Source: Paenibacillus sp. JZ16 (GTDB lineage Bacteria; Bacillota; Bacilli; Paenibacillales; Paenibacillaceae). From it: DNA of 64,000 bases. Below are positions 1 to 64,000 of the stretch, piece by piece. The stretch is taken from positions 5,522,001 through 5,586,000 of the forward strand of contig NZ_CP017659.1 of assembly GCF_015326965.1 (NCBI RefSeq), written 5' to 3'. The translations under genes were made by a program, and so were the position numbers. The notes below the pieces were generated by a model. The model was given only the letters and a program-made list of their open reading frames with translations. It was not told where the DNA came from and did no database searches. Every line of letters begins with the position of its first letter. Within the stretch, counting starts at the first letter, position 1.

Positions 1-1
1 T

Positions 2-700
2 CAATTAATCGATAAGAACCACCACCTTATATGCATCTCTAGAACCACGAACCAACGGATTATCGATCTAGCCAAGGAGAGAGACTGCAAAATTGATTAT
101 TTTAATTTTGATTTAACAAACATTGGCGAGATTGATCAACTTTTCGAAGACATCTTCAGTCAAATTGAGCTTTATTCCAACGATGAGGGGATTTATCTTA
201 TCAATAATGCCGCCATGTTGACTCCAGTGAGCCCAATTGAACGGATAGAAACTGAAAAAATAATAGAGAACATCCATTTAAATCTATTAGCACCAATGAT
301 AATAATCGCAAACTATCTTAAACGTAGCAAAGATATGAATGTGGACAAAAGAATTCTAAATATATCCTCAGCATCTGCAAAATTTTTATTACCGTCACAA
401 AGCTGTTACAGTACTGCAAAAGCTGGCCTTGACTCGTTTACTAAAAGTATAGACATCGAGCAAAAGCTCGTGACATATCCAGCAAAAGTAGTCGCTATAT
501 ATCCAGGTATGATCGACACCAATTTACAATCGGAAATTCGATCCGTAAGTAATGATCTTTTCCCATATGTTAATGAATTCATTCAACTTTCTGAGGAAGG
601 GAAATTACAAACGCCTGAATACACTGCGCACAAATTAATCGAGATTCTGCTAAGCGAAGATTTTGGTAAAGCTGTTGTTATTGAAACCATTGATCAATGA
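2..700 (+). CDS. Short-chain dehydrogenase/reductase, 5' end missing
   Basis: The reading frame is open from base 2, so the N-terminal part with the first strand and most of the glycine-rich NAD(P)-binding loop lies outside the window. Visible SDR hallmarks are NNAAM (the NNAG equivalent after strand 4), the catalytic Ser in SSASAK, and the YxxxK pair in YSTAKAGLD followed by YPGMIDT. The pattern, including the loosely conserved C-terminus, resembles the YueD/benzil reductase group of cytosolic NADPH-dependent SDRs. The family is clear; the substrate is inferred only. An internal ATG at 215 would remove the NAD-binding half, so it is not the start. The gene is more AT-rich than its neighbours and ends at the hairpin at 793-830. 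Confidence 0.85.
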   Translation, partial: QLIDKNHHLICISRTTNQRIIDLAKERDCKIDYFNFDLTNIGEIDQLFEDIFSQIELYSNDEGIYLINNAAMLTPVSPIERIETEKIIENIHLNLLAPMIIIANYLKRSKDMNVDKRILNISSASAKFLLPSQSCYSTAKAGLDSFTKSIDIEQKLVTYPAKVVAIYPGMIDTNLQSEIRSVSNDLFPYVNEFIQLSEEGKLQTPEYTAHKLIEILLSEDFGKAVVIETIDQ

Positions 701-792
701 TCCAAATAATTGCCTACAGACACAATTAATATTCGGAAATGAATGCCACACAGTATACGACAGACAACTACATACTAAACCATTGAGTGAAG

Positions 793-830
793 AAAAACAG
801 CCGTCTCTAATAGAGATTCGGCTGTTTTTT
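793..830. terminator. Bidirectional intrinsic terminator
   Basis: Arms AAACAGCCG and CGGCTGTTT enclose a second pairing TCTCTA/TAGAGA. There are A residues before and T residues after, so the hairpin can end the rightward dehydrogenase transcript and the leftward GerMN transcript. Confidence 0.85.
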
Positions 831-843
831 CATGGAGTGGACG

Positions 844-1389
844 TTATTCACGGGTTAGTGGATGTTCTAATTCCACATGACCCATTAAGCTTTCAGTTGC
901 ATCTCCGTCAACAAGCAGATCAATACTGCTTATTTCTTCAAACTGAAAAAATGTTTCTTTCAGGGCATCGATGGCTAGAAGTTCTCCTCCAGCACCTAAT
1001 CTTGCTTCATCCGGAATATGCACATCAAGTGTCAATTTTCCTTGATTAAACGTTGATGAGAGTAAATCAATACTATTCCACAATGAGATCAATTCAGTTT
1101 GATCGTTACTTTTAAGGGCAGCAAACGTTTTACTGTATTTGTCGGAGTCATCCTCAAAAGTAATTTTCTTCGTACTTTGTTCTAGTTTGTATAGTTGGCC
1201 GTCCGCGTAAAAAACCTGAATTTCTTGAGATTGTTCGCCCTCCTCGTCCTGATTAGCTGATGGCACGGGTGCAGTACTTGCAGGGTCAGAACCCTGCACT
1301 GGATCAGAAGAAGTAGGCTTGCTACCACACCCCACCGCTAGTATGCTTATGGCACAAATTGCGATAGCAAGATAGATCCCTTTTTTCAT
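844..1389 (-). CDS. GerMN-domain lipoprotein
   Basis: 181 residues. An N-terminal signal peptide ends in the lipobox LAVGC (residues 17-21), so the protein should be anchored to the outer face of the membrane. A short Ser/Pro/Thr/Asp linker follows. The rest matches the GerMN fold seen in spore germination GerM proteins: an early VFYADGQL strand, an ALKETFFQF helix, and the diagnostic end IDLLVDGDATESLMGHVELEHPLTR. GerM proteins act in spore cortex/germination processes, but the domain also occurs in other cell-wall proteins. It lies 31 bases downstream of a cell-wall amidase gene on the same strand, so the two probably form one operon acting on peptidoglycan. The precise role is not known. 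Confidence 0.82.
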   Translation of the reverse strand: MKKGIYLAIAICAISILAVGCGSKPTSSDPVQGSDPASTAPVPSANQDEEGEQSQEIQVFYADGQLYKLEQSTKKITFEDDSDKYSKTFAALKSNDQTELISLWNSIDLLSSTFNQGKLTLDVHIPDEARLGAGGELLAIDALKETFFQFEEISSIDLLVDGDATESLMGHVELEHPLTRE

Positions 1390-1420
1390 AGAAGCACATC
1401 CTCTTAAAATAATCGTTGTT

Positions 1421-2812
1421 TTATAACGTCAGATATTCTTTTATTCCATCAACAATGGCCTGTGCCGCTTTATTTTGATTGGTTTCTGACATCATGGCCT
1501 CCTCCTCAGATTTGTTACTTAAAAATCCGACTTCCAAGAGAACCGCAGACATTGTGGTTTCCCGGATGACCTGGTAGTTTCCGTTCTTAACACCACGATC
1601 TTGAAATCCCAAGGCCTTAATCAAATTTTTATGAATGAGGTCTGCTAGTTCTTTACTACTTTCACGTTGGTAATAATACGTTTCGGTTCCCGATACTTGA
1701 GGAGCAGCCTTTACGCTGTTCCCGTGTATAGAAACAAACACATCCGCCTTTAGATCATTAGCAAGTTTAACTCGTTCCGATCGTGTAGGGTAAATATCCG
1801 TTTCACGAGTCATAATCACTTCTATGCTAGGTTCTTGTTGCAAGAGAGCCTGAACTTTAAGGCCTAAAGCAAGGGTGAAAATCTTCTCAGGTTTTTTCGT
1901 GAAACTTATTGTACCTGGATCACTTCCACCATGTCCCGGATCAATAACGACTATTTTCTTGCCACTGTTGACAGGAGTTGCAGGTGCAGGGTCGTTTACC
2001 ATACTCAAATCAAGGATGAATTTGCCGGCGATGGTCTGCTGCTCATAATTGACCGAACGAACATTGTTTAATTCAATCACGATTCGAACTTGAGCAGGGT
2101 CATTTTTGAAAAGAGAATAACGTATATCGGTAATATTTGGAGATTCACTAGTATCCAATCTCTCCATGGCTCCGCTAGAGAGTGCTTGTCCCATATCTCC
2201 CAAGTTGGTAGATGGGAAATCCACGACGATTCGTTCAGGGTTTTGAAGAGTAGTTATGACTGGAGTAACTTCATGGTCTAACGAAACCACCAGTTGGTTA
2301 TTTGCATAGTTTATTTCATGAATTTGCTTAGTGGTTGCTTCGATCCCACTTTCATTAGAGGGTTGGGATGGAAGGGATGTATTGCTAGATAGAGTAACAA
2401 TCTTGTCTTTGTTATTCCAGCCAACGCTCAGACCCATTTCTTCACTAACAAAACGCATGGGTACGACAACCGTATTCTTAATCATTTGAGGAGCAACGTT
2501 GAGCGTCACAGTGTTGTTTTCGACTAAAGCCTCATTTTTTCCAACAGTCAATGAAATTGCTTTAGAACCTTGTTGAATATGTACATTTTGTGTTTTTTTG
2601 TCCCAGTTCACATTGAACTTTAAATTCTCAGCGACTACTCGAATTGGAATCATGATGTTGTTGCGTACATTAACGACTTCAACAGAATTAGGTAACCCAA
2701 GCTCCTGGCCATCTAAAAATATTTTTGTTTGATTTGTAGCCGCTTGAGCGTGCATAGGGTTTAGAAAGAGTAGCAGTGCAGTAAACAGTAGCATCATTAT
2801 AGATTTCTTCAT
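1421..2812 (-). CDS. N-acetylmuramoyl-L-alanine amidase (Amidase_3) with copper-amine-oxidase-like and AMIN domains
   Basis: 463 residues, secreted. A signal peptide ends near AQA (residue 25). Residues about 30-145 are a copper amine oxidase-like N-terminal domain (IFLDGQEL, VPMRFVSEEMGLSVGW). Residues about 160-270 are an AMIN domain, which localises amidases to the wall. Residues about 285-460 are the zinc amidase. Zinc and catalytic positions are visible in DPGHGGSDPG, VSIHGNS and the C-terminal LLEVGFLSN with its catalytic Glu. The enzyme cleaves the amide bond between N-acetylmuramic acid and the stem peptide. The ATG follows GAGGTG at good spacing. It is transcribed with the downstream GerMN lipoprotein. 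It may serve in sporulation or cell separation; the sequence does not say which. Confidence 0.93.
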   Translation of the reverse strand: MKKSIMMLLFTALLLFLNPMHAQAATNQTKIFLDGQELGLPNSVEVVNVRNNIMIPIRVVAENLKFNVNWDKKTQNVHIQQGSKAISLTVGKNEALVENNTVTLNVAPQMIKNTVVVPMRFVSEEMGLSVGWNNKDKIVTLSSNTSLPSQPSNESGIEATTKQIHEINYANNQLVVSLDHEVTPVITTLQNPERIVVDFPSTNLGDMGQALSSGAMERLDTSESPNITDIRYSLFKNDPAQVRIVIELNNVRSVNYEQQTIAGKFILDLSMVNDPAPATPVNSGKKIVVIDPGHGGSDPGTISFTKKPEKIFTLALGLKVQALLQQEPSIEVIMTRETDIYPTRSERVKLANDLKADVFVSIHGNSVKAAPQVSGTETYYYQRESSKELADLIHKNLIKALGFQDRGVKNGNYQVIRETTMSAVLLEVGFLSNKSEEEAMMSETNQNKAAQAIVDGIKEYLTL

Positions 2813-3208
2813 TTTACACCTCGGTTTAAATTTACGGAATTACTAAACTTCTAGCTGAAAGACATGGTTACCATACGGTTTTCATCTATGAAAAGAAATC
2901 ACAGGAAAATAACCTAATACTTAAACTAACCAATTCATAAGAGAACTGATGTTATGAAATTGAAAGGTATCAAGTTAGCGGGGATAACCAATCACCTCCT
3001 AAGACTCGCGAGTTAGTTCAAAAGCTGAAAGTACAAACTACTAAATTATGACATCATTCTGCAATTATACATATTTATCCTGTGAAAATGTACCAAAATT
3101 TGAAAATATCAGTTGAAGCTTATGTGAAAAATTAAATTTTTGGCAATCCGTAATGTGCCTGCATTACGCAATGAATTAAGCTAACGGGACACGATCGTTC
3201 AATGCTAA
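2813..3208. other. Intergenic region, no gene seen
   Basis: About 400 AT-rich bases between the start of the amidase operon (leftward) and the end of the ABC operon (also leftward). It should hold the amidase promoter, but no -35/-10 pair stands out clearly. No RNA gene or convincing small frame was found. Confidence 0.5.
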
Positions 3209-3230
3209 AAGACTGCCTATAGGCAGTTTC
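3209..3230 (-). terminator. Terminator of the ABC/YxeA operon
   Basis: A perfect palindrome CTGCCTATAGGCAG (3213-3226) is followed on the minus strand by CTTTT, 25 bases after the YxeA stop. The stem is short, so termination may be partial. Confidence 0.55.
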
Positions 3231-3252
3231 AAATAAACTGGATTCATGCGTA

Positions 3253-3603
3253 TTATTGTCGATATCGCCCCTGAACCGCTTCAGGCAGTTCCTCGAAGGC
3301 AACCTCTTCCCAATGCGTGACCCCCCGAAGCAGCGTGTGATATAGCTGTACATAAGCTCCTTCTCTTAATTGCTTTCCGGTCGAAAACCCAAGCCTGCGT
3401 TCATTTCCTTTCACATTATATGAAGTCAGCTCATAGTTGTAACGTCCATTGTCATCTTGAATACCGAGGCCGGTTATCATCGTATAATAGATGTTTTTTC
3501 CTGCAGAATTTTCAGGGGTCAGCTTCTCCGAATCCCAGAAGAACATCCACAAGCATGCTCCAATCACGATGATGAGCCCCAGGACTTGTACTGTTTTTTT
3601 CAA
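3253..3603 (-). CDS. YxeA-family (DUF1093) secreted small protein
   Basis: 116 residues with one N-terminal hydrophobic segment (about residues 5-23) and an extracytoplasmic remainder. The features KNIYYTMI, YELTSYNVKGNERRLGFSTGKQLREGAYVQLYH are those of the YxeA/DUF1093 family of small OB-like exported proteins in Bacillales. In this family the genes often sit beside ABC transporters for peptide antibiotics. Here it is the last gene of the four-gene leftward operon, 22 bases after a permease gene, so it probably assists peptide sensing, immunity or export. The biochemical role of the family is not established. Confidence 0.8.
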   Translation of the reverse strand: MKKTVQVLGLIIVIGACLWMFFWDSEKLTPENSAGKNIYYTMITGLGIQDDNGRYNYELTSYNVKGNERRLGFSTGKQLREGAYVQLYHTLLRGVTHWEEVAFEELPEAVQGRYRQ

Positions 3604-3625
3604 TATAAAATCCTCCTAAGCGTAA

Positions 3626-4357
3626 TCAGGATGATACAATGTCTTTATTCTTCAACCGGCGAATAGACATCGATGAAAAAATGATAATGAAAGCCAAATT
3701 GATCAACCAAAACAGAATGTTCTGCATGCCTGTTAACGGATCTTGACTCATCACACTCATCCCGATGTTGAGTAACGAGAACGGGAAAAATATTCCTAAC
3801 TTGGCAATATACATACCCAGACCAATAAAGACCGCGCACAAACTAATGCCGATCGGCGTGGCAAAGCTGCGGATCCGCAGCGAAAGCCCCAATTGTAGAG
3901 CAGTTATGGACATACACGCATACCATCCACGGATCATCCAACCTATAGTTTCTACAGGGAAATGCCCTGGTAAGGAGAATAAGGTGCCTGCCAGCCAATA
4001 GAGTCCCATGAACAGTACTTGTGCGAACAAGATTAATATGCCGACTACCATCCATTTGGCAAGAAACACGCTGGCAATCGAAACAGGAGAGGTCATAACC
4101 ATATTCCAATTCCGGTTTAAATGCTCCAGCCTACCAATATAGGAACAGCAGATGGAAATCAGAATAGGCAGGAAAAACACACCGTAGAATAGGGCGACTT
4201 GGGTCCACAGGCTGTACCAACCATTTTGCAGGGCGTCCTGGTTAAAATAATAATTCGCACATCCAATCAACAAACTTAGAATTGGAAGTACCGCGATGAT
4301 AAGGCCAATTCGAGAATGACGCAGTTTTATCCATTCAGCAGAAATACTTCGTTTCAT
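3626..4357 (-). CDS. ABC-2 type permease, LanG/MutG-like
   Basis: 243 residues with about six membrane helices. It starts MKRSISAEWIKLRHSR, the cytoplasmic entry helix typical of lantibiotic-immunity permeases of the LanE/LanG (MutG, BcrB) type. It lies 12 bases downstream of a second, different permease, and together with the ATPase gene gives the LanF-E-G gene order. The complex would move cationic peptide antibiotics out of the membrane. No lantibiotic precursor or modification gene is visible nearby, so protection against foreign peptides is more likely than self-immunity. Substrate is inferred. Confidence 0.82.
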   Translation of the reverse strand: MKRSISAEWIKLRHSRIGLIIAVLPILSLLIGCANYYFNQDALQNGWYSLWTQVALFYGVFFLPILISICCSYIGRLEHLNRNWNMVMTSPVSIASVFLAKWMVVGILILFAQVLFMGLYWLAGTLFSLPGHFPVETIGWMIRGWYACMSITALQLGLSLRIRSFATPIGISLCAVFIGLGMYIAKLGIFFPFSLLNIGMSVMSQDPLTGMQNILFWLINLAFIIIFSSMSIRRLKNKDIVSS

Positions 4358-4369
4358 AAAAACTCCTCC

Positions 4370-5122
4370 TCAGATTTCCTGCCTGCTTACTTGGAAGTTC
4401 CCCACGAAATAGAACAGGAGAGTCATGATCAACGAACCCAGTATGATTCCAACACTTTCAGGCTGTACGATATAGACACTCGCAGACTCGGCGTATCGAT
4501 AAGTAACTGGACTGAGATCCAAATAGTAAGACCAAATAAGAAGATGTCGAATAGCAGCCGGAAATAATCCGGCGGTCATTCCGATGAAGCCGCCCAGCAT
4601 GCCTAAACACAGCGCAAAAGCCTGATTTTTGATAGCAAAAGATATCCACTGTTGAAGAGCTGTAACAGCAAGCGTCGTGAGGAGAGTGCCTCCAACGAAC
4701 CGGAATAATAAATCGCTAGGCAGCGAGCCGGGGAAATCCTTTGTGAGCCCGATCACGATTATGAATAAAGCCTGTACCCCGATGCCATACAGGACTAGAC
4801 TATTGGTACATATATACTTCGCTGCGTAGAGCCGTCCGCGTCCAACATTGGTAGCAGCAAGCATTTTCCAGGTCGATCCCTTATGTTCCATATCACAAAT
4901 ACGTGAGACAACAACAGCCGACATAATGGGCATAAACAAACCATTCATGGATGATATACTAAAAAAAACGGATTCCCACACGGCGTGATCCGGGTTGCTC
5001 GCAATGGACCGGCTTATGGACATAAAAGCCCACAGCATCTCTATGACAAGAAATAATATCATCATGATCCCTATTTTTTTGCGACGGATTTTATAATACT
5101 CCAGCCCTAACAATTTGATCAC
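4370..5122 (-). CDS. ABC-2 type permease, LanE/BcrB-like
   Basis: 250 residues, about six membrane helices, beginning with an amphipathic LGLEYYKIRRKKIG segment. The loop CDMEHKGSTWKMLAATNVGRGRLYAAKY is the conserved cytoplasmic region of LanE/MutE permeases. Its ATG overlaps the stop of the ATPase gene by four bases (ATGA type), so translation is coupled. It would pair with the next permease as a heterodimer driven by the ATPase encoded upstream. Confidence 0.83.
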   Translation of the reverse strand: MIKLLGLEYYKIRRKKIGIMMILFLVIEMLWAFMSISRSIASNPDHAVWESVFFSISSMNGLFMPIMSAVVVSRICDMEHKGSTWKMLAATNVGRGRLYAAKYICTNSLVLYGIGVQALFIIVIGLTKDFPGSLPSDLLFRFVGGTLLTTLAVTALQQWISFAIKNQAFALCLGMLGGFIGMTAGLFPAAIRHLLIWSYYLDLSPVTYRYAESASVYIVQPESVGIILGSLIMTLLFYFVGNFQVSRQEI

Positions 5123-6036
5123 AAGCTCCGCCCCTTTCCTGTCAGCTCCAGGAATATATCCTCCAAACTTTTCTTCTGCTCTTCGATTCGAGTGACTTCG
5201 ATTTTATGTTCAACAAGCAGCCTGTTCATCTCCGCCACTTCCGTATCCTGAAGCGTGCAGAGCTCAAGCCGGCTGCCACTTTGTGTCGGGTTGTATCCTT
5301 GAGTGAGTAGTAGCTGCTCGGCTTTAGCGTTGTCCCCGGTTTTCATATAAATGGCGTTTCTGTTTTTTTGCTTCAAACTTGCCATACTCCCCTGATACAA
5401 CAGATTCCCTTGAGTAATAATGCCTACTGAGGTAGCGATTTGTTCGATCTCCGAGAGGAGATGGCTGGAGAGCAATACAGTGATTCCATAGCGTTCAGGC
5501 AATGATTTGATGAGCTCCCGAATTTCCCCAATGCCCGCGGGGTCAAGTCCGTTCGTCGGCTCATCAAGGATCAGCAGCTTGGGAAAAGCAAGCAGGGCCA
5601 TCGCGATGCCCAGCCGTTGCTTCATTCCCAGCGAATATTGTTCCGTTTTTTTGTTTTTTTGATTTTCCAGCCGCACAATACGAAGCGCCTCGTGAACATT
5701 TTTATCGGGTACGTTCCGAAGGCGCTGCATAACCTTCATATTCTCAAGCCCGGTCAAATGCCCGTAATAAGAGGGAGATTCAATCAGCGATCCGGTTCGC
5801 TGCAGAATGGATGGCCGATGTTTGCTCAGGTCTTGTCCGAAAATATGGATGGTCCCTTCCGTTGGCTTGACGAGACCGAGCAGCATTTTTAGCGTCGTTG
5901 TTTTCCCTGCACCGTTTGGGCCCAGAAAACCATAGATTTCTCCCTCTTGAACACGTAAATCCACTTTATTTACACTGTTATTTGCCCCATATGTTTTAGA
6001 CAGATTTTGCGTTTGCACAATAGCGAGTGTACTCAT
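5119..6036 (-). CDS. ABC transporter ATPase, BcrA/LanF type
   Basis: 305 residues. Walker A is GPNGAGKTT (about residues 38-46), the Q-loop region LIESPSYYGHLTG, the signature YSLGMKQRLGIAMALL, Walker B LLILDEPTNGLDP and the H-loop SSHLLSE. The C-terminal 80 residues form the BcrA-type extension ending EEQKKSLEDIFLELTG. This is the energy-coupling subunit of the LanFEG-like exporter and the first gene of the operon. The start ATG follows a GGAG-like site. Divergent orientation from the response regulator at 6198 suggests control by that two-component system. Confidence 0.92.
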   Translation of the reverse strand: MSTLAIVQTQNLSKTYGANNSVNKVDLRVQEGEIYGFLGPNGAGKTTTLKMLLGLVKPTEGTIHIFGQDLSKHRPSILQRTGSLIESPSYYGHLTGLENMKVMQRLRNVPDKNVHEALRIVRLENQKNKKTEQYSLGMKQRLGIAMALLAFPKLLILDEPTNGLDPAGIGEIRELIKSLPERYGITVLLSSHLLSEIEQIATSVGIITQGNLLYQGSMASLKQKNRNAIYMKTGDNAKAEQLLLTQGYNPTQSGSRLELCTLQDTEVAEMNRLLVEHKIEVTRIEEQKKSLEDIFLELTGKGRSL

Positions 6037-6096
6037 AAGAAAGTCAGCTCCATTCCAGTCTTTAATTTCTACTTCGTTTCAACCATAAAGAATCTA

Positions 6097-6179
6097 CCTT
6101 ACTTCAGTCTTTAGACAACCTTACGCTAACCTTAAATAGATTTTGAAAAAGACGGCTCATCCCCTTGTTCATGTATAAT
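6097..6179. promoter_or_regulatory. Divergent control region with phased CCTTA repeats
   Basis: Between the leftward ABC operon and the rightward regulator gene, CCTTA occurs at 6097, 6119 and 6130, that is with spacings of 22 and 11 bases, on one face of the helix. Direct repeats with an 11-base period are typical of OmpR-family regulator sites. A -10 TATAAT lies at 6174-6179 for the regulator gene, with no good -35. On the minus strand TTGTCT, 16 bases and TAGATT could serve the ABC operon. Confidence 0.5.
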
Positions 6180-6197
6180 AAATTCAGGTGATGGGGC

Positions 6198-6911
6198 ATG
6201 GAGAATTTAAAAGACAAAAAAATATTAATTGTAGATGATGAACCGGAAATCAGAATTATGATCGAACGATTTTTAAGAAAAGAGGGCTTTTACCGTATTT
6301 CCATGGCAGGCGACTGTACTTCGGCTCTGTCGATCTGCCGAGAGGGTAAACCGGATATCGCGATTCTTGATGTCATGCTGCCTGATGGCGACGGATTCTC
6401 GCTTCTGTCTTCCATTAAACAGTTGATAGATATTCCGATTCTTTTTCTTTCCGCGCGAGGTGAGGATGAAGATCGATTGCTTGGACTGGGTTTGGGGGCA
6501 GATGATTACCTTGTGAAACCTTTCCTGCCGCGGGAGCTGGTATTACGGCTGATGGCAATACTGAAGCGGGTTTACTCCTCTCCCGTGGCAGAGCGTCTGC
6601 CTGTCTTCCGATTGGGGGAACAGACGATAGACCTCGAGAGTGCTGTCGTGCACAGGAATCAGAAGGAACTGTCATTGACGGCAAAGGAACATGCGATTCT
6701 TGTGAAATTGTACGAGAACCAAGGCCGAATCGTCACGAGCGATGCCTTATGTCAAGCCGTTTGGGGAGATGACAGCTACGGATACGAAAATACATTGATG
6801 GTCCATGTCAGACGGGTACGGGAAAAAATCGAGCGGGATCCTTCTAAACCGATTCATCTACTCACCGTCAGGGGACTGGGATATAAGCTGCTGGTGAAGG
6901 AGATACGTTAG
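6198..6911 (+). CDS. OmpR/PhoB-family response regulator
   Basis: 237 residues. The receiver domain (residues about 8-120) shows the acidic pair in VDDEPE, the phosphoacceptor Asp in IAILDVMLPDGDG, the Ser/Thr of FLSARGED and the Lys of DDYLVKPFLPREL. The C-terminal winged helix (about 140-235) contains LTAKEHAILVKLYENQGRIVTSDALCQAVWG and VRGLGYKL. The ATG follows AGGTGATGGGG. It overlaps the kinase start by one base (TAGTG). Its position divergent from the LanFEG-like exporter points to control of that operon in response to a peptide antibiotic. Confidence 0.93.
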   Translation: MENLKDKKILIVDDEPEIRIMIERFLRKEGFYRISMAGDCTSALSICREGKPDIAILDVMLPDGDGFSLLSSIKQLIDIPILFLSARGEDEDRLLGLGLGADDYLVKPFLPRELVLRLMAILKRVYSSPVAERLPVFRLGEQTIDLESAVVHRNQKELSLTAKEHAILVKLYENQGRIVTSDALCQAVWGDDSYGYENTLMVHVRRVREKIERDPSKPIHLLTVRGLGYKLLVKEIR

Positions 6912-8338
6912 TGGAGGGGATTATTCGCATATTACGGCGGTTTGTCGCCTCAACCCTATTGTTCTCGTTATTTCTGCTTCTTTTTAATTTCGTATTACTA
7001 GGCACGCTAGTGTTCACGGAAAATGACCAGAACTCGTCCCCGGAAGGCATAGTTAAGCAAGTGACCCAAGGCTTGGAGATGCAGAAGGACAGCTTTCAAC
7101 TGGACGGGCAAGCTACCGAGCTGCTGCAGCAGAATCATGCCTGGGCCATGCTGCTCGGTGAAAATGGTCATGTGATCTGGGATTATCATTTACCTCATGA
7201 TGTTCCTGCTTTCTACAATCTAGTCGATGTAGCCAAGTTCTCACGGTACTACCTTAAGGATTATCCGGTTTATACATCGGAACATCAGGAAGGACTGATG
7301 GTCGTAGGGTATCCCAAGGAAAGCCACTGGAAGTATCAATTGGACTTCCTTGCAGAATGGATAAGCTCGTTGCCCCTGCGGATCGTGCTGCTGCTACTTT
7401 GTAATTTGGCGTTGGCCTTACTGATATCTATTATCATTGGCACACGGCTCATCAGAAAGATACGGCCTCTGGTGGACGGAGTCCACAATTTAGCTAGGGA
7501 ACAAGAGGTTCAGCTTGACACCAAAGGGATATTTGGTGATTTGGCCCAGAGCATGAATTCAGCATCAGCGATATTCCAGAACAAGACAGCCGCGCTGCAG
7601 TCACGGGATGAAGCACGTGCCAACTGGATTGCCGGGATTTCTCATGATATTCGGACGCCGCTCTCCCTCATACTCGGTTATGCCAGCGAAATGGAGGATC
7701 AATCGGACTTGTCGGAGGAGCAGAGGCATCAGGCCGGTATTATCCGGAGCCAAGGCGAGAAGCTGCGCTCACTGGTAAGTGATCTGAATCTGGTCTCTAT
7801 GCTTGAATATGAAATGCAGCCTTTGAACTTGAAGTACATCCGGCTATCGGTTCTGGGTAGACAGGTTGTCACGGAATTTTTGAATCATGGTTTGGATAAC
7901 CGGTATGACATTGAATTAAAACTAGCGGATGAAGCGGTTCGGATCTATGGGGATGAGAAATTGTTGCTCCGGGCAATCAGCAATCTTGTCCAGAACAGTG
8001 TGCGTCATAACTCGCAGGGCTGCAAAATCACAATAGAAACCTCTCTATCCCAAGATCGCTCCCAATATCGCATGATCGTAAGGGATGATGGGCGAGGAAT
8101 CCCTCAAGAGCAATTGGCGGAGATTACCGAATTGTACTTTTCTGCAAAGAGAAGGCGCCCTGCCCAGCAAGGTCACGGCCTGGGGCTTCCGATGGTAGCA
8201 AGGATTGCGAAGGCGCATCATGGCCACCTCCTTCTTGCAAATGGTGAGGACCAAAGAGGTCTAACAGCGATCATGGAATTCCCTGTGCAGTCGCAGAATG
8301 AAACAGTGGAAGATTGGCAAGTGGGTAGCCATCGATGA
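6911..8338 (+). CDS. Sensor histidine kinase
   Basis: 475 residues with a GTG start whose G is the last base of the preceding stop. Two membrane helices (about residues 12-35 and 155-178) flank an extracellular loop of about 120 residues, then a HAMP-like linker. The HisKA box is GISHDIRTPLSLILGY with the phosphorylated His. The ATPase domain has NLVQNSVRHN (N box), DDGRGIP (G1) and GHGLGLPMV (G2). The sizeable extracellular loop differs from the tiny loop of BceS-type kinases, so it may sense the ligand directly. It is the partner of the regulator at 6198. Confidence 0.92.
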   Translation: MEGIIRILRRFVASTLLFSLFLLLFNFVLLGTLVFTENDQNSSPEGIVKQVTQGLEMQKDSFQLDGQATELLQQNHAWAMLLGENGHVIWDYHLPHDVPAFYNLVDVAKFSRYYLKDYPVYTSEHQEGLMVVGYPKESHWKYQLDFLAEWISSLPLRIVLLLLCNLALALLISIIIGTRLIRKIRPLVDGVHNLAREQEVQLDTKGIFGDLAQSMNSASAIFQNKTAALQSRDEARANWIAGISHDIRTPLSLILGYASEMEDQSDLSEEQRHQAGIIRSQGEKLRSLVSDLNLVSMLEYEMQPLNLKYIRLSVLGRQVVTEFLNHGLDNRYDIELKLADEAVRIYGDEKLLLRAISNLVQNSVRHNSQGCKITIETSLSQDRSQYRMIVRDDGRGIPQEQLAEITELYFSAKRRRPAQQGHGLGLPMVARIAKAHHGHLLLANGEDQRGLTAIMEFPVQSQNETVEDWQVGSHR

Positions 8339-8375
8339 GACCCATAAATCCAATTGAAATGAGGTGGAGATCAAG

Positions 8376-8480
8376 ATGAGCTGGCGCGGAAGATCCAAAT
8401 TGGAGCGATTTGAGATGGCCGCCACTTTTATAATGGATGTGATACTCTATATCCCGCGTTTGATTATGAAGCTGTTTTAA
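8376..8480 (+). CDS. 34-residue cationic amphipathic peptide, unknown
   Basis: A short frame begins 37 bases after the kinase stop with a good ribosome site (GAGGTGGAG at 8361-8369, about 6 bases from the ATG). The product starts MSWRGRSKLERFEMA and continues with a hydrophobic stretch (FIMDVILYIPRLIM) ending KLF, i.e. a basic head and a membrane-seeking helix. I do not recognise it. Its position makes it the third gene of the two-component operon; it could be a small membrane regulator of the kinase or exporter. Coding status rests on the ribosome site and composition only. Confidence 0.5.
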   Translation: MSWRGRSKLERFEMAATFIMDVILYIPRLIMKLF

Positions 8481-8590
8481 ATGTTCCGCTTCTGCTGTTC
8501 ATCGAACTTTGACGGCAATCTTTGCACTGATTAAAACTTCCATCAGCATTTCCAGGAATAAATCCAAAAGACATAACCATGAACAAACAG

Positions 8591-8617
8591 AAACGGACTA
8601 GTCACGCTAGTCCGTTT
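8591..8617 (+). terminator. Intrinsic terminator-like hairpin after the two-component operon
   Basis: Perfect 11-bp arms AAACGGACTAG and CTAGTCCGTTT with a 5-base loop. The U-run is short (TTTCATT). Confidence 0.65.
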
Positions 8618-8651
8618 CATTCTGCTTTCATATATCCAAGTTCCAGTAGAA

Positions 8652-8810
8652 TCAAAAGGCTTCAAACCTTTTCGACAGAAAATCAAGAACTACATGATTG
8701 AATTGATGAGGTGCCTCGACAAAGGGGAGGTGGCCACAGTCTTGCATGGTTATTTTAGATGATCGTTCTATTCGTTTATGTAGTGTTTCGGCAATGTCGG
8801 GGGATCAGAA
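8652..8810 (-). pseudogene. C-terminal remnant of an alpha/beta hydrolase
   Basis: On the minus strand a frame of about 49 codons runs to the stop at 8652-8654. It reads DIAETLHKRIERSSKITM, then QDCGHLPFVEAPHQFNHV, then LDFLSKRFEAF, a typical alpha/beta-hydrolase C-terminus with the catalytic His in the CGHLPFVEAPHQF motif. Upstream of about 8800 the frame is lost and nothing hydrolase-like continues, so most of the gene has been deleted. It sits beside sequence carrying a 14-base duplication (ACTGCCTGCTGGGA near 8905 and ACTGCCTGCTGGAA near 8988). Confidence 0.75.
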
Positions 8811-9021
8811 CATGGTCCTATAGAAAGTTTTTTGCTGGTAGGCGTGTTACTTGGGAGTGCTGGGATTAGCGAGGGAGCGTGAGTTTCCTCGTGCGTTTGT
8901 TGAGTTACTGCCTGCTGGGACGCTCTCCCTTTGGGAATCGCTCGTGCAGGTGGAGAGGGGATGTTGAGGTGCTTGTGCGTAATGGGCTACTGCCTGCTGG
9001 AACTATTAACCTGCATGAATT
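8811..9021. other. Gene-free stretch with a short direct duplication
   Basis: About 210 bases between the hydrolase remnant and the CGTase terminator. It holds two similar segments around GTGCGTNNTG...CTACTGCCTGCTGG at about 8890-8920 and 8970-9002. No gene with a ribosome site was found. Confidence 0.5.
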
Positions 9022-9057
9022 AAAACCAGCTCCGGGTACTGTCCCGGAGCTGGTTTT
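9022..9057 (-). terminator. Terminator of the CGTase gene
   Basis: A 15-bp perfect stem (arms 9022-9036 and 9043-9057, core CCAGCTCCGGG) with a 6-base loop, about 105 bases past the CGTase stop on the minus strand. The outer part of the stem is A/T-rich. Confidence 0.85.
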
Positions 9058-9161
9058 GTTAGGTGCACTCTTCGGCAAAAGCTTATGGTCGGCGGCTATA
9101 CCCATTCACGGTGGTTGTGCCGTTAGCCGGAGCAGCAAAGGAATGGTGCGTTTTTATGGAT

Positions 9162-11303
9162 TTACGGCTGCCAGTTCACGTTAATGGTGGCTGTGCCGCT
9201 CGTTGGAGCCGTGAAGGTATGGTTCGAGCCGCCCTCCCACGTTACCGTCGAGCCTTGTTTTTTCAGGAATTTGAATTCGATGGTTTTACCGGCCGGTACG
9301 CTGACGTCATAGTACCAGGTTGGGTATTGGTAGATGACCTGGTTGTACAACGGTCCGATGGCTTTGGCAGGATCCCAATTGCCGAGCTCGCTTACGCTGC
9401 CAGCCAGGTACACGTTTTGTCCGAGCGCAGTGGTGGCATTGTTCACCACAAACCGGACGCTGACTTGATCCCCGGTCAGCACTTCGAAGTTGTCGTGTAC
9501 ATTGCTTGAAGTGCCAGCGCTATTGGCGACTTTGATGTTATATACGCCACCGGCTACCGCAGGGATCTTCACTTTGATCTGCGTGTCCTCCCATGCCGTA
9601 ATGTTAGCGCCTGTTACGGCCGTTGAGCCGAAGTATACCGTGCCTTTGGTTGCGCCGAAGCCGCGGCCGTCAATGGTGATGGTTGCGCCTGGTTTGGCCA
9701 TCATCGGTCCTACGTGCCCGATCGTTGGCGAAGTCACGGCTGTGGTATATTGCCATACGGCCGTACCGCCCGCAGCGAGCGTAAAGTTGGAAGCTGCTCC
9801 GCCTGTGCCAACAGTCAAGCTGTTGCCGTTCAGAAGTCCGCCCAGCACGTCGGCATAGCTGCCGGCAGGCAATGAAGTCGCTAATCCCGTAATGGAAGCC
9901 GGCGTATTCACGTTGCGGTTTACAGCGATAAGCGCCACGTTGCTGCCGAATTTGCGTTCATAGATCAGCACATCATTGTTGATCCAGCGCTCTTGGGTCG
10001 TTCCATAGGCGATGGCCGGATTGGATTTGCGTAGTGGCGCCAGCTTTTTAATTACTTGGTAAGCGGTCGTCGTCGTAGAGAAAGAAGGAATTCTTGCCCG
10101 GTTGTCAGGGTCGTTGCCGCCGGACATGTATTGCTCGGTTCCGTAATAGATGGCCGGCACGCCGCGGGAAGTGAGCGTGAAGGCCAGCGCTTGCTCCAGC
10201 TTACGGCGGTTCGCGCTGTTATTGTGGAAGCGTTCCATGTCATGGTTATCGATGAACGTAACCTGATCCTCCACCTGCGCGTAATCGGTTGCCGAGCCCT
10301 CTAACATGGACTTCAGACCGTACATATTGTCGGTGTTGTCCCTGAATACCTGGCGTACCTTCTGAGCGAAACGGAAGTCCAGCAGGCTCATGCCGGATTC
10401 GTTGGCGAACTTATGGTTCTCTGCACTTACTTCGTTCACGCCGAGGAACCATTCACCGAAGGTGAAGACCGGCTTGTAGTTGTTGACGGTAGCCATGAAA
10501 CTCTTCTGCCAGCCAAACGGCATATGTTTCACCGCGTCCATTCGAATGCCGTCAATGCCCAGATCGAGCCACATTTTGATGGCGTCCTTCAGGTAGGTAT
10601 CCACGGTGCTGTTATTGTGATTCAGGTCGGCAAGGTCGTACAGGTTTTTGTAAATCCCGTTCTCTGTTGTTGAGAAATCGGTGCCTCCGTTATGATGAAA
10701 CAAATTCTTTGTATCGCCCGTGTATCCGCCGAGCAGGGTGCCGTTGTTGTACAGCTTGCCGTTCTCCGCGAATGAAGGCTGGTCCGAGGAAGCGGGAGAG
10801 GTGTGGTTCGGTGCGAAGTCGATGATGACTTTGATGTTCTTGGCATGAGCGGCTGCGATGAGATTCTGGAAATCGGCGATCGTGCCGTAAGCCGGGTTCG
10901 TTTTCTTGAAATCTCTGGCCCAATAGCCGTGATAAGCGGTATTGTTCACGCCGGAATAGTTGATGACGCTGTAGATGTTCTCGACAGGCTGGGAGATCCA
11001 AATGGCGGTAACGCCCATGCCGGTCAGGTAGCCGTCGTTGATTTTGTTAATGATCCCTTGCCAGTCACCGCCGCAGTATAGCCTCAGATTGGTACAGGTA
11101 CCGTCAAAGGCAGGTCCGGTCGGGTTGTTGGCCGCATTGCCGTCGGAGAAACGGTCCGTAAAGATTTGATAAATGACATCGGTGCTGAAATTTTGTTTAT
11201 TGGACACCGAAGTATCCGGGGCCGCATGAGCAGGGCCGAGAAGGCTCAAGGCCAGGGACAAGCTAAGGGCAAGAGAAGTTGTCAGTTTGTAAAACTTTTT
11301 CAT
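9162..11303 (-). CDS. cgt: Cyclomaltodextrin glucanotransferase (CGTase, GH13)
   Basis: 713 residues, the usual length. A 27-residue signal peptide ends PAHA. Domains in order: A/B barrel (about 28-430), C, D (IPT/TIG, near [15 protein letters not shown]) and starch-binding domain E (CBM20, last 105 residues). The catalytic triad is present: Asp256 in GIRMDAVKH, Glu284 in FGEWFLG and Asp355 in FIDNHD (mature numbers 229, 257, 328). Tyr222 (mature 195), the central cyclisation residue, is also present. Arg74 and Tyr116 (mature 47 and 89) match beta-cyclodextrin-forming enzymes; product type is an inference. It converts starch to cyclodextrins outside the cell. The ATG follows TAGGAGGAATTACG. 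Control is described under the leader and promoter entries. Confidence 0.98.
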
Positions 11304-11390
11304 CGTAATTCCTCCTATGTAGCTGATATAGAGAAGGCTGGTTTTACTAGCTTATCGGCTGCTTGAGTTTCACCTCCCATACTAAATCGG

Positions 11391-11432
11391 GCAACAAAAA
11401 ACCCCGGAATCTCCTGTAGAGAAACCGGGGTT
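11391..11432 (-). terminator. Terminator hairpin inside the CGTase leader (possible attenuator)
   Basis: On the minus strand AACCCCGG, 17 bases and CCGGGGTT are followed at once by a TTTTTTGTT run. It lies about 90 bases upstream of the CGTase start codon and about 65 bases downstream of the predicted transcription start, with no gene ending before it on that strand. Upstream leader bases (CCATGC and GTATGG around 11440-11467) can pair with each other. A 27-codon frame on the minus strand (11465 down to 11382) spans the hairpin, but has only AAGGG two bases before its ATG. Confidence 0.65.
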
Positions 11433-11501
11433 GTTCCATACCGGGTGTGCGGTGACGGAATGCATGGCCCTTAAATTATGCGAGTGTTTGATTTCAACAT
11501 T

Positions 11502-11531
11502 ATTGTAAATGGAAGCGTATTCAAGTGTCAA
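11502..11531 (-). promoter_or_regulatory. CGTase promoter with embedded cre-like site
   Basis: On the minus strand TTGACA (11531-11526), an 18-base spacer and TACAAT (11507-11502). The spacer holds TGAATACGCTTCCA (11510-11523), which fits the CcpA cre consensus at all but two positions. Catabolite repression by blocking polymerase is therefore likely. Confidence 0.75.
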
Positions 11532-11604
11532 TATGTTATATCCAAATAAAAGGGAAATTTAAGTGGGAAGCGATGAAATTAAATTTTATAATAATTAATT
11601 AATA

Positions 11605-11653
11605 TTGAAACAAAATTTTACAGATCATATAATAGGTTTAGGAAACGTTTACA
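11605..11653 (+). promoter_or_regulatory. Promoter of the serine-hydrolase cluster with cre-like site
   Basis: TTGAAA (11605-11610), 17 bases, TATAAT (11628-11633). A cre-like or LacI-family palindrome AGGAAACGTTTACA (11640-11653) sits just at the transcription start. The region is shared with the divergent CGTase promoter. Confidence 0.75.
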
Positions 11654-11739
11654 TTTTCAAAGGTGCTGTGGAGTTAAATGATGTGTCTGTTATTTAGTAT
11701 TCCAAACTTAAGGACTTGCAGCAAAGGAGGGAAGATGGG

Positions 11740-12885
11740 ATGGCGAGCAGCGCGGAAGCCGGTGCAGAGCAGCTGGGCTTGGGAATCAAGGGAGTGAAGG
11801 CGGCGTGCACCGCCATTGAACGCGAAATAGCCGCGGGTACGACGCCGGGTGCCGTGTTGGGTGTCATGCATAAAGGCAAGCAGTGGTTTTATAGTGCCGG
11901 TTATGCCAACCCCAGACCAAAGCAGGGTCAGCCTGTGCCGGTCAGCAGGGATACGTTATACGATTGTGCGTCTTTAACGAAGGTGGTGGTTACACTCCCG
12001 TTGATTCTGCAATTGATCGATGAGGGAGTCTTGACCTTAAGCACAAAAGTGAGTAACATTCTGCCTCCATTCGGAACGGCCGGTAAAGAAGAGCTTACGG
12101 TAGGACAGCTGCTCACGCATACCTCCGGGCTCCAGGCGGACATGAACCTGCATTCGCAGGGCTGGGGTAGGGAGCAGATGTGGGATGCCGTTCTTTCCGC
12201 ACCGCTCGTGACCAAGCCGGATACCGAAGTGATTTACAGTGATCTGGGATATTTGGCGCTTGGCTGCATGATTGACAAGGTCCTGGGAATGTCTTTAGAG
12301 CAGGCAGTAAAGCAACGGGTGTTGGATCCGCTCGGCATGCGTCATGCGACGCTGACTCCTGCGCCGGAACAGGCCGGCCGCTATGCAGCAACGGAGTATG
12401 AGGATACCATCCAGGATCATCTATGCGGAATTGTGCATGACGAGAAGGCACGGGCCTTGGGTGGTGTATGCGGTCATGCCGGCCTGTTTGCGACCGCAGG
12501 CGATCTGCTGCAATACGCCCGAATGTGGCTGGCACAAGGGGCGATCCCGGCAACGGTGAGGCCAGAGACAGGAGGCGGCGAATTCCGCGTCTTATCTAGG
12601 GCGGCGGCGATTACGGCTACTCGTACCCATACGGGGCATATTCATGGCTCCAACCGTGGCTTGGGGTGGGTACTGAAAGGGGATAAGATGGACGCTTCGG
12701 GTGATTGGATGGGTCCGGGCTGTTACGGACATACCGGATTTACCGGAACCAGCATGTGGATCGATCCCGAGCTGGATCTCGCGGTCGTACTGCTGACAAA
12801 CCGCGTATACGGAGGACGGAGCAGCAGCGTGGCCCAGCTTCGGGCCCAAGTCCACAACGCATTGACGGGAGCCGTGACATGGTGA
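11740..12885 (+). CDS. Serine hydrolase, class C beta-lactamase/esterase family
   Basis: 381 residues with no signal peptide, so probably cytoplasmic. The active-site SxxK is SLTK in DCASLTKVVV; the second motif reads YSDLGYLALG (Tyr kept, Asn replaced by Asp); the third is GHTGFTGTS in place of KTG. This is the PF00144 family of penicillin-binding-like esterases and peptidases, not a true beta-lactamase. An upstream TTG at 11716 would place the ribosome site AAAGGAGGG (11724-11732) inside the gene, so the ATG at 11740 is chosen. It heads a cluster with an acetyltransferase and a PIG-L protein, a grouping that suggests processing of amino sugars or muropeptides; that is inference. Confidence 0.88.
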   Translation: MASSAEAGAEQLGLGIKGVKAACTAIEREIAAGTTPGAVLGVMHKGKQWFYSAGYANPRPKQGQPVPVSRDTLYDCASLTKVVVTLPLILQLIDEGVLTLSTKVSNILPPFGTAGKEELTVGQLLTHTSGLQADMNLHSQGWGREQMWDAVLSAPLVTKPDTEVIYSDLGYLALGCMIDKVLGMSLEQAVKQRVLDPLGMRHATLTPAPEQAGRYAATEYEDTIQDHLCGIVHDEKARALGGVCGHAGLFATAGDLLQYARMWLAQGAIPATVRPETGGGEFRVLSRAAAITATRTHTGHIHGSNRGLGWVLKGDKMDASGDWMGPGCYGHTGFTGTSMWIDPELDLAVVLLTNRVYGGRSSSVAQLRAQVHNALTGAVTW

Positions 12886-12983
12886 GATGGGAATGAGTCG
12901 TGTTCGATTCGGCATCGTTTCGCGGCAATGGAAGCGAATCCAAGCAAATCTGAAGCATTACGACAATAAGGAGGGAATATGCA

Positions 12984-13940
12984 ATGACGAGTTTAGCCTA
13001 CAGGGCTTACCGGCCTGGAGACGAAGACGCTATCACTACCCTGTGGAATGCCTGTCTACCGGGAGATCCCATGACTCGGCTTCGCTTTCGGAACTTGGTG
13101 CTGCTTGATCCGAACTTTGATCCGCAAGGACTGCGGATTGCGGAGCAGGAGGGCCGCTTGGTAGGCGTACTGTATGCGGTACGCCGGAGGCTGCCGATGA
13201 TCGGAACCGAACTGGAGCCGGATCGCGGGTGGATCACCTTCTTTTATACCGATCCATCGGTTCGGAGACAGGGGGTGGCATCGCGGCTGCTGCAGGACGG
13301 CGAAGACTATCTTCGCGATCATGGACGCAGCAAAGTCTTTTTCTCCTCGTATGCCCCGAATTATATCGTTCCTGGAATCGATGGCGAGCGCTATCCGGAG
13401 GGCTTGGCGTGGCTTGCGGCAAGCGGCTTTACCCGCAATTATACGGCGGTTGCGATGGATCGCTCCCTGGTCGATTTTCGTATGCCGCCGGAGGTTGCGG
13501 AATTAAAGCGGCAGCGTGAGCAAGAAGGCTTCACCTTCATGCTGGCTCAGGACAGCGATTTGGTGGAGCTGATCGATTTTGCGACGGACGTGTTTAACCC
13601 GGATTGGGGCCGGGCGATTCGCGATGGATTGCTGCAGCGATTAACAACAGATCAGATCCTGATCGCGCGCGATCAAGGAAAGCTGGTGGGATTCTGCCTG
13701 CATAACGGATATGAAGGCGTGGCTGAACGATTTGGTCCGTTTGGCGTGGACCCGTCGATGCAAGGGAAGGGGTTGGGGAAAATTCTGTTATATGATTGCC
13801 TCGCCCTCATGCGGGCGCAGGGGCTGCATGGAGCCTGGTTCCTCTGGACGGGCGAACAAAGCCCGGCAGGGCATCTGTACCGCAAGGCCGGATTTCATGT
13901 GACGCGTCGGTTCGATATTATGAGCAAAATGCTTCAATAG
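12984..13940 (+). CDS. Tandem-GNAT N-acetyltransferase
   Basis: 318 residues with two GNAT domains. The first has the acetyl-CoA pyrophosphate loop VRRQGVASRLL (about residues 91-101); the second has MQGKGLGKILL (about 260-270) with the RKAGF motif near the end. Two-domain GNATs of this kind include MshD-like enzymes, where usually only one half is catalytic. The start ATG follows AAGGAGGGA. It lies 98 bases after the serine hydrolase and 35 bases before the PIG-L gene. The substrate is unknown; an amine made available by the neighbouring deacetylase-like protein is a reasonable guess. Confidence 0.87.
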   Translation: MTSLAYRAYRPGDEDAITTLWNACLPGDPMTRLRFRNLVLLDPNFDPQGLRIAEQEGRLVGVLYAVRRRLPMIGTELEPDRGWITFFYTDPSVRRQGVASRLLQDGEDYLRDHGRSKVFFSSYAPNYIVPGIDGERYPEGLAWLAASGFTRNYTAVAMDRSLVDFRMPPEVAELKRQREQEGFTFMLAQDSDLVELIDFATDVFNPDWGRAIRDGLLQRLTTDQILIARDQGKLVGFCLHNGYEGVAERFGPFGVDPSMQGKGLGKILLYDCLALMRAQGLHGAWFLWTGEQSPAGHLYRKAGFHVTRRFDIMSKMLQ

Positions 13941-13975
13941 ACTCTACTATTTTCCATACAAAGGGGAGATCCGAT

Positions 13976-14683
13976 TTGACGGAAGCAAAGCAGCATCATA
14001 TTTTGGCGATTGGCGGACATGCGGGCGATATGGATCTTACGGCGGGCGCCGTGATCGCCAAATACACACAAGCTGGCCACAAAGCAACGTTTCTTCACTT
14101 AACGCCAGGGGAGAAAGGACACCCCCGTCTGACGCCGGAGGAGTACGCGAAGCAGAAGATTGACGAAGCTCACCAATTTGCCGATATCGTTGGCGCGGAT
14201 GTCCGTTTCCTTGCTTACAAGGATGCCGAGCTGCCGCTCAATGAGGAAGTGAAATATCAGGTAGCGGACGTCATACGGGAAGTGAAGCCCGATATCATCA
14301 TCACGCATTGGAAGGAGAGCATCCACAAGGACCACTCCAATACCCATTACATTGTGGAGGACGCCCGCTTCTATGCAGGGCTGAAGACGATTGAACGAGA
14401 GCTTCCGGCCCATTATGCCCAGCAATTGTTCTATGCGGACAATTGGGAGGACCCGTACGATTTTCACCCTGAGGTGTTTATCGATATTCCGGACGAAGCC
14501 TATGAAACTTGGGTGAGAGCCATGAACGTGTATGCTTATGCGCGTGGGGAAACGTACGGCTTCCCGTTTATCGAATATTACAAAGCGCTCACGATTGTGA
14601 GGGGGGCTCCGGTGAACTTCAAGCGGGCACAAGCCTTTGCCGTGCCGAGAGGTGCGTTGACTAAACGATTACAGTTTTTCTAA
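13976..14683 (+). CDS. PIG-L (LmbE-like) family protein with altered active-site motif
   Basis: 235 residues from a TTG codon preceded by AAGGGGAG; no ATG lies at a suitable place. PIG-L enzymes are zinc deacetylases of N-acetylglucosamine-type substrates (GlcNAc-PI, mycothiol, bacillithiol). Their N-terminal motif is normally H-P-D-D, with the first Asp as general base. Here it is GGHAGDMDLTAG, so the metal His and the second Asp remain but the general-base Asp is Gly. The second metal motif is intact (IHKDHSNTH). The change could mean a different base, another reaction, or a non-enzymatic role. It is the third gene of the cluster starting at 11740. Confidence 0.87.
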   Translation: MTEAKQHHILAIGGHAGDMDLTAGAVIAKYTQAGHKATFLHLTPGEKGHPRLTPEEYAKQKIDEAHQFADIVGADVRFLAYKDAELPLNEEVKYQVADVIREVKPDIIITHWKESIHKDHSNTHYIVEDARFYAGLKTIERELPAHYAQQLFYADNWEDPYDFHPEVFIDIPDEAYETWVRAMNVYAYARGETYGFPFIEYYKALTIVRGAPVNFKRAQAFAVPRGALTKRLQFF

Positions 14684-14763
14684 TTATATGCTTTTACATC
14701 CAGACAACTGGAATAATACCTAATGAAATCACAAAAAAATTGTGAGAAATGCCAAAACATCCA

Positions 14764-14880
14764 CTGACATTATACCTATCTTTTGATATAATGAGTGATG
14801 TTACGGGGGAACACGTACGGAATCATATAGAGAATACAAACAGGAGAGGAAGTCTTCCATATGGAGGCTTCCTCTCTTTT
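14764..14880 (+). ncRNA. Candidate small RNA unit (promoter plus terminator)
   Basis: CTGACA (14764-14769), 17 bases, TATAAT (14787-14792) form a good promoter. A strong nested hairpin (GAGAGGAAG/CTTCCTCTC with CTTCC/GGAGG inside, 14844-14876) with a CTTTTC tail follows. The transcript would be about 80 bases. A frame through it (14749-15003) has no ribosome site and odd composition, so an RNA is more likely than a protein. Confidence 0.4.
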
Positions 14881-14957
14881 CATTTGTCAAAGGCTGAGGA
14901 AACTGGCGACAAAGCATGTCCGAGTGCAACTCTGACCGGGATGCGGAAGGGATGCTG

Positions 14958-15012
14958 TTGCATTTTTATAATTCCGTGGTATTATGTATTTAAAGAATCT
15001 TAAATTTAAGAT
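14958..15012 (+). promoter_or_regulatory. Promoter with MhqR-like palindromic operator
   Basis: TTGCAT (14958-14963), 16 bases, TATTAT (14980-14985). The predicted start is covered by the perfect palindrome ATCTTAAATTTAAGAT (14997-15012). This keeps the ATCT-N2-AATT-N2-AGAT form of the Bacillus/Staphylococcus MhqR box, as I recall it. It lies about 160 bases before an MhqD-like hydrolase gene, and no other gene intervenes. Confidence 0.6.
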
Positions 15013-15172
15013 ATTAATAAGGGATTCCAGCGCAGTCTCTAGAGGGATTGCAGCCTAGTTTATAATGTGATTTTTAGGGTAGCCTATGGTCCTATTGGGC
15101 TATTCAAGGGAAATCTAACATTCGTTGTATACGGAATCTAACCATATAACCAATCGAAAGGAGACAATACAC

Positions 15173-15787
15173 ATGGAACATACGCATATTTACCGCCAAG
15201 GAACTTCTCCGGAGGCACCAACCTTACTATTGCTGCACGGTACCGGAGGGAATGAGGAGGATTTGCTGCCGCTGGCCGAGATGATCTCGCCCGCATCGAA
15301 TGTGCTCGGCGTCCGCGGAAATGTTCTGGAGAACGGCATGCCAAGGTTTTTTCGTCGTCTCGCTGAAGGCGTATTCGACGTAGAGGATCTCGTGAAACGC
15401 ACGCAGGACCTGAATGAATTCCTGAATTGGGCAGCCGCCGAATACAGTTTTGACCGCAGCCGTATCGTAGCGGTTGGTTATTCGAACGGCGCCAACATTG
15501 CCGCAAGCCTGCTGTTCCACGAGGGAGATGCGCTGCAAGGGGCTATCCTCCACCATCCGATGGTTCCGCTGCGGGATAAGGCCTTACCGGATTTGACTGG
15601 CATTCCCGTCTTCATCGCGGCCGGTCGTCACGATTCGATGTGCACCCCGCAGGAGAGCGAGGACCTGAATGAAATGCTAAGTGCAGCAGGGGCGGACGTG
15701 AAGCTGCATTGGGAGAACGGGGGGCATCAGCTGAGCCGTGCAGAGGTTGGGATGGCCGCTGCCTGGTTTAAGGAGAAGTTCCTCTAA
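15173..15787 (+). CDS. MhqD-like alpha/beta hydrolase (phospholipase/carboxylesterase family)
   Basis: 204 residues, cytosolic. The oxyanion region is LLHGTGGNEEDLLPLAE, the nucleophile elbow is GYSNGANIA, Asp is in AAGRHDSMCTP and His in GGHQLSR. This is the small carboxylesterase/dienelactone-hydrolase-like group that includes Bacillus MhqD, induced by quinones and catechols. The ATG follows AAAGGAGA; upstream starts in frame lack a site. An operator of MhqR form lies in the 490-base upstream region, which supports an electrophile-stress role. No MhqR gene is seen in the window. Confidence 0.85.
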   Translation: MEHTHIYRQGTSPEAPTLLLLHGTGGNEEDLLPLAEMISPASNVLGVRGNVLENGMPRFFRRLAEGVFDVEDLVKRTQDLNEFLNWAAAEYSFDRSRIVAVGYSNGANIAASLLFHEGDALQGAILHHPMVPLRDKALPDLTGIPVFIAAGRHDSMCTPQESEDLNEMLSAAGADVKLHWENGGHQLSRAEVGMAAAWFKEKFL

Positions 15788-15860
15788 TACCAAGGATGCC
15801 ATGATATACAAGCACCATGCATTCCTTACCTAATAAGTAAAAATGAAAGCGAATATGATC

Positions 15861-15896
15861 AAAATACCGTCAAAACGCTGGCGGTATTTTTTTTAT
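15861..15896 (+). terminator. Intrinsic terminator after the hydrolase
   Basis: Arms AAAATACCG and CGGTATTTT with a 12-base loop, followed by a run of T. A half-cre-like TGAAAGCG (15844-15851) lies just before it. Confidence 0.85.
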
Positions 15897-15933
15897 ACTT
15901 AACCCATCGAATAAGAATCGAGGGGGGTCCGAC

Positions 15934-16881
15934 ATGGCACAGACAATGGAGACGATGAAGAAGCATGGCACCCAGCCTGCGCGGGGACACAGATCCCGGG
16001 GATCCTTGCAGCGGGGTGAGAACCTATGGGGGATCGCATTCGTAAGCCCGATGCTGATCGGCGTCATCATATTGGTGCTGTTTCCGATATTGGCTACGCT
16101 CGTGCTGGGTTTTGCCGATTGGAATTTCGTGCAAGGCTGGGATGGCATCCAGTGGGTCGGGTTTCAGAACTTCCGCCAGCTGCTGGAGGATGACATGTTT
16201 ATCAAGTCGGTGCGCAACAACATCTTGTTTCTCTTGACGGTTCCGGTCTACATGATAATCTCGATGGTGCTGGCCATCCTGATCGACCGGTTTGTCTATA
16301 TGAAGGGCTATTTTAAAGTGGCCTACTTCATGCCCTACATATCCAACATCGTGGCGGTGGCCGTCGTATGGCAGGTGCTGTTCCAGCCGTCCTACGGGCC
16401 GATCAACGAAATCCTCCGGACGCTCGGGATGTCCGATCCGCCCAAGTGGATCGCAGATCCGAATTTCGCGCTGATTTCCATCATGCTGATATCGATCTGG
16501 ATCTCCATCGGCTTCAATCTGATTATCTATATCGCCGGACTGCAGTCCATTCCGAAGGATCTGTACGAGGCGGCGGATATCGATGGAGCGAACGGGTGGA
16601 CCAAGTTCAGACGCATTACGCTGCCCCTGCTGTCGCCAACGTCATTTTTCCTGCTGGTGACGGGCGTCATCTCCACGTTTAAGGTCTTTGATATTATTGC
16701 TGTTATGACCCAAGGCGGACCGATTGGATCGACAACCATGATGGTCTGGTATTTATACGATACGGCATTCGTCAACCTGAAGGTTGGTTACGCATCGTCC
16801 ATTGCCGCGGTTCTGTTCGGTTTTGTCATGCTGATTACGCTGGGTCAGTGGGCTGCTCAGAAGAAGTGGGTCAACTACTAG
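15934..16881 (+). CDS. Carbohydrate ABC permease, MalF/UgpA type
   Basis: 315 residues with six predicted helices. After a basic N-terminal tail it has the first helix VSPMLIGVIILVLFPI. The EAA loop facing the ATPase reads YEAADIDGANGWTKFRRITLPLL (about residues 210-232). It is one half of a CUT1-type sugar importer. The ribosome site is GAGGGGGG. The stop is 15 bases before the second permease. No ATPase gene is present in the locus; such systems usually share one MsmX/MalK-like ATPase encoded elsewhere. Confidence 0.92.
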   Translation: MAQTMETMKKHGTQPARGHRSRGSLQRGENLWGIAFVSPMLIGVIILVLFPILATLVLGFADWNFVQGWDGIQWVGFQNFRQLLEDDMFIKSVRNNILFLLTVPVYMIISMVLAILIDRFVYMKGYFKVAYFMPYISNIVAVAVVWQVLFQPSYGPINEILRTLGMSDPPKWIADPNFALISIMLISIWISIGFNLIIYIAGLQSIPKDLYEAADIDGANGWTKFRRITLPLLSPTSFFLLVTGVISTFKVFDIIAVMTQGGPIGSTTMMVWYLYDTAFVNLKVGYASSIAAVLFGFVMLITLGQWAAQKKWVNY

Positions 16882-16896
16882 GAGGGAGGGCGCTAT

Positions 16897-17736
16897 ATGG
16901 GGACAAGAGTCGGCGTCGACGGGCGCAAGCTCATCGTTACGATCGCGATGTTCGCGGTGAGCATTCTGTTTCTCCTTCCTTTTATATGGATGCTGGTTAC
17001 ATCCTTTAAGGTGGAGAAAGACGTATTCGTATATCCGATCCAGTGGATTCCGCGGGAGTGGAACGCCATCGAGAATTATAAGGAGGTATGGTTCGGCGAT
17101 TATCCTTTCTATCTCTATTACTGGAACTCGATCAAGGTCAGTATACTGACCACAATCATCTCGGCCATGGTATCCGCCCTGGCGGCCTACGGCTTCTCCA
17201 AAATCCGGTTTGCCGCCGGCAATTGGCTGTTCATCATCGTGCTGGTGACCTACATGATTCCCGGCCAGGCCATCCTGATCCCGCAGTTTATTCTGTACCG
17301 CAACATCGGGCTGTTTGATAACCATTTCGGCCTCATTATGCTGGGAAGCTTCAGCGTGCTCGGAACGTTTATGCTCAGGCAATTCTTCATGGGCGTGCAT
17401 CAGGAATTCATCGAATCCGCCAAAATCGACGGCGCGAACCATCCGCGAATCTTCTGGTCGATTGCACTGCCACTGGTGAAGCCCGCTGTTGCCACGTATG
17501 CGATCCTGCGTTTCATCTGGACGTGGAACGATTATCAGAATCCGCTCATCTTCCTGCGGACGGACAGGCTGTTCACGATTCCGCTGGCGATGCAGAAATT
17601 CACGTCCTTGAGCGGAGAATTCTATTCCCTGATTATGGCTGCTGCCGTGTCGGCGATCTTCCCGCTGCTGATCGTTTTTATCATCGGCCAGAAGAGTGTC
17701 ATCGAGGGCATCGCGCTGGGCGGGGTCAAGGGTTAA
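16897..17736 (+). CDS. Carbohydrate ABC permease, MalG/UgpE type
   Basis: 279 residues with six predicted helices. The EAA loop is FIESAKIDGANHPRIFWSIALPLVKP. The family end FIIGQKSVIEGIALGGVKG is complete. It follows a GGAGGGAGG site and pairs with the upstream permease. The gene is followed by a separate promoter for the binding protein, so the binding protein can be expressed at a higher level. Confidence 0.92.
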   Translation: MGTRVGVDGRKLIVTIAMFAVSILFLLPFIWMLVTSFKVEKDVFVYPIQWIPREWNAIENYKEVWFGDYPFYLYYWNSIKVSILTTIISAMVSALAAYGFSKIRFAAGNWLFIIVLVTYMIPGQAILIPQFILYRNIGLFDNHFGLIMLGSFSVLGTFMLRQFFMGVHQEFIESAKIDGANHPRIFWSIALPLVKPAVATYAILRFIWTWNDYQNPLIFLRTDRLFTIPLAMQKFTSLSGEFYSLIMAAAVSAIFPLLIVFIIGQKSVIEGIALGGVKG

Positions 17737-17791
17737 GAGCCCGGGAATGAATGGGGTAAAAATAGTTCCAACATCAGTAAAGATTGTTTTA

Positions 17792-17819
17792 TGGTTAAGA
17801 TGTAAGCGCTCTATATAAT
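17792..17819 (+). promoter_or_regulatory. Promoter with overlapping cre-like site for the binding-protein gene
   Basis: TATAAT at 17814-17819 with a weak -35 TGGTTA (17792-17797). TGTAAGCGCTCTAT (17801-17814) fits the cre consensus except for its last two bases and overlaps the -10, so CcpA repression is likely. Confidence 0.6.
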
Positions 17820-17891
17820 GGGGATAGTCACAGCTAGAATCGTCACGACCTTACATACCGATATTGATATCAATGGGGAGGGTTATAGACA

Positions 17892-19262
17892 ATGATGAAC
17901 AAGAAATGGTGGTCAGGCGTTCTTACGGCTGCAATGGTGATCGGCCTGCTGTCCGGCTGCGGCGGAGCGAAGGAGAATGCGGCGCAAGAGGGTTCCGAAC
18001 AAGGCGGGGGCAAGACCAATCTGAGGCTGTACACCTATGGCACGGAGGAAGCTTACAATTGGAAGAAAACGATCCAGGCCTATGAAGAGGCAACGCCGGG
18101 CGTGACCATTGAGCTGGTCCAGCTCAGCGAGAAGGGGGATACGCAAGAGGCGTTCAAGAAGCTCGACCTGGAGGCGGCATCTTCGGCCCAGATGGACATT
18201 CTGATGTTCAGCGATCCGGCGGGTTACGCGCAGAGGGTGGCGCTCGGCATGGCCGAGCCGCTGGATGACTTCATTGCGAAGGACGGCTACAGCGTGGAAA
18301 CGGATTATAAAGTAGATACACGCCTCGACGGCAAAGTCTACGCGCTGCCCGGCAAGTTCAACCCTTGGTATGTGCTGCTGAACAAGGATCATCTTGAGGA
18401 AGCGGGACTGCCGGTTCCGACGGACTGGACCTGGGACGAATATGCGGATTATGCCAAAAAATTGACCCAAGGCGAAGGAGCGTCAAAGCGCTACGGAACA
18501 TACTTCCATGGTCCGCAAGGGGGAGGATGGCTGGAGTTTCTGAAGCTGATGATGGCGAATCAGCCCCAAGATACCGATTATTTGAAGGCCGACGGCTCTT
18601 CCAATCTGGATAACCCGACCTTCAGGAAGACGCTGGAGCTGCGCGTGCGGATGGAGAAGGAGGACCAATCCTCGGTGCCGTACACGGACATGATCTCCCA
18701 GAAGCTGAATTACCGGACGCAATTCTTCAATCAATCCGCGAGCATGATCACGATTGGCAGCTGGATGAACACGGAGATCGGCGGAACGGATAAAGTGCCG
18801 CTGGACTTCAATGTCGCCGTTGCCCCATTCCCGAAAAACGAGAAAGGCGATCCAACGGGGCTTACGCCGGTAACCACGGATTACGTGGCGGTGGCGGCCA
18901 AGTCCAAGCATAAGGAAGAAGCTTATAAATTCGTCCGCTGGTACACAACGGAAGGGCAAATCGTGCAGGGCAAGAACATTCCGGCCTGGCAGCAGGTGAA
19001 AACCGAGCAGGTGGAAGAGATCATCGACACCATTCTGTCGGCCACGAAGAGTCCGGAGAAGGTAGACAAGAAATCGCTTGTGGACACCTTGGTCGCTTCG
19101 AAGGCCTCTGCCATCGTGCCTCCGGCACCTTATCAGGCGGAAGTGTACGAGGCGGTGAACGAGGAGTATGAGAAGCTGATCCTGGGCAATCAGGATATCG
19201 ACCAGACCGTTGCGAATTCGCAGGAGCGAGTGAACAAAATTATAGAATCCAACAAAAAATGA
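17892..19262 (+). CDS. Extracellular sugar-binding lipoprotein of the ABC importer
   Basis: 456 residues. The signal peptide ends with the lipobox LLSGC (about residues 19-23), so Cys is lipid-modified at the outer membrane face. The body is a CUT1 family 1 solute-binding protein: NLRLYTYGTEEAYNW, then MDILMFSDPAG, then LDGKVYALPGKFNPWYVLLNKD, and a late GQIVQGKNIPAWQ. The Trp- and Asp-rich central part suits an oligosaccharide ligand. The neighbouring lyase and GH88 genes suggest unsaturated uronic-acid oligosaccharides; that is inference. It has its own promoter and ends at a terminator at 19287. Confidence 0.93.
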   Translation: MMNKKWWSGVLTAAMVIGLLSGCGGAKENAAQEGSEQGGGKTNLRLYTYGTEEAYNWKKTIQAYEEATPGVTIELVQLSEKGDTQEAFKKLDLEAASSAQMDILMFSDPAGYAQRVALGMAEPLDDFIAKDGYSVETDYKVDTRLDGKVYALPGKFNPWYVLLNKDHLEEAGLPVPTDWTWDEYADYAKKLTQGEGASKRYGTYFHGPQGGGWLEFLKLMMANQPQDTDYLKADGSSNLDNPTFRKTLELRVRMEKEDQSSVPYTDMISQKLNYRTQFFNQSASMITIGSWMNTEIGGTDKVPLDFNVAVAPFPKNEKGDPTGLTPVTTDYVAVAAKSKHKEEAYKFVRWYTTEGQIVQGKNIPAWQQVKTEQVEEIIDTILSATKSPEKVDKKSLVDTLVASKASAIVPPAPYQAEVYEAVNEEYEKLILGNQDIDQTVANSQERVNKIIESNKK

Positions 19263-19286
19263 TCTGGTATAATAGACAAAAAAATC

Positions 19287-19314
19287 GGGACGGAATTCTT
19301 CGTCCCTTTTTTTG
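19287..19314 (+). terminator. Terminator between binding protein and sensor kinase
   Basis: GGGACG, 8 bases (containing GAATTC) and CGTCCC followed by seven T. It probably lowers read-through into the YesM/YesN genes. Confidence 0.8.
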
Positions 19315-19360
19315 AATTCGCGTACATCATTCCCGTCACGCCATACCCGAGGTGGATCCT

Positions 19361-21172
19361 ATGCCCGCACGACTCAAGAGCCTGATCCCGAGCTCCATCA
19401 GGCATAAGCTGATATTAGCTGCCATCACCTGCATCGTCGTTCCCGCCATCGTCAGCTTGATTCTGTATAATTCGTTAACGAAGGAAGCCTTGAGGCAGCA
19501 GGCGGTATCCAACGCAAGCGATGCCCTTCAGTTGGTCCGCGGATCGGTGACGAATCTGCTCTTAAGCAAAATCAATATCGCCAACTATATTCAGATGAAT
19601 TCCGGGTTGAATTCTTACTTCAAGCAGGTGGTCTCCGGCAACGAAGACCCGGATCCTTACCGCAGATTTATGGACTCCAACCGAGTTTTGGAGCATCTAG
19701 ACAGCTTGACGGTCGTCGGAGAGAAAAGTTATGTGACCGTCATCCTAGAGAACGGCTCCTATTACATGAATTATTCCGTAAGCGATTACAATCCGCTCGA
19801 TTACAGGCAGCGCCCTTGGTTCAGCCGGATTTCGGAGCTGCAAGGCTTGGAGTCTCTATGGACGGAGCCGGAGGCCACGATGTTCCTCCCCGACCAAATC
19901 GATCATCCGACGCAGCTATCGGTGGTGCGCACGCTCAGGCTGCCGGATTCCGAGATATACGGCTACGTGATCGTAACGTTCATGGAGGATCAGATCAGCG
20001 GGATCTTCAACTCCCTTTCGGAAGGCAACGATATGGTGCTGCTGGATGCCAAGGGAACGATCGTTTCCGGCAGTTATCAGAACCAGATCGGAACGACCTT
20101 TGCTTATCTTGATGAGTTGGATCAAGATAAGCCGTATTCGATCGTACCGATGAAGGGGGAGAAACAGCTGATGGTACACCAGGACATTCCGTTTGCCGGA
20201 TGGCGCCTGGTGCTGATGCAGCCGTACAAGGATGCGATCGTCAATATCAACTCGATTTTTAACCGGGTGTTCTGGTTTCAGATGTGCTTCTTTCTGATCT
20301 TTCTGCTGCTGCTCATTGCCCTTGTCCGCGCGTTTACGAAGCCGTTGGTCAAGCTTGGCAAAGTGGCAACCGCCGTGCAGCGCGGAAATCTGGAAGTAAG
20401 GTCGAATGTTCATGGCAATGATGAGGTTGGTCGGCTCGGTCATTTATTCGACGACATGCTGGACCGGTTCAAAGCCATGATTTCGGAAATATCCGAGAAC
20501 CAGGCGAGAAAACGAAAAGCGGAGCTCCGAATGCTACAAGCCCAGATCCATCCCCACTTTCTGTTCAATGTCCTGAATTCGATCCGGATGAAGGTCATGA
20601 AACGGGGCGATCCCGAAAGCGCCAAGATGATCGGCTCCCTGTCCGTGCTGCTCCGCATGACGATCAGCCGCGAGGAGGACGAGATTGCGCTTCACGAAGA
20701 AATCGACCTGATCTCGCATTATGTGGCCCTGATGAACCTCCGGCAGAAGGAGGAGGTCAGGCTGGAGCTGGATATCGCGCCGGAGGCTTTCCTCTTTAAG
20801 GTGCCGCGCTTTTTCCTGCAGCCGATCGTGGAGAATGCATTAATCCATGGGCTCAACCAGCAGGCAGGGATGATCCGGATTGCAGCCGTCATGAAGGGCA
20901 GGCACCTCGTGCTGGCGGTGAAGGACGACGGCATCGGCATGGATGAAGCCATCAGGGAGTCGATTGCCCGCAGAATCCAAGGCGGCTCCGCCGGTTCCTC
21001 GACGCAGGAAGAGGCAAGCGGAGGCAGCTTCTCCCATATCGGTCTTCAAAATGTGATGGAACGGATGAGTATGGTGTTCGGCGAGGCTTTTCAATGTCAC
21101 GTTTACAGCGAGCCTGGCCAGGGAACGGTGATCGAGATGTTTATACCGGAAAGAGGGAATGCGGATGTATAA
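19361..21172 (+). CDS. YesM-type sensor histidine kinase
   Basis: 603 residues. Two membrane helices (about residues 20-42 and 300-322) flank a large dCache-like extracellular region. A HAMP segment follows. The His_kinase box is LRMLQAQIHPHFLFNVLNSIRM (phospho-His in QIHPHFLFN). The ATPase has ENALIHGL and DDGIGMD. This lineage of kinases in Paenibacillus pairs with AraC-type regulators and controls polysaccharide use. The ATG at 19361 follows CGAGGTGG; a GTG at 19352 lies inside that site. Its 3' end overlaps the regulator gene. It probably senses the polysaccharide or its fragments, perhaps through the binding protein. Confidence 0.93.
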   Translation: MPARLKSLIPSSIRHKLILAAITCIVVPAIVSLILYNSLTKEALRQQAVSNASDALQLVRGSVTNLLLSKINIANYIQMNSGLNSYFKQVVSGNEDPDPYRRFMDSNRVLEHLDSLTVVGEKSYVTVILENGSYYMNYSVSDYNPLDYRQRPWFSRISELQGLESLWTEPEATMFLPDQIDHPTQLSVVRTLRLPDSEIYGYVIVTFMEDQISGIFNSLSEGNDMVLLDAKGTIVSGSYQNQIGTTFAYLDELDQDKPYSIVPMKGEKQLMVHQDIPFAGWRLVLMQPYKDAIVNINSIFNRVFWFQMCFFLIFLLLLIALVRAFTKPLVKLGKVATAVQRGNLEVRSNVHGNDEVGRLGHLFDDMLDRFKAMISEISENQARKRKAELRMLQAQIHPHFLFNVLNSIRMKVMKRGDPESAKMIGSLSVLLRMTISREEDEIALHEEIDLISHYVALMNLRQKEEVRLELDIAPEAFLFKVPRFFLQPIVENALIHGLNQQAGMIRIAAVMKGRHLVLAVKDDGIGMDEAIRESIARRIQGGSAGSSTQEEASGGSFSHIGLQNVMERMSMVFGEAFQCHVYSEPGQGTVIEMFIPERGNADV

Positions 21173-22784
21173 CGTGATGCTGGTGGACGATGATTATCCC
21201 GTCATCGAGCTGTTGTCGGAGGCCATATCGTGGAATGAGCTGGGTTTGAATCTGATGGGAAGTTATGAGAACGGCATGAGTGCCTGGGAGGATGCGAAGT
21301 CTTCGCCTCCGGACATCCTGATTACGGATATCGGCATGCCCAAAATGAACGGGCTCGAGCTGTCCGCACGCATCAAAGAAGTGAAAGCCGATGTGCGGAT
21401 CGCCATTCTGTCCTGCCATAACGAATTCCAATATGCCCAGCAGGCTATGCGGCTGAACGTGCAGGATTATCTGCTGAAGGATACGCTCGACCCCGAGGAG
21501 CTGGCACAGCTGCTGAGGCGCTTCAAGCAGGCAATGGACGAGGAAGCACAGAAGGGCTGGGAACGGTCGCGGATGATCCATCTGGTGGACGAATCCAAGG
21601 AGCTGCGGAAGGAGCAGAGCCTCAAAAATTTCATACACCAGCCCCTGCTGTCACCCGAAAAATGGCGGCATGAGCTGTCGGAGTACGGGATATTGAAGCC
21701 GGGTTCCCACTGCCTTCCCGTCGTCGGGCACCTGGAGGATGTCCGGGATATCAAGCACCGCTTCGCCTCCAACCAGACGCTGCATTTTGCCCTGGGCAAC
21801 GTGCTGCGGGAGGTGCTGGAGCAGCTGAATCCGAGTGCGGTCCATGTCATATACGATGCAAAGTCTTCGCTGCTCCTGTTCTCGTACCGACCTGGCTTGG
21901 GCAGCAACATTTACGATGATGCCGCCGCCTGCCTGAAGGAGGTGCAGCGGACGCTCGAGCGCGTGCTGCGAATCCGCATGTCGTTCCTGATCGGCCGGGG
22001 GTGCGCTGATCCAGAAAGTTTAAAGGCAGGGCTCAATGAACTGTTGGCCAGCCGGCAGCAACGATTCTATCTGGAGCCGCAGGAGATAACGAAACTGAAC
22101 GGAGCGCTTGAACAGAACAGTCTGCATAGGGATCCCGATCTCTTCGTTTATTATGACCGGGCCAGCTCGGAGCTGCGGGAATCGCTGCTCGGCAAAGGCT
22201 CCGGCGCGGTGCGCGATACGGTCGATCGGTGGATCGCATGGATTCAAGGCAAGCGGTACGCACCGGAATCGGTCAAGGACTGGGTGTTGAAGCTTCTGCT
22301 GGATCTGAAGCTGAGGCTTCATCTCCTGCATTCGCTGTCACCCGCTTATACGGCCGATGCGCTGCACAAAGAGATCATGGACATGGATTCCTTGAACGAG
22401 CTGAAATCCTGGCTTCACGATTATTTGGAATCCACCATGCAGGCCATGGATCGGGGATTCGGGGGCAGCAGAAGATCGGAAGTGGCGGAGGCTTGCAAAT
22501 ACGTGTCCCTTCGGCTTGATCAGAGGATCACGCTGGATGAAGTTGCGGGCTGTCTGCACCTGAATCCGAGCTATTTCAGCCGCATGTTCAAGAAAGAAAC
22601 GGGGGTCACCTTCATCGAATACGTCACCCGGATGAAGATGGAGCGAGCCAAGGAGCTGCTGCGGCAGACGGACCGCACGGTCGGGGAAATCTGCGAAAGT
22701 CTGGCTTACGACAATGTGAGTTATTTCAGCAAGACATTCAAGGCTTATGCGGGGGTGACCCCTGTAGAGTTCCGGAACGGTTGA
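21165..22784 (+). CDS. YesN-type response regulator with AraC DNA-binding domain
   Basis: 539 residues. The receiver has VDDDYPVIE, the phospho-Asp in PDILITDIGMPKMNG and the Lys in VQDYLLKDTLDP. A long middle region of no clear family follows. The last 100 residues are an AraC double helix-turn-helix (RITLDEVAGCLHLNPSYFSRMF and VGEICESLAYDNVSYFSKTFK). ATG at 21165 is preferred because AGAGGG lies 7 bases before it; ATG at 21159 directly abuts that site. The gene overlaps the kinase by 8 bases. It should activate the transport and degradation genes on either side. Confidence 0.93.
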   Translation: MYNVMLVDDDYPVIELLSEAISWNELGLNLMGSYENGMSAWEDAKSSPPDILITDIGMPKMNGLELSARIKEVKADVRIAILSCHNEFQYAQQAMRLNVQDYLLKDTLDPEELAQLLRRFKQAMDEEAQKGWERSRMIHLVDESKELRKEQSLKNFIHQPLLSPEKWRHELSEYGILKPGSHCLPVVGHLEDVRDIKHRFASNQTLHFALGNVLREVLEQLNPSAVHVIYDAKSSLLLFSYRPGLGSNIYDDAAACLKEVQRTLERVLRIRMSFLIGRGCADPESLKAGLNELLASRQQRFYLEPQEITKLNGALEQNSLHRDPDLFVYYDRASSELRESLLGKGSGAVRDTVDRWIAWIQGKRYAPESVKDWVLKLLLDLKLRLHLLHSLSPAYTADALHKEIMDMDSLNELKSWLHDYLESTMQAMDRGFGGSRRSEVAEACKYVSLRLDQRITLDEVAGCLHLNPSYFSRMFKKETGVTFIEYVTRMKMERAKELLRQTDRTVGEICESLAYDNVSYFSKTFKAYAGVTPVEFRNG

Positions 22785-22842
22785 ACGGGAGATGAAACGG
22801 GCGTCTGAACGGGCGCCGAAATGGGGAGGAGGCCTTAGTCCG

Positions 22843-24717
22843 ATGAACAGAATGCAGGAGCTGACAACGATTGTGAACGGGATGGCTCCCGCCGATCGGC
22901 GGATCTATTACCAAGGCAGGGACCAGAGATCCTTCTGGGAAGGCATTCAGCGAAGCGGGGATTACGAGCAGGACATATCCGAGATTCGCGAGGAAGGGGA
23001 ACGGCTGCTGTCTGTCCCGAATCCGCCGCTGACCTATGACTTATTCACCCGGTTTGCCCGGCATGGAACGAGGCTGGACTATGAGAAGGTTTATTTCGAG
23101 CGAAGGCTCCGGCTGAATACGTTTGCCCTGCTGACCCTTCTCGAGCCTGATAAGGAAGCGTACCGGACGGCTCTCCAGGAGATGGTCTGGTCCATCTGCG
23201 ATGAGTATACCTGGTGTTTACCGGCGCATCTGAACGCGGAATCGCCGGGCGGCATCAAAGGGACGATTGATCTGTTCAGCGCCGAGACCGGGTTTACCCT
23301 CAGCGAAATCCGCATGCTGCTGCGGGACCATCTGCCTTCGCTGCTGATCTCAAGAATCGAGGAGGAGGTTGAAGCGCGGTTGTTCACCCCTTTCCTAAGC
23401 CATGAGCACGGCTGGGAGACCGCGACGCATAATTGGTCTGCCGTCTGTGCCGGTTCCATCGGCTCTGCCGCGCTGCTGCTTATGGAAAGCGGGGAATCTC
23501 TTGCAAAGATTCTGCTGAAGACGGAGCGGTGCATGGACTATTATCTGCAGGGCTTTGGCCCCGATGGAGCTTGTCTGGAAGGGCTGGGATACTGGAATTA
23601 CGGGTTCGGGTATTTCGTGTATTATGCCGATTTGCTGCGCAAGCGCACCCGAGGCGAGCTGGACTGGTTCCGTGCCGAGAAGGTAGGCCGCATCGCCTTG
23701 TTTCAGCAAAAGGGCTTTTTGGCAGGCAAGGCCGTCGTCAACTTCTCCGATTCGCAACCGGAAAGCAAGGTGCACATCGGCTTGTCTCATTATCTGACCG
23801 GATTGTACGGAGAATTCGAGTCTCCGCCGCAGTCTCTCCGGTCGGCTTACCGCGACGACCATTGCAGCCGCTGGGCTCCGGCCTTGCGCAACCTGATCTG
23901 GCGGAACCCCTTGCTGGCGGGAAGCGATTGGGGAGAGGCGAGTTATTATTTGCCTGATGCCCAGTGGCTGATCTCCCGCAGCTCCCATGGAGACGAAGTG
24001 TACGCGTTTGCCGCCAAGGGCGGCAGCAACGGCGAGCCGCACAACCATAATGATCTCGGGCATTTTATCCTTTACGGCGCCGGGGAAGTATGGTGCTCGG
24101 ACCTCGGCTGCGGCGAGTACACGGCGGAGTATTTCGGCGAAGGACGGTATGGCTATGATTGTAATGGCTCCCAAGGACACTCCGTGCCGATCATCGACGG
24201 CCATTACCAGCAAGAGGGCCCGGATAGCGCCGCGGTTGTAAGGGAAGCCGTGACGGGCGAAGCCGTGGATCGGCTTGCGCTTGAGCTGACCTCGGCCTAC
24301 CGGGTTCCGGCGCTTCAGTCATTCACGAGGACGCTGGAGTGGAACAAGAAGAGGGATCGGCCAGAGCTGACGCTGAGCGACCGGTTTACGTTCGATTCAC
24401 CCCCGGAGAGTCTGGTGGAGCGGATCGTCACCAGGAAACAGCCCGAGCTGGTGCTGATGGATGGCCGGCAGGTTGTTAGGTTGCGGGCACCGGGTACTTA
24501 TGAGCAAGCAGAGGCAGGAGGATCAGAAGTTGTTCAGGCCTTAGATGACAGGCCAGGCCTGCTGATCCAATATGACAGCAAGCTGGTGGAGCCTGAGCTG
24601 ACAAGCCATGTCTTCCGTGACCACTTCGGCCAGGAATCATCTTGGTATGCCGTTGATTTTAAAGTGAAGACCCCTGGTTTCCATGCGAATATCGACTTTA
24701 GATTTCAATTCATATGA
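22843..24717 (+). CDS. Heparinase II/III-like polysaccharide lyase
   Basis: 624 residues from the ATG preceded by GGAGGAGG (22825-22832). An earlier ATG at 22792 gives a basic, unrelated 17-residue extension. The N-terminal half is an alpha/alpha toroid (ATHNWSAVCAGSIG; ACLEGLGYWNYGFGYFVYYADLL). The C-terminal half is the heparinase II/III beta-sandwich, with GGSNGEPHNHNDLGHFILYG and NGSQGHSVPIIDG, which carry the expected His, Asn and Tyr region. There is no signal peptide, so it should act in the cytoplasm on imported oligosaccharides. Such enzymes cleave 1,4-linked uronic acids by beta-elimination, leaving an unsaturated uronate that the next gene product can remove. Confidence 0.85.
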   Translation: MNRMQELTTIVNGMAPADRRIYYQGRDQRSFWEGIQRSGDYEQDISEIREEGERLLSVPNPPLTYDLFTRFARHGTRLDYEKVYFERRLRLNTFALLTLLEPDKEAYRTALQEMVWSICDEYTWCLPAHLNAESPGGIKGTIDLFSAETGFTLSEIRMLLRDHLPSLLISRIEEEVEARLFTPFLSHEHGWETATHNWSAVCAGSIGSAALLLMESGESLAKILLKTERCMDYYLQGFGPDGACLEGLGYWNYGFGYFVYYADLLRKRTRGELDWFRAEKVGRIALFQQKGFLAGKAVVNFSDSQPESKVHIGLSHYLTGLYGEFESPPQSLRSAYRDDHCSRWAPALRNLIWRNPLLAGSDWGEASYYLPDAQWLISRSSHGDEVYAFAAKGGSNGEPHNHNDLGHFILYGAGEVWCSDLGCGEYTAEYFGEGRYGYDCNGSQGHSVPIIDGHYQQEGPDSAAVVREAVTGEAVDRLALELTSAYRVPALQSFTRTLEWNKKRDRPELTLSDRFTFDSPPESLVERIVTRKQPELVLMDGRQVVRLRAPGTYEQAEAGGSEVVQALDDRPGLLIQYDSKLVEPELTSHVFRDHFGQESSWYAVDFKVKTPGFHANIDFRFQFI

Positions 24718-24735
24718 ACAGAGGAGTGGAGAGGA

Positions 24736-25872
24736 ATGAAAACAGAGATCGCTTTGGATTGGTTGACGGAGGCATGGGAGAAGTCGCTTGCGAAGACGCG
24801 TCGAAACGTAACGCGGATTGGGGCGGGGTTTCCGCATGCCAGCCAGAATGGAGTCTACCAGCTGGAGCCGCCGCATTGGTGGACGGCCGGCTTTTGGCCT
24901 GGGATGCTGTGGCTTCTGTACAATGACAGCGGCCGGGCGGAGTTTAGAACGACCGCCGAGCAGTGCGAGCTCATTTTGGATGACGTGCTGAACCAATATG
25001 TACGACTGGATCACGATCTCGGTTTCATGTGGACGTTAACGAGTATGGCTTCCTACAAGCTGACCGGCAGCGAAGAGTCCAAGGTACGCGCGCTCAAGGC
25101 GGCTAACTACCTGGCTGCACGCTTCAACCTGAAGGGCCAATATATTCGAGCCTGGAATCCATGGTCGGAAGGGGAGGATAACGCCGGGCTTGCCATCATC
25201 GATTGCGCCATGAATACGCCCTTGTTGTTTTTGGCCTCCGAGCTCAGCGGCGATCCCCGCTACCGGCATATTGCCGAAGCCCATATGGACACGGTGGTCC
25301 GGGACTTCGTCCGGCCGGACGGTTCCGTATATCATATCGTTCGATACGATCCGGCTACCGGTGAACGTGTGGAAGGGATCGGCGGGCAGGGCTTTGCGCC
25401 CGAATCCGCCTGGTCCAGGGGGACGGCGTGGGCGATCTACGGCTTAACGCTTGCCTACCATCATACGGGCAAGTCGATATACCTCGATACCGCCAAAACG
25501 GTGGCGCATTTCTTCCTGGCGAACCTTCCGGAAGACCATGTGCCATACTGGGACTTCCGCGCGCCGGATGAAGCCCGCATCTACCGGGATTCGTCCGCCG
25601 GAGCCTGCGCCGCCAGCGGGCTGCTGCTTCTGGCCGACAAGGTGGATCAGGGACAGGCAACCGTATACCGGGAATCCGCGGTCCGGATTTTGGAATCGCT
25701 GTACCGGAATTACGGTACATGGGACAACGATGGGGAGGAAGGCTTGATTCTTCATGGGACCAGCCATTATCCGGAAGGACGGAATATCGACGTGCCCTTA
25801 ATTTATGGCGACTTTTTCTTTGTGGAAGGCGTGGCGCGGCTGAGAGGGAAGGGGCCGTTTTACTGGGAATGA
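24736..25872 (+). CDS. GH88 unsaturated glucuronyl hydrolase (UGL)
   Basis: 378 residues, almost the same length as UGL from Bacillus (Paenibacillus) sp. GL1. It is an alpha6/alpha6 barrel. Key regions are QLEPPHWWTAGFWPGMLWLL, LDHDLGFMW (Asp94, matching the Asp88 region of the GL1 enzyme), DNAGLAIIDCAMN (Asp156, matching catalytic Asp149), GGQGFAPESAWSRGTAWAIYG and RDSSAGACAASGLL. It hydrates the C4-C5 double bond of unsaturated glucuronyl residues released by lyases, so the terminal sugar falls off. It is cytoplasmic. The ribosome site is GGAGTGGAGAGGA. With the lyase 18 bases upstream it forms a two-step pathway. Confidence 0.94.
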   Translation: MKTEIALDWLTEAWEKSLAKTRRNVTRIGAGFPHASQNGVYQLEPPHWWTAGFWPGMLWLLYNDSGRAEFRTTAEQCELILDDVLNQYVRLDHDLGFMWTLTSMASYKLTGSEESKVRALKAANYLAARFNLKGQYIRAWNPWSEGEDNAGLAIIDCAMNTPLLFLASELSGDPRYRHIAEAHMDTVVRDFVRPDGSVYHIVRYDPATGERVEGIGGQGFAPESAWSRGTAWAIYGLTLAYHHTGKSIYLDTAKTVAHFFLANLPEDHVPYWDFRAPDEARIYRDSSAGACAASGLLLLADKVDQGQATVYRESAVRILESLYRNYGTWDNDGEEGLILHGTSHYPEGRNIDVPLIYGDFFFVEGVARLRGKGPFYWE

Positions 25873-25966
25873 CGTAAAAAAAGTACATGCGTGTAAGAGG
25901 ATAAGAGATGTAGAAGTACAGGTAATGAATAACAGAAGCATGCCGGAAATGGAGTGAGAATGGAAG

Positions 25967-27844
25967 ATGAGCATAAAGGCAACGGGGAATCCCGATGGCG
26001 GCTTGACCCATCCGGTTGCCCGGAATCCGCTGCGAACAAGAGACGATGTGCAGGAAGCACTAACCCAACTGCTCGAGCCTCTGAATAAAAGGTACAGCGA
26101 GGGGCGAGCACGATTAAGCCTTGAACGATCGGGAGCCGACGCCTATGCCGATATTGCGGAGATGGAGGGTTTCTCGCGAGTCCTGTGGGGACTCGTACCC
26201 GCCGTTGCCGGCGGATCCCATGGGGATCTGTGGGAGCTGTCTCTCCAAGGGATACGTTCAGGGACGGATCCGACGCATGCGGAGTATTGGGGAAAGGTGA
26301 ATGATTATGACCAACGGCTGGTGGAGATGGCGGTATTCGGATTGGCTTTCGCCCTCATTCCGGAGCGAATCTGGCAGCCGCTGAACGAGAAGGAGAGGAG
26401 CAACCTCTATCAGTGGCTTGATCAGATCAACTATCACCCTTGTCATGATTGCAATTGGCTATTTTTCCATGTGTTTGTCAACGTTGGCTTCCTCAAAGCA
26501 GGCTTGCCGTACGATGCTGAGCAGCTGGAGAACAATCTCCAGCGCATTGAGGAATTCTATCTGGATGCAGGCTGGTACAGCGACGGAATCGGGGGGCACA
26601 GCGATTATTACGTGCCGTATGCCTTTCACTTCTACGGTCTGATCTATGCGCAGCTGATGGGAGAGGAGGACCCGGAACGCGCCGGGCGCTACAGGGAGCG
26701 GGCAGCGTTGTTTGCCCGCGATTTCGTCCACTGGTTCGCCCCCGACGGGGCGGCCGTTCCTTATGGGCGCAGCTTGACGTACCGCTTTGCCCAGTCGGCG
26801 TTCTGGTCGGCTGCGGCCTATGCCGGGCTGGAAGGGTTTCGTCCGGGTGAGCTAAAAGGGCTGATCCTGAGAAATCTCAGATGGTGGTTTCAGCAGCCCA
26901 TATTCGACCGGGACGGCGTGTTGACGATCGGCTACGCGTACCCAAACCGGATCATGTCGGAGAATTATAACGCGGCCGGCTCCGTGTACTGGTCGCTGAA
27001 GACGTTCCTGATCCTGGCTTTGCCGGACGAGCATCCGTTCTGGACGGCCGAGGAGCAGGAACTGCCGGAGACGGGAGATATTTCGGTGCAGGAGCAAGCG
27101 CATCTGGTGTTTTGCCGGGATCAGCAGACCGGCCATGTGGCCGCGTTCAATACGGGCCATCCGTCTACGAACGAGCATACGCATACTTCCGCCAAGTATG
27201 AGAAGTTTGTTTACTCAACCGCCTTTGCATTCAGCGTTCCGAGGGCGGAATGGGGACTGGCCCAGGGGGCTTACGATTCCATGCTGGCGCTTAGCGAAGG
27301 TGATCGGCTGTTCCGGGTCAAGCGCTTATGCGAAGAAACATGGATTCAGGAGCACGTGCTGTATGCACAATGGAAGCCGTGGAGAGACGTGGAGGTACGG
27401 ACCTGGGTAGCGGCGGGGCTCCCTTGGCATATTCGCATCCATCGGATCAGCACGGGAAGAATGCTTGATGCTGCAGAAGGCGGGTTTGCTTTAGGCTTGG
27501 GATCTTTAAACAGCTCCATGGCGGGAGAAGGGGCAGCATCGGCTTCCGGCACCTTCGGCACGAGCGCCATCTATGGCATGCTCGGTTACGATACAGCAGA
27601 GCTCATCTATCCCCATGCCAATACCAATCTCCTGCGTCCCCGCACCGTCATTCCTACGTTGATGGCGGCGCTCGAACCCGGAACCCATTGGCTCATATCG
27701 GCTGTGCACGGCGATCCAGGTCCTCACGTCGTCGAGGAGCCTTCCATGGTTGCCGTAACAAAGGGTCTGGGTGTAGAAATCGGCCAGCGTGAGATTAAAA
27801 TAACGACACAGACGGGGAAAGTCATCGTGATTCCGATGGACTAA
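25967..27844 (+). CDS. DUF2264 protein, probable glycoside hydrolase
   Basis: 625 residues, cytoplasmic. The N-terminal two thirds (residues about 18-390) are a DUF2264 alpha/alpha barrel with NPLRTRDDVQEAL, FSRVLWGLVPAVAGG, CHDCNWLFFHVFVNVGFLKAG, GWYSDGIGGHSDYYVPYAFHFY and PYGRSLTYRFAQSAFW. The rest is a beta-rich C-terminal domain. From memory, CAZy family GH154 (beta-glucuronidase activity reported) was built on DUF2264 proteins, which would suit this uronic-acid locus. The gene is 95 bases after GH88 and ends at the terminator at 27886. The exact bond is unknown. Confidence 0.85.
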   Translation: MSIKATGNPDGGLTHPVARNPLRTRDDVQEALTQLLEPLNKRYSEGRARLSLERSGADAYADIAEMEGFSRVLWGLVPAVAGGSHGDLWELSLQGIRSGTDPTHAEYWGKVNDYDQRLVEMAVFGLAFALIPERIWQPLNEKERSNLYQWLDQINYHPCHDCNWLFFHVFVNVGFLKAGLPYDAEQLENNLQRIEEFYLDAGWYSDGIGGHSDYYVPYAFHFYGLIYAQLMGEEDPERAGRYRERAALFARDFVHWFAPDGAAVPYGRSLTYRFAQSAFWSAAAYAGLEGFRPGELKGLILRNLRWWFQQPIFDRDGVLTIGYAYPNRIMSENYNAAGSVYWSLKTFLILALPDEHPFWTAEEQELPETGDISVQEQAHLVFCRDQQTGHVAAFNTGHPSTNEHTHTSAKYEKFVYSTAFAFSVPRAEWGLAQGAYDSMLALSEGDRLFRVKRLCEETWIQEHVLYAQWKPWRDVEVRTWVAAGLPWHIRIHRISTGRMLDAAEGGFALGLGSLNSSMAGEGAASASGTFGTSAIYGMLGYDTAELIYPHANTNLLRPRTVIPTLMAALEPGTHWLISAVHGDPGPHVVEEPSMVAVTKGLGVEIGQREIKITTQTGKVIVIPMD

Positions 27845-27885
27845 CGGGCATGCCGTCATTCGCCTTCATATAAATCTAAACCACA

Positions 27886-27914
27886 AAAGCCGGGGGATTG
27901 ATAACCCCGGCTTT
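27886..27914. terminator. Bidirectional terminator between convergent genes
   Basis: AAAGCCGGGG, 9 bases and CCCCGGCTTT. It serves the polysaccharide operon and the leftward reductase gene. Confidence 0.85.
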
Positions 27915-27922
27915 CATGAGCT

Positions 27923-29014
27923 TCATATAAGCACCTCATCCTCCCTGATCGTGGCGATGGGCTGCAGAAATTGGTGATTAAAGGGCCGCAGCTCTGTCCC
28001 TGTCCGAGCTTTATTCACCCAATCCGGGTTGACCAAGGCGCTGGTGCCGATCGCAGCGAAATGCGCATGGCCAGAAGCCAAGATTCGTTCTGCGACCGCC
28101 GGCTCGCCGAGTTTGCCGTTCGCGATGACGGGAAGACCGCCGTATGTTGCGGCAAGCTCGGCTAAGGTGGTCTCGCCATCAGCGAAAGCGGGGGCGTAAG
28201 CTTTGTACTCCGTCGTGTGAATGTAAGATGGTGAGGCCCCGCTCAATTGTTCGAATATTGTCTTAGCATCCGCAACTCCCTGAGCCCACTTATGATGGAA
28301 ATCGTTCACCTTGCCCTGGGAAATCCGCACGCCAACGGTATAATCCGGGCCAACGGCTGCCCGAATGGCTTCCAACACCTCAACGACAATTCGAATCCGA
28401 TTCTCCGTGGACCCGCCGTATTCATCCGTTCTGCGGTTGGTGTAATCGGTTAGGAATTGATCGAGCAAATAGCCGTTTGCCGCATGGATTTCAACCCCGT
28501 CGAATCCAGCAGCCTTGGCGCGGAGTGCCGCTTGCGCAAAATCCTGGATCGTTTGTTTAATCTGAGGCTGCGTTAACTCCCGAGGGGTGGCGAATTCTCC
28601 GCTTCCTCCATGGTCCTCAAGCATGGCGCCCACCGGCTTCACCGCTGAAGGCGCGACCGGGATGAATCGCTCATGCTGAACCAGGGCCCCGGCGTGCATC
28701 AACTGCGCAATGATTTTACTTCCCTCCCGATGAACAGCTTCGATGACAGGCTTCCAGGACGCGGCCTGCTGGTCATTCGCCATGCCGGGTTGGTTGAGAT
28801 AGCTTTGGCTCTGAACGTCATCCGGATAAAGGCCTTCCGTAATGATCAGACCGAACCCGCCCTTTGCGAATCTCTGATAGTATCGAACCATTCGGTCGTT
28901 TGCCAAGCCATTCGGCTCCGCGCTCGTTCTAGTCATGGGCGAGAGTACGGCCCGATTGGACAGTTTCAAAGATCCTAATGAAGCTTCGGTTAGCAGGTTG
29001 GGATATGAATGCAT
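27923..29014 (-). CDS. Old Yellow Enzyme-family alkene reductase (NADH:flavin oxidoreductase)
   Basis: 363 residues, an FMN TIM barrel. Signatures: PMTRTSAEPNGLAND near the N-terminus (FMN contact), AQLMHAGAL, GFDGVEIHAANGYLLDQFLTDYTNRRTDEYGGS (active-site His-x-x-Asn pair) and the late FAAIGTSALVNPDW phosphate loop. It reduces activated C=C bonds of electrophiles such as enals and quinones with NAD(P)H. The start follows AAGGAGG. It is divergent from a LysR gene with a LysR-type box between, so that regulator probably controls it. Confidence 0.93.
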   Translation of the reverse strand: MHSYPNLLTEASLGSLKLSNRAVLSPMTRTSAEPNGLANDRMVRYYQRFAKGGFGLIITEGLYPDDVQSQSYLNQPGMANDQQAASWKPVIEAVHREGSKIIAQLMHAGALVQHERFIPVAPSAVKPVGAMLEDHGGSGEFATPRELTQPQIKQTIQDFAQAALRAKAAGFDGVEIHAANGYLLDQFLTDYTNRRTDEYGGSTENRIRIVVEVLEAIRAAVGPDYTVGVRISQGKVNDFHHKWAQGVADAKTIFEQLSGASPSYIHTTEYKAYAPAFADGETTLAELAATYGGLPVIANGKLGEPAVAERILASGHAHFAAIGTSALVNPDWVNKARTGTELRPFNHQFLQPIATIREDEVLI

Positions 29015-29128
29015 GGTTTTGTCCTCCTTAATGGTTGATCACTCTTATGGCGACCGACGCTTGTTAGTGGGTATGTTCTGATTGTATTTCGCATGGTCTA
29101 TACTGTAAAATGATAGAAAATAATACAT

Positions 29129-29147
29129 GTATCAAAAAAAATGATAC
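29129..29147. promoter_or_regulatory. LysR-type operator between reductase and regulator
   Basis: GTATCA, seven A and TGATAC form a perfect inverted repeat that contains a T-N11-A core, about 115 bases before the reductase and 17 bases before the LysR start codon. Confidence 0.55.
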
Positions 29148-29163
29148 CAAGAAGGTGTGCTGG

Positions 29164-30066
29164 ATGGACTTAACGGATCTGAGGACGATCGCCGTCATCG
29201 TGGAGGAAGGCAGCGTATCAGGTGCTGCCGAGAAGATGGGGTATGTGCAATCCAACGTGACGGCGCGCATTCGCAAGCTGGAGTCCGAGCTGGGTGTTCC
29301 TTTGTTCGATAGGCATCCCAAAGGAGTCACTCCCACGGAAAGGGGGCTCGTTCTCTATCGATATGCCAAGGAGATTCTAGACATGGCTGAGGAAGCCGTT
29401 GCCGCCGTGAAGGAGCCGCCCTATCCATGCGGTCCGCTTGTGATCGGCGTCGTGGAGACGATGGCGACATCGCCATCCTTTATTCAGGCCTTGTCCCACT
29501 TTCAACGAACCTATCCGGAGGTCGCGCTATCTCTCGTTAGCGGAACATCTCCACAGCATTATGAAGGCATGCTCAGCCGTAGATTGGACGGTGCGTTCAT
29601 TACCGGTGATTATGATAAGTCGCTGCTTGTGAGCGAGCTGGAAATCCGGGAGGAGGTGTCGCTGCTCGCTTCGTCGGAGGAATCCGAAGAAGAGGGGGCA
29701 TTCAAGGCATTCGAACTAACGGGTGCTTCTTGGATCGTATTTCCCAAGGGATGTCCGTTCCGGAGGTCTAACGAAGAATGGCTTAGCAGCGAAGGGATCG
29801 CCGCAGCGAACATGATCGAAATCAGCACATTGGAGACGATGCTCAGCTGCGTACGGGCCAAACTGGGCTGCGCGCTTCTGCCGGCATCGGCGATTCCTTG
29901 GTCCGATCCAGGATTAAAGGCCTACCCCGTACCGGAAGAGTATCGCAGTGCCACGACCCGGCTACTCCGTCGCAATGAATCATTCCGCAGCAAGGCGTTT
30001 GCCGCTTTCGCGGAATGCGTCAGAGAAGCGGGCGGTCTGAATTCGACTGGAATTCAGGCCTCCTGA
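29164..30066 (+). CDS. LysR-family transcriptional regulator
   Basis: 300 residues. The N-terminal helix-turn-helix reads LRTIAVIVEEGSVSGAAEKMGYVQSNVTARIRKLESELG (residues about 4-42), with the usual FDRHPKGVTPTERG after it. The effector domain follows from about residue 90. The ATG at 29164 has GAAGGTG 6 bases before it; an upstream ATG at 29110 has no site and would run through the operator. It belongs to the YwbI/CzcR-like group of Bacillales. Probable target: the divergent Old Yellow Enzyme gene. Confidence 0.9.
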   Translation: MDLTDLRTIAVIVEEGSVSGAAEKMGYVQSNVTARIRKLESELGVPLFDRHPKGVTPTERGLVLYRYAKEILDMAEEAVAAVKEPPYPCGPLVIGVVETMATSPSFIQALSHFQRTYPEVALSLVSGTSPQHYEGMLSRRLDGAFITGDYDKSLLVSELEIREEVSLLASSEESEEEGAFKAFELTGASWIVFPKGCPFRRSNEEWLSSEGIAAANMIEISTLETMLSCVRAKLGCALLPASAIPWSDPGLKAYPVPEEYRSATTRLLRRNESFRSKAFAAFAECVREAGGLNSTGIQAS

Positions 30067-30213
30067 TCTTGAAAACATCTCCAGTTTCCGAAAGCTTGCC
30101 AGAAAAGGGCGGGATATTTTCATGAAAAGTGATACAATGATAGAAATACGTAAATGAGGGTAGCGGAAGGATCAACGTTTACCTGGCAGCGAAGTGGGAG
30201 TGTGATCGAGAGA

Positions 30214-31482
30214 ATGGAAGAGACGTATACGGCAAAACGGGCAGTCAGCATGGAGGACATCGTACGCGCACACCACGTGCTTCGTGAAGTGATCGTGCGG
30301 ACGCCACTGCAGCGCGACGCTGTGCTGTCAGCCAAGTATGACTGCGAAGTGTATTTGAAGCGCGAGGACTTGCAGGTGGTTCGCTCCTTCAAGATCCGCG
30401 GCGCTTACAATATGATTCGCAGCTTGTCAGACGAGGAACGTGGTAACGGGATCGTGTGCGCGAGTGCGGGAAACCATGCGCAAGGGGTGGCTTTCTCCTG
30501 TAATGCGCTGAATATTAGAGGCAAGATTTATATGCCGAGTACAACCCCGAATCAGAAGGTGAAGCAGGTGAAGCGTTTTGGCGGGGGCAGTGTCGAGGTC
30601 ATTTTGACAGGCGATACCTTCGACGATGCTTATGCTGAGGCGATCAAGGCTTGTGATGAGTATGGCATGACCTTTATTCACCCGTTCGATGAAGCGAAGA
30701 TCATCGCGGGCAACGGCACGATCGGGATGGAAGTTATGGAGGAGCTGGACGCTCCGGCTGATTATATGTTTGTCACCATTGGCGGCGGCGGTCTTGCCGC
30801 AGGCGTGGCAACATATGTCAAAACCGTCAGCCCAACGACGCAAGTGATTGGCGTTGAACCGCTCGGCGCAGCGTCCATGATCGAGGCCAAGAAGCAGGGT
30901 GAGGTGGTCACCATGCACGAGATCGACAAATTCGTGGATGGCGCAGCCGTTAAGCGTGTCGGGCAACTGACCTACGATATCTGCTGCGAGCTTGTCGATG
31001 ACATCGTGACGGTACCGGAAGGAAAAGCCTGCACCACCATCCTGGAGCTGTATAACGAAAATGCAATCGTTGTAGAGCCTGCCGGGTCGCTGGCCGTGGC
31101 GGCGCTGGATATGAACCGGGACCGGATTCGCGGAAAAACGGTCGTATGCATCATCAGCGGCGGCAATAACGATATCGACCGGATGCAGGAAATCAAGGAG
31201 CGTTCCTTGATTTATGAAGGACTGAAGCATTACTTCATGATCAATTTCCCGCAGCGTGCGGGAGCACTCCGCGAGTTTTTGGAAGAAGTGCTGGGTCCCG
31301 ACGACGATATCGCACGCTTCGAATACACGAAGAAGCATAACAAGGAAGACGGGCCTGCCCTGGTGGGCATCGAGCTGTTAAGGCCCGAGGATTACGGTCC
31401 GCTGGTAGAGCGGATGCAGCGCAAGGGTCTGGATTATACAGAGCTGAACAAGAACATGAACCTGTTCAATCTGCTGATTTAA
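30214..31482 (+). CDS. ilvA: Threonine dehydratase (L-threonine ammonia-lyase)
   Basis: 422 residues from ATG 30214, the same length as Bacillus subtilis IlvA; an upstream ATG at 30154 has no ribosome site. PLP Lys is in VVRSFKIRGAYN; the SAGNHAQGVAFSC loop and the glycine-rich phosphate loop TIGGGGLAAG follow; PAGSLAVAALD is near residue 300. The last 85 residues are a single ACT-like regulatory domain (FMINFPQRAGALREFLEEVLG). It makes 2-oxobutanoate from threonine, the first step to isoleucine, and the short ACT region fits feedback control. I looked for a T-box leader upstream and did not find one. It ends at the terminator at 31523. Confidence 0.95.
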   Translation: MEETYTAKRAVSMEDIVRAHHVLREVIVRTPLQRDAVLSAKYDCEVYLKREDLQVVRSFKIRGAYNMIRSLSDEERGNGIVCASAGNHAQGVAFSCNALNIRGKIYMPSTTPNQKVKQVKRFGGGSVEVILTGDTFDDAYAEAIKACDEYGMTFIHPFDEAKIIAGNGTIGMEVMEELDAPADYMFVTIGGGGLAAGVATYVKTVSPTTQVIGVEPLGAASMIEAKKQGEVVTMHEIDKFVDGAAVKRVGQLTYDICCELVDDIVTVPEGKACTTILELYNENAIVVEPAGSLAVAALDMNRDRIRGKTVVCIISGGNNDIDRMQEIKERSLIYEGLKHYFMINFPQRAGALREFLEEVLGPDDDIARFEYTKKHNKEDGPALVGIELLRPEDYGPLVERMQRKGLDYTELNKNMNLFNLLI

Positions 31483-31522
31483 GAGGTACACAGACCGCGA
31501 TAAATAGGCACAGACCACGTAT

Positions 31523-31564
31523 AAAAGCCGGATTCTCCTACAAACGGGAATCCGGCTTTTTTTC
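31523..31564 (+). terminator. Terminator of ilvA
   Basis: Perfect 13-bp stem AAAAGCCGGATTC / GAATCCGGCTTTT with a run of T after it. Confidence 0.9.
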
Positions 31565-31623
31565 ATAGCTATTCATTAGGTTATCGGTCTTGTTTAACGT
31601 TGGTGAATTTGTGGCTCGTTCCT

Positions 31624-32562
31624 CTAGTCAAGCGGAACCGCCTTCGCACGATACTGCTCCACTTCCTGGGTCAACTTGTCCTTGTTGCTCTCAAGCACTT
31701 CAGACCAGGACTTCAGCTTTTTCAGGAGAGCGCTTTTGGAGACGGCGTCGCTGTCCTTGAGCACGCTATCGAAGGCTTGCCGCACTTCCGGATCAAGTAG
31801 ATTGTCCTCGTACTTGAATAGCGGCGTATTGTTATAACCGTAGAATAAGCTCAGCTCCGTAAAACGAAGCTTCAGCTTCACGTCAGCGGTCCGGTTTGAT
31901 TTAGGATATGTCGTGATAAAAGCCTCCTGCGCGAGTCCACGTTCAATGACCTCGGACCAAGGGATGACCAAGGCGGCATCACTGACCGCAGGCTTCTCGG
32001 ACTCCACAATCATGATGTCGATGTAGGCTTGAAGATCCTTATTGATGTAAGGCTTGTATGGTTTCAGTGTTGTATAGTCGATAATCGGGAAGATGACGCC
32101 TTCGGTCGTATACAGTCTGTAGCCGCTGTCCCGCAGGTTGATGAGCACCTTCCGAAGCGTGTCGTCCTTGGCTTTGTTAATGGTCGTGTTAATCGGCTCC
32201 CCGAATTTGTACAGGTTCATCAGCTTATCCTGAATGCCGATTTCATACACCTTATCGGTTTTTGCCGGGAGTGCATCATTCATCGCATTCTCCAGTTTGA
32301 GCACCAGCATGGTCGCCTGATACGGGGTTACGCTGCGGATATGCTTGGTGATGTAGGCCTTGGCATAAGCCACGTCAGTTTCCTTCAGAAGTTTACTGGC
32401 TTTGTTGTACACTGCATTGCCGAAGGCGGTAGCTTTGCTTGAAACTGCGGTTGAACCAGCTTGGGATACGGATGCAGGTGCTGCGTTAGCGATGACGCCG
32501 GTCTGGGTCGTTAGAATAAGTGCAAGGATGGCAGCAATCGCGGATTTTTTGGATTTTGACAT
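31624..32562 (-). CDS. Secreted protein of unknown function
   Basis: 312 residues. A signal peptide (residues 1-28, cleavage near ANAA) is followed by an all-helical, Lys/Asp/Glu-rich body. I see no catalytic motif. A segment ATMLVLKLENAMNDALPAKTDKVYEIGIQDKLMNLYKFGE and a later LKLRFTELSLFYGYNNTPLFKYEDNLLDPEV are the most ordered parts. The ATG at 32562 has GGGAGG 7 bases upstream, better than the earlier start at 32586. Similar secreted proteins are common in Paenibacillus, but I cannot name a function. It is a single-gene unit, leftward, with no clear terminator. Confidence 0.75.
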   Translation of the reverse strand: MSKSKKSAIAAILALILTTQTGVIANAAPASVSQAGSTAVSSKATAFGNAVYNKASKLLKETDVAYAKAYITKHIRSVTPYQATMLVLKLENAMNDALPAKTDKVYEIGIQDKLMNLYKFGEPINTTINKAKDDTLRKVLINLRDSGYRLYTTEGVIFPIIDYTTLKPYKPYINKDLQAYIDIMIVESEKPAVSDAALVIPWSEVIERGLAQEAFITTYPKSNRTADVKLKLRFTELSLFYGYNNTPLFKYEDNLLDPEVRQAFDSVLKDSDAVSKSALLKKLKSWSEVLESNKDKLTQEVEQYRAKAVPLD

Positions 32563-32688
32563 ATATATTCCTCCCTTACCACACATTACCCTTATCCTAT
32601 CATCTTCTACAGAACATTAGTTTACAATGTACGAAAAAATATTAAAGATTTTGTTATGCGCAAGCCGCGAATTCATGACGAGTTTGTA

Positions 32689-33351
32689 TTATTTGCTCGA
32701 AAAAAGAAGCTTCGTCCCGGCGATTCCGACCAGGAATATGACGAGACTGATCCATGGCGCTATCGTCAGAACCGGCAGCAGCCGCCCCAGCCACACGCCG
32801 GCAACCAGAATCAATACGGTGATGGCGACATAAATCCCCATATTGCGGACATTAATCTTGCGCTTGTCCTCCTCCGGCTTGAAGGTGTCGCTCTTCATGG
32901 ATCTTAACAATGCGTGGATCAGCACATAGGAACCGCCTGCTATCAGAATCAGGGTAGAAATACGGACCTGCGTCATGCGTTCAACCGGTCCCCCGGCCCA
33001 CATCGTGATGAAACCGACCAGCGCTTGGACGAAGAAAAACCAGGTTAAAGCAATCCACGGGATCATGAGATGATATTGGAGACTGCTGAGGCCCTTCATT
33101 TTTGGCAGCTGTTCTACCAGCTCTTTGCAGTAGGATTCGGGATCGCTTCCGAATACGTCCTCGGCGCTTTTGCCTTTGGCTTGGGCGTCCAGCAGGTGCT
33201 GGGCGATCTCGAGCAGCAACTCCTCGCCTTTTTGTTCCTGCACCGAGCTGCTGCGGATATAGACCACCATGTCCTGGTAATAGCTCAGGTTGTTTGGTTT
33301 CATGGCATCCTGGAGTCGATTGTTCTCTTTAATCATCTGTTTGGTATTCAT
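32689..33351 (-). CDS. DUF1129-family membrane protein
   Basis: 220 residues. The N-terminal 100 residues are cytoplasmic and helical (LLEIAQHLLDAQAKGKSAEDVFG, then DPESYCKELVEQLPK). Four membrane helices follow (about residues 103-122, 130-150, 170-190, 195-215). This arrangement is the DUF1129 family. Such genes usually sit directly after a PadR regulator, as here, where only two bases separate the regulator stop from this ATG. ATG 33351 is chosen because GGAGG lies 9 bases before it. Function of the family is not known; the pair may form a small envelope-stress or drug-response unit. Confidence 0.82.
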   Translation of the reverse strand: MNTKQMIKENNRLQDAMKPNNLSYYQDMVVYIRSSSVQEQKGEELLLEIAQHLLDAQAKGKSAEDVFGSDPESYCKELVEQLPKMKGLSSLQYHLMIPWIALTWFFFVQALVGFITMWAGGPVERMTQVRISTLILIAGGSYVLIHALLRSMKSDTFKPEEDKRKINVRNMGIYVAITVLILVAGVWLGRLLPVLTIAPWISLVIFLVGIAGTKLLFSSK

Positions 33352-33353
33352 GT

Positions 33354-33689
33354 TCACTGTCCTCCGCGGGTTAGAATGTGGTCCACACTATCTTTAAGCG
33401 TTCCCCAATGCTCCTTGAATTGTTGAAGAACCTGTCGGCCTTTATCGGTCAAATTGTAGTATTTGCGGGGGGGCCCCCCGGCACCGGGCGCAGGCCGAAG
33501 TGTCCCTTCGATTAACTGCTCTTTCTGCATGCGAAGCAGCAGGGGATAAATGCTGCCTTCGCTCACAAACGTTAGCCCGCTGTCTTCCAGCAGCGTGCTA
33601 AGCTCATAACCGTATACCTCCCGATGCTCCATGAGCGAGAGAATGCAGCCTTCGAGAATGCCTTTTAGCATCTGACTTTGGGTGGTCAT
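33354..33689 (-). CDS. PadR-family transcriptional repressor
   Basis: 111 residues of the small PadR type. The winged helix includes LKGILEGCILSLMEHREVYGYELSTLLE, the recognition region FVSEGSIYPLLLRMQKEQLI and the wing GPPRKYYNLTDKGRQVLQQF; a C-terminal dimerisation helix follows. Small PadR proteins repress their own operon and are released by ligands. Three copies of a 10-12 base motif lie around its promoter, which strongly suggests autoregulation. Co-transcribed with the DUF1129 gene. Confidence 0.92.
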   Translation of the reverse strand: MTTQSQMLKGILEGCILSLMEHREVYGYELSTLLEDSGLTFVSEGSIYPLLLRMQKEQLIEGTLRPAPGAGGPPRKYYNLTDKGRQVLQQFKEHWGTLKDSVDHILTRGGQ

Positions 33690-33721
33690 GAATAGGATTA
33701 TCCTCCTTCAAGTATATTGCT

Positions 33722-33849
33722 ATGCAAGGTAGTCGGGCAAATGGAGGCTGGGCTGCCAATTGAAAATGATAAATGACGAGTGACAAACTGTCGACTACCT
33801 TGTTATGCAATATATCATACCAACAACATACTTGCAATGCAAGGTAGTC
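33722..33849 (-). promoter_or_regulatory. padR promoter with three operator repeats
   Basis: The motif GCAAGGTAGTC occurs at about 33724-33734 and 33839-33849, and its inverted form GACTACCTTG at 33793-33802. On the minus strand TTGCAA, 17 bases and TATATT form a promoter. One motif lies just upstream of the -35, the inverted copy at the transcription start, and the third near the ribosome site. Confidence 0.65.
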
Positions 33850-33974
33850 CGAAAATTCCATGTCGTATTCGTGAACTAGGTATAATTCCGCCGTTCCTAT
33901 TTCACAATAATAAGCATTCTGAATCTATAGACGACACCCTAATCACTTTAGGGATAAGAAGGAGGAGTTCTCAG

Positions 33975-34229
33975 GTGAGTGCTAACTTTTTTGACGATGA
34001 ATTGCATGGGGGAGACGCTGTGCCGGCCAATGGGCAAGAGGTTGTTGCAGGCAGCAGTACAGCGGATGGGATATTTGGCCAGCCTGAAGGGGGATACGCC
34101 TCCGAGGGTGATGAAACAGATCTGTCTGCATCAAGCTTATGGGAGAACGACCCCATCGGGAAGACCTGGATGAACGATTGGAGCGGGCGCGAAGAGACCC
34201 ATGCCATGTTCCGCCAGAGCTACGAGTAA
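33975..34229 (+). CDS. Small acidic protein, unknown
   Basis: 84 residues from a GTG codon with a strong AAGGAGGAG site 8 bases upstream. The product is acidic and Gly/Ser-rich in the middle, ending LWENDPIGKTWMNDWSGREETHAMFRQSYE. No signal peptide or membrane segment. I do not recognise it. The tryptophan-rich, conserved-looking C-terminus and the good site argue that it is real. It stands alone between the PadR control region and the hydrolase promoter. Confidence 0.6.
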   Translation: MSANFFDDELHGGDAVPANGQEVVAGSSTADGIFGQPEGGYASEGDETDLSASSLWENDPIGKTWMNDWSGREETHAMFRQSYE

Positions 34230-34311
34230 GGCTGAGGGTGCGGTGCGAAAGCTGGAAGGAACAATTAATTCAGCGTGAAGAAATATGCCGCGTTTGTCGA
34301 TCTGCCATGCG

Positions 34312-34368
34312 TTGACAATCCATAATCACGATGCTAAGATAAGTTTAATTAATTCACATTAAACTTAT
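34312..34368 (+). promoter_or_regulatory. Strong promoter with 11-bp inverted-repeat operator
   Basis: TTGACA (34312-34317), 17 bases, TAAGAT (34335-34340). A perfect inverted repeat ATAAGTTTAAT / ATTAAACTTAT (34339-34349 and 34358-34368, 8-base gap) starts in the -10 and covers the transcription start. It is the expected position of a TetR- or MarR-type repressor site for the hydrolase gene. Confidence 0.7.
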
Positions 34369-34419
34369 CGGAATTATTTATTTTATGATTACGGCGTGTT
34401 ATCGCAAGGAGGAATCGGC

Positions 34420-35247
34420 ATGGAGCGGCAAATTACAATCCGGCATAATCAAGAGGAACTTACGGCAACCATCCATTACCCGTTGAAGGAATCGGCTCAC
34501 GGAAGCCGGTGCAATCGGGTCCCGCTGGTCATTATCTGCCATGGCTTTGTGGGAAGCCGTATCGGCGTGGATCGGTTGTTTGTCAAAACGGCGCGGGAGT
34601 TTGCCGAGGACGGGTACATGGTGATCCGCTTCGACTATATCGGATGCGGGGAAAGCTCCGGCAATTACGGCAGCGAAGGTCTCGATTCGATGATTGCCCA
34701 GACGCGTTCCGTCCTTGATTATGGACTCAGCTGCACCGATGTCGATCCGACGCGCATCACTCTCATCGGGCATAGCTTGGGCGGCGCTGTCGCCCTGCAA
34801 ACCGCCGTTCGGGATCGGCGGGTGAAGAATCTGATCCTGTGGTCTGCGGTAGGATATCCGTTCAACGATATCGTCAAAATCACCGGTCGCGATGTATACG
34901 ACACCTCTGTCAAGTCGGGATCCGCCGATTATTTGGGATACTCGTTTACCCCGGTCTTTTTCGAATCGCTGGCACAGGGTCAGCCTTTCCAGGAAGCAAT
35001 CAAGTTTACGGGCAATGTGCTGGTGATACATGGTACCTCGGATGAGGTCATTCCGGTGGATTACGCATTTTTGTACCAAAAAGTGTTCTGGATGCGCCAG
35101 GAAGGCCGCTGCGATAAGGAGATTATCTTCCAGGCCGATCACACGTACTCTGCCGGACCCCAGCGCGAGCTGCTGCTTCAGCGGACACGGGATTGGTTGA
35201 ACGAGCAGGAGAACATTCAGCAGGAGTGGCAGCACTGGATGATTTAA
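34420..35247 (+). CDS. Alpha/beta hydrolase, cytosolic esterase-like
   Basis: 275 residues from ATG 34420 after AAGGAGGAA. HGF oxyanion region is IICHGFVGSRIGVDRLFV; the nucleophile elbow is GHSLGGAVAL; the acid is in HGTSDEVIPVDYA and the His in QADHTYSAGPQRE. This is the YtmA/BAAT-like group of acyl hydrolases, similar to bacterial cinnamoyl esterases, which also begin with a beta-sheet extension. The strong promoter with an operator over its start indicates inducible expression by an unidentified repressor. The substrate is unknown. Confidence 0.86.
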   Translation: MERQITIRHNQEELTATIHYPLKESAHGSRCNRVPLVIICHGFVGSRIGVDRLFVKTAREFAEDGYMVIRFDYIGCGESSGNYGSEGLDSMIAQTRSVLDYGLSCTDVDPTRITLIGHSLGGAVALQTAVRDRRVKNLILWSAVGYPFNDIVKITGRDVYDTSVKSGSADYLGYSFTPVFFESLAQGQPFQEAIKFTGNVLVIHGTSDEVIPVDYAFLYQKVFWMRQEGRCDKEIIFQADHTYSAGPQRELLLQRTRDWLNEQENIQQEWQHWMI

Positions 35248-35325
35248 GGGAGTTATTTGGCATAATGGGCGATTTAACGGTACAATAGAGTTGTCCCTTG
35301 ATTTTGAAGCTGGGAGGTGGCATCG

Positions 35326-36102
35326 ATGACGTTACCTGCTTTATTTATTGCCCATGGTTCGCCGATGATGGCCCTGGAGGACAACGAGTACACCCGCTTC
35401 CTTGAGCAGTTGGGGCGGGAGCTGCCTACGCCTAGGGGCATAGCTGTATTTTCTGCCCATTGGGACGATCCGGATCAGCGGCTTACTGAAGACGCCGAGC
35501 ATGGCACGATGCATGATTTTTATGGATTTCCCGAGGAAATGTACCGAATCACGTACCCTGCCCCAGGCAGCGCAGAGCTGGCAGCTCAGATTCGTCAGCG
35601 TTTTGAGTCTAACAATCTGCATGCCAAAGCCGAGACCGGCCGTGGTCTGGACCATGGGGTATGGGTCATTCTGCGCAAAATGTACCCCGATGCGAATATT
35701 CCCGTGGTGGCCTTGTCCGTGGACTCCAAGCGCTCGCCGCACGAACAATATTCCATCGGTACGATGCTGTCCGATTTGCGTGAAGAAGGCATCCTGATTA
35801 TCGGGAGCGGCGGTTTGGTGCACAATCTGCGGATGGTGCACGAGAGCGATGAGCCTGATGAATGGGCGGCTGCATTCGATGAATGGATCGCGGAGCAGCT
35901 GACGGAATGGAATCTGAATCATCTGTTTGCGTTTGACAAAAAAGCGCCTCATGCCAGCGATGCTGTCCCTTCTTATGGACGGGAGCATTTTGTCCCTTTG
36001 TTCTACGCAATGGGTGCTGCCGACAACGGCCGCAAGGCAAAGCGATTGTTTCAATCTTACCAATACGGCAGTTTGAGTCTGAACTGCTGGTCATTCGAAT
36101 AA
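35326..36102 (+). CDS. LigB/DODA-type extradiol ring-cleavage dioxygenase
   Basis: 258 residues. Non-haem iron ligands of class III dioxygenases are visible in FIAHGSPM (His), FSAHWDDP (His) and LDHGVWVILRKMYPDANIPV (His). The family end YQYGSLSLNCWSFE is complete. This is the YgiD/4,5-DOPA dioxygenase subgroup, which opens catechol rings next to the hydroxyls. The ribosome site is GGGAGGTGG. It follows the esterase by 78 bases, so the two could release and then cleave a phenolic acid; that is inference. It ends at a terminator at 36107. Confidence 0.92.
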   Translation: MTLPALFIAHGSPMMALEDNEYTRFLEQLGRELPTPRGIAVFSAHWDDPDQRLTEDAEHGTMHDFYGFPEEMYRITYPAPGSAELAAQIRQRFESNNLHAKAETGRGLDHGVWVILRKMYPDANIPVVALSVDSKRSPHEQYSIGTMLSDLREEGILIIGSGGLVHNLRMVHESDEPDEWAAAFDEWIAEQLTEWNLNHLFAFDKKAPHASDAVPSYGREHFVPLFYAMGAADNGRKAKRLFQSYQYGSLSLNCWSFE

Positions 36103-36106
36103 TGAG

Positions 36107-36140
36107 AAGCCGAGCTTGGATAACAAGCTCGGCTTTTGTT
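36107..36140 (+). terminator. Terminator of the dioxygenase gene
   Basis: Perfect 12-bp stem AAGCCGAGCTTG / CAAGCTCGGCTT with a 5-base loop, then TTGTTG. Confidence 0.85.
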
Positions 36141-36245
36141 GTGGGCCGATAAAAATGAGATGTTCAGGCGGGGTAGTGGGATACACCTTAGCTCGATTGA
36201 TTTTGCCGGAGAATAAGAACGTAGCGCCATAGGTCTTATACACAC

Positions 36246-36285
36246 GCCCATGCAGTCTGAAATAAGACTGCATGGGCTCTTTTTT
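36246..36285 (+). terminator. Orphan terminator, first copy of a repeated hairpin
   Basis: Perfect 13-bp stem GCCCATGCAGTCT / AGACTGCATGGGC with a CTCTTTTTT tail. No gene ends before it. Related hairpins occur after the secreted-domain gene (degenerate, about 37190-37232) and after the BlaR-like gene (39697), so it marks the left edge of a duplicated cassette. Confidence 0.8.
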
Positions 36286-36328
36286 CTGTATTCAACCAAA
36301 CCCCAAAAATTTTTCTGCACAAACCGTG

Positions 36329-36378
36329 TTGACATAATTGAACTACAGTTGTAGTATTGATTTGCAACTACATCTGTA
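36329..36378 (+). promoter_or_regulatory. Promoter with two BlaI/MecI-type operators (gene at 36418)
   Basis: TTGACA (36329-36334), 17 bases, TAGTAT (36352-36357). Operators of the TACA-N2-TGTA form: TACAGTTGTA (36344-36353) in the spacer and TACATCTGTA (36369-36378) just after the start point, 25 bases apart. Confidence 0.85.
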
Positions 36379-36417
36379 GTTTGTGGATAAAAATTAATAG
36401 GAGAGGAGTATTACCAA

Positions 36418-37158
36418 ATGAAAGCAGCAACGAAAGTAGCAATCGCGACACTAAGCAGCATTTTATTAATGGGTTCTTCCGTAAACCTCGCGGCGAAGGC
36501 GCAATCCTACGAAAAAGCCCCAAAAGCTACTGTCAAGAAAGCAGCCGAAACAGCCAAGTCTATCTCTGCAGAGGAAAAAAGGCTTATCGAGGATGAGATC
36601 CAGAGAGTGAAGGAGTTGACCCAAGAGTCGGGTGATATGTACGTTCTGTATCATAAGTACCCAAAATTAAATAGCGGATTTGATATTAGCTTTTGGGGAG
36701 GGATACATGAATTCACTTCATACGAGGACTACTTGAAAAAAGCCTCAACTCTGAAGGGGTCCATCTTGAAGCAGCCTGCCAACCTGCCAAAGGGATACAA
36801 GTTTTTATCAGCGGTCATTGAAGGTCCGACCGAAGGAAAGTTCGTTGATGAGGTAAGGGCCGAAGGCAAGAAGAGCGGAAAGCCCATCTATGTGAAAAAG
36901 ATCGATTGGAAAGAGGCGGCAAGCATCCGTCTTAAATATGCGAGCGGAAAAGACACGCTGGGCTTTTCCAAGTATGCGGCAGACTCGGAGGGAAGCAAGA
37001 AGAAAGGTTTCTTTAATGATAAGCTGCCGGCGCATGTCTTTCCAAAATACGTTTTTTGGAATGATGGCGGCAAATTCGAATACAGCATTTCAACCTCCTC
37101 TTTGGATATGTCCAGAAAACAGAAGGTCGAGATTTTGAAAGCAGCGGTGAAAAAATAA
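36418..37158 (+). CDS. Secreted paralogue of the adjacent BlaR-like sensor domain
   Basis: 246 residues with a signal peptide (about 1-27, ending AAKAQS) and no membrane anchor or lipobox, so it should be free outside the membrane. From residue about 48 it is nearly the same as the C-terminal 200 residues of the BlaR-like protein at 37797: both contain SGDMYVLYHKY (or its close form), LNSGFD, YEDYLKKASTL/YEDYLIRASTL, PANLP, EGPTE and VRAEGKKSGKPIY. By eye identity is about two thirds. I do not recognise a described family with certainty; a DUF4367-like relation is possible. Paired BlaI operators in its promoter put it in the same regulon as blaI-blaR. It may be a decoy, ligand carrier or effector of the sensor. 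Confidence 0.8.
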   Translation: MKAATKVAIATLSSILLMGSSVNLAAKAQSYEKAPKATVKKAAETAKSISAEEKRLIEDEIQRVKELTQESGDMYVLYHKYPKLNSGFDISFWGGIHEFTSYEDYLKKASTLKGSILKQPANLPKGYKFLSAVIEGPTEGKFVDEVRAEGKKSGKPIYVKKIDWKEAASIRLKYASGKDTLGFSKYAADSEGSKKKGFFNDKLPAHVFPKYVFWNDGGKFEYSISTSSLDMSRKQKVEILKAAVKK

Positions 37159-37306
37159 CATTTGCGTCAGCTTCAGGACTTGCGGACAGGCCCATACAGC
37201 TCTGGAAAACAGGATGGCATGAGTTCTTTTGCAGATCAACATTCCCACAAGCGGTACAAGTATACTGCATGTAACTAAACCGAGAAAATTTTCTTCACCA
37301 AACATG

Positions 37307-37354
37307 TTGACATTATCAAACTACAATCGTAGCATTAACATAACTACATATGTA
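37307..37354 (+). promoter_or_regulatory. Promoter with two BlaI/MecI-type operators (blaI-blaR operon)
   Basis: TTGACA (37307-37312), 17 bases, TAGCAT (37330-37335). Operators TACAATCGTA (37322-37331, one half imperfect) and TACATATGTA (37345-37354). The layout copies the promoter at 36329. Confidence 0.85.
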
Positions 37355-37386
37355 GTTTTATTGAATTGACATTGGAGGTTTCATGC

Positions 37387-37797
37387 ATGAATCAAATACC
37401 ACCGATTACGGATGCAGAGCTGGAAATTATGCGCGTATTGTGGGCTAATCCGGACTGTCCTTCCAGCGAGGTCGTAAAGAAAATGACGGATCTGATGGGG
37501 TGGAGCCCCAATACAACTCGGACGCTCCTCAGTCGTCTGGTGCAGAAGGAAGCAGCGGGTGCGAAACTGGAAAAGGGTTCAAAGCGCACCCAACTATTTT
37601 ATCCGATCATCAGCGAGCAGGAGTATCTGCAGTCTGAAACCAAATCCTTCATGAAAAAACTTTATGGGGGAGCTTTAAAGCCGATGCTGGCCAACTTTTT
37701 GCAGGATAAAAAACTGAATGCGCAAGAAATCGAGGATCTGAAGGCTTTGTTTGACGAGAACAGCAGCGACGGGGAAACAGAAAAGAGAGAGCCCTGA
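37387..37797 (+). CDS. BlaI/MecI/CopY-family repressor
   Basis: 136 residues from ATG 37387, after TTGGAGG. The winged helix reads ITDAELEIMRVLWANPDCPSSEVVKKM and SPNTTRTLLSRLVQKEAAG; the C-terminal dimerisation part contains FMKKLYGGALKPMLANFLQDKKLNAQEIEDLKALFD, where BlaI proteins carry the cleavage site. It should repress itself, the BlaR-like gene and the secreted paralogue through the TACA-N2-TGTA boxes, and be inactivated after signalling by the M56 protease. The stop overlaps the next ATG by one base. Confidence 0.93.
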   Translation: MNQIPPITDAELEIMRVLWANPDCPSSEVVKKMTDLMGWSPNTTRTLLSRLVQKEAAGAKLEKGSKRTQLFYPIISEQEYLQSETKSFMKKLYGGALKPMLANFLQDKKLNAQEIEDLKALFDENSSDGETEKREP

Positions 37798-39668
37798 TGA
37801 GTCATACATTGCATGAAAATTTATTGTTGTTTTTCGGCTGGGTCATTCGCGGATCGTTCATGGCCGGCATCATGATCGTCCTTGTCCTGATGCTGCAATT
37901 TCTACTAAAAAACAAGATTGAAGCCAGATGGAGATACTGGCTTTGGTTTCCTGTGGCCATTCGCTTGCTGCTTCCTTGGGCACCGGAATCCTCGCTTAGC
38001 CTATACAATGTTTTGTCTCTGGAGGCCATAGTGCCCGGCATTCATCAACAAACCCAAGTTTCACCGCTTTGGAAGGAAACGGGGAGAATAAGCGCGGCCA
38101 TTCATGTTGAGCGCTCTATACACCCGGAGGCAAGCGGAACTTCGGAAGTACCTGCTCCATCCCTTGAATCGGGACCCGTGCAGGACAGCGGTCATTGGTG
38201 GAATGGGTTCAAGCAGATAGGCTTCACCAATATACTGATGTCGGTTTGGCTTGCGGGTGTGCTGCTTCTTGCCGTCAAAACGGTATACGACCAGCTTCGA
38301 TTGAAACAAGCCCTGCGCACGGGCCGAAAAATAGATACGCCTTTTCTATTGGCCGTGTTTCACGAGACGAAACAGCAATTAGGCGTGAAGCAAACCGTGC
38401 AGTTTGTAGCCAGCGAGCGAATTCCTGGACCTGCCGTGGTCGGTTTTAACAAACCGGCGATCGTCATTTCGCCCAGTCTGCTCATCACGCTGCAAAAGGA
38501 TCAACTTCAATACATTCTGGCGCATGAGTTCGCACATATTCAGCGGCGGGACGTCGCAGTGAACTGGTTAATGCATATCATCCTGATCATCCATTGGTTT
38601 AATCCGTTATTATGGCTAGCCGTACATAAAGCGAGACAAGACCAGGAGATGGCTTGCGATGCATGCGCCTTGAATCGGATGAGCCCGCAGCAAAACAATG
38701 CATACGGACAAACGATCATCCATGTGCTGGACCATTTTTCAGGAAACCAACGTCAGCCGGGACTTGCCGGCCTGTCCGCCACGCATAAACAAATGAAAAG
38801 GAGACTTACGATGATTAAACATTTTCACAAAAAATCTTATCGCCTGTCCATTCTGGGGATGGGGATGATTCTCGCGCTAGGCAGCGTGACATTGGTTAAT
38901 GCTAAGGAAAGCGATGCAGGGAACGTAACGTCAAAGGCTTCCGTGCAGTCAGAACAGGATGGAGCTGTTGTCAATAACGTGCCGGATATTATCTATCCCA
39001 AGGGGGATATTGACCGCGAGCTTTACAAAAAAGAGCTGGAAAAGGCCGAAAAAAAAGCAGAAGCAGCAGCCAAGGCTCTAACTCCAGAGGATAAGAAGTA
39101 TATCGAAGCTGAGACCAATAGAGTGAAGAAGCTAAGCGAAGAGACAGGTGATATGTATGTTCTGTATCATAAATATAAGGATCTTAACAGCGGATTCGAC
39201 CTAAGTTATTGGGGAGGTATAGAAAAATTCACTGCTTACGAGGACTACTTGATTAGAGCTTCCACGCTGGAGGGTTCTATTCTGAAGCGGCCTGCCAACT
39301 TGCCGGAGGGATTTAAGTTTTCCAAAGCGAGAATTGAAGGTCCAACCGAAAGAAAGTTCCTTGATGAAGTAAGGGCCGAAGGCAAGGAGAGCGGAAAACC
39401 CATCTACGCGAAAAAGATAGACTGGAAAGAGGCGGCAACCATTCGTCTTGAATATACGAACGGGAAAGATACGCTGGCCATTTCAAAATTTATGTTGGAC
39501 TCAGAGGGAAGTAAGAAGAAAGGTTTCTTTGAGGATGACTTCCCGGCGCATGTCTATCCAAAATACGTGTTTTGGCATGAAGGCGGCTTTGAATACAGCA
39601 TTTCAACCACATGGGATATGTCCAAGGAACAGAAGATCGATATTCTGAAAGCAGCGGTGCAGAAATAG
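37797..39668 (+). CDS. BlaR1-like M56 metalloprotease with a non-penicillin-binding sensor domain
   Basis: 623 residues. The N-terminal part has four membrane helices and the M56 gluzincin site: HEFAH at residues 243-247 and the third-ligand region QDQEMACDACALNRM. After a last helix (about residues 345-365, LSILGMGMILALGSVTLVN) there is an extracellular region of about 250 residues. In BlaR1/MecR1 this part is a class D beta-lactamase-like domain with SxxK and KTG motifs. Here neither is seen; instead, after a Lys/Glu/Ala-rich helix (ELEKAEKKAEAAAKALTPED), it holds the domain also encoded alone at 36418. Signalling logic (ligand outside, protease inside, BlaI cleaved) is probably kept, but the ligand is unknown and need not be a beta-lactam. 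Confidence 0.9.
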   Translation: MSHTLHENLLLFFGWVIRGSFMAGIMIVLVLMLQFLLKNKIEARWRYWLWFPVAIRLLLPWAPESSLSLYNVLSLEAIVPGIHQQTQVSPLWKETGRISAAIHVERSIHPEASGTSEVPAPSLESGPVQDSGHWWNGFKQIGFTNILMSVWLAGVLLLAVKTVYDQLRLKQALRTGRKIDTPFLLAVFHETKQQLGVKQTVQFVASERIPGPAVVGFNKPAIVISPSLLITLQKDQLQYILAHEFAHIQRRDVAVNWLMHIILIIHWFNPLLWLAVHKARQDQEMACDACALNRMSPQQNNAYGQTIIHVLDHFSGNQRQPGLAGLSATHKQMKRRLTMIKHFHKKSYRLSILGMGMILALGSVTLVNAKESDAGNVTSKASVQSEQDGAVVNNVPDIIYPKGDIDRELYKKELEKAEKKAEAAAKALTPEDKKYIEAETNRVKKLSEETGDMYVLYHKYKDLNSGFDLSYWGGIEKFTAYEDYLIRASTLEGSILKRPANLPEGFKFSKARIEGPTERKFLDEVRAEGKESGKPIYAKKIDWKEAATIRLEYTNGKDTLAISKFMLDSEGSKKKGFFEDDFPAHVYPKYVFWHEGGFEYSISTTWDMSKEQKIDILKAAVQK

Positions 39669-39696
39669 TGTTTTGAGCAAGCTTTGGTCTTGGGTA

Positions 39697-39737
39697 AGCC
39701 CGTGCAGTCCTGGAAGTAGGATTGCATGGGCTCTTTT
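39697..39737 (+). terminator. Terminator of the blaI-blaR operon, copy of the hairpin at 36246
   Basis: 15-bp stem AGCCCGTGCAGTCCT / AGGATTGCATGGGCT (two G-U pairs) followed by CTTTTG. Confidence 0.8.
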
Positions 39738-39920
39738 GACGAAAGAAGACCTGATTCCATTGGCTAAAACAGCGGTCAAAAATAGAGCCCACTTTTCAAT
39801 TTTGCGGAATTTAGCGGTTCGTAGATCATGATTTGCAAAAAATCGATTACATAAATAAGCCTGGCTTTCCAGGCAGCACTCTGAGTGAGTTCGTAGGCTC
39901 CCAAGTTGTATGTCAAACGA

Positions 39921-41240
39921 GTTACGGCCTGGCCGTAACGGACCTCAGATCCGCTATTTTGGCAATCGGCACGGTATTGCAGGAGTTACCGGACACAGAG
40001 CCCGATAAGTTGCCGATCATGACTTGGTCAGTCCTTAGGCCCAGCAGTATCGGACCTCAGATCCGCTATTTTGGCTATTGGCACAGTATTGCAAGATTTA
40101 TCGGACACACGATCCGTTAAGTAGCGGATAATCGGCAAAATGAGGACCTAATTCGGTGAAAAACGGATCTGTGGTCCGTTCGTGTTAAAAAAAGGGTGCC
40201 TTTGGACAAAATAAGGTCCGCTGAGTCCGCTAAAATTGCAAGTGACTAGTCAGTGCCCGTATGGACTACCCTCGAACGTAAGTACGACGCTCGAACGTAA
40301 GTACGACACTCGAAGTAAGTATGACGCTCTTGGACCTCAAATCCGCTATTTTCGCTATCGGCACGGTATTGCAGGAGTTACCGGACACAGAGCCCGATAA
40401 GTGCCGATCAGTGACTTGGTCAGTCCTTAGGCCCAGCAGTATCGGACCTCAGATCCGCTAATTGGCTATTGGCACAGTATTGCAAGATTTATCGGACACA
40501 GGTTCCGTTAAGTAGCGGATAATCCGTAAAATGATGACCTTATTTGGTGAATAACGGATCTGTGGTCCGTTCGTGTTAAAGAAAGGGTGCTTTTAGTTAA
40601 AATAAGGTCCGCTGAGTCCGCTAAAATTGCAAGTGACTAGTCAGTGTCCGTATGAACTACGCTCGAAAGTATGAACAACGCTCAAATTTATGGCACTCTC
40701 CGGACCTCAGATCCGCTATTTTCGCAATACGCTCGCTTTTGATGGGGTCATCGGACACAGGTTCCGTTAAGTAGCGGATAATCCGTAAAATGATGACCTT
40801 ATTTGGTGAATAACGGATCTGTGGTCCGTTCGTGTTAAAAAAAGGGTGCTTTTGGACAAAATAAGGTCCGCTGAGTCCGCTAAAATTGCAAGTGACTAGT
40901 CAGTGTCCGTATGAACTACGCTCGAACGTGAGTACGACGCTCGAACGTAAGTACGACACTCGAAGTAAGTATGACGCTCTTGGACCTCAGATCCGCTATT
41001 TTCGCAATATGCTCGCTTTTGAGGGGGTTATCGGACACAGGTTCCGTTAAGTAGCGGATAATCCGTAAAATGATGACCATATTTGGTGAATAACGGATCT
41101 GTAGTCCGTTCGTGTTAAAAAAAGGGTGCTTTTGGTCAAAATAAGGTCCGCTGAGTCCGCTAAAATTGCAAGTGACTAGGCAGTGCCAGTATGAACTACG
41201 CTCGAACTTATGTACGACGCTAGAAGGTAAATACAACACT
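39921..41240. repeat. Array of four to five diverged copies of a structured intergenic element
   Basis: The sequence CGGACCTCAGATCCGCTATT (or with one change) recurs near 39939, 40051, 40332, 40441, 40701 and 40982. CGGATCTGTGGTCCG, its inverted complement with one mismatch, recurs at 40164, 40555, 40814 and 41094 (last copy with one change). AAGGTCCGCTGAGTCCGC and GCAAGTGACTAG follow each time. Unit length varies between about 260 and 390 bases because some copies lack an internal block (GGTATTGCAGGAGTTACCGG). Between units are short runs of CTCGAACGTAAGTACGACG. A palindrome GTTACGGCCTGGCCGTAAC (39921-39939) opens the array. No frame with a ribosome site spans it. It looks like repeated structured DNA or RNA elements. 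Confidence 0.8.
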
Positions 41241-41380
41241 CAGATGTATGGCACTCAAATGTATCACAAAGCTCAATGCATGACAGTGCTCAATGTAAGA
41301 CAAAGCTCAATGTATGACAGTGCTCAATGTAAGATAAAGCTCAAATGTATGACAAAGCTGAAATGTATGACAGTGCTCGA
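41232..41380. repeat. Short tandem repeats of about 17 bases
   Basis: Alternating AAAGCTCAATGTATGAC and AGTGCTCAATGTAAGAC-like words, about eight in a row, imperfect. They directly continue the array to the left. Not coding. Confidence 0.7.
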
Positions 41381-41420
41381 CCCATATGCCAGAACTCCAA
41401 CGTATACCCCAACAAAAACA

Positions 41421-41446
41421 GCCCGGCTTGATTGCTCAAGTCGGGC
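41421..41446 (-). terminator. Terminator of the first DoxX gene
   Basis: GCCCGGCTTGA / TCAAGTCGGGC (one mismatch) with a 4-base loop; on the minus strand it is followed by CTGTTTTTG. Confidence 0.8.
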
Positions 41447-41491
41447 GTGTAATCAATAGGTTAGTTTTTTGGTGGCAGATGCTTACCATGT

Positions 41492-42031
41492 TTATGCCGT
41501 TTGTTTTTTGAAAGGTGTGTGCGTGGTGCCATCGCCTTTAGTTGTTCTGTGCGTCATTTTGTTCCACAGGCCGCGGAGGTAAGGGAGAACCCAATAATCG
41601 AGGCCGATTTTACCGGCGTTGGCAGCAGCGACGATGATCAGCACTTCAAGCAGTAACATCTGGGCGTTGGTGCTCACCGTACCCGAGAAGAGGAATGCGG
41701 CGTTCATCACAAGTCCCATCAGAGCGGCGAAGGTAGTGAAGGTACCGAGGATCAGCCCGACCCCTACGAGGAACTCACCGAGCGGGATGATAAAGTTGAA
41801 GAGCTTCACTCCCGGCAGTGCCGCATGCTCCAGAAACGCCGCCCACCAGCCTTGGACTGCGGGGTGATCGCCGGCTGCTTTGGCGATCGCGCCTTGCAGG
41901 AAGCCGCCTGCTTCAAATCGGCCCGTCAATTTACCCCAACCTGCTGTCATCCACTCATAACCGATGTAGACCCGGATGAAGGTCAGCAGCCACATTGCCA
42001 ATTTGTTTGTTCTCAGCCAGTTGTTAAACAT
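41492..42031 (-). CDS. DoxX-family membrane protein, copy 1
   Basis: 179 residues with four membrane helices. Typical DoxX features are the first helix LLTFIRVYIGYEWMTAGWGKLTG, the loop PAVQGWWAAFLEHAALPGVKLFNFIIPLGEFLVGVGLILG and a GTFTTFAALMGLVMNAAFLFSG segment. The family includes the thiosulfate:quinone oxidoreductase subunit DoxD and proteins linked to quinone and thiol stress; the exact role here is unknown. ATG 42031 follows AAGGAG at 8 bases. It is almost the same as copy 3 at 44511 and clearly related to copy 2 at 43726. Three GTGA-N6-TCAC-like boxes precede it. Confidence 0.9.
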   Translation of the reverse strand: MFNNWLRTNKLAMWLLTFIRVYIGYEWMTAGWGKLTGRFEAGGFLQGAIAKAAGDHPAVQGWWAAFLEHAALPGVKLFNFIIPLGEFLVGVGLILGTFTTFAALMGLVMNAAFLFSGTVSTNAQMLLLEVLIIVAAANAGKIGLDYWVLPYLRGLWNKMTHRTTKGDGTTHTPFKKQTA

Positions 42032-42160
42032 ATAAACCACTCCTTAAAAGTATGATTTCTTTTTTATGAAAGCTTCCTTGCCAATTGTCGGATGATGTGC
42101 TGAAGTTCTATGATGTTGTTCTTTAGGAAGATGATCATCTCTTTCATGTCTTTATTATAA

Positions 42161-42213
42161 GTGAAATAAATCACAATATATGTGATTAAAATCACATTCG
42201 TGATAAAAATCAT
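42161..42213 (-). promoter_or_regulatory. Three GTGA-N6-TCAY boxes before DoxX copy 1
   Basis: GTGAAATAAATCAC (42161-42174), TGTGATTAAAATCACA (42181-42196, perfect TGTGA-N6-TCACA) and GTGATAAAAATCAT (42200-42213). The form and 6-base spacing fit both CRP/Fnr-type boxes and Rex boxes (TTGTGA-N6-TCACAA). Confidence 0.6.
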
Positions 42214-42334
42214 AAAAAACTTTTAATTTGTGAGTTGGCAGGGGGAAGTGACAGATGATAATCGAGAGGGCGAACAGATGCAATATATAGAGGAGACGTA
42301 GGAGAAACACGGGACAGTGAGGGGAAGATGCGCA

Positions 42335-43260
42335 CTAGGATATGTGGTGGTAAAGCATGGTGTGTGGAGGATTGTGGGAGTAAGCAAATGGGTAGTAAGC
42401 AGGTAATTAGTAAGTATGTGTTGCTAAATCATGTTGTCTGGAGTATTGCTGGAATAAGCAAATGGGCAGTAAGCAGGTAATTAGTAAGTAATGTGTTGGT
42501 AAGCATGTTGTCTGGAGTTTTGCGGAAGTAGGCAAATGGGCAGTAAGCGAGTAATTAGTAAGTAATGTGTTGGTAAGCATGGTGTCTGGAGTTTTGCGGA
42601 AGTAGGCAAATGGGCAGTAAGCGAGTAATTAGTAAGTAATGTGTTGGTAAGCATGGTGTCAGAAGTATTGTGGGAGTAGGTTAAATGGGCAGTAAGCAGG
42701 TAATTAGTAAGTAATGTGGTGGTAAAGCATGGTGTCTGGAGTATTGCAGTAGTAGGCAAATGGGTAGTAAGCAAGTAATTAGTTAGTAAGTAATGTGGCG
42801 GTAAAGCATGGGGTCTGGAGTATTGCAGTAGTAGGCAAATGGGCAGTAAGCAGGTAGTTAGTAAGTAATGTGGTGGTAAGCATGTTGTCTGGAGTATTGC
42901 GGGAGTAAGCAAATGGGTAGTAAGCAGGTAATTAGTAAGTAATGTGGTGGTAAAGCATGGTGTCTGGAGTTTTGCGGGAGTAAGCAAGTGGGTAGTAAGC
43001 AGGTAATTAGTAAGTAATGTGGTGGTAAGCATGGTGCCTGGAGGATTGTGGGAGTAAGCAAATGGGTAGTAAGCGCGTAATTAGTAAGTAATGTGGTGGT
43101 AAGCATGTTGTCTGGAGGATTGCAGGAGTAGGCAAATGGGCAGTAAGCGAGTAATTAGTAAGTAATGTGGTGTTAAGCATGGTGTCAGAAGTATTGTGGG
43201 AGTAGGTTAAATGGGAGTAAGCAGGTAATTAGTAAGTAATATGCTGTAAGAATATTCTGT
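42335..43260. repeat. Minisatellite: about 12 tandem units of 74-75 bp
   Basis: The anchor word GTAATTAGTAAG (one copy GTAGTTAGTAAG) starts at 42403, 42477, 42551, 42625, 42700, 42775, 42854, 42928, 43003, 43077, 43151 and 43224. Steps are 73-75 bases, once 79. Each unit also has GGTAAGCATGGTGTCTGGAG, TTGCGGGAGTAAGCAAATGG and GGTAGTAAGCAGG words. Because 74 is not a multiple of three the reading frame shifts in every unit, so it is not a repeat protein. There are no unique spacers, so it is not CRISPR. 74 bp is close to seven helical turns. Confidence 0.92.
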
Positions 43261-43725
43261 GCAGACGTGCAGAGTGAGTAAGCAAGCATGGTCAGTAGGT
43301 AATTAATAAAGCTAGTAAGTACAAAGCCAGCAAAGAAAATCTAGCAAGCTGTAAGCAGTGTGCGCAAAGCAGCATCTAGTACCTGGTGCGTGTAGATAAA
43401 GATGCAACGCATTGGGAGATAGCATATCGCTAGGCCGCTGGGTTCGGTGGTGAAATCGTTACTTGGGGCAAAATGGTGATAAGACACGGATGACCGGTAC
43501 CGGTGGCATCGGTCACCCGTTGGTTTATAAAGGTAAGCCAAGCTGTAAGAGGTCGGAGAGAGGAGAAGCATCAATCATTCCTGTTTAGACTGACGTAAGA
43601 GTTGTTCTCAACTTAGGATCTGAGGAGTCAGCAGCCCCATTCATATTACTGGGGAAGCAAGCGCCATTCGCTTGATTTTTATTCTGTGATTATACTGCCC
43701 CTAAACTCCCACATCCCTTGTAAAA
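43261..43725. other. Gene-free stretch between minisatellite and DoxX copy 2
   Basis: About 465 bases with degenerate GTAAGCA/AGTAAGTA words at its left end and then ordinary sequence. No frame with a good ribosome site and no clear terminator for DoxX copy 2 was found. Confidence 0.45.
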
Positions 43726-44250
43726 TCAGACCGCCTGATTCTGCAGAGAGGAAGGGTCACTGCTGATTTTTGCTTTGCGCGTGAATTTATCTTGGAGGTA
43801 GGGCATGAGCCAGCGGTCGATCCCGATCTTTCCGCTGTTGGCGGCCGAGAGGATGATCAGGAATTCGAGCAGCAGGAGCTGACCGTTGATGCTGATGGCA
43901 CCAGAAAAGAGATACGCAGCGTTCATCACGAGCCCCATCAGCGCAGCGAACACAGTGAATGTGCCGAGAATGAGGCCAAGTCCGACGAGGAATTCGCCCA
44001 GTGGAACGATGACGTTGAACCATTTGACGCCGGGCAGCGCGGCATGCTTCAGGAATACGGCCCACCAATCCTGAACCGCAGGGTGCTCACCCGTGGATTT
44101 GGCGATGGCCCCTTGCATAAATCCGGTCGCATCGAAGCCTCCCGTTAGCTTGCCCCAGCCTGCCGTCAGCCACTTATACCCAACGTACACCCGAATGACC
44201 GTCAGCAGCCACATTGCGATTTTGCTTGATTGCAACCATTGAATAAACAT
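43726..44250 (-). CDS. DoxX-family membrane protein, copy 2
   Basis: 174 residues, four membrane helices, same motifs as copies 1 and 3 (LLTVIRVYVGYKWLTAGWGKLTGG; LPGVKWFNVIVPLGEFLVGLGLILG) but clearly more diverged, with a shorter basic C-terminal tail (LQDKFTRKAKISSDP). ATG 44250 follows GGAGGAG. Its upstream region lacks the GTGA-N6-TCAC boxes of the other two copies and instead has a 15-bp inverted repeat (44294-44400). This suggests a different control signal for the same type of protein. Confidence 0.9.
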   Translation of the reverse strand: MFIQWLQSSKIAMWLLTVIRVYVGYKWLTAGWGKLTGGFDATGFMQGAIAKSTGEHPAVQDWWAVFLKHAALPGVKWFNVIVPLGEFLVGLGLILGTFTVFAALMGLVMNAAYLFSGAISINGQLLLLEFLIILSAANSGKIGIDRWLMPYLQDKFTRKAKISSDPSSLQNQAV

Positions 44251-44293
44251 CAGCACCACTCCTCCAATGAATAATCATTCTCTTTTTTGTTTT

Positions 44294-44400
44294 CAGATTT
44301 TTGCAAATTTGAAATTCGTAATCACGGCGGAAGCTGAAAAAACAGCAACGATCTATATAATGTCGCATCATAACAAATTATTCATATTTGCAAAAATCTG
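44294..44400 (-). promoter_or_regulatory. 15-bp inverted repeat before DoxX copy 2
   Basis: CAGATTTTTGCAAAT (44294-44308) and its perfect complement ATTTGCAAAAATCTG (44386-44400) are 77 bases apart, flanking the likely promoter. They could be paired operators for one regulator or the ends of a large hairpin. Confidence 0.55.
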
Positions 44401-44455
44401 TATTTAAATACAGTATTCGCATAGGCTGCGATTTGGCATAGGTTCTTGGCACGAA

Positions 44456-44495
44456 AAAAAGACGATGGAGAACCGGAATTCTCCAACGTCTTTTT
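44456..44495 (-). terminator. Terminator of DoxX copy 3
   Basis: 17-base arms (AAAAAGACGATGGAGAA / TTCTCCAACGTCTTTTT, one mismatch) with A and T runs on both sides, just after the stop of copy 3. Confidence 0.85.
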
Positions 44496-44510
44496 ATGGT
44501 TGTTATAAGG

Positions 44511-45050
44511 TTAAGCTGTGCGCTTTTTCAGATGAGTTGTCGGTGCTTTGGGTTCATGATCACGGTGGGTCATTCTATTCCACAGGCCGCGAAGGTAAGG
44601 GAGAACCCAACGGTCAAGACCGATTTTACCGGCGTTGGCCGCAGCGACGATGATCAGCACTTCAAGCAGTAACATTTGGGCGTTGGTGCTCACGGTACCC
44701 GAGAAGAGGAACGCGGCATTCATGACCAGTCCCATCAGGGCGGCGAAGGTGGTGAAGGTACCGAGAATGAGTCCGAGACCTACCAGGAACTCACCGAGCG
44801 GGATGATGAAGTTGAAGAGCTTCACGCCCGGCAGTGCCGCATGCTCCAGGAACGCTGCCCACCAGCCTTGGACGGCAGGGTGATCGCCGGTTGCATTGGC
44901 AATCGCGCCTTGGAGGAACCCACCAGCGTCAAATCCGACGCCTGTCAATTTGCCCCAACCTGCTGTCAGCCATTCATAACCGATATAAACCCGGATGAAG
45001 GTCAGCAGCCACATTGCAACTTTGTTCGTTCTCAGCCAATGGTTAAACAT
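44511..45050 (-). CDS. DoxX-family membrane protein, copy 3
   Basis: 179 residues, four membrane helices. It differs from copy 1 at only a few positions and in the last 20 residues, even sharing the ribosome region AAGGAGTGGTTTATATG, so it is a recent duplicate. ATG 45050 is chosen for the same reason as in copy 1. Two GTGA-N6-TCAC boxes lie upstream. A LysR gene follows on the same strand further upstream, and a quinone oxidoreductase is divergent from that, which fits a quinone or redox stress context. Confidence 0.9.
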   Translation of the reverse strand: MFNHWLRTNKVAMWLLTFIRVYIGYEWLTAGWGKLTGVGFDAGGFLQGAIANATGDHPAVQGWWAAFLEHAALPGVKLFNFIIPLGEFLVGLGLILGTFTTFAALMGLVMNAAFLFSGTVSTNAQMLLLEVLIIVAAANAGKIGLDRWVLPYLRGLWNRMTHRDHEPKAPTTHLKKRTA

Positions 45051-45174
45051 ATAAACCACTCCTTATATGAGTTTTGATTTTTGGGATTAACGGGTTATAA
45101 CGTTGTTTCTGATGCGATGTTGTCGATTCTTGTTGCCTTGGGAAGTGATCACCTTCTCTATGTCTTTATTATAA

Positions 45175-45209
45175 GTGAAAATATTCACATTACACGTGAT
45201 AAATATCAC
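45175..45209 (-). promoter_or_regulatory. Two GTGA-N6-TCAC boxes before DoxX copy 3
   Basis: GTGAAAATATTCAC (45175-45188) and GTGATAAATATCAC (45196-45209), both perfect half-site pairs, 21 bases centre to centre (two helical turns). Same type as before copy 1. Confidence 0.65.
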
Positions 45210-45339
45210 AAAGTTGTGAACGTTCAATCGAATCCTCCCACTGACTAGATTACTCAATCGTTTTCGTTTTCAGGAGTGCAGGGATTCTCACGCTGTGGTC
45301 ATTCGATCCGATGTGCCCGTTTTGAGGGTCAAACTTCAA

Positions 45340-46194
45340 TCATTTTTGATGCTCCGGCTCCAGAAAAGCTCGAAGGGCGCTGCTCAGCGGCACGTCGCGG
45401 TGATAGATAAAATACACCACGACCTCGCGGTAGGACTCCGGCAGTGTCATGGCTGCAATGTTTTTCTCGTTGGAAAGCGAAACGGCATTGGACCTCGGGA
45501 GAAGCGCTACGCCGAGACCCGAAGCAACCCCGCCTAACACGGCTTCGAGCGAACCGAACTCTATGATTTGCGGATGTTGAACGCCAGCCTCGGCCAGCAG
45601 GCGCTCCACTCTGGATCGGTGGGTGCAGCCTGTCGACAAAATAAGCATCGGCTTCTGCAGCTGCTCCTGCTGGCTTGCCGCTCCGGCTTCGGAGATGAGC
45701 ACCAGTTCCTCATTATACGAAGGGATCTGTTTCAGCAGAGGATGCGTCAAAGGTCCGTACACGAAAGCGCCGTCCAGTTCGCGGTCCAGCACTTGCTGCA
45801 TCAGCACGCTGGAGTTGCCCGTGGTGAGGGACAGGCTGACCTCGGGGTGACGGGCGTAATAGTCGGCCAGGCGTCCTGGCAGATATGCAGCGGCGGTGGA
45901 TTCAATCGCACCGATTCGTAGCGGTCCCCGCGGCGTATCCTCTGCCTGTACGGATTTCTCCGCTTCATCTAGCAAATTTAAAATTTGACGCGTGTATCCA
46001 AGCAGGCGCTCGCCGGCCGGGGTCAGTTCCATCCCTCGATTGCTTCGGATAAACAGGGCCGTCTGGAGCCTGTCCTCCAGCTGGCGGATCCGGCCCGTGA
46101 CGTTGGAGGGAACATACTGCAGGCGTTGGGCCGCCCGCGTAATGCTGCCTTCCTCCGCTACTGCTCGGAATATCCGTAAATCTCCGCTTTCCAT
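45340..46194 (-). CDS. LysR-family transcriptional regulator
   Basis: 284 residues. The helix-turn-helix is LRIFRAVAEEGSITRAAQRLQYVPSNVTGRIRQLEDRLQ (about residues 5-43), followed by FIRSNRGMELTPAGERLL. The effector-binding domain starts near residue 90 (GPLRIGAIESTAA). ATG 46194 is preceded by GAAGGTGAG; the earlier start at 46239 has none. It resembles the other LysR protein at 29164 (same EEGS...SNVT pattern). It is divergent from a quinone oxidoreductase gene and is the likely regulator of it. Confidence 0.9.
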   Translation of the reverse strand: MESGDLRIFRAVAEEGSITRAAQRLQYVPSNVTGRIRQLEDRLQTALFIRSNRGMELTPAGERLLGYTRQILNLLDEAEKSVQAEDTPRGPLRIGAIESTAAAYLPGRLADYYARHPEVSLSLTTGNSSVLMQQVLDRELDGAFVYGPLTHPLLKQIPSYNEELVLISEAGAASQQEQLQKPMLILSTGCTHRSRVERLLAEAGVQHPQIIEFGSLEAVLGGVASGLGVALLPRSNAVSLSNEKNIAAMTLPESYREVVVYFIYHRDVPLSSALRAFLEPEHQK

Positions 46195-46325
46195 TAGTCT
46201 CACCTTCCTGACTTCATTCTGACTGAATGCCATATTCATTACTACTCATTTTACATGCTCCGAGGCGAACTATACAATTGAACCTAACATGGCCTACACA
46301 AGCCGGAAGAAGGGGAGAGATTCAT

Positions 46326-47315
46326 GTGAAAGCAGCCATTCATCACGGCCGGAGCGGTCTGGACGGACTTCGGGTCGGCAATATGGAATCGAAACAACCG
46401 GGTCCCGGTGAGATCCGGGTCCGTTTAAAGACGGCCGGACTCAATCACCGCGATCTGTTTCTGATGAAGGGACGTCATGCGGCGGATGCACCGCTCATTC
46501 TTGGCTCAGACGGAGCAGGCATCATTGATGCCGTGGGTGAAGGAGTGGGGGGTCTGACAGCCGGCACGGAAGTCATCATCCATCCGACGATCGGTTGGGA
46601 TAACACCGAAGAGGTCCCGGTGGTGCCGCAGATCCTGGGCGGACCCACGGACGGTACGTTTGCTGAAACGGTCGTCATTCCAGCGGACAATGCCTTCAGA
46701 AAGCCGACATACCTGACATGGGAGGAAGCGGGAGTACTGTCTTTATCCGCGCTAACGGCCTACCGTGCGCTGTTTACGAGGGCGCATATCAAACCTGGCG
46801 AGCATGTGCTTATACCAGGTATAGGAGGCGGGGTTGCAACCTACGCCATGCTCATGGCCCAGACTGCGGGGGCTGTCGTCAGCGTCACTTCCCGAAGCCA
46901 AGCCAAGCTCGAAGAAGCGCGGCGCTATTCTGTGCATAGGGCTTTTTCGAGCAGCGGGGATTGGAACAAAGAGCTGCAAGGGGAGAAGGTGGACGTGATT
47001 CTGGATAGTATCGGTCCGGCTACCTTTCCCCAATACTTGGAAGTGATCAAGCCGAATGGGCGGATCGTCAGCTTTGGGGCCAGCTCCGGCGACGCGGTCG
47101 AGGTTCCGCTGAGAGCTTTATTTTTTCCGCAGCTGTCCTGGATCGGTACGTCGATGGGGAGCCGCGAGGAGTTTGGAGAGATGCTTCGGTTCATGGAGGA
47201 GCACACCATTGCGCCCCTGATCGACCGGATGTACCCGCTGGATGAGATTCTGGATGCGTTCCGGCGGATGACGGCGGGCGAGCAGTTTGGCAATATTGGT
47301 TTGCGGATCGGATGA
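46326..47315 (+). CDS. Zinc-independent quinone oxidoreductase / MDR-family alcohol dehydrogenase
   Basis: 329 residues from GTG 46326 (site AAGGGGAGAG). The GroES-like half contains [15 protein letters not shown] and [16 protein letters not shown]; the Rossmann half has [22 protein letters not shown] with the glycine loop, and [13 protein letters not shown] for NADP. The Cys/His ligands of the structural zinc lobe are absent. The pattern is close to Bacillus YogA. It probably reduces quinones or enones with NADPH. An in-frame extension to 46227 lies over the promoter of the divergent LysR gene and is not used. It ends at the terminator at 47376. Confidence 0.88.
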
Positions 47316-47375
47316 CCATCGGCATCTCGTTTCCCTTCGGAAACTTCTGCGTCTAAATAAATGCATGGAAGCAGG

Positions 47376-47431
47376 AAGTCTCTTAAAGGCATACACACTA
47401 TACGTATGCCTTCTAAGAGACTTTTTTATGT
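47376..47431 (+). terminator. Terminator of the quinone oxidoreductase gene
   Basis: Long stem AAGTCTCTTAAAGGCATAC / GTATGCCTTCTAAGAGACTT (near-perfect, 8-base loop) followed by a T run. Confidence 0.9.
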
Positions 47432-47643
47432 CACAAACCGGGTCGTTAAGAACCTCACCATGGTTTGAGTTGGAACTGCTGCCAAGGTTATTCATGAAAG
47501 GATTGGATCCCTTCTATATACAGACAAAGCACGGATTTTGTGATTAAATGTAAACTAAAGTTGATTGTCGGTTGGAAATTTTGGGGAAATTGGTTGGAAA
47601 TTTAGGGTAATAAGTAATGGGAGCGTTCATAGGGGGAAACCAT

Positions 47644-48777
47644 ATGTTTAGCAAAGGGTCTTTGTCTTTTCAAAAATTCGCGTGGAGGACAAGCTTAATG
47701 TCGATGGCGACAGTTCTTATGCTGTCGGGCTGCGGCGGAGATAAACAGCAGGCGGAGCCTGCTCCGGCACCGGTGGTGGAGGCTCCGATCGAGCAGCCGG
47801 TAGAAGCGCCTCAAGAGGAAACGTCCTCTCCATATAAGGCACCGCTGACAGGAATGCCGTTAGAAGCGTCACTGACGCAGCGGCCGCTGGCCGTTATGAT
47901 CAATAACGCACCGGCGGCAAGGCCGCAGTCGGGTCTGGGACAAGCGGATATGGTGTATGAAGTGCTGGCGGAAGGAGGGATCACGCGACTGATCGGCATT
48001 TTCCAAAGCCAGAGCGGCATTGAGAAGATCGGGCCGATTCGCAGCATTCGTCCTTATCTCATCAATCTTGGCGAGAGCTACGGCGGCGTTCTGGTCCACG
48101 CGGGCGGCAGCCCTGAAGCTTATAGCATCATCCAAAAGCAAGGCAAGCAGGATATGGACGAGATCGGAAATGCCGGCTCCTTCTTCTGGAGAGACAAGGA
48201 ACGCAAAGCGCCGCATAATCTGTATTCCAGCGACGAGAAGCTTCGTGAAGGAGCGGCCAAGCTTAATTATGGCAACGACGTGAAGGTGCCGCAATATTCG
48301 TTCTATTCGGAGCCGACGGCAGCAAGCGGCGAAGGTGCAGAAGGAACGGCGCCTGTGGAGGTTATTTCCGGTGAACCCGGGGAGAAGGTAGAAATCAAAT
48401 TTTTACTAGACAGTTATGTGGTGGCTTATCAGTATGACGGTTCGTCCAATACGTACAAACGGTGGGTCAATGGATCGCCGCATGTGGATCTTAACGATAA
48501 TGTCCAGCTTGAAGCCGCGAATGTCATCGTGCTGGGGGCGGATCATAAGGTGCTGGATGATGTGGGCCGGCTTGCCGTGAATGTGGAAGCGGGCGGGAAA
48601 GCGATGCTGTTCCAGCGCGGAGAGGTCATCGAGGGGCAGTGGGTACGCGCAGCGGGCGATGCGATCCGTTTTGTGAAGGACGGCAAGGAAGTGCCATTGG
48701 TGCCGGGAACGACGTATTTCAACATTGTGCCGAATTCGCCTTCATTTGAAAGCCATGTGACCATTACGAATCCTTGA
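47644..48777 (+). CDS. yerB: DUF3048-domain lipoprotein, YerB-like
   Basis: 377 residues. The signal peptide has the lipobox MLSGC (about residues 24-28), then a Pro/Glu/Ala linker. DUF3048 follows: APLTGMPLEASLTQRPLAVMINNAPAARPQSGLGQADMVYEVLAEGGITRLIGIFQ, with KIGPIRSIRPYLINL. The C-terminal half (from about residue 245) is the partner DUF3048_C domain. The protein sits on the outside of the membrane; its function is not known. ATG 47644 follows AGGGGGAA. In Bacillus subtilis yerB, yerC, yerQ (dgkB) and yefA (rlmCD) lie in one region, and the same genes occur here within 10 kb. Confidence 0.88.
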   Translation: MFSKGSLSFQKFAWRTSLMSMATVLMLSGCGGDKQQAEPAPAPVVEAPIEQPVEAPQEETSSPYKAPLTGMPLEASLTQRPLAVMINNAPAARPQSGLGQADMVYEVLAEGGITRLIGIFQSQSGIEKIGPIRSIRPYLINLGESYGGVLVHAGGSPEAYSIIQKQGKQDMDEIGNAGSFFWRDKERKAPHNLYSSDEKLREGAAKLNYGNDVKVPQYSFYSEPTAASGEGAEGTAPVEVISGEPGEKVEIKFLLDSYVVAYQYDGSSNTYKRWVNGSPHVDLNDNVQLEAANVIVLGADHKVLDDVGRLAVNVEAGGKAMLFQRGEVIEGQWVRAAGDAIRFVKDGKEVPLVPGTTYFNIVPNSPSFESHVTITNP

Positions 48778-49007
48778 TGTACAAGAGGTGGATGTTGGAT
48801 GCATATCGGGATAATTTGCACGCAGACGGAGATGTTAATAGGCAAGGGAAATGAAGCGATATCCATGCATCTTCTATTTTGTTAGTTCCTTACATTTTTG
48901 AGTGTTACTTTTCTATACACACCCTGCCATGGATGTGATAAGATAGTCAAGGTTGTCTATCTTATAAGGGCGTTCGCGGCAATTTATCGAAAAAAGGGGT
49001 TAAGAGT

Positions 49008-49622
49008 ATGAAATTGAAGAAGAAGGATATATTCTTCCAAACGTTGGAGAATATGGCCGATACGGTGGTACAAGCCGCAGATTATTTTTCGCAGCACGTT
49101 TCCAATCTTCAAGATGTGCTTGAATTTGCCAATGAAATGAAAAAATACGAGTCCCAGTGTGATACCTATACGCATACCATCATCACTGAGCTCAACAAAA
49201 CGTTTATCACGCCAATCGAACGCGACGATATTATGGACCTGACAACCAGCATGGACGATGTGATGGACGGATTGGAAGCAACGGCATCCCGTTTCTATAT
49301 GTACAATTTGGGGAAACCTGACGAGTACATGGTACAGTTTGCCGAAATTTTGCGTCAATCGGCTTACGAAATTCAGAAGGCCATTCATTTGCTCTCTCAG
49401 AAAAAACTTCTGGCCATTCGTGAGTACACGATCCGCTTGAACGATCTGGAGAACCAAGGCGACGAGCTGCTGCGCATCTGTATCAAGGATCTGTTCGCCA
49501 CCGTCTCTGACCCGATTCTGCTGATCAAGAAAAAAGAGATTTACGAACGTCTTGAAACGACCACGGACACCTGCGAAGACGTGGCAAATATGCTGGAATC
49601 CATCATTATGCGCAACTCGTAA
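49008..49622 (+). CDS. DUF47 (PhoU-like) accessory protein of the Pit transporter
   Basis: 204 residues, all-helical. It has the repeated acidic metal-site pattern of PhoU/DUF47 proteins: FANEMKKYESQCDTYTHTIITELNKTFITPIERDDIMDL with E/D-x3-D spacing and LDDVMDGLEA-like TSMDDVMDGLEA, and again in RLNDLENQGDELLR. It matches Bacillus YkaA. These proteins accompany Pit transporters and are thought to regulate them. The Pit gene starts 15 bases downstream, so they are one operon. The upstream 230 bases must hold the promoter. Confidence 0.93.
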   Translation: MKLKKKDIFFQTLENMADTVVQAADYFSQHVSNLQDVLEFANEMKKYESQCDTYTHTIITELNKTFITPIERDDIMDLTTSMDDVMDGLEATASRFYMYNLGKPDEYMVQFAEILRQSAYEIQKAIHLLSQKKLLAIREYTIRLNDLENQGDELLRICIKDLFATVSDPILLIKKKEIYERLETTTDTCEDVANMLESIIMRNS

Positions 49623-49637
49623 GGGAGTCTTTGAACA

Positions 49638-50627
49638 ATGGATACAACGATGTTAGTATTAGTAATTGTTGTTTTTTTGGCGCTTGCATTTGACTTCATC
49701 AACGGGTTTCACGATACGGCGAATGCTATCGCAACGTCGGTTTCGACCCGGGCCCTGAAGCCGCGGGTAGCCATACTGCTTGCAGCGAGCATGAACTTCG
49801 TCGGCGCGATGATGTTCACAGGGGTTGCCAAAACCATCGGCGGAAGCGTCGCCGATCCGACCAAGCTGGATAACGGGATCGAGGTAGTTATTGCAACATT
49901 GCTTGCAGCCATCATCTGGAACCTGGTTACCTGGTGGTTCGGATTGCCTTCATCTTCTTCCCATGCTCTGATCGGGGCATTGGCCGGTGCGGTATTTGTC
50001 GGCGCGGGAAGCGACATGCTGAATTATGGCGGATTTAAGGATATCGTATTAGCGCTGATTCTGTCGCCTATCCTTGCGTTTGTGATCGGTTATGTGGTTA
50101 TGCAGCTGCTGAAGTTCATCTTTGCCAAGCGCAGTCCGCATACGGTGAATAAAGGCTTCCGCACGATGCAGATCTTTACGGCAGCACTGCAATCCTTCAC
50201 GCACGGTACCAACGATGCACAGAAGGCGATGGGGATTATCACTTTTGCTCTGGTTACCTCCGGTCAATTGACAGAGATGGAAGTTCCGCTCTGGGTTAAA
50301 ATTTCGGCAGCGACAGCGATGGCGCTCGGAACCTCGGTGGGCGGCTGGAAGATCATCAAAACCATGGGTACGAAAATTTTCAAAATCGAGCCGATCAACG
50401 GCTTCGCAGCGGATTTCTCGGCTGCATCCGTCATCTTCTCGGCTACGCTGCTTCACTTGCCAATCAGTACGACGCATGCCATAACGTCGGCGATTCTCGG
50501 CGTAGGCTCAGCGAAACGCTTCTCCGCCGTGAAATGGTCCCTGGCAGGCCGCATCGTAGTGACCTGGTTTATTACGATTCCGATTACGGCTGTACTGGCA
50601 GGAGTCATCTTTAAAATTCTTTTCTAA
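49638..50627 (+). CDS. pit: Low-affinity inorganic phosphate transporter (PiT family)
   Basis: 329 residues, about ten membrane helices. The two inverted PiT signatures are present: DFINGFHDTANAIATSVSTRAL near the start (GFHDTANAIAT) and LQSFTHGTNDAQKAMGIITFAL in the second half. PSSSSHALIGALAG and PISTTHAITSAILGVG are the paired SS/TH loops. It imports metal-phosphate with protons. Co-transcribed with the DUF47 gene and ended by the terminator at 50664. Confidence 0.96.
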   Translation: MDTTMLVLVIVVFLALAFDFINGFHDTANAIATSVSTRALKPRVAILLAASMNFVGAMMFTGVAKTIGGSVADPTKLDNGIEVVIATLLAAIIWNLVTWWFGLPSSSSHALIGALAGAVFVGAGSDMLNYGGFKDIVLALILSPILAFVIGYVVMQLLKFIFAKRSPHTVNKGFRTMQIFTAALQSFTHGTNDAQKAMGIITFALVTSGQLTEMEVPLWVKISAATAMALGTSVGGWKIIKTMGTKIFKIEPINGFAADFSAASVIFSATLLHLPISTTHAITSAILGVGSAKRFSAVKWSLAGRIVVTWFITIPITAVLAGVIFKILF

Positions 50628-50663
50628 AAACGTAATTACACATAGATCATGGATAGTTGTGGG

Positions 50664-50691
50664 GCCAATCAGGAATCGATTGGCTTTTTTT
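50664..50691 (+). terminator. Terminator of the DUF47-pit operon
   Basis: GCCAATC, 7 bases and GATTGGC followed by a run of T. Confidence 0.85.
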
Positions 50692-50729
50692 ATTGAACGA
50701 AACCGAAGGTGCTGGAAGGAGAGCTTATC

Positions 50730-51686
50730 ATGATTCGCACGTTAGCCATTACCCCAAGCTATGAAGCGGTAATCGGACTTCCACTCGAAGAGATTCGAAT
50801 GGAGGACTATACCTGGATCTGGGTCGATTTCAGTGAGCCGACGCCGGAGGAGGCGCGGATGCTGGATAGCTATTTTCATTTTCACCCGCTGGCGGTGGAG
50901 GATTGCATGCACATCCTGCAGCGGCCGAAGCTGGATTATTACGAACAGATGCAGTTCTTAGTCTTACATGCCCTACAGCCGGATACGCTGGGTGTCGTCG
51001 AGGTGGATCTATTTCTAGCACCTTCGTATATTGTATCTTTTCACGAGAAAGCCATGCGCGAAATGGATGAAGCTTGGGACCGCGTGCTCTCGGTCGCCGG
51101 CAAGGGACCGCTGGGTCAAGACGGCCCAAGCTTCACGGCCTATACGATCATGGATAAGCTGGTGGATCAGTACTTTCCAAGCTTGTTTGCCATCGAGGAT
51201 GAGCTGGCCGAGCTGGAAAGCCATGGGGAGAAGGATTCGGTCGAGGATCTAATGAATCAGGTGTTTGCGCTTCGTTCCAGACTGCTTCGCCTGCGGCGGA
51301 CGGTCGTGCCGATGCGGGATCTGCTGTACCGGATCGTGAATTCGCAGCATTTGCAGCACCACGCGCACCATGCTTATTTTTCCGACATTTATGACCATCT
51401 GCTGAAGCTGGCGGACATGATCGAAGCCGACCGCGAGATGACGGCGGACCTTCGGGACAGCTACATATCGGTGAATTCGAACCGGATGAACACCATCATG
51501 AAGACACTGACGGTCATCACGACCATCTTCATGCCGCTTACCTTGATTGCCGGGATTTACGGGATGAATTTCGAGAACATGCCGGAGCTGGAGTGGCATT
51601 ATGGATACTTCTTCGTGCTCCTTCTCATGTTCGTGCTTGGCGGGGGCATGGTGTTGTGGTTTATGCGCAGAGGCTGGTTTAAATAG
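50730..51686 (+). CDS. corA: CorA-family magnesium/cobalt transporter
   Basis: 318 residues from ATG 50730 (site GGAAGGAGAG). The N-terminal 250 residues form the cytoplasmic funnel, including LAVEDCMHILQRPKLDYYEQ. Two C-terminal helices follow, the first ending with the selectivity motif YGMNFENMPELEW (GMN with the MPEL loop). The protein ends with the basic tail MRRGWFK. Pentamers carry Mg2+ inward. Monocistronic. Confidence 0.95.
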   Translation: MIRTLAITPSYEAVIGLPLEEIRMEDYTWIWVDFSEPTPEEARMLDSYFHFHPLAVEDCMHILQRPKLDYYEQMQFLVLHALQPDTLGVVEVDLFLAPSYIVSFHEKAMREMDEAWDRVLSVAGKGPLGQDGPSFTAYTIMDKLVDQYFPSLFAIEDELAELESHGEKDSVEDLMNQVFALRSRLLRLRRTVVPMRDLLYRIVNSQHLQHHAHHAYFSDIYDHLLKLADMIEADREMTADLRDSYISVNSNRMNTIMKTLTVITTIFMPLTLIAGIYGMNFENMPELEWHYGYFFVLLLMFVLGGGMVLWFMRRGWFK

Positions 51687-51714
51687 AGAGGTTCATTGTT
51701 GAGTATAGGTCAAC

Positions 51715-51810
51715 GTGAAAATTGATGATGCGATTCGTAAGGTAGAGGATGCCAGCCGGGAGTATTTGTCGGCCCAAGTCCCTGCCATGCGGTTACCTAT
51801 AATGAGGTAA
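51715..51810 (+). CDS. Possible 31-residue peptide
   Basis: A GTG-started frame with protein-like composition (KIDDAIRKVEDASREYL then SAQVPAMRLPIM), a single amphipathic helix. Its ribosome site (AGG only) is weak, so it may be a remnant of a longer gene. Unknown. Confidence 0.25.
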   Translation: MKIDDAIRKVEDASREYLSAQVPAMRLPIMR

Positions 51811-51899
51811 GGTTGTCCTGCATCATAAGGCGAATGCTAAATAACTGTCGTTTCTTGTTCCTTCGTAAGGGGTAAAGGCTTGCAGAGGAGGGACTGCAT

Positions 51900-52265
51900 A
51901 TGAAACTCAGGCTCAGACCACATCCCAAGAAGCGTTCACCGCATCAACCAGATGAGCCTTTGCGTTCCCGGCTGCTGCGCCGGATGCTTCGCTTGGCTTG
52001 GAAACGAAAACGAAAGCTCGCCGTGACGAACCGCTATGAGGTGGGCATGGTCATCAGCGAGATTGCGACCGGCCTGTTGTTCATCACTGGCAGCATACTC
52101 ATGTTCTATCCCCATATGAAACGGGTCCCGACCGTGCTGTATCTGATGGGCAGCATCATGATGCTGCTGCGTTCCGGTCTGCGCGGATCCTATTGGTTTC
52201 GGTTAAAATCACTCGAAAGAGCCGAGAATAAAGAAGCCGGTCCCGAAGGGGACTGGACGCGCTGA
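51900..52265 (+). CDS. Two-helix membrane protein, YrhK-like
   Basis: 121 residues. A very basic N-terminal 40 residues (LRPHPKKRSPHQP; LRRMLRLAWKRKRK) precede NRYEVGMVISEIATGLLFITGSILMF and a second helix VLYLMGSIMMLLRSGLR. The NRYE...GSILMF...GS pattern is that of YrhK domains, a small membrane module of unknown function. The ribosome site is AGAGGAGGG. Stand-alone gene, ending before the convergent YqfQ-like gene. Confidence 0.7.
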   Translation: MKLRLRPHPKKRSPHQPDEPLRSRLLRRMLRLAWKRKRKLAVTNRYEVGMVISEIATGLLFITGSILMFYPHMKRVPTVLYLMGSIMMLLRSGLRGSYWFRLKSLERAENKEAGPEGDWTR

Positions 52266-52294
52266 TGAGGATATCATAGGTTGATAAAAGGCTA

Positions 52295-52326
52295 TGGCTC
52301 CAGTCTTGGGTAACCGACTGGAGCCA
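52295..52326. terminator. Hairpin between convergent genes
   Basis: Perfect 11-bp stem TGGCTCCAGTC / GACTGGAGCCA with a 10-base loop. The U-tract is poor on both sides (best CCTTTT on the minus strand). Confidence 0.55.
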
Positions 52327-52480
52327 ACTGCATTGATGTATGATGGTTCGGATGATTCCGCCTATGGTGAGTTTTATTAACGTATCTGCTAAACATCGTG
52401 TCGCTATATCCTTCGATGATCAGAGGCTGCCGTGTTTTGTGAAACGCACGGTAGGTTTAAAGTTTATCCATTTACATAGA

Positions 52481-53089
52481 TCAACGGCGACGTTTTTTGC
52501 CAGAGCCGGATGGTCTGCGCGAGCCGGAGCGGCGTCGGCTCCCCGAGGAACGGCGTCTGCGCGGTTTATATTCGTAGCCGTCTTCATTCTGGTCCGTAAA
52601 TGCGCTTGGAGAGGATCCGCCGCCGCCGCCTTTCTTCTTGCCGAGTGCGCCTGCAAGCAGAGAGACCATAGGCGCAAGCTGCTGGAAGCCCTGCATGACC
52701 TTTTGTACCTTGCCAATGTTGTTGACGATACCGTCTATGCCGCCCATCCGATCGATGAGGCCCTTGATGTCGCTCATATTGTTGACCCCGAGTCCGCCGA
52801 GGAGCTTGCCTAATCCGCCTCCACCGCCGCTGCTGCCTCCTCCGCCAAGGAGACCTGCCAGACCACCTCCGCCGGAATTCGTGGATGGAGCCAGAGCCGA
52901 AGCTGATGCTTCCATGTCGGTTACGCCGTCGGTATATGGATATAACGCGGTTTCACCCACATCCGGATAATCGGTGTATGGAGTAATGCCAGGGTATGGC
53001 GATGGCGTCTGCGGCAGTGATTCATATTCATTGAGGGAGCGCTGGTTATTAGTGGGTCGGCGGTGATAATAGTGAGAATGACGCGTCAT
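52481..53089 (-). CDS. YqfQ/VrrA-like protein
   Basis: 202 residues. A Pro/Tyr/Thr-rich N-terminus and two glycine runs (GGGGLAGLLGGGGSSGGGGG) lead to the conserved core LGGLGVNNMSDIKGLIDRMGGIDGIVNNIGKVQKVMQGFQQLAPM (about residues 98-145), followed by a Gly run and a strongly basic Arg/Ser tail (RRRRSSGSRRRSGSRR). The core is the YqfQ-like family (VrrA in Bacillus anthracis, known for its variable repeats). A spore-associated role has been suggested for such proteins. The glycine and arginine tracts are prone to length change. Confidence 0.82.
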   Translation of the reverse strand: MTRHSHYYHRRPTNNQRSLNEYESLPQTPSPYPGITPYTDYPDVGETALYPYTDGVTDMEASASALAPSTNSGGGGLAGLLGGGGSSGGGGGLGKLLGGLGVNNMSDIKGLIDRMGGIDGIVNNIGKVQKVMQGFQQLAPMVSLLAGALGKKKGGGGGSSPSAFTDQNEDGYEYKPRRRRSSGSRRRSGSRRPSGSGKKRRR

Positions 53090-53377
53090 GATATCACTTT
53101 CCTTTTTGAGTTAAGATACTATACTGTATGATACGGGCGGGCGATGGGTTTAGGCGGATGTCCCGATTTTCGGGATAGGAGCGGAATCGGGCGATAGCCC
53201 AGGAAGATTTTGGCGAGCGCTGGAGCGGTGAAATGTGAGCGTGTATAAGGGATGCTGCCTCCGGGTAATGGTTGTCCTGTAGTGCGTGAAATCGTTAATG
53301 CTTGAAAATACTAGTTCCGCTCGGGTACAATGGGAGTGCGAGTGTTATACACAGTAACAATAGGGGATGATCATCCA

Positions 53378-53668
53378 GTGCAATTAAAGAAGCTAAATGA
53401 TAAAAGCATCGATCAATTATTCGAAGCGATATTAACCCTGGGCAGTGTGGAAGAGTGCTATGTATTCTTCGATGATCTCTGCACCGTTAACGAAATTCAG
53501 TCCTTGTCGCAGCGGCTGGAAGTGGCGCGCATGCTGGGCAAGGGATGCACATACAACCAGATTGAAGCAGAAACGGGAGCCAGCACCGCAACGATATCGC
53601 GCGTGAAGCGTTGCCTGAACTACGGCAATGACGGTTATAAAATGACGCTGGAGCGTTTAGGACGTTAA
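53378..53668 (+). CDS. yerC: YerC/YecD-type TrpR-related DNA-binding protein
   Basis: 96 residues from GTG 53378 (site AGGGGAT). The whole protein is a TrpR-like helical domain: LNDKSIDQLFEAIL, TVNEIQSLSQRLEVARMLGKGCTYNQIEAETGASTATISRVKRCLNYG. The helix-turn-helix is at about residues 56-80. YerC proteins are thought to regulate transcription, but the co-repressor is unknown. It lies 4 bases before the chelatase gene, so they are co-transcribed. An extension to 53330 adds residues not found in the family. Confidence 0.93.
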   Translation: MQLKKLNDKSIDQLFEAILTLGSVEECYVFFDDLCTVNEIQSLSQRLEVARMLGKGCTYNQIEAETGASTATISRVKRCLNYGNDGYKMTLERLGR

Positions 53669-53672
53669 ACTT

Positions 53673-54437
53673 ATGACGAAGCCGGGTGTGCTGGTTATTA
53701 GTCATGGTTCGCGTGAACAGAAATGGGTGTCGCTTGTGGACGAAGCCGTCCACAGTCTGGCGTCCCGTATGGATATACCGGTCGTCTCTTCGTACCTGGA
53801 ACTGGTAGAGGGCCGTCTGATTCAGGACGGCATCACGGCCTTGGAAGACCAGGGTGTCACCGACATTGTGGTCATTCCTCTATTTGTCTCGTCCGGCAGC
53901 ACACATGTCGACGAAATAGCTTATGCTATAGGAGCGAAGGCCGTTCCGGACATGGAGACGGACCTGGCGCCGTTTCGGGTCCGGTCCCGGGTTCATTTTG
54001 GCACGCCGATGGACGACGCCCCCGAGATTGCGGCCATGGTATGGGATAAGGTAAAAGAGCTGTCCGTGAACCCTGCGAAGGAGGTTATTCTTCTTGTCGG
54101 ACACGGCAGCCGGCATGATCTGTTTCGCAGCCGCTGGGAAAAGGGTATTAACTCTTTGGCACAGCGAGTTAGCGAGATAAGCGGAACAAGCGCGGATTAT
54201 GCTTTACTCAGTCCCGGCAATGTTCGGGACAAGGTGACAGCATGGATGGAGCGCGGCTGCGATGTGATCGTAGCTCCGCTTTTTTTGAGTGAGGGGTATT
54301 TTACGGAGAAGGTGATACCTGATCGGCTCGAGGGGCTGGAATGCCGATATTCCGGCAGAACCTTGCTTCCGCACCCGCTGCTGCCGCAGTGGATGGAGTC
54401 GCAGGCCAAACTTCTTCTTCTATCCTTGAAATCATAA
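53673..54437 (+). CDS. CbiX/SirB-type sirohydrochlorin chelatase, two-domain
   Basis: 254 residues in two similar halves. The first has VISHGSREQKW and VIPLFVSSGSTHVDEI, the second LVGHGSRHDLF and VAPLFLSEGYFTEKVIP. His in each HGSR and the His of the first PLF loop (THVDE) match the metal-binding residues; the second loop lacks that His (YFTEK), so one half may only bind. These enzymes insert Co2+ or Fe2+ into sirohydrochlorin (cobalamin or siroheme). No other cobalamin or siroheme gene is in the window. The upstream site is weak, so translation may be coupled to yerC. Confidence 0.88.
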   Translation: MTKPGVLVISHGSREQKWVSLVDEAVHSLASRMDIPVVSSYLELVEGRLIQDGITALEDQGVTDIVVIPLFVSSGSTHVDEIAYAIGAKAVPDMETDLAPFRVRSRVHFGTPMDDAPEIAAMVWDKVKELSVNPAKEVILLVGHGSRHDLFRSRWEKGINSLAQRVSEISGTSADYALLSPGNVRDKVTAWMERGCDVIVAPLFLSEGYFTEKVIPDRLEGLECRYSGRTLLPHPLLPQWMESQAKLLLLSLKS

Positions 54438-54455
54438 GTAGGTGGCGTATCGTTA

Positions 54456-55337
54456 ATGAGAAATGCAAGGTTAATCTATAACCCAACCTCCGGCCGGGAG
54501 GAAATGAAGCGTCGGCTTGCTGATATATTGCACCGTCTGGACAGTGCTGGCATCGAAACCTCCTGTCATGCAACGACCGGAGAGGGGGATGCGACCCGTG
54601 AAGCGGCGGATGCCGTCGAACGCGGATACGATCTTGTGATCGCAGCCGGCGGAGACGGTACGCTCAATGAGGTCATCAACGGGATGGCCGGCAGGGATAA
54701 TCTCCCTCCGCTCGGTATTTTCCCGCTGGGGACCACGAACGATTTTGCGCGGGCGCTCGGCATCTCGAAGAACTGGGAGGAGTACTGCGATCTGGTCATT
54801 CGGGGCGAGACGCGTCCGATTGACGTGGGCAAAGCGAATGATCGTTACTTCATTAATATCGCGGGCGGCGGTACGCTGACCGAGCTCACGTATGAGGTGC
54901 CAAGCAAGCTGAAGACGATGATCGGGCAGCTGGCGTATTATTTGAAGGGGATCGAGAAAATGGTCAGCCTCGCGCCGCAGGAGCTCATCATCAACGCCAG
55001 CGGTCATCCGGCGATCCATGACGAATTCATGGTGTTCCTCATTGCGAACAGCAACTCGGTTGGCGGCTTCGACAAAATCGCGCCGGGCGCGAGCATCGAC
55101 GACGGCTTGTTCGACGTCATTGCGCTGCGCAAGTGCAATCTGGCGGAGTTCGTGCGTGTAGCTACGCTCGCCCTGCGCGGCGAGCATATCAACGACAAGC
55201 GGGTCGTGCATTTCCGCACCGACTATATGGAGGTCGTCTCTCCGGGACCGGTTCAGCTGAACCTGGATGGTGAGTTCGGCGGCGTCCTGCCGGGCACGTT
55301 CCGTGTCCTGCCGCAGCATTTAAGGATTTTTGGCTGA
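54456..55337 (+). CDS. dgkB: Diacylglycerol kinase
   Basis: 293 residues. The catalytic N-domain has ARLIYNPTSGREEMKRRL, VIAAGGDGTLNEVINGMAG (nucleotide loop GGDGTLNEV) and FPLGTTNDFARALGI. The lipid-binding second domain follows, with NSNSVGGFDKIAPGASIDDGLFDVIALRK and a late LDGEFGG. It phosphorylates diacylglycerol from lipoteichoic acid synthesis. In Bacillus subtilis dgkB lies next to rlmCD, as here. Confidence 0.95.
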   Translation: MRNARLIYNPTSGREEMKRRLADILHRLDSAGIETSCHATTGEGDATREAADAVERGYDLVIAAGGDGTLNEVINGMAGRDNLPPLGIFPLGTTNDFARALGISKNWEEYCDLVIRGETRPIDVGKANDRYFINIAGGGTLTELTYEVPSKLKTMIGQLAYYLKGIEKMVSLAPQELIINASGHPAIHDEFMVFLIANSNSVGGFDKIAPGASIDDGLFDVIALRKCNLAEFVRVATLALRGEHINDKRVVHFRTDYMEVVSPGPVQLNLDGEFGGVLPGTFRVLPQHLRIFG

Positions 55338-55433
55338 GATGGGGCATTTTAAATGATGGAACAGGCCGAGGATATCGCCGCTTAGGCTCCGGGTTGTTGT
55401 AAGTAAATGATTGGATTTGCACGCTGAATGGAT

Positions 55434-55507
55434 TGAATAACATACGAGGCTCCCGTATAATGATGGACGTGAGCTTGTGCGCTAAGCTCCCTTGGGGGAG
55501 CTTTTTG
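55434..55507 (+). promoter_or_regulatory. Promoter followed at once by a terminator hairpin
   Basis: TTGAAT (55434-55439), 16 bases, TATAAT (55456-55461). A hairpin AAGCTCCC / GGGAGCTT with a T run follows at 55484-55507. The start codon of rlmCD is about 120 bases further on. It could be an attenuated leader or a very short RNA. Confidence 0.5.
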
Positions 55508-55624
55508 TTGTTTAAGCGAATGAAGGTTAACGGAAGATCATCCATTTCGATTATGGATGGGTCTCCGATGGGGAATATAGAGTGGTAAGGGACAAGTTGA
55601 ACGGAAAGAAGTGAACAGCACATC

Positions 55625-57214
55625 ATGAAGAAGAACCGCAAGGGAAGCGACACGCGCCGCAGCGGCAAGCCGTCGGCTTCGGCGGCTTCGGCGGCTTCAG
55701 CGGCCCTCCTGGACCTGCCGGTGGCCAAGAACGACGAGGTCGTGATCGATATTATAGGAATGAACCATGACGGAGAAGGGGTCGGCCGTGCCGACGGCTA
55801 CGCCCTGTTCGTTCAGGGCGCCCTGCCAGGCGAGAAGGCACGGGTGAAGGTGCTCAAAACCAAGAAGCAGTATGGCTACGCCAAGCTACTGGAGCTGGTT
55901 GAACAGAGCCCAAACCGCATCGCGGCCCCCTGCCCGATCTACGACCAATGCGGCGGCTGCCAGCTGCAGCATATGAATTATGCCGGTCAGCTGGAGTGGA
56001 AGCGCCAGCTGGTGGTGGACAATCTGGAGCGGATTGGGAAGCTGCGGGTGATGCGTGAGGCGGAAGATGATGGAGCGATGCGTGCGGGCGATGAGCAGAG
56101 TGCCACAGATGGTGGAGGGGACATTGAGAATTCTGAAACCAATGGGGCGAATCCTACCGTGTCCGGCCTTGAATCAGATCAAGAGGGGATCCTCGTGCGG
56201 CCGACACTCGGTATGAGCGAGCCTTGGCGCTACCGCAACAAATCCCAGGTGCCGATCGGCGTAACGGAAGGCGGCCTGGTCGGCGGCTTCTATGCCCGCG
56301 GCAGCCACCGGATCGTGGACATGGAGACATGCCTCATCCAGCACGAACAGAACGACGAGGTCGTAAGCCGCGTTAAAGCCATCGGGCGGAAGCTAGGCAT
56401 CACCGCCTACAATGAAGAGACAGGCCAAGGCCTGCTTCGCCATGTGGTGGTTAAGATGGGTTTTGCTACCCGGGAGATGATGATTGTACTCGTCACGAAC
56501 GGCGAGCGGATACCGCGCGTGAACGAGTGGATCGCTGCGATCCGTGAGGAACTCCCGGCTGTGGTGAGCATCTGCCAGAACGTGAATACACGCAAGACGA
56601 ACGTGATTTTCGGTGATGTGACTCGTGTCCTGTGGGGGCGTGAGGTTATCCATGATTATATCGGAGATGTGAAGTTTGCGATTTCTGCACGTTCCTTCTA
56701 CCAAGTGAACCCGGCTCAGACCGAAGTGCTGTATGGTAAGACGGTTGAGTATGCGGGATTGACCGGGGAAGAGACCGTGATCGACGCCTATTGCGGCATC
56801 GGTACGATATCCCTGTTCTTGGCCCAACATGCCAAGAAGGTGTATGGGGTCGAGATCGTGAAGGAAGCGATCGAGGATGCGCGTGCGAATGCGGAGCTTA
56901 ATGGTATGAAGCATGTGGAGTTCGAGGTCGGCGCGTCTGAGGATGTGATTCCGCGTTGGAAAGAGCAGGGCATCGAGGCGGATGTCATCGTGGTCGATCC
57001 GCCACGTAAAGGGTGCGATCCGCGCCTGCTAGAGACGATTCTTGAGATGAAACCGGAGCGCGTGGTATATGTGAGTTGTAATCCGTCTACGCTGGCAAGG
57101 GATTTGCGGGTGTTGGAGGATGGCGGGTATCGCACGGTGGAGGTCACGCCGGTGGATATGTTCCCGCATACGGTGCATGTGGAGAGTGTGGCGGTGTTGG
57201 TTATGAAAGACTAG
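55625..57214 (+). CDS. rlmCD: 23S rRNA (uracil-C5)-methyltransferase RlmCD
   Basis: 529 residues. After a low-complexity Ser/Ala start comes a TRAM domain (about 38-95, [36 protein letters not shown]). The 4Fe-4S cysteines are in [17 protein letters not shown]. An acidic Gly/Asn/Glu insertion (about 140-185) is not usual in the family. The methyltransferase core has [40 protein letters not shown] and the catalytic Cys in [13 protein letters not shown]. It methylates U747 and U1939 in Gram-positives. The start site is weak. It ends at the terminator at 57246. Confidence 0.94.
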
Positions 57215-57245
57215 TAGTTGAGGTGTATTGGCGTATATAACAACG

Positions 57246-57272
57246 GAGCGGGAGAAGTCCCGCTCTTTTTTT
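57246..57272 (+). terminator. Terminator of rlmCD
   Basis: GAGCGGGA, 4 bases and TCCCGCTC followed by seven T. Confidence 0.9.
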
Positions 57273-57474
57273 ATCTCTTCGACTAGATCCGGGTTGTATC
57301 CACTCTGTGAACCTGCGCTCCAGTATAAACCGGGTTGGTTGGGTACCTTTGATAGAGTTCTGATGGCATTTTGTTCCCCTTTTAGTCGCCCCGGACGTTA
57401 CTCTTGGAGTTGGAGCTCTTCTTAGCATGAAAATGTAATTTTGGGCATACCTCATCCTTCATGAAGATAAAGTC

Positions 57475-57517
57475 TGAAAATCTCCGGGCTGGCGCCCTGA
57501 TTTTCAAATATTTTTTA
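57475..57517 (+). terminator. Terminator-like hairpin at the edge of the AT-rich island
   Basis: Outer stem TGAAAATC / GATTTTCA and inner GGGC/GCCC, followed by AATATTTTTTATG. No gene ends just before it. Confidence 0.6.
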
Positions 57518-57824
57518 TGTGGAATTGGTGGGTAAGGAAACATTATTCCCCTTAATAGGGTGGAGGAAAGGAAAATACATGTGGGTTTAGGTTTCCTACA
57601 TTACATCAAACGTGCTCAAGTACAGCTTTACAACGTGAAATCAATCCCTCGCCATATGGCGACCGTGACGGGGCTACAAATGATTTGCAGTATCTGAGGA
57701 TGAAGCACAACTTTCCCCACCTACACCAATAGTTATTTTGTTTCCAAATCATGGGGAGGATGTTGTAAAATATTGTAGAATAGTACCTAATGGCTTGAAT
57801 CACCCCCGATGGGAGGAACTTTAA
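57518..57824. other. Transition into AT-rich island
   Basis: About 300 bases where base composition falls. It holds a 14-bp palindrome TCGCCATATGGCGA (57649-57662). No tRNA, integrase or direct-repeat attachment site is seen. The promoter of the following operon should be here but is not obvious. Confidence 0.5.
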
Positions 57825-58946
57825 GTGCAAAACATACTTGCTTTAGAATTAAGAGAACAAGCAGGTTCGAATAGTTTTAACAGGTTTGATTATCAAGCCC
57901 ATTGGATTGTGTTTCATATGATTACTGAATATAAGAAGAATTCACAGTTTTTGATTTTTTGCGAGTTTCATGATGATATGGCAAAAGTTTCAGACCCATC
58001 AAATCCAAATTGTGCTGAGTTCTTTCAGATAAAAACCACTGCTAAATACAATAAGTGGACACTTCCCTACCTTACCAAGACAACTGTCAAAAGAAGTGGG
58101 CAGTTAAAGAACAGTTTTTTAGGCTTCCTATTCTATAACTTTATGAAATTTAATAGCGAGTGTAGTAAGTGCCATTTTGTTTCCAACGTTGGTATTGATG
58201 AAGAAATTAAGACATGGCAATCTGTTATTGAAGATGAGAAGCAATTGAAAGTTGTAGATTTTGACCTTTATTCAAAAATTAAAAATTTAATAAAAAGTGA
58301 GTTTCAAGATATGGATTCAAATGTATTTGATACAGTGTTTGATAGATTCGTTCAGGAGACTTATATCTATGACGGAGAACTTCCTCTGGAAAACTATGAA
58401 AGAGTTGTAGCGGGCGAGTTCTTTAGAATGCTTGAAAATGATGATTTGTATACTTCTAATAGTAATAAGATTCTAAAGGACATCATTGAAGATGTGCGAA
58501 AGAAGAGCAAAACGCAAATCGATATGCCAATAAGCTACAGCAAGTTAGTCGAAAAGAAAGGAATATCGTCAGATGTTTTCTCTGCACTAAAATCTTCTGT
58601 TAAAAAGATTTCCTCTCAAACTCACTTTAAAGAATATGAAGAATTCCTAAATGAGTTAGGATTGTCTATACAAAAAAGACGATTGCTTGTTAGAACATTA
58701 AAAGAACATAAGTTAAAAATACTAGACATTAGCAAATTATTCTATCAAGACACTAATTTAAAAATTTTAGAGACAGTAGATGATATTCTAATGAGAAATT
58801 ACGAAAAAATTGACGATACTTCTTATTTATTGCATGAAATAGGAAAGGGCTGCAAACAAATTATCGAGGGTGATAATGAATTTAATCTTCCTCTAGTGGA
58901 GGCAATATTTTATGAAAGACTCATATCGGAAGATACAGGAATTTAA
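57825..58946 (+). CDS. DUF4297/Cap4-like nuclease-domain protein (defence operon, gene 1)
   Basis: 373 residues from GTG 57825 (site GGGAGGAAC). The N-terminal 200 residues fit the DUF4297/Cap4 PD-(D/E)XK nuclease family: REQAGSNSFNRFDYQAHWIVFHMI, then EFHDDMAKV (Asp about 50-51) and EFFQIKTTAKY (Glu65, Gln68, Lys70), the D...(E)xQxK active site. The C-terminal half is helical and unlike known domains to me; it ends LPLVEAIFYERLI, probably the contact with the ATPase partner. Strongly AT-rich and rare-codon use set it apart from the genes to the left. With the Rad50-like gene downstream it has the layout of Lamassu (LmuA/LmuB) or ABC-three-component defence systems. It would degrade DNA when the sensor ATPase detects phage or plasmid DNA. 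Confidence 0.8.
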   Translation: MQNILALELREQAGSNSFNRFDYQAHWIVFHMITEYKKNSQFLIFCEFHDDMAKVSDPSNPNCAEFFQIKTTAKYNKWTLPYLTKTTVKRSGQLKNSFLGFLFYNFMKFNSECSKCHFVSNVGIDEEIKTWQSVIEDEKQLKVVDFDLYSKIKNLIKSEFQDMDSNVFDTVFDRFVQETYIYDGELPLENYERVVAGEFFRMLENDDLYTSNSNKILKDIIEDVRKKSKTQIDMPISYSKLVEKKGISSDVFSALKSSVKKISSQTHFKEYEEFLNELGLSIQKRRLLVRTLKEHKLKILDISKLFYQDTNLKILETVDDILMRNYEKIDDTSYLLHEIGKGCKQIIEGDNEFNLPLVEAIFYERLISEDTGI

Positions 58947-59031
58947 GAGATTAATACGTAAATTAAGGCTTTTACACGAAGGGGAAAAAAATGAAAAGAC
59001 TTCTGATAAAAAAGCTGATAGTAATAAGTGA
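58912..59031 (+). CDS. 39-residue frame overlapping both neighbours (possible small middle subunit)
   Basis: The ATG at 58912 has GGAGG 9 bases upstream, inside the end of the nuclease gene. The frame reads MKDSYRKIQEFKRLIRKLRL, then LHEGEKNEKTSDKKADSNK, and ends inside the ATPase gene. It is very basic. In ABC-three-component and Lamassu operons a separate small middle protein commonly lies exactly here with overlapping ends, but it is normally near 100 residues or more. So this is either a truncated middle component or a translational coupling device. Confidence 0.4.
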   Translation: MKDSYRKIQEFKRLIRKLRLLHEGEKNEKTSDKKADSNK

Positions 59032-60691
59032 TGTTGAAGAGTCGTCAAGAGAGGTAAGTTTTGAAGCGGGTCTTAATTTATTGATTGGTGAAAATAAAAC
59101 AGGAAAATCATCACTAATAAAAAGCATTTTTTACTCGTTTGGTTGCGAAATGATTTTTGAAGATGATTGGAAAAAGTTGGTGCAAAGGTACATATTGTAT
59201 TTTGACTATGGTGATATTAAGTACTGTATTATTCGAGAGAAGAAATTCATTAAGTTTTTTAGAATGATAGAAGAATCATCACCAATTGTCTTAGCGGAAA
59301 CCGAACATTTCCACGATTATTGCGCGGCTCTTATGCAAGAATTTGAAGTGAGTATGGATTGTCTAACCACCGCGGGAGTTAAGATTCCTCTTACTCCTCC
59401 ATTGTTGTTTAGATTTCAGTACATTGATCAGGATTTAGGATGGTCAAAAATTGGCGAAAGTTTTAGCAACATGAAATACATTAGAAATTGGAAAGAAAAT
59501 ACAAATAAATATGTAGTTGGTTATCAAGGCGAAGAATACTACAAAGAGAAACAAAATCAACTAATAATTAAAAATGTGGTTCAAGAATATAATGTTAAGC
59601 TTAAATATTTCAATGAACTCCTTAAAGCAATACAAACTCAAAAATATGTAATAGATAGTAATCAAGAAGAAATTAATGTAGATAAAAGCCAATTGAAGGC
59701 TATATTTTCAGAATTAGAAGAATTAGAACGAAGAAAAATAAAAATTGAAGACGAAACTTCTGTATTGAAAAATATCCTATATGAAAGGAATCTTCAATTA
59801 ACTACTGTTAGGTCATACATAAAAGAACTTGATAAAGACCATGAATTTGCATTGAATCAAGAAGAGGATATTATCTGCCCAACATGTGGCACGGTTCACA
59901 AAAATACAATGTTTGATAGATTAGGGATTGTCAAGGATATTCAATCAGGAAACGAACTAATCAAACAAATAAGAAATGAAGTAAAGGAAATGGAATCTGC
60001 TTTGGTTCAATTATCAGTAGAAAAAAATGAACTAAATAAAAGATATGTTATTTTAAAGAAAAAAGTAGAGCATAGTAAAGAGTCAGCTTCAATAGCCAAT
60101 ATTTATCGAAATGAAGGTAAACAAGAACTTGTTCTGACTGGAAAGTTTGAAAGGGATAAGATAGTAAATTCGATACTAGAAGAGGAACGTAAGGCTAAAC
60201 TTATTGAGGAAAAAATTAAAGAGCTAAATTCACCCAAAAGGAGAAAACAGATATTAACCAGTTTTAAAGCAATTTATGAAAAGGTACTAGATGATTTGAA
60301 TGTACCTCTACACACATTAAAACTTAAAGATTTTGTACAGGAGCTTACAAAAACGGGAAGTGAAAAGCCACGAATAATTTATGCTTATCACGTTTCCCTA
60401 TATTTGTATAACTTAAATCGAATAGTAAGTCCATTTAATTTCTTAGCTATAGATACACCTAATCAACAAGGTCAGGACTGGAAGAATCTGAAAAGTATTG
60501 ATGAAGTACTAGGACAGCTTTTAGATAAACGTGGACAAGTTATAATTGGGACTGAAAGAGAAACAGGATATGAAGAACAGGCAAGCAAAGTTATTCGACT
60601 ATTAGAAGCAAGAAAAACTCTTATAAAACAAGATTATCAAAATCATAAAGAGCTATTCATTGAATTAGAGAAATTATCAATAAACAAATAA
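58991..60691 (+). CDS. Rad50/SMC-like AAA ATPase (defence operon, partner of the nuclease)
   Basis: 566 residues. Walker A is GENKTGKSS (from residue 33). Two long coiled-coil arms (about 180-290 and 310-420) meet at a zinc-hook-like CPTCG (residues 296-300). The C-terminal lobe has AIDTPNQQGQDWKN (Walker B/D-loop, from about 486) and QVIIGTERETGYEEQ. The whole has the shape of LmuB/ABC-3C ATPases, shorter than Rad50. The signature serine motif (LSGGQ) is not obvious, the segment before Walker B reading KPRIIYAYHVSLYLYNL. The site AAGGGGA precedes the ATG. It should sense foreign DNA and release the nuclease subunit. Confidence 0.85.
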   Translation: MKRLLIKKLIVISDVEESSREVSFEAGLNLLIGENKTGKSSLIKSIFYSFGCEMIFEDDWKKLVQRYILYFDYGDIKYCIIREKKFIKFFRMIEESSPIVLAETEHFHDYCAALMQEFEVSMDCLTTAGVKIPLTPPLLFRFQYIDQDLGWSKIGESFSNMKYIRNWKENTNKYVVGYQGEEYYKEKQNQLIIKNVVQEYNVKLKYFNELLKAIQTQKYVIDSNQEEINVDKSQLKAIFSELEELERRKIKIEDETSVLKNILYERNLQLTTVRSYIKELDKDHEFALNQEEDIICPTCGTVHKNTMFDRLGIVKDIQSGNELIKQIRNEVKEMESALVQLSVEKNELNKRYVILKKKVEHSKESASIANIYRNEGKQELVLTGKFERDKIVNSILEEERKAKLIEEKIKELNSPKRRKQILTSFKAIYEKVLDDLNVPLHTLKLKDFVQELTKTGSEKPRIIYAYHVSLYLYNLNRIVSPFNFLAIDTPNQQGQDWKNLKSIDEVLGQLLDKRGQVIIGTERETGYEEQASKVIRLLEARKTLIKQDYQNHKELFIELEKLSINK

Positions 60692-61496
60692 AACAATTTG
60701 TATCCGCTATCTCTATATTACTTGGATTTGTCTTTTCATTCATATCCTTGAAAAGCGCTTTAAAAGAACATTCATTAAGATTAGCATGTTTATTATTATT
60801 GCTGGGATTGAGTCTCTTCTCAAATAACGCATGGTGTTATTTTGCCGCAATATTTATCATCGCAACTGCTTTCCTACAAAATTTAGCGGCTATTATTAGA
60901 GGGGACAAGGACTATTTTGATTATAGGAAGGAATTCATTTCTAAAGATGAAGTATTAGAAAGTAAAACAAAAGAGATAGAGACTGACAAAATGGAGACAA
61001 TTCTTAATACTTCCGAACCAACAGATTCTAAACAAGAAGCTGGGACAGAAGAGAAGAAAGGTAGCGATACAACGGAACAGACAATTAACTTGGAATTGAA
61101 AAAGGATAACCAAAAACCTGTCCATTTTGCATTAATCGCTGAAGAACTAGTCTTTAAAAATATTGAAAAGCAGTATCAGAAGCAGGTACAACGACATATA
61201 AGAATTTATTGGTAGGTCAGGAACAATAATTGAGTTAGATGGATTATTAGAACTTGACACAAGGGATATTATTTTTGAGATTAAGATATTTCGACAATCG
61301 CCATTTCCTTTAACAGTAATCAAGAACTCAATAAAGAAAAAAATAATCCAAGTAGTTGATTGTCAATCAATCACCAAGAAAATAAAGAAGTACAGTAACT
61401 TATGAAATTATAAGTTCATTTGAAAAGGAAACAAAGGAAAACCTTGACGAAAGACTATCAAAACTTTCTAATGATATGAATATTTTACCGTTGTAA
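60664..61496 (+). pseudogene. Broken gene: two-helix membrane protein with PD-(D/E)XK-like C-terminus
   Basis: The frame open from 60664 gives two membrane helices (FVSAISILLGFVFSFISL and LACLLLLLGLSLFS, then AAIFIIATAFLQNLAAII), but has no normal start before the TTG at 60748, and stops at 61215. Shifting frame near 61205 continues GRSGTIIELDGLLELDTRD and IIFEIKIFRQSPFPLTV; shifting again near 61390 gives TYEIISSFEKETKENLDERL and ends at 61496. The D...EIK arrangement (ELDGLLE...FEIK) suits a restriction-endonuclease-like fold. So the original was probably a membrane-anchored nuclease-like protein of about 270 residues, now with two frameshifts. A sequencing error is the alternative. Confidence 0.6.
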
Positions 61497-61638
61497 ATAG
61501 ATAGATAGTGAAAACAAATGCCATTCATTTCGATAGCGATGGTATTATTCATTATATCACAAGGAAAAATCCACTGTGTCTATGAGCCTGCAATTTATCG
61601 TAGGAAGCGCTCTCAATGAAAAGGTTCGGAGGGGAAAA

Positions 61639-62415
61639 ATGAATAAAGGAAACATTAAATATCAAAATCATTTAACAGTATTTTTTGATATCTTAGGGTT
61701 TGCAGAATTGGTTAACAGGACCCAAGATGCATTGGACATTTATGATATTGTTAACAAGCTGAACTTTATCTCAAGTGATTTAAAGAAAAATATGAAAAGA
61801 GCTACATTTTCCGATTTGGTTGTTTTAGCTACTACACAAACTACTTCAACTCGGGGATTTGATTCTCATGTAATTTTAAACAATATTTTTAACGAAATTG
61901 CAAGAATACAGGCACAACTAATAATAAATTCAATTTTAGTACGTGGAGGCGTAACATATGATAAACTTTATGTCGACAAAAATTTTATTTTTGGCAAGGG
62001 ATTAAATTATGCCTACCAATTAGAATCAAAGACTGCAAATTATCCAAGGATTATCATTGATCCTATTGTTTTTGATATCTATAATTCGACATACGAAAAT
62101 CATTCTCAAATTACTATGGATAACGATGGTATATATTACGTGGATTACTTAAAATACATAACTGCAAATCACAATGAGTACCTTTCGGTAGAAAATTTCT
62201 TCAAATCTCATAAGGAATTTATTGAACAGCAAGTGGAGCAAATTAATAATAGCGGTATATCATCAAAAAATCTAAAGTATACATGGCTAATTCTCAAACA
62301 CAATCAATGTCTAAGTCAATTACCTGATAATTACTCTACCGAAATCAGGAATAGATTTAACGAATATAAGATACGACATGAATTAATAACTCGTCTCACC
62401 AAGAGAAGTAATTAG
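61639..62415 (+). CDS. Protein with class III nucleotide-cyclase-like motifs, unknown
   Basis: 258 residues from ATG 61639, with GGAGGGG close upstream; a start at 61576 has none. The order HLTVFFDILGFAELV, ATFSDLVVLATTQ, NSILVRGGVTYDKLYVD, IFGKGLNYAYQLESKTANYPRIIID matches a family of cyclase-like proteins common in mobile islands. The two Asp residues in FFDILGF and FSDLV occupy the places of the two metal-binding Asp of class III cyclases. The C-terminal 100 residues are helical. Pycsar cyclases share this fold, so a signalling role in defence is possible but unproven. AT-rich and part of the island. Confidence 0.6.
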   Translation: MNKGNIKYQNHLTVFFDILGFAELVNRTQDALDIYDIVNKLNFISSDLKKNMKRATFSDLVVLATTQTTSTRGFDSHVILNNIFNEIARIQAQLIINSILVRGGVTYDKLYVDKNFIFGKGLNYAYQLESKTANYPRIIIDPIVFDIYNSTYENHSQITMDNDGIYYVDYLKYITANHNEYLSVENFFKSHKEFIEQQVEQINNSGISSKNLKYTWLILKHNQCLSQLPDNYSTEIRNRFNEYKIRHELITRLTKRSN

Positions 62416-63872
62416 AGTTGCTACGGGCCAGAATATCAAATAGCCTATCACTTTTCAATTTCCAAAACGTCTATTGGCAGATAATATAGATAACATTTTT
62501 ATTTCATCTTTCGAATCGAAGAGAAGCAACAGAAAATGCTGTACTCATATAATTCCAAAAATTAAACATCAAAGAAGAATTAGATCAATCCTTAATCCCC
62601 TTCATTATTTACTGATGTGTAATGGTATTGTGGAAACTGGAGAGAGATGAATGAATTAATTAACCTGTCCTCCTTAATTATAAAAGTAAACCTGTGATAG
62701 GAACAAAGCGTGCTTTAGAAAAGGGAGTTAATTACACAGATAAAAGCGAGTGCTAGCATCAGCAACATCAAGATATTCCTTAATAACAGATATTTCACGT
62801 TATTATCCAACAATCTATACCCAGAGTATACCATGGGCAATCCATGGTAAAGAGTTCGTGCAGTTCATCACTGTAATTGAAAAAATAGAGGCAGAGTAAT
62901 AGGAATCAATCGCCTTACCTACCTGAAAAGGCTTAGACATGGCGATTCCCAGACCAAGCCTCAGTATCAACTGAGCTATTTAAAATCGTTAAAACTCATG
63001 GTCTGCTTCTAAATTAGACTCATGAGATTTATTGATTCTCTTGAATACATGAAGTGCCTTGTACCTGTCCTTGCAGTTCTACTATGTGAAAATTAGAAGC
63101 AGTGACGAGGGGTAAGAGTAGACTGATATATTTTGCAACGGATGAAGACATTGGAGCTGTTATTTCTTATCGTGGAAATTACCGATAGAAGTGGCAGCTC
63201 GTTATATTTTTCGTAGGTATCTGATTGAAACTATATGGGTAAAAAGACCTGCTCGTAAAAGGAGTTTCAAGTATAAATGTCGAATTCAAGATGTTGTTTG
63301 AATGTGATAGTCTGACGAAGAAGAGGTGAGATAGAAGGAAGGCATCAATAATATTGATCAACTATTAGACCAAAGTATGTATTCAATCAATGGTCCAAGT
63401 TGGATGCGTCTGATCGAACACTCCTACTCTCCTTGTATGTTTGATTTTGATTACTTTGAACTATTAGATAGTCTGGCCATAGCCGTTCATGCAAACATGT
63501 TCAAAAGTATTACAAAGCGGAAGAAATCGGTAAATTTCCTAAAGGGGATACAGCCTGTTTCCAAGTTCTGTGACAACACAGACAGAACGAATGTTATTGG
63601 GTATAATGATATTTTTATAGAGTTATCGAGGATCACTCGGCATATGCGCTCCATTTAAGTACATCCTGCCTAGTCATTTGCGTTTATATGAAGTAATATA
63701 TGACACGAGCGTAAAGGGAACAAATGGATCGTGAAAAAATGAGGATTTCAGCTGCTCATGTGAATTAACTTGCGCATGCGACTGGAAAGTTCGGTGGAGT
63801 CATTTCAGGTTGATGCACTCTAAGATTAAAAATATTTTCAAACTCAACCAGATGAATTCGGCATATTGAACT
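62416..63872. other. Decayed AT-rich island sequence without a clear gene
   Basis: About 1.45 kb with only short frames. Examples are LIYFATDEDIGAVISYRGN ending at about 63184 and a frame at 63377-63658 (93 codons, FDFDYFELLDSLAIAVHANM), both without ribosome sites. A short inverted repeat ACCATGG / CCATGGT lies near 62830-62848. The pattern is of remnants of inactivated genes. No transposase, integrase or tRNA recognised. Confidence 0.5.
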
Positions 63873-64000
63873 ACTATCAAGATTGATTTATCAGACATTG
63901 ATGTGCTTCGGTGGAAAGAAGATTTGACGAGTGGTCGTAATTTTCTATTTGCTCTACATGAGGAGATGCATAAAGTAACGCCAGAGTTTGAGTTGAAATG
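63873..64000 (+). CDS. Partial frame running off the right edge, unknown
   Basis: The frame reads IDLSDIDVLRWKEDLTSG then RNFLFALHEEMHKVTPEFEL and is open to the last base. No ATG with a ribosome site starts it; GTG in IDVLRW is possible. Composition is protein-like. I do not recognise it, and it may be another remnant. Confidence 0.3.

What the first reader, a model, noticed from the sequence alone, without database searches (positions are those of the whole stretch)
36246..39737. BlaI/BlaR1-like system whose penicillin sensor is replaced by a domain also encoded as a free secreted protein
The M56 protein (37797-39668) keeps HEFAH and the membrane part of BlaR1, but its extracellular part lacks the SxxK and KTG motifs. 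Instead it has a roughly 200-residue domain about two-thirds identical by eye to the secreted protein at 36418-37158. A sensor and a soluble twin under one repressor suggests a new ligand-sensing circuit: the free copy could titrate, carry or amplify the signal. M56/BlaI signalling logic is established for beta-lactam sensing; the rest is inference.
Basis: partly seen in the sequence, partly recalled or inferred. Interest (0 to 1): 0.8.

Follow-up and report, generated by a model that had tools for sequence, protein, structure and literature searches.

The report
Penicillin-sensor relative with secreted twin domain
A soil bacterium seems to have reused the machinery that normally detects penicillin to sense something else, and it also secretes a loose copy of the new sensor part under the same switch, an arrangement that recurs with unrelated sensor parts and points to an undescribed kind of envelope-sensing circuit.

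Summary
A BlaI repressor (37390-37797) and an M56/BlaR1-type receptor (37797-39668) share a locus with a secreted protein (36418-37158) 69% identical to the receptor's ectodomain. Both promoters carry BlaI-type operators; the exact 12-bp palindrome occurs at three places in the 7.4 Mb genome, all here. The pairing is conserved: 20 of 20 receptors of this type, in 16 of 100 genus genomes, have a free twin; one unpaired receptor was found later. The ectodomain is no penicillin binder. Its predicted fold matches the C-terminal domain of RseB/MucB, which in Gram-negatives docks a membrane signalling protein. In five of nine pairs examined, gene conversion has made that core more alike than the rest. 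The free/fused design also appears with two unrelated ectodomains on M56 and in four ECF sigma operons. Unexpectedly, the receptor gene has a conserved internal ribosome-binding site and ATG just before its last membrane helix, seen in other Bacillota M56 genes above a synonymous-codon null. Ligand and direction of feedback are inferred; nothing was tested in cells.

The parts
36329..36357 (+). promoter-like site of the free-twin gene: TTGACA, 17 bp, TAGTAT
   Evidence: pattern match
36342..36355 (.). BlaI-type operator 1 of the free-twin promoter, ACTACAGTTGTAGT
36367..36380 (.). BlaI-type operator 2 of the free-twin promoter, ACTACATCTGTAGT
36418..37158 (+). free twin: secreted 246-aa protein; N-terminal hydrophobic signal-like segment, two helices, then RseB/MucB C-terminal-domain-like core
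   Evidence: signal peptide judged by eye
36727..37155 (+). core of the free twin matched to the RseB/MucB C-terminal domain (model residues 104-246)
37307..37335 (+). promoter-like site of blaI-M56: TTGACA, 17 bp, TAGCAT
37320..37333 (.). BlaI-type operator with one mismatch in the core (CTACAATCGTAG, 37321-37332)
37343..37356 (.). BlaI-type operator ACTACATATGTAGT (core 37344-37355)
37390..37797 (+). BlaI/MecI-type repressor
   Evidence: Pfam Penicillinase_R 9.4e-29; PDB MecI/BlaI matches
37693..37698 (+). codons N102-F103, at the BlaI Asn101-Phe102 cleavage position
   Evidence: alignment with MecI/BlaI; codons checked; cleavage site from PMC9834060
37797..39668 (+). M56/BlaR1-type receptor, 623 aa
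38523..38537 (+). HEFAH zinc-protease motif, residues 243-247
   Evidence: alignment with BlaR1 8exs
38796..38804 (+). internal Shine-Dalgarno AAAAGGAGA (codons K334-R336)
38811..39668 (+). predicted nested in-frame product from ATG 339: TM4 as signal segment plus ectodomain
   Evidence: inferred; not shown experimentally
38841..38903 (+). last membrane helix (TM4, by eye) ending VNA|K, a signal-peptidase-I-like site
   Evidence: V(T/S)LVNA-K in 29 of 33 M56 proteins; cleavage inferred
39021..39665 (+). ectodomain homologous to the free twin (69% identity)

Best explanation
This is an envelope-sensing BlaI/M56 circuit whose penicillin sensor has been replaced by an RseB/MucB-C-terminal-like domain. 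At rest BlaI sits on the paired operators of both promoters. When the ectodomain meets its signal, the M56 protease cuts BlaI at Asn102-Phe103 and both promoters open. The output, apart from the circuit itself, is the secreted free twin, which has the same core and, since gene conversion repeatedly makes the cores alike, probably the same binding partner. The free twin then competes with the receptor for that ligand or partner and switches the system off again: a negative-feedback soluble co-receptor. Shown by sequence: genes, motifs, operators, pairing, homologous domains, gene conversion in several species. Predicted: the fold. Inferred: cleavage, ligand sharing, sign of feedback. The internal ribosome-binding site suggests that the receptor gene also makes a soluble copy of its own ectodomain.
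For: Protease motif and BlaI cut-site residues kept. Operators at both promoters, exact palindrome at three places genome-wide, all here. In one search, 28 of 32 modules have an exact site upstream of the free gene. The free gene can lie up- or downstream of the receptor gene and then keeps its own operators (L080-L082). One genome has a further free copy with a double operator and no blaI or M56 in its 12.7-kb locus (L066). 20 of 20 fused receptors in the 100-genome genus survey are paired. In five of nine pairs the DNA identity of free and fused copies is clearly higher over the core than over the helical part. In arrays, receptors 3830 and 7495 (L054) and 4329 (L055) are closest to their own neighbours 6268, 10800 and 6764. 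The twin design repeats with two other ectodomain families and in four ECF operons looked at. Fold match to RseB/MucB, soluble modulators of a membrane signalling protein.
Confidence: 0.45

Rival explanations
1. RseB-like capping: the free twin does not need to share a ligand but docks on the receptor's own juxtamembrane helices or on its ectodomain and holds it off, and a signal releases it, as RseB/MucB do with RseA/MucA.
For: Core fold matches the RseB/MucB C-terminal domain, the primary docking site for the MucA helix (PMC7400510, passages). The free twin has two helices before the core and the fused copy has the same stretch. Sigma, anti-sigma, free-twin operons have the gene order of rpoE-rseA-rseB (order as in an abstract listed, PMC4336711).
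Against: Homogenisation of the core in both copies is not required by a one-way docking; no complex was modelled.
Confidence: 0.22
2. Effector model: the free twin is the working product that binds or neutralises a harmful agent (as beta-lactamase does in the bla system) and the receptor borrowed the same domain to detect it.
For: The free-twin promoter is one of only two with exact sites in the genome. The BlaR1 sensor itself is related to class D beta-lactamases (PMC9834060, passages). Arrays of diverged twins in L054 and L055 could be adaptation to several agents.
Against: No catalytic signature noticed; no agent known.
Confidence: 0.2
3. Carrier or amplifier: the free twin captures the ligand and presents it to the receptor, giving positive feedback.
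For: Shared core and co-regulation fit equally well.
Against: Binding-protein partners are usually not near-copies of the receptor domain (recalled); repeated homogenisation of cores suggests the same surface, hence competition (inference).
Confidence: 0.1
4. A beta-lactam or cell-wall-antibiotic sensor in disguise.
For: BlaI/M56 chassis.
Against: No transpeptidase match while six controls match; SxxK not conserved; another fold ranks first.
Confidence: 0.02
5. The twin is a leftover of gene duplication without a function.
For: P. alvei copies appear frame-broken (L078).
Against: Conserved pairing, operators and domain over many species and four genera.
Confidence: 0.01

Closest known systems
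BlaI-BlaR1 / MecI-MecR1 (S. aureus, B. licheniformis)
   Same: Repressor with the N-F cut-site residues, paired TACA-NN-TGTA operators, M56 zinc protease with membrane helices and a C-terminal extracellular domain, a signal-peptidase-like site after the last helix
   Different: Sensor is not a penicillin-binding domain; the co-regulated gene is a near copy of the sensor rather than a beta-lactamase; internal ribosome-binding site before the last helix, not found in the six true BlaR1 genes examined (a small control)
RseB/MucB with RseA/MucA (Gram-negative sigma-E pathway)
   Same: Predicted core fold of the C-terminal domain; soluble extracytoplasmic protein encoded with a membrane signalling protein
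   Different: No lipid-binding N-terminal domain; no sequence match found; here the same domain is also fused to the receptor, and the chassis is BlaI/M56
DUF4367 (PF14285)
   Same: 20 of 44 members of the alignment hit it at E <= 1, best 6.2e-5; the probable anti-sigma factor of L111 is above the curated cut-off
   Different: Window copies stay below the cut-off (16.6 bits against 22.1 for the ectodomain, no hit for the free protein)
RsiV-sigma V lysozyme receptor (B. subtilis)
   Same: Gram-positive membrane receptor whose ectodomain binds an attacker and starts proteolysis (PMC4183432, abstract start and passages)
   Different: Other named domains (DUF4163, DUF3298) and an ECF chassis; a secreted twin was not mentioned in the passages seen

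Membership tests
BlaI/MecI repressor | Penicillinase_R domain | tested here: met
   9.4e-29, above cut-off; MecI/BlaI structures 2.9e-15 to 4.2e-13
BlaI/MecI repressor | Asn-Phe at the cleavage position | tested here: met
   N102-F103 aligns with the NF of MecI/BlaI; cleavage itself not testable
BlaI/MecI repressor | TACA-NN-TGTA operators at controlled promoters | tested here: met
M56 / BlaR1 protease | M56 domain with HExxH and downstream E, D, R | tested here: met
   alignment; H243, E244, H247, D252, E284 and R336 invariant in the 21 sequences
BlaR1 beta-lactam sensor | C-terminal transpeptidase / class D-like sensor with conserved SxxK and KTG | tested here: not met
   no PF00905 hit while 6 of 6 controls hit; SxxK not conserved; below the blaR1_generic cut-off, 183.9 against 400, matching residues 19-364 only
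DUF4367 | Pfam score above curated cut-off | tested here: not met
   window ectodomain 16.6 bits against 22.1; some relatives reach 6.2e-5
RseB/MucB | C-terminal-domain fold | tested here: met
RseB/MucB | LolA-like N-terminal lipid-binding domain | tested here: not met
   model residues 36-103 hold helices and three short strands only, 1-42 are below pLDDT 50
RseB/MucB | binds the extracytoplasmic helix of a membrane signalling partner | not testable with these tools
   no complex prediction offered
Twin (free plus fused) M56 module | free secreted homologue of the ectodomain in the same locus | tested here: met
   window; 32 of 32 modules of this ectodomain; 3 of 42 other M56 proteins

The most novel reading that the evidence does not exclude
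Many non-penicillin M56 receptors in Bacillota deliberately make a soluble copy of their own ectodomain from a conserved internal ribosome-binding site placed just before the last membrane helix, which then serves as signal peptide. The twin gene in this window is a duplicated, separately regulated version of that nested cistron. Receptor plus self-derived soluble decoy would then be a recurrent design, independent of which ectodomain is attached.
Probability: 0.4. Interest if true: 0.85.

Novelty: new variant of a known kind. Interest (0 to 1): 0.7.

Why it matters
BlaR1 signalling is known from beta-lactam resistance, yet in the order sample scanned here only 6 of 42 M56 proteins carry a penicillin-binding domain; what the others sense is largely open. 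This finding gives a testable rule for some of them: look for a soluble copy of the ectodomain, from a twin gene or from an internal start. It also brings an RseB-like fold, known from Gram-negative envelope stress control, into Gram-positive BlaI and ECF circuits. A conserved internal start inside BlaR1-type genes would offer a second source of free sensor domain, which in staphylococcal BlaR1 is credited to signal peptidase (PMC9834060, passages).

Tried and rejected

First count of internal starts looked in a misplaced zone and is not used; one search repeats it in the right zone (8 of 42). Tandem rare Arg codons as a pause signal remain possible, but the link to a following ATG (16 of 22 against 1 of 13) speaks against it; related genes are not independent, so repeats the test on clustered genes. 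The absence of the site from six true BlaR1 genes is a small control: 0 of 6 against 8 of the other 36.

Full-length M56 structure prediction (alignment A3) had not finished and is not used.
Full report
1. What is there. The window lies at 5522001-5586000 of a 7.42 Mb single-contig genome. All 25 named loci found with the domain alignment are Paenibacillus, and the M56 protein is 98% identical to that of L060, P. lautus NBRC 15380, so the host is very probably a Paenibacillus (inference). The locus reads: secreted 246-aa protein (36418-37158), BlaI (37390-37797), M56 receptor (37797-39668). M56 scores 3.4e-59 and Penicillinase_R 9.4e-29. The receptor's stretch 39021-39665 is 69% identical to the free protein. 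BlaI keeps Asn-Phe where MecI/BlaI are aligned with NF, the site cut by BlaR1 (Asn101-Phe102, PMC9834060, passages). HExxH, the following E, D252 and R336 are invariant in the 21 sequences; the protease part aligns with BlaR1.

2. One regulon. CTACANNTGTAG, one mismatch allowed, matches four places in the window against 0.72 expected; the exact form occurs at three places in the whole genome, all in these two promoters. Both promoters have the same build, TTGACA-17-TAG(T/C)AT, with an operator over spacer and -10. In 100 genus genomes, 18 have a close pair of exact operators, at 21 places in all. By position, 17 of the 21 lie before a free-twin gene. The other four: G023, G061 and one site of G096 lie before blaI-M56 genes with another ectodomain, and one site of G007 lies before a different secreted gene.

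3. Pairing is conserved. In the same 100 genomes, 35 have any relative of the domain at E <= 1e-5, and 16 have a receptor-fused copy, 20 fused genes in all. All 20 have a free copy on the same strand within about 3 kb. With the 12 the count is 32 of 32; P. alvei (L078) is included although both genes appear frame-broken. The 12 were found by the domain itself, so the genus survey is the fairer test. Exact operators lie before the free gene in 28 of 32 modules (missing: two modules of L054, one of L055, and L078). A search of 296 order genomes found relatives at E <= 1e-12 in 22 genomes and 5 of 48 genera, all in the same family. It added three fused genes not yet counted: two paired (L214; G448 by coordinates) and one, L211, with a double operator but no twin and no blaI nearby. 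Total 34 of 35. G400 of that search is the same locus as L063. Free genes without a local receptor also exist; the one in L056/L066 carries a double operator.

4. Not a penicillin sensor. No transpeptidase domain is found, while six true BlaR1 proteins from the same order all hit it. SILK and SKKK strings exist in the ectodomain but are not conserved. The domain is a diverged relative of DUF4367: 20 of 44 members match at E <= 1, best 6.2e-5, but the window copies fall below the curated cut-off.

6. Twins share their core. In a tree of 74 domains (42 free, 32 fused) the labels change 7 times against 24.3 for shuffled labels. Most free and fused copies form two parallel groups, but local free/fused copies group together in L053, L082, L077/L078 and L054 (7495 with 10800). 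DNA identity of free and fused copies in 20-codon blocks was examined in nine pairs. L051 and L052: 67-77% before residue 105, 92-97% over residues 125-224, 80-85% at the end. L053: 65-67% over 45-84, 92-98% over 125-184, lower after that. L050: 77-87% before 125, 92-100% after. L055 (6764/4329): 47-68% before 105, 80-95% from 125 on. L054 10800/7495 is 82-97% throughout. The window pair, L054 6268/3830 and L072 show no step. L051 and L052 are close relatives, so this may be fewer than five events. Gene conversion that favours the core suggests that the core must stay the same in both copies while the necks may differ (inference).

7. The design recurs. From the M56 hits, 40 loci were fetched. 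They hold 42 M56 proteins with an ectodomain over 80 residues; 6 of 42 carry a transpeptidase domain. Three of 42 have a same-locus free homologue of the ectodomain: L161 (82% over 313 aa, a second ectodomain family, also paired in L055 at 39%) and L143/L144 (an acidic repeat domain). In L143 operator-like sites precede the free gene; in L161 they precede blaI, with none found between the M56 gene and the free gene behind it; in L055 exact sites lie before both. In L143 the free protein's signal segment closely resembles the receptor's last helix (sequences). None of the six true BlaR1 loci has a twin at E <= 1e-4. Separately, in four operons (L059, L110, L111, L112) a sigma-70 region 2/4 protein is followed by a protein with a match, strong or weak, to the domain, probably the anti-sigma factor, and by one or two free copies; the one of L111 passes the DUF4367 cut-off.

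8. An internal start. In the M56 gene AAAAGGAGA precedes ATG 339 by 6 bases, just upstream of the last membrane helix; ATG 339 would start a product in which that helix acts as signal segment. Eight codons (HKQMKRRL) show no synonymous difference among 21 receptors less than 93% identical to each other (one of them with the second ectodomain), the lowest such window of the gene, whose mean is 0.35. Three of the four single-codon columns among 72 invariant columns of four- or sixfold codons are R335, R336 and L337. Six deep paralogues with KKRL lack it. In a sample from order and phylum, Arg-Arg at this place is AGG AGA in 16 of 22 genes when ATG follows at the right distance and in 1 of 13 otherwise (Fisher p 3e-4); the background is 18 of 911 Arg-Arg pairs in other ORFs and 2 of 149 elsewhere in M56 ORFs. 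Along 77 M56 genes, strong site plus in-frame start is found in 12 of 77 in each of the two junction windows, in 0 or 1 gene in every window upstream, in 0-4% of genes in windows downstream, and in 104 of 4736 windows (2.2%) of other ORFs. Against synonymous shuffles: 26 of 77 observed, 5.1 expected, maximum 11 in 300; with genes under 60% identical 21 of 56 against 4.4; under 45%, 14 of 34 against 2.9, maximum 8. So two thirds of the M56 genes lack it. The six true BlaR1 genes lack it too, a small control. In S. aureus a free sensor domain is made by signal peptidase cutting after the last helix (PMC9834060, passages; PMC4183432, passages). Here V(T/S)LVNA-K follows the helix in 29 of 33 proteins, so cleavage there would release a soluble ectodomain from either product (inference).

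9. Reading. The module is a BlaI/M56 circuit with an RseB-C-terminal-like sensor whose output is a soluble copy of that sensor. I favour negative feedback by competition for the same ligand or partner. RseB-like capping and an effector role are close rivals. The ligand is unknown.

10. Novelty. The chassis is known, the ectodomain and twin design are a new variant, and the internal start may be a new feature of part of the M56 family. The paper searches showed no description of either in what their listings gave; other literature was not searched.

Noticed in passing
window 42342-43240: Tandem array of a 74-bp unit, 12 copies, 88% matches, between two DoxX-family proteins at 41492-42040 and 43726-44259 (Pfam 4.5e-7 and 6.1e-8).
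   Followed up: partly
window 40702-41241: Direct repeat of about 280 bp, 1.9 copies, 93% matches, downstream of the M56 gene.
   Followed up: no
L054 and L055: Arrays in two genomes with three and two fused receptors and several free copies; a Mutator-family transposase ORF in L054 (16006-17229) lies about where L055 keeps an M56 gene with the second ectodomain.
   Followed up: partly
L055 14360-16438, L161, L103-L105: M56 receptors with a second ectodomain family of about 230-310 residues without a significant Pfam hit in the two free copies tested; free twin present in L055 and L161, not found in L103-L105.
   Followed up: partly
L143, L144: M56 receptors with an acidic repeat ectodomain (units of about 28 residues by eye) and a free repeat protein next door.
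   Followed up: partly
L110, L111, L112, L059: Sigma-70 region 2/4 protein, probable anti-sigma factor with a DUF4367-like ectodomain and free copies in one operon, the gene order of rpoE-rseA-rseB.
   Followed up: partly
L211 6161-8041: Orphan M56 receptor with a double BlaI operator but no blaI or free twin nearby, so perhaps controlled in trans.
   Followed up: no
L106-L108: Free copies of the domain in pairs next to a roughly 580-aa protein; the one of L108 matches DUF4179 and DUF5643.
   Followed up: no
L142-L181: Four of 42 M56 proteins of the order sample match Kelch-repeat families and three match DUF4825, so M56 carries several kinds of ectodomain.
   Followed up: no
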